NCBI GenBank assembly: GCA_002790315.1 | Contig: PFUW01000003.1 | Coordinates: 5,423-10,903 of the forward strand | DNA: 5,481 bases | Origin: Huberarchaeum crystalense [NCBI: Candidatus Huberarchaeum crystalense] | GTDB lineage: Archaea > Huberarchaeota > Huberarchaeia > Huberarchaeales | Direction of reading: 5' to 3' | In this document: positions 1 through 5,481 of the stretch, in pieces | Numbering within the stretch: position 1 is the stretch's first letter | How the letters are laid out: every line of letters starts with the position of its first letter | The notes under the pieces: model-generated | What the model was told of the DNA's origin: nothing | Databases searched by the model: none | Seen by the model: the letters and a program-made list of their open reading frames with translations, nothing else | Program-made: the position numbers and the translations under genes

Positions 1-715
1 CTTCAAACACAGCCACTTGGTTTACTCCATCATTCCCAGTCAAAGCATCAACAACAGCTATTGTTAGGTTAGGCTTTGCAATACGCTTAATTTTTTTCAA
101 CTCGTTTGTGAGATTTGTATTTGTGTTAGACCTTCCCGCTGTATCTATTAAAACAACATCTATTTTATTTGCTTTTGCATAATTAACAGCATCAAAAGCC
201 ACAGCAGCAGGATCGCTTTTGTATTTGTGTTTTATAATTGGAATATCTAATTCTTTTGCCCACATACTGATTTGTTCAATAGCAGCAGCGCGAAAGGTGT
301 CAGCAGCTCCAAGCGCGCACTTTTTTCCATGCATCTTTAAATAATTGACGAGTTTTGCAATTGTTGTTGTTTTCCCCACACCATTAGCCCCTACAAACAA
401 AATAATAAATGGTTTTTGTTTTTCTATTTCTTTTAATAAATCAATCTTTGGCAGATCTAAAACTTTAATCAAAGCATCTCCAAATGTTTTTCTAAATATT
501 TTTTCAATCTCGCTTTTTTTGGTAAGTGGTTTTACTTGCGCGCGCAATTTTTCACAAATCTTTACAGCCACCCCTTCTGAGACATTTGCTTGGAGCAGTG
601 AAACTTCAAATTCATTTATTTTTTGCTCTATTTCTTTCTCGCTACAAGTTGATTCGCAAGCAGCTGTAATTTTTAAAACAGCTTCACTAAAACTTTTTTT
701 CAAGAGGTTAAACAT
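1..715 (-). CDS. ftsY: Signal recognition particle receptor FtsY, SRP GTPase (C-terminus cut by window)
   Basis: FtsY is the membrane-associated GTPase that docks the SRP-ribosome complex at the translocon by forming a heterodimer with SRP54. The visible 238 residues begin MFNLLKKSFSEAV, an amphipathic start as in archaeal FtsY, followed by a helical N domain (about 20-100) and the G domain. G1 is GANGVGKTT at 109-117, DTFRAAA is at 139-145, and G3 DTAGR is at 191-195. The sequence breaks off just after VVDALTGNDG, so the TKxD motif and C-terminal helix lie outside. ANGVGKTTTIAKL and DTFRAAA favour FtsY over SRP54, which usually has GxQGSGKTT and DTxRPAA. There is no long acidic A domain. ATG at 715 is chosen; an in-frame GTG at 742 would add nine residues (VPYAICKEN) and is less likely. 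No clear ribosome binding site is seen. A tRNA-Leu lies 77 bases upstream on the same strand. Confidence 0.95.
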   Translation of the reverse strand, partial: MFNLLKKSFSEAVLKITAACESTCSEKEIEQKINEFEVSLLQANVSEGVAVKICEKLRAQVKPLTKKSEIEKIFRKTFGDALIKVLDLPKIDLLKEIEKQKPFIILFVGANGVGKTTTIAKLVNYLKMHGKKCALGAADTFRAAAIEQISMWAKELDIPIIKHKYKSDPAAVAFDAVNYAKANKIDVVLIDTAGRSNTNTNLTNELKKIKRIAKPNLTIAVVDALTGNDGVNQVAVFE

Positions 716-722
716 ATTTTCT

Positions 723-764
723 TTACATATTGCATAAGGCACGCATTTAATTTTTTGCTTGCAT
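723..764 (-). promoter_or_regulatory. Two back-to-back mini-ORFs in the ftsY leader
   Basis: Reading leftward, a 5-codon ORF (MQAKN, 764-747) ends in TAA, which is directly followed by an ATG opening a 7-codon ORF (MRALCNM, 746-723). Its TAA lies 7 bases before the ftsY ATG. The first ATG falls about 25 bases from the centre of the predicted TATA box, so it could be a leaderless start. Such tiny ORFs arise easily by chance; a role in ftsY translation is speculation. Confidence 0.2.
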
Positions 765-767
765 TTT

Positions 768-779
768 TAGAAAAAGAAA
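768..779 (-). terminator. T-rich tract after tRNA-Leu
   Basis: On the minus strand the sequence TTTCTTTTTCT follows the tRNA-Leu by 14 bases. Archaeal RNA polymerase terminates at such U-tracts without a hairpin. It lies downstream of the proposed ftsY TATA box and just upstream of its predicted start point, so it could end tRNA-Leu transcripts without blocking ftsY initiation. Confidence 0.35.
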
Positions 780-784
780 TGTTT

Positions 785-793
785 GGTTTATAT
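785..793 (-). promoter_or_regulatory. Probable TATA box of ftsY, abutting the tRNA-Leu 3' end
   Basis: On the minus strand the sequence reads ATATAAACC immediately after the tRNA-Leu acceptor stem, so the first A of the box is also the discriminator base of the tRNA. With usual archaeal spacing (about 25 bases from box centre) transcription would begin near 765, giving a leader of about 50 bases before the ftsY ATG. This is inference from spacing; ftsY could instead be read through from tRNA-Leu. Confidence 0.4.
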
Positions 794-875
794 GCAAGGA
801 ACCGGATTCGAACCGGCGAAAGCTTACGCTACAAGGTCCTTAACCTTGCTCCTTTGACCGCTCGGAAATCCTTGC
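793..875 (-). tRNA. tRNA-Leu, anticodon AAG
   Basis: This is an 83-base class II tRNA. The acceptor stem GCAAGGA pairs fully with TCCTTGC, the discriminator is A (793), and CCA is not encoded. The D arm is TCC/GGA around an 11-base loop with GG. The anticodon stem CAAGG/CCTTG is perfect with loop TTAAGGA, which puts AAG at 34-36 (positions 841-839). The long variable arm contains AGC-GTAA-GCT. The T arm GCCGG/CCGGT has one G-U pair and loop TTCGAAT. The long variable arm and A73 fit leucine. A34 is unusual because archaea normally read CUU with a GAG anticodon; registers giving UAA would break the anticodon stem. It is transcribed divergently from tRNA-Arg. Confidence 0.93.
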
Positions 876-898
876 TTTAAGTTAAGAGTTATATCTTA

Positions 899-912
899 AT
901 TTTTTTAAATAT
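899..912. promoter_or_regulatory. AT-rich TATA-like element between divergent tRNA-Leu and tRNA-Arg
   Basis: A run of seven T followed by AAATAT sits in the 70-base gap between the two divergent tRNAs. On the minus strand it reads ATATTTAAAAAAA, centred about 30 bases before tRNA-Leu, a normal TATA distance. On the plus strand TTTAAATAT lies about 37 bases before tRNA-Arg, which would give a short leader removed by RNase P. CTTTATG at about 920-926 is an alternative box for tRNA-Arg. The assignment rests on position only. Confidence 0.35.
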
Positions 913-945
913 GAAAAACTTTATGTGTGTTGCGCCGCGCATTTT

Positions 946-1018
946 GCCTTTGTAGCCTAATGGATATGGCGGCAGCCTTCTAAGCTGCAGGTTGCGGGTT
1001 CGAGTCCCGCCAAAGGCA
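946..1018 (+). tRNA. tRNA-Arg, anticodon UCU
   Basis: This is a 73-base class I tRNA. The acceptor stem GCCTTTG/CAAAGGC is perfect, the discriminator is A, and CCA is not encoded. The D stem is GCCT/TGGC with the common 13-22 mismatch. The anticodon stem GCAGC/GCTGC is perfect, with loop CTTCTAA and anticodon TCT at 979-981, which reads AGA/AGG. The T arm GCGGG/CCCGC is perfect, with loop TTCGAGT. No intron is present. Confidence 0.97.
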
Positions 1019-1026
1019 TATACTTA

Positions 1027-1032
1027 TTTTTT
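1027..1032 (+). terminator. T6 terminator after tRNA-Arg
   Basis: Six consecutive T begin nine bases after the tRNA-Arg 3' end, with no convincing hairpin before them. This is the usual form of an intrinsic archaeal terminator, and it suggests tRNA-Arg is a single-gene transcript separate from tRNA-Ile. Confidence 0.5.
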
Positions 1033-1304
1033 AGCAACAGAATCTAACACAAACATTGATTTTCTAATCTTTTCAACAATATATGCTACTATATATAAAT
1101 ATATTATAATTTTTCAAAGAATTTTCACAAAGTTGTAAAAAAATTGAAACTTTATTCTAAAATTTTAATTGTTCTAAACTTTCGCAGCCTGAATTTTATT
1201 AGAACTATCTTTTCAGGTTGTTCTCAGGCAGATTTATAAAAATTGTTAAACATATATTTTAAAAATCTTATGTGTTACGCAAGTTTTAGGATTTGCGCGC
1301 ACAA
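1033..1304. other. Non-coding gap between tRNA-Arg and tRNA-Ile
   Basis: No coding region or recognisable RNA gene is visible here on either strand, and stop codons are dense in all frames. It is very AT-rich apart from 1184-1230, where GCCTGAA (1187-1193) can pair with TTCAGG (1212-1217) or alternatively with TCAGGC (1224-1229). TATA-like words TTTATAAA (1233-1240) and TATATTTTAAAA (1253-1264) probably drive tRNA-Ile with a leader of some 20-45 bases. I looked for C/D box motifs (RTGATGA with CTGA) and found no matching pair. Confidence 0.5.
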
Positions 1305-1378
1305 GGGCCTGTAGCTCAGTTGGTCAGAGCGCACGACTGATAATCGTGAGGTCAAGAGTTCGAATCTCTTTAGGCCCA
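1305..1378 (+). tRNA. tRNA-Ile, anticodon GAU
   Basis: This is a 74-base class I tRNA. The acceptor stem GGGCCTG/TAGGCCC has a G-U last pair, the discriminator is A, and CCA is not encoded. The D stem GCTC/GAGC is perfect, with loop AGTTGGTCA. The anticodon stem CACGA/TCGTG is perfect, with loop CTGATAA and anticodon GAT at 1339-1341, reading AUU and AUC. The T arm AAGAG/CTCTT is perfect, with loop TTCGAAT. Confidence 0.97.
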
Positions 1379-1381
1379 TCG

Positions 1382-1396
1382 CGCAATTATATTGCG
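1382..1396. repeat. Perfect 6-bp hairpin just after tRNA-Ile
   Basis: CGCAAT (1382-1387), loop TAT, ATTGCG (1391-1396) forms a perfect stem three bases after the tRNA-Ile discriminator. No T-tract follows directly, so it is not a standard archaeal terminator. It could be a 3' processing or pausing structure, or chance. Confidence 0.35.
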
Positions 1397-1426
1397 AATA
1401 TCTTAACAATGTAGTGTTTAGCAATC

Positions 1427-1488
1427 CAGGAGATGTAGATTATTCTAAACAATAATTACATCCTTGCTCGATTGTTTCACTCACTTCG
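1427..1488 (+). repeat. Hairpin repeat unit 1 upstream of tRNA-Ser
   Basis: This is the first of two tandem imperfect units. It starts CAGGAGAT and ends CACTTCG. Its core hairpin pairs GATGTA (1432-1437) and ATTATT (1439-1444) with AATAAT (1451-1456) and TACATC (1457-1462): twelve pairs, one bulged G and a six-base loop CTAAAC. Further on, ATCCTTGC (1460-1467) can pair instead with GCAGGGAT (1488-1495), which opens the next unit. The unit is about 9-10 bases longer than unit 2 because of an extra stretch near 1471-1480. I do not recognise the family. Confidence 0.6.
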
Positions 1489-1540
1489 CAGGGATACAAA
1501 TTGTTCAAAGCAACAATTATATCCTTGTTCTCTTTGTTCG
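1489..1540 (+). repeat. Hairpin repeat unit 2, running into tRNA-Ser
   Basis: The second unit starts CAGGGAT and ends TTGTTCG, where the tRNA-Ser sequence takes over with the same CAGGGAT. Its hairpin pairs GGATA (1492-1496) with TATCC (1520-1524) and AATTGTT (1499-1505) with AACAATT (1512-1518), loop CAAAGC. The hairpin sits at the same place as in unit 1. One A-T pair there is a G-C pair here, a compensatory change. ATCCTTGT (1521-1528) can also pair with the tRNA 5' strand GCAGGGAT (1540-1547). The unit also holds the likely tRNA-Ser promoter. Confidence 0.6.
1514..1523 (+). promoter_or_regulatory. Probable TATA box of tRNA-Ser
   Basis: CAATTATATC lies about 22 bases before the tRNA-Ser 5' end, a plausible archaeal TATA distance. 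It is part of the 3' arm of the unit 2 hairpin. The matching place in unit 1 reads AATTACATCC, where the TATA core is lost, so unit 1 may be a decayed copy of this promoter region. Confidence 0.4.
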
Positions 1541-1623
1541 CAGGGATCGCACAGTGGAAGTGCGCCACACTGCTAATGTGGTGGGCTGTGAAGCCTCCGT
1601 GGGTTCGATTCCCTCTCCCTGCA
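1540..1623 (+). tRNA. tRNA-Ser, anticodon GCU
   Basis: This is an 84-base class II tRNA. The acceptor stem GCAGGGA/TCCCTGC is perfect. The D stem GCAC/GTGC carries a short loop AGTGGAA. The anticodon stem CCACA/TGTGG is perfect, with loop CTGCTAA and anticodon GCT, reading AGU/AGC. The long variable arm is GGGCT-GTGA-AGCCT. The T arm is GTGGG/CCCTC with loop TTCGATT and one T-T mismatch at 50-64. The base after the acceptor stem is A, whereas archaeal tRNA-Ser normally has G73. These oddities make it a somewhat divergent tRNA-Ser, but the fold is otherwise intact. CCA is not encoded and there is no intron. Confidence 0.9.
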
Positions 1624-1664
1624 TAAAAACAAACACAAACGCAACACACATCTAAATTTTACTC

Positions 1665-1675
1665 CATATATAAAA
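1665..1675 (+). promoter_or_regulatory. TATA box of the MinD/ParA-like gene
   Basis: CATATATAAAA lies about 20-25 bases before the ATG at 1690, between tRNA-Ser and the gene. The spacing implies a leaderless or nearly leaderless mRNA, which agrees with the lack of any Shine-Dalgarno sequence. The gene therefore probably has its own promoter rather than being read through from tRNA-Ser. Confidence 0.55.
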
Positions 1676-1689
1676 AACCAAAGTATATT

Positions 1690-2454
1690 ATGGGCAAGGT
1701 AATAGGTATTGTATCTGGAAAAGGTGGAGTAGGAAAAACAATCTTTTCAGTGAACTTAGCGAGCACATTAGCCAAAAAGGGCTTTTCTGTCTTGCTTATT
1801 GATACAAATGTGACTTCACCAAACATTTCTTTTTTCGTCGGCTCTCCGATTAAAAGATACACTCTTACAGATGTTTTATCAGGAGAATGTAATATTAATG
1901 ATTCTATTTATGCTTATACAAAAGGAAATTTTTCTTATATGCCTAGCAGTTTGTCAATCAATAAACTATACAAAGTTAGTATTTCAAAATTAAAATCTAT
2001 TGTAGACGCACTTAAAACCCAATATGACTATGTTGTTCTTGATGGACCTGCAAATATGGGTGGAGAATTCTTAGAGGTTGTGCGCGCCTCAGATGAACTC
2101 GCTGTAATTGCCACACCAGATATTATTTCAGTTACAGATGCATTGCGCGTGCTTGAATTTGGCCGCCGCCACGGAAGAAAAATAATAGGGCTTATTATTA
2201 ATAAATATGAACAAAAAGATTATAATTTAAAGGTTAAAGATATTGAACTTTTAGCAGGAGATAAATTGTTTGGAGCAATACCGCGCGACGAAAACATAAA
2301 GATGTCGCTTGTTAAGCGCGCGCCAGTCTGCCTTTTATATCCAAAAACAAATTCTACATTTGCGTTTGAGCAAATCGCTTGCAAAATCGCTGGTCTGCCT
2401 GTTCCTATAAAAAAGAAAAATTTGTGGGATAAAATCTGCTTTTGGAATGATTAA
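1690..2454 (+). CDS. minD: MinD/ParA-family deviant-Walker ATPase
   Basis: ATPases of this family dimerise on ATP and position cargo on membrane or nucleoid surfaces. The 254-residue protein opens with the deviant Walker A SGKGGVGKT (9-17, signature Lys11 and catalytic Lys16). Switch I, LLIDTN (35-40), keeps Asp38 but has Asn40 where MinD and ParA usually carry a second Asp. Walker B is YVVLDGPA (114-121, Asp118). The length matches archaeal MinD. The C-terminus KKKNLWDKICFWND is basic and aromatic, resembling the short amphipathic membrane-targeting tail of MinD. This argues against plasmid-type ParA and Mrp/NBP35, whose CxxC cluster site is missing. The start is fixed by the N-terminal position of the P-loop and by the TATA box. 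The gene stands alone between tRNA-Ser and a convergent gene; no partner such as MinE or ParB is seen. The family is certain, the cargo unknown. Confidence 0.9.
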   Translation: MGKVIGIVSGKGGVGKTIFSVNLASTLAKKGFSVLLIDTNVTSPNISFFVGSPIKRYTLTDVLSGECNINDSIYAYTKGNFSYMPSSLSINKLYKVSISKLKSIVDALKTQYDYVVLDGPANMGGEFLEVVRASDELAVIATPDIISVTDALRVLEFGRRHGRKIIGLIINKYEQKDYNLKVKDIELLAGDKLFGAIPRDENIKMSLVKRAPVCLLYPKTNSTFAFEQIACKIAGLPVPIKKKNLWDKICFWND

Positions 2455-2528
2455 GATTTGTTATAAGTTAAGTTTATATAGATAAATAAACACTATAAAA
2501 AACTATATAAAATTTCATCAACAAATCT
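2454..2528. repeat. Nested inverted repeat at the 3' end of the ATPase gene
   Basis: The outer arms AGATTTGTT (2454-2462) and AACAAATCT (2520-2528) match over 9 bases and enclose inner arms TTTATATAG (2473-2481) and CTATATAAA (2503-2511), also 9 bases. The element begins at the last base of the stop codon. The inner loop carries six A, which read as a T6 tract on the minus strand. It may shape transcript ends in this convergent gap; the inner arms are AT-only apart from one pair and could partly be chance. Confidence 0.4.
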
Positions 2529-2534
2529 ATATTA

Positions 2535-2539
2535 TTTTT
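2535..2539 (+). terminator. T-tract terminator of the MinD/ParA-like gene
   Basis: TATTATTTTTA follows shortly after the nested inverted repeat and is the first run of five T after the stop codon on the plus strand. On the minus strand the counterpart for the convergent gene would be the T6 at 2502-2497. Confidence 0.35.
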
Positions 2540-2629
2540 ATTAACTATCTCTTGATATTTATTTTGTTAGAAGACAAAGTTCATCTAAACAGCAAAGACA
2601 CTATTATCATTTTTAAAGAAGTGTTAGAC

Positions 2630-3733
2630 TTATTTTATTTCAATTTTGTGCTTTTTGAATTCTGAAACTATTTTTGAATATAGTTCATCTCGAAGAGAAT
2701 GCTGATCTGTATATAAACACCAAAACAAAAGAGAAAAGTTCAATGACGAACCGCTAACACCTAACAACCTGGCTATTGGCTTTGGGTTTTTAAAAACTTT
2801 TTCTGTTTTATTTGCAAGTTTAAGAAGTGTGTTTTTTACTATATCAACATCTGAATTGTGCGCAACGTTTACATTTATCTCAAATCTAACACCTACAGGC
2901 GATCTAGTTTTCTTATAATTAACAATACTTGAACTTGTTATTAAAGAATTAGGTAAAGTAATTTCTTCGTTGTTTTTTGTTATCATTTTTGTAAACATTA
3001 GCCCTATTTTTAAAACTTGACCTTCCTTATCTCCCGCTTTAATATGATCTCCAACTACAAACGAACGATCGATTAATAAAACTATACCTGAAATAAAATC
3101 AGAAATAATTGCTCCGGCTGCCAAACTTGTCGCTAAACCCAAAATACCCAACGACGCAAGAAATATACTCACATCTATACCATATACTGAAAGCACAATT
3201 AGAAAAAACACAACAAACATAACAAAATTAGAAATGCTTTTGCTATAAACACTTAATGTTTTATCACAAACAAGTGTTTGGTTTTTTCCTTTTTTTAAAC
3301 GATCTTTGGAAAATTCGCATAACTTACTTAAAAGAATAGAAACCAAATCAGCAAGTGTGCGCAACACCAAAAAAACAAAAATCAAAAAAACAATAGATAA
3401 AATAAAAGAAATATATTCTTGCAAAAAATAAGATGTGAAATAAAGTATAGAAAAATACAAACCACCTAACAAAACAAACGATGGCAAGTGATTGCTTAAA
3501 AAAACAACAAATAGACTATTAAAAGTTGAGGGTGTTTTAGCAACCAATTTTGAAATATACTTTTTAAAAATATAAGAAATAATGCGAGAAAGCGCGAAAA
3601 AAACAAGAAGAATTGCCAAAGAAATTAGAATTACAGAAAACGGGGTTGTAGTCTGAAATACTCCCAAAGAAAACAACAAATTGTTTGTGCTTTCAAAAAA
3701 GTTAGTGGTTTCAGATGCGATAGGAAGGTTCAT
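2630..3733 (-). CDS. mscS: MscS-family mechanosensitive ion channel
   Basis: These small-conductance channels open under membrane tension and release solutes on hypo-osmotic shock. The 367-residue protein has five likely membrane helices (about 31-55, 83-104, 108-134, 169-187 and the pore helix 190-215), two more than E. coli MscS, as in longer archaeal homologues. The pore signature GILGLATSLAAGAIISDF (196-213) is rich in Gly and Ala and is followed by IDRSFVVGDHIK (221-232). The beta domain follows, with EGQVLKIG and ITLPNSLI (258-265), then an alpha/beta region. The protein stops at HKIEIK, where relatives usually continue into a Pro-rich IPFPQ segment and a short beta barrel, so the C-terminal barrel strand is absent. 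ATG at 3733 is the only Met before residue 172. It lies 76 bases after the TctA-like gene on the same strand, with T-tracts between, so it is probably a separate transcript. Confidence 0.93.
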   Translation of the reverse strand: MNLPIASETTNFFESTNNLLFSLGVFQTTTPFSVILISLAILLVFFALSRIISYIFKKYISKLVAKTPSTFNSLFVVFLSNHLPSFVLLGGLYFSILYFTSYFLQEYISFILSIVFLIFVFLVLRTLADLVSILLSKLCEFSKDRLKKGKNQTLVCDKTLSVYSKSISNFVMFVVFFLIVLSVYGIDVSIFLASLGILGLATSLAAGAIISDFISGIVLLIDRSFVVGDHIKAGDKEGQVLKIGLMFTKMITKNNEEITLPNSLITSSSIVNYKKTRSPVGVRFEINVNVAHNSDVDIVKNTLLKLANKTEKVFKNPKPIARLLGVSGSSLNFSLLFWCLYTDQHSLRDELYSKIVSEFKKHKIEIK

Positions 3734-3739
3734 AATATA

Positions 3740-3755
3740 TTTTAAATTTAAAAAA
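3740..3755 (-). promoter_or_regulatory. AT-rich promoter-like region before mscS
   Basis: On the minus strand the 22 bases before the ATG include TTTTTTAAATTTAAAA. A TATA-like core is present, but it lies closer to the start codon (about 7-22 bases) than expected for a leaderless mRNA, so the exact box is uncertain and read-through from the upstream gene remains possible. Confidence 0.25.
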
Positions 3756-3780
3756 CCAGAAAATCAAAAATAGCAAAACT

Positions 3781-3787
3781 AAAAAAA
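3781..3787 (-). terminator. T7 terminator after the TctA-like gene
   Basis: Seven consecutive T on the minus strand lie 22 bases after the TctA-like stop codon, followed by further T-tracts (3770-3766 and 3755-3750) before mscS. Repeated U-tracts are typical of archaeal termination and separate the OB-fold/TctA pair from mscS. Confidence 0.5.
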
Positions 3788-3809
3788 CACATTTGAATCT
3801 AAACTTAAA

Positions 3810-5012
3810 TTAAATCCCTAAAAACCACAAAATTGTTGGAACAAGCAAAACACCCATAAGTTGAGAGTGGCGGCAACCAACATAATTTGGCAAAATTCCA
3901 AGAAACATTGCGATTGTAAAAACAAGCAGTCCATAAAATCCACACATAAACACAACCATACAAAACAGAAAAAGCAAAACAATCTTTATCAACAAAATAT
4001 AATCAAGCAAAGCAAAAATCTTAATAAAGTGCTTTCCAAGAAATAAAGTCAAAACAGCGCCAGCAAAAACAGCAAAAAAGCAAGCAGCAATCAAAACAAA
4101 AATCTCATTCAAAACAAGATTTGGACTTATTATTGAAATAGCAACAACTGCACCAGATCTGGTTTTTTCAAGTAAATATAAAGTCAGCAAGCAAACAAAA
4201 ACATTTACAGTATTTATCGCGCCTGTTGCAATTAAAAATGTGCGAACATTCCTTAGAGCAGGATTAATTTCCATTGCAAGTATGTTTGCTTGTGCAGGTC
4301 CAACCCCGGGGAGAAAACTAAGTGCTGTGCCTGCAATTGTTCCTGTGATTCCACCTTGCAAACTCTCGCTCTTATAAACTTTAAAATTAAGATCTTGCTT
4401 AGGGGGGAGCGTTGTTTTGTGCAAAATACTAAACAGCAAAAAACTCGCACCAAAAAGTCCTGAAAGCATAGGGAAAAGTGGTTTGTCAATAAACCCTGCG
4501 CGCAAAACCATAAAACCCAAAGCACCTGAAAGCAAAAAAATTGTTGCCGCCCAAAAGATTTTTGGGTCGCGCAAAATTAATAACAAAGAAATTATAATAA
4601 GAATAAAGGCCATATATTGCTCAACAAAAAAATAAAATGCGTTCAAGAAAAAGAATAAAAGTGGTGAAAGCCCTAGTACAAACAAAAAGCCAAAAATTCC
4701 GCCAAAAACAGTCAAAGCAACTGCTTCATAACCTTGTCCTTTCATAAGAAGCTGGTGGCCCGGCAAAATACTAAGTGCTGTTTCTGGTTCTGGTGCACCC
4801 AAATAAATTGAAGGAATAAAATCAACAAAAGAATGAACTATTGCCACAACAAGTATAAAAATTGAAATTTCAAAAGGAGAAAAATAATTTAAAAGAAAAA
4901 CAGATGTAGCCAACAAACCAGCAGCAATAGTATTAATATGAATCCCTGGCATTAAACCAGTAAATACTCCAACTAACGCACCAACAAAAAGAACAAAAAC
5001 AAAATCAAGCAT
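3810..5012 (-). CDS. TctA-like membrane transporter (tripartite tricarboxylate transporter permease family, archaeal type)
   Basis: The large permease subunit of bacterial tripartite tricarboxylate transporters is TctA. This 400-residue protein is a compact relative of the archaeal kind (I believe COG1784) and is almost entirely hydrophobic. It shows two inverted-topology halves, each with the family's Pro-Gly re-entrant motif: GLMPGIHIN at 19-27 and FLPGVGPAQA at 233-242. LGAPEPETALSILPG (71-85) followed by KGQGYEAVAL (91-100) matches the conserved TctA region after the first motif. Bacterial TctA is about 500 residues and works with TctB and the binding protein TctC; neither is seen here, so the substrate is unknown and citrate uptake should not be assumed. 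ATG at 5012 is chosen because it overlaps the stop of the upstream OB-fold gene by 8 bases (ATGCTTGA), implying coupled translation. Confidence 0.85.
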   Translation of the reverse strand: MLDFVFVLFVGALVGVFTGLMPGIHINTIAAGLLATSVFLLNYFSPFEISIFILVVAIVHSFVDFIPSIYLGAPEPETALSILPGHQLLMKGQGYEAVALTVFGGIFGFLFVLGLSPLLFFFLNAFYFFVEQYMAFILIIISLLLILRDPKIFWAATIFLLSGALGFMVLRAGFIDKPLFPMLSGLFGASFLLFSILHKTTLPPKQDLNFKVYKSESLQGGITGTIAGTALSFLPGVGPAQANILAMEINPALRNVRTFLIATGAINTVNVFVCLLTLYLLEKTRSGAVVAISIISPNLVLNEIFVLIAACFFAVFAGAVLTLFLGKHFIKIFALLDYILLIKIVLLFLFCMVVFMCGFYGLLVFTIAMFLGILPNYVGCRHSQLMGVLLVPTILWFLGI

Positions 5013-5415
5013 TGTTTTTTACTTTCTCAACTCTCTCTGCAAAAAGCACAACCCCATACCAATAATTTACTATACCAACAACATTTACTTTTTCACCAGA
5101 TGAAGGAACATATAAATCAGAATTACGCAAATAAACAACAATCTCGCTATTTTCATCAGTTAAAGTAAAGTGGGCGCGCGTCTCGTTTCGCATGCAAAGA
5201 CAAAATGTGTTGTCGTGAAACTCGCGATTAAATTTGCTTTTGACAATCTTTGTTGCAACTCCTTCAACTGCAACAACATAATTTAACATATCAACAGATA
5301 TGTCTGCAACTGCAATTTTCTTAGGTGCAAATGTCAAATAAACAAACAAAACAAGGATTAAGCCAATAATGCTTAAAACAAAAAATATTTTTATATAATT
5401 GTTGTTTTGGTTCAT
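5005..5415 (-). CDS. Membrane-anchored small protein with probable OB fold
   Basis: This 136-residue protein has a short polar N-terminus, one membrane helix (about 9-29) and a soluble domain of about 105 residues. The domain has the strand pattern of an OB fold: VVAVEGVATKI (47-57), then RAHFTLTDENSEIVVYLR (80-97), then GEKVNVVGIVNYWYGVVLFAERVEKV (107-132, ending in the typical G-V-V-x-L-x-A strand). Cys72 and Cys74 lie in a hairpin insertion. OB folds bind nucleic acids or small ligands, but a membrane-tethered single domain could equally be extracytoplasmic; charges flanking the helix do not settle topology. It is the first gene of a two-gene unit, its stop overlapping the TctA-like start. 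A role as accessory subunit of that transporter is inference. ATG at 5415 is used; no ribosome binding site is visible. Confidence 0.75.
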   Translation of the reverse strand: MNQNNNYIKIFFVLSIIGLILVLFVYLTFAPKKIAVADISVDMLNYVVAVEGVATKIVKSKFNREFHDNTFCLCMRNETRAHFTLTDENSEIVVYLRNSDLYVPSSGEKVNVVGIVNYWYGVVLFAERVEKVKNNA

Positions 5416-5426
5416 ATAATTTTTAG

Positions 5427-5435
5427 TTTATATAG
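5427..5435 (-). promoter_or_regulatory. TATA box candidates before the OB-fold/TctA unit
   Basis: On the minus strand CTATATAAA lies 12-20 bases before the ATG at 5415, somewhat close for a leaderless start. A second candidate, CATATATAG (about 5474-5466), would give a leader of some 25-35 bases. Either could drive the two-gene unit. The same 11-base word AGTTTATATAG occurs at 2471-2481. Confidence 0.35.
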
Positions 5436-5481
5436 AAAAAATACAGAAATCTTAAAACAAAAAAGCTATATATGTCTTAAT

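What the first reader, a model, noticed from the sequence alone, without database searches (positions are those of the whole stretch)
1427..1547. Tandem hairpin repeats with a compensatory base change, fused to the 5' end of tRNA-Ser
Two imperfect units (1427-1488 and 1489-1540) each begin CAGGRxAT, carry a hairpin with a six-base loop (CTAAAC or CAAAGC), continue into TAYATCCTTG, and end in TTCG, after which CAGGGAT recurs as tRNA-Ser itself. In the hairpins ATTATT/AATAAT of unit 1 becomes ATTGTT/AACAAT in unit 2: an A-T pair replaced by G-C on both arms. This suggests that the structure, not only the sequence, has been kept. The repeat is not explained by any gene here. It could be a duplicated tRNA promoter and 5' flank, a structured leader RNA, or a DNA site for a symmetric binding protein.
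Basis: partly seen in the sequence, partly recalled or inferred. Interest (0 to 1): 0.65.

Follow-up and report, generated by a model that had tools for sequence, protein, structure and literature searches.

The report
Tandem hairpins hugging a tRNA-Ser gene
In a small archaeal genome, two related hairpin-forming repeats sit directly in front of a serine tRNA gene and carry copies of that gene's first bases; similar hairpin-plus-tRNA-end units flank other tRNA genes of the same genome, which points to a kind of tRNA-edge repeat rather than an isolated oddity.

Summary
Two imperfect inverted repeats of 39-40 nt (1427-1466, 1489-1527; about 16 bp, six-base loops) stand in tandem before tRNA-Ser(GCT), and TTCGCAGGGAT occurs exactly at 1485-1495 and at the tRNA start, 1537-1547. 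Two pairs, not one, are compensated and one is broken; by simulation this is only suggestive (P 0.02-0.05). The hairpins are not chance (z -3.5, -5.6). A covariance model finds a third copy (E 0.021) ending 2 nt before tRNA-Leu(TAG), and no match at E<=0.02 in 296 other genomes. Of 40 tRNA genes, the eight Leu/Ser genes have more structured 5' flanks than the other 32 (post hoc P 1e-4 to 5e-4); about half of the others carry an A-rich motif abutting the gene instead. A different palindrome, followed by full or partial copies of tRNA 3' ends, lies 3' of Leu, Ser and Thr genes. I read the feature as tRNA-edge palindromic repeat units, made by local duplication and possibly template switching. 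A functional leader or upstream element for Leu/Ser tRNAs is the main rival. Promoter duplication is unproven. No sense-strand signature of an RNA role was found. No close relative was available, so mechanism stays open.

The parts
1427..1466 (+). Hairpin of unit 1: CAGG-A-GATGTA-G-ATTATT-CTAAAC-AATAAT-TACATC-CTTG, 16 bp
   Evidence: Folding z -3.53, 1 of 200 shuffles as stable; pair table
1467..1488 (+). Spacer of unit 1, ends CACTTCG
   Evidence: Sequence
1485..1495 (+). Exact copy of TTCGCAGGGAT, the tRNA-Ser 5' edge (3 bases of flank plus tRNA positions 1-8)
   Evidence: Direct repeat D1; tRNA positions 1-8 found at -52
1489..1527 (+). Hairpin of unit 2: CAGGGATACAAATTGTTCAAAGCAACAATTATATCCTTG; keeps 15 of the 16 pairs of unit 1
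   Evidence: Folding z -5.63, 0 of 200 shuffles; pair table
1500..1517 (+). Core ATTGTTCAAAGCAACAAT shared with the hairpin upstream of tRNA-Leu(TAG)
   Evidence: 2 zero-mismatch places in the genome for ATTGTTNAAANCAACAAT
1528..1539 (+). Spacer between unit 2 and the tRNA (TTCTCTTTGTTC); lacks the A-rich motif that abuts about half of the tRNA genes here
1540..1623 (+). tRNA-Ser(GCT), the gene the units abut
   Evidence: ARAGORN, Rfam RF00005 57 bits
1305..1378 (+). tRNA-Ile(GAT), 161 nt upstream of tRNA-Ser, same strand; co-transcription possible but not shown
   Evidence: ARAGORN, Rfam

Best explanation
The feature is a pair of tRNA-edge palindromic repeat units. Shown: each unit joins a copy of the 5' end of tRNA-Ser (degenerate in unit 1, exact in unit 2) to an inverted repeat, and the units lie in tandem up to the real gene. 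Shown: a related palindrome precedes tRNA-Leu(TAG); the Leu-CAA flank has another palindrome with a copy of its own tRNA 5' end; and a different palindrome lies 3' of Leu, Ser and Thr genes of the same genome, followed by a full, near or partial copy of the tRNA 3' end. Inferred: the units arose by local duplication of tRNA-gene edges, and their palindromes were made or kept matched by DNA-level events such as template switching, or by insertion of small palindromic elements next to tRNA genes. Whether they were later used as leader or upstream structure is not shown.
For: Exact 11-mer repeat with the tRNA start. Exact copies of tRNA positions 1-8 in the 150 nt upstream occur at 2 of 40 tRNA genes, Ser-GCT and Leu-CAA, each as the 5' foot of a hairpin (Ser; Leu). 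Third model hit ending 2 nt before tRNA-Leu(TAG), E 0.021. The 3' palindrome GTTGTGCGTTTTGCACAAC: of 7 places with up to 3 mismatches, the 6 with at most 1 mismatch lie 3' of a tRNA gene on its strand; 10 copies with a variant in the six loci scanned, with period 49 at two genes, all 10 followed by CCTG. tRNA 3'-half copies 3' of three Leu genes and Thr-GGT. No sense/antisense folding bias (class II P 0.26), consistent with DNA palindromes. In one of five other archaeal genomes read in part, G019, short perfect hairpins are 4.12/kb within 150 nt of tRNA genes against 0.27/kb elsewhere.
Against: No mobility enzyme was tied to the units: no Y1 transposase (PF01797) in the 75% complete genome. 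The 5' and 3' palindromes differ in sequence, so one mechanism is an assumption. Of the 10 copies of the 3' palindrome only 4 are followed by an exact tRNA 3'-end copy, 2 by a near copy and 4 only by CCTGCTCTT. The concentration of 5' structure at Leu/Ser genes is not predicted by a neutral account. No closely related genome was available to see units come and go.
Confidence: 0.45

Rival explanations
1. A functional structured 5' flank or leader of class II (Leu/Ser) tRNA genes. The hairpin is transcribed ahead of the tRNA, or acts as an upstream DNA element, and stands in for the A-rich motif that abuts about half of the other tRNA genes; it would help start transcription, keep the acceptor strand free or set the 5' end.
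For: Folding z of -60..-1: 8 Leu/Ser genes mean -2.67 against -0.49 for 32 others, P 5e-4; repeat run P 1.4e-4, and 0.006 after dropping Leu-TAA, Ser-GCT and Leu-TAG; control window -110..-51 shows nothing (P 0.73). Structure falls as a motif score rises (Spearman 0.53, P 4e-4; the score was made from the same flanks). Leu-TAG and Leu-CAA share the flank ACCCGCAAA but have different stems in the same place. An RNase P p30-like protein exists, below the Pfam cut-off, so leaders might be removed.
Against: The grouping was chosen after seeing the data. For -45..-1 the contrast is weak (P 0.058). Pooled test in 5 other archaeal genomes: 15 Leu/Ser against 44 others, P 0.22. No sense-strand folding bias. 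Leu-AAG and Ser-CGA have little structure (z -0.64 and -1.18). RNase P RNA not found above cut-off. No RNA data.
Confidence: 0.3
2. A duplicated tRNA-Ser promoter: unit 2 carries a TATA-like TTATAT (1517-1522) before the tRNA and unit 1 a related TTACAT (1456-1461), and the palindrome is incidental.
For: TTATAT lies at -23..-18 of the tRNA. N. equitans tRNA promoters have box A 26 nt upstream of the start (PMC3491384, passages).
Against: The two boxes are not at the same distance from the following CAGGGAT copy: unit 1's TTACAT is at -32..-27 of its own. The column profile of 40 tRNA flanks shows no strong TATA column near -26; the stronger signal is A-rich at -11..-7 and T-rich at -4..-3, which tRNA-Ser lacks. 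Pairing over 16 bp is not needed for a promoter.
Confidence: 0.1
3. A DNA site for a symmetric protein: ATTRTT-N6-AAYAAT is an operator repeated upstream of tRNA-Ser(GCT) and tRNA-Leu(TAG).
For: Only two exact places of ATTGTTNAAANCAACAAT in the genome, both just upstream of class II tRNA genes on the gene's strand.
Against: Distances to the gene differ (-40..-23 and -30..-13, from the places). Unit 1 has 3 mismatches to the pattern, a level at which 86 places compare with 61 for the reversed control. The palindrome runs well past an operator core.
Confidence: 0.08

Closest known systems
Repetitive hairpin-forming elements of sponge mitochondrial DNA (PMC2800124, passages read)
   Same: Short hairpin repeats in spacers, some listed 5' of tRNA genes, lineage-specific, mechanism of spread left open by the authors
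   Different: Mitochondrial; the passages I saw do not mention copied tRNA ends, and one speaks of a lack of flanking duplications
REP / BIME palindromes and REP-associated tyrosine transposases (PMC2817692, start of abstract in the listing; PMC12306157, passages)
   Same: Short extragenic palindromes, also reported in archaea
   Different: REPs usually number over 100 per genome with a common motif; here 3 related 5' copies and 10 copies of the 3' palindrome, tied to tRNA genes; no Y1 transposase found
Template-switch hairpins (PMC8794818, abstract and one section)
   Same: Create and repair inverted repeats and give both-side changes in one event
   Different: A mutation process inferred from RNA gene histories; no ancestral sequence here to show a switch
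Leaderless tRNA genes of Nanoarchaeum equitans (PMC3491384, passages)
   Same: Small archaeal genome; about half of the tRNA genes here have a motif right at the 5' end, which would fit short or no leaders
   Different: N. equitans has box A at -26 and no RNase P; here no clear -26 box and a p30-like protein is present

Membership tests
REP palindromes | Many copies per genome with a common motif, in intergenic space | tested here: not met
   Model R1 gives 4 places at E<=10 in the held genome, 3 of them at tRNA genes; 3' palindrome 6 near-exact places, 10 with a variant in six loci
REP palindromes | Associated Y1 (RAYT) transposase | tested here: not met
   No PF01797 match at E<=0.1 in the held genome, 75% complete; the search rings in 8 of 14 controls
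Described RNA family (Rfam 15) | Match above the family's cut-off | tested here: not met
   Only tRNA in the window; the 3 weak matches in 1379-1539 have 11.7-12.9 bits, E 7.6-9.9
Conserved structured RNA element | Covariation over several independent homologues | tested here: inconclusive
   Two units with 2 compensatory pairs and 1 broken, P 0.02-0.05; the third copy forms standard pairs at 13 of the model's 16; no match at E<=0.02 in 296 other genomes, a cut that the third copy itself (0.021) would miss
Duplicated archaeal tRNA promoter | TATA box about 26 nt upstream of the start, as at the genome's other tRNA genes | tested here: inconclusive
   TTATAT at -23..-18, but no clear TATA column near -26 over 40 genes
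Template-switch mutation | Ancestral sequence without the inverted copy | not testable with these tools
   No close relative held
tRNA-targeted integrated element | Integrase gene between repeated att copies | tested here: not met
   Units are 62 and 52 bp long with no room for a gene between the copies; integrase genes elsewhere in the genome were not searched

The most novel reading that the evidence does not exclude
Some small-genome archaea mark the edges of chosen tRNA genes, here mainly Leu and Ser, with structured palindromic modules whose sequence turns over while the fold and place are kept; the modules replace the usual abutting promoter-proximal motif and set how the tRNA 5' end is made. 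A second archaeal genome (G019) has tRNA genes abutted by arrays of several hairpin modules with varied stems and conserved linkers, so the arrangement may have arisen more than once.
Probability: 0.2. Interest if true: 0.72.

Novelty: new variant of a known kind. Interest (0 to 1): 0.42.

Why it matters
If the units are neutral, they show that tRNA-gene edges can be hot spots where palindromes and copied tRNA ends pile up, even in a half-megabase assembly, and that compensatory changes there need not mean RNA selection. If they are functional, they would be an undescribed way (as far as my searches went) to define tRNA 5' flanks in archaea, with Leu/Ser genes treated apart from the rest. Either way the question can be settled by 5'-end mapping and by one close relative.

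Tried and rejected
Rejected: a protein gene over the repeat (only short mechanical ORFs, 69 aa on - and 63 aa on +; neither was tested further). Rejected: a known Rfam RNA. Led nowhere: related loci through the neighbouring MinD-like protein gave 5 distant homologues in genome contigs (27-33% identity) and none in viral contigs; a DNA search of the own genome gave only the place itself and 4 short matches with E 0.4 or more; DNA and model searches of other genomes gave matches in the tRNA part or nothing; viral contigs held neither pattern. Considered and not kept: RNase P loss as in N. equitans. RNase P RNA is not found above cut-off (best 10.1 bits, E 0.25; the same search rings in 12 of 14 controls, over the cut-off in 4) but a p30-like protein is found (29.6-30.2 bits, cut-off 35; no solved structure matched at E<=0.1), so it is undecided. 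Considered and not kept: Leu/Ser-specific structure as a general archaeal trait (pooled P 0.22). Papers: searches are the eight searches that ran, all in one open-access library; in their listings I saw no description of tRNA-edge hairpin units with copied tRNA ends in archaea, which is no proof that none is in print.

Full report
Setting. The window is positions 5239-10719 (minus strand) of contig 3 of a genome of 499,820 bases in 74 contigs, 75% complete. The 60 other genomes listed as relatives all share only its domain, and it is alone in its phylum in the held set. One of them, G019, has archaeal rRNA, so the domain is Archaea. The window carries an SRP54-type GTPase (FtsY-like, cut by the window's edge), tRNA-Leu(AAG), tRNA-Arg(TCT), tRNA-Ile(GAT), tRNA-Ser(GCT), a MinD/ParA-type ATPase, a mechanosensitive channel, a TctA family protein and a 136-aa ORF without a Pfam match. 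The taxon is not named by any search.

The observation. Both units are there at the stated places. Each is a hairpin of about 16 pairs with a six-base loop; the folding energy beats dinucleotide shuffles (z -3.53 with 1 of 200 as stable, and -5.63 with 0 of 200; with the spacers -2.07 with 7 of 200, and -4.69). The eleven bases TTCGCAGGGAT occur exactly at 1485-1495 and 1537-1547, the second being the tRNA start. Between the two hairpins there are 8 substitutions and one missing base. Two pairs change on both sides, one pair is broken, and the other 13 are unchanged. Simulation gives P 0.019 (uniform substitutions) or 0.050 (80% transitions) for at least two double changes, and 0.007 or 0.12 for at most one broken pair. 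So the palindromes are sure; selection on pairing is only suggested.

Other copies. A covariance model of the two hairpins (its E-values are rough) finds, in the genome's own contigs at E up to 10, the two units, a place at C70:19887-19926 with E 0.021 and one weak place with E 8.5. The third ends 2 nt before tRNA-Leu(TAG) and forms standard pairs at 13 of the model's 16. Its core ATTGTTTAAAACAACAAT matches unit 2 at 16 of 18 bases, and the pattern ATTGTTNAAANCAACAAT has exactly two zero-mismatch places in the genome, these two. With up to 3 mismatches there are 86 places against 61 for the reversed control, so weak matches mean little. In 297 genomes, own included, the model hits only the own genome at E up to 0.02, with stricter filters; that cut would miss the third copy itself (0.021), so distant relatives of the unit elsewhere are not excluded.

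All 40 tRNA genes. RF00005 gives 40 matches and I extracted all 40 flanks. A stem-scoring test on -45..-1 finds 6 of 40 flanks at P<=0.05, against 2 of 39, 3 of 38, 4 of 40 and 3 of 38 in four control windows: a mild excess overall. Split by class, the -60..-1 folding z averages -2.67 for the 8 Leu/Ser genes and -0.49 for the other 32 (P 5e-4); for -45..-1 the contrast is weaker (P 0.058). A repeat run gives P 1.4e-4; 3e-4 without Leu-TAA, which shares its flank with Leu-CAA; 0.0014 also without Ser-GCT; 0.006 also without Leu-TAG. The window -110..-51 shows no contrast (P 0.73). I chose this split after seeing the Leu-TAG hit, so it is post hoc. Column counts show A-rich positions -11..-7 and T-rich -4..-3 right before the genes. 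On a score of 0-8 made from these columns, 17 of 40 genes reach 7 or 8, all of them outside Leu/Ser, and their z values are -1.2 or higher; score and z correlate (Spearman 0.53, P 4e-4). tRNA-Ser(GCT) scores 1. There is no clear TATA column near -26.

Copied tRNA ends. Exact copies of tRNA positions 1-8 in the 150 nt upstream occur at 2 of 40 genes, Ser-GCT (-52) and Leu-CAA (-38); in both the copy is the 5' foot of a hairpin whose 3' foot lies close to the gene (Ser; Leu). When only the last 90 nt before tRNA-Ser are folded, so that unit 1 is cut, the best fold pairs the two units with each other instead. On the 3' side, a palindrome GTTGTGCGTTTTGCACAAC has 7 places with up to 3 mismatches; the 6 with 0 or 1 mismatch lie 3' of tRNA genes (Leu-CAA, Leu-TAG, Ser-GGA, Thr-GGT) on the gene's strand. 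With a variant there are 10 copies in the six loci scanned, with period 49 at Leu-CAA and Leu-TAG. All 10 are followed by CCTG: 4 by an exact copy of the tRNA 3' end (Leu-TAG 1, Leu-CAA 2, Thr 1), 2 by a near copy, 4 only by CCTGCTCTT (my count on the rows). BLAST of each tRNA against 500 nt of flank on either side at E<=0.05 finds direct 3'-half copies 3' of Leu-CAA, Leu-TAG, Leu-TAA and Thr-GGT; the other hits are two short direct ones (Trp, Pro-TGG) and four inverted ones, two of which are a neighbouring tRNA. The window's hairpins thus seem to belong to a wider habit of this genome: palindrome plus copied tRNA edge.

Mechanism. Three things favour a DNA-level origin: copied tRNA edges on both sides, tandem growth, and no folding preference for the sense strand (class II Wilcoxon P 0.26, class I 0.78). 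Template switching can make and mend hairpins in single events (PMC8794818, abstract and section 'Causes and Consequences of CMs' read), so both-side changes are not proof of RNA selection. A Y1 transposase was not found. What favours function is the Leu/Ser concentration and the opposition between hairpin and A-rich motif. An RNase P p30-like protein is encoded (29.6 bits, below the cut-off of 35) while RNase P RNA is not found above cut-off, so whether a leader could be cut off normally is open. I put 0.45 on tRNA-edge repeat units of DNA-level origin and 0.30 on a functional 5' flank or leader.

Other archaea. Pooled, 15 Leu/Ser flanks do not differ from 44 others (P 0.22; means -0.54 and -0.20), nor within G019 (7 and 10, P 0.30); flanks under 110 nt or with N were dropped, and one of the 44 is a doubtful 'Stop' call. 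In G019, however, tRNA genes for Trp, two Ser and Ala are abutted by hairpin modules, and 6 of 6 places of AAACGG-N2..7-CCGTTT in its 400 kb lie within about 120 nt of a tRNA gene. Short perfect hairpins are 20 in 4,856 nt within 150 nt of tRNA genes (4.12/kb) against 105 in 393,326 nt elsewhere (0.27/kb); G017 has 3 in 1,910 nt (1.57/kb) against 0.17/kb, G028 1 in 1,500 nt (0.67/kb) against 0.19/kb, G006 and G003 none; the own genome has 3 in 11,775 nt against 1 in 14,300 nt of a sample, a GC-demanding criterion that suits it badly. In the four G019 loci searched, Rfam names no such module. So tRNA-edge palindromes are not general, but they are not confined to one lineage.

Verdict. Function is unproven. 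Novelty: a variant of known palindromic spacer repeats, with the copied tRNA ends as the unusual part.

Noticed in passing
L048, L054, L057, L042, L027 (C70, C13, C37, C16 of the own genome): Palindrome GTTGTGCGTTTTGCACAAC and a variant, 10 copies 3' of tRNA-Leu(TAG, CAA, TAA), Ser(GGA) and Thr(GGT), all followed by CCTG, 4 by an exact and 2 by a near copy of the tRNA 3' end; tandem with period 49 at Leu-CAA and Leu-TAG.
   Followed up: partly
Flanks of the 40 tRNA genes of the own genome; absent at tRNA-Ser(GCT), window 1528-1539: A motif like AAAAANWTTAW directly abuts about half of the tRNA genes (17 of 40 score 7-8 of 8), with no clear TATA box near -26; it may mark very short leaders.
   Followed up: partly
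L138, L143, L144, L152, L154 (unnamed archaeal genome G019): Multi-hairpin arrays next to tRNA genes: modules with conserved linkers (TGCGA..CGAGC, GTG..) and varied, still pairing stems; perfect hairpins about 15-fold denser near tRNA genes than elsewhere; not in Rfam for the four loci searched.
   Followed up: partly
L096:1465-2124 (match at C70:29192-29686 of the own genome): RNase P p30-like protein, 29.6-30.2 bits, below the Pfam cut-off, while archaeal RNase P RNA is not found above cut-off in this 75% complete genome.
   Followed up: partly
L054:150-790 and L048:1150-1640: tRNA-Leu(CAA), (TAA) and (TAG) share flanks on both sides, as if copied with their surroundings; contig C37 ends inside the shared 3' repeat and contig C68 holds a further copy at its end.
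   Followed up: no
window 1382-1396: A small hairpin CGCAA-TTATA-TTGCG directly 3' of tRNA-Ile shares CAATTATAT with unit 2; a terminator or a further palindrome (read).
   Followed up: no
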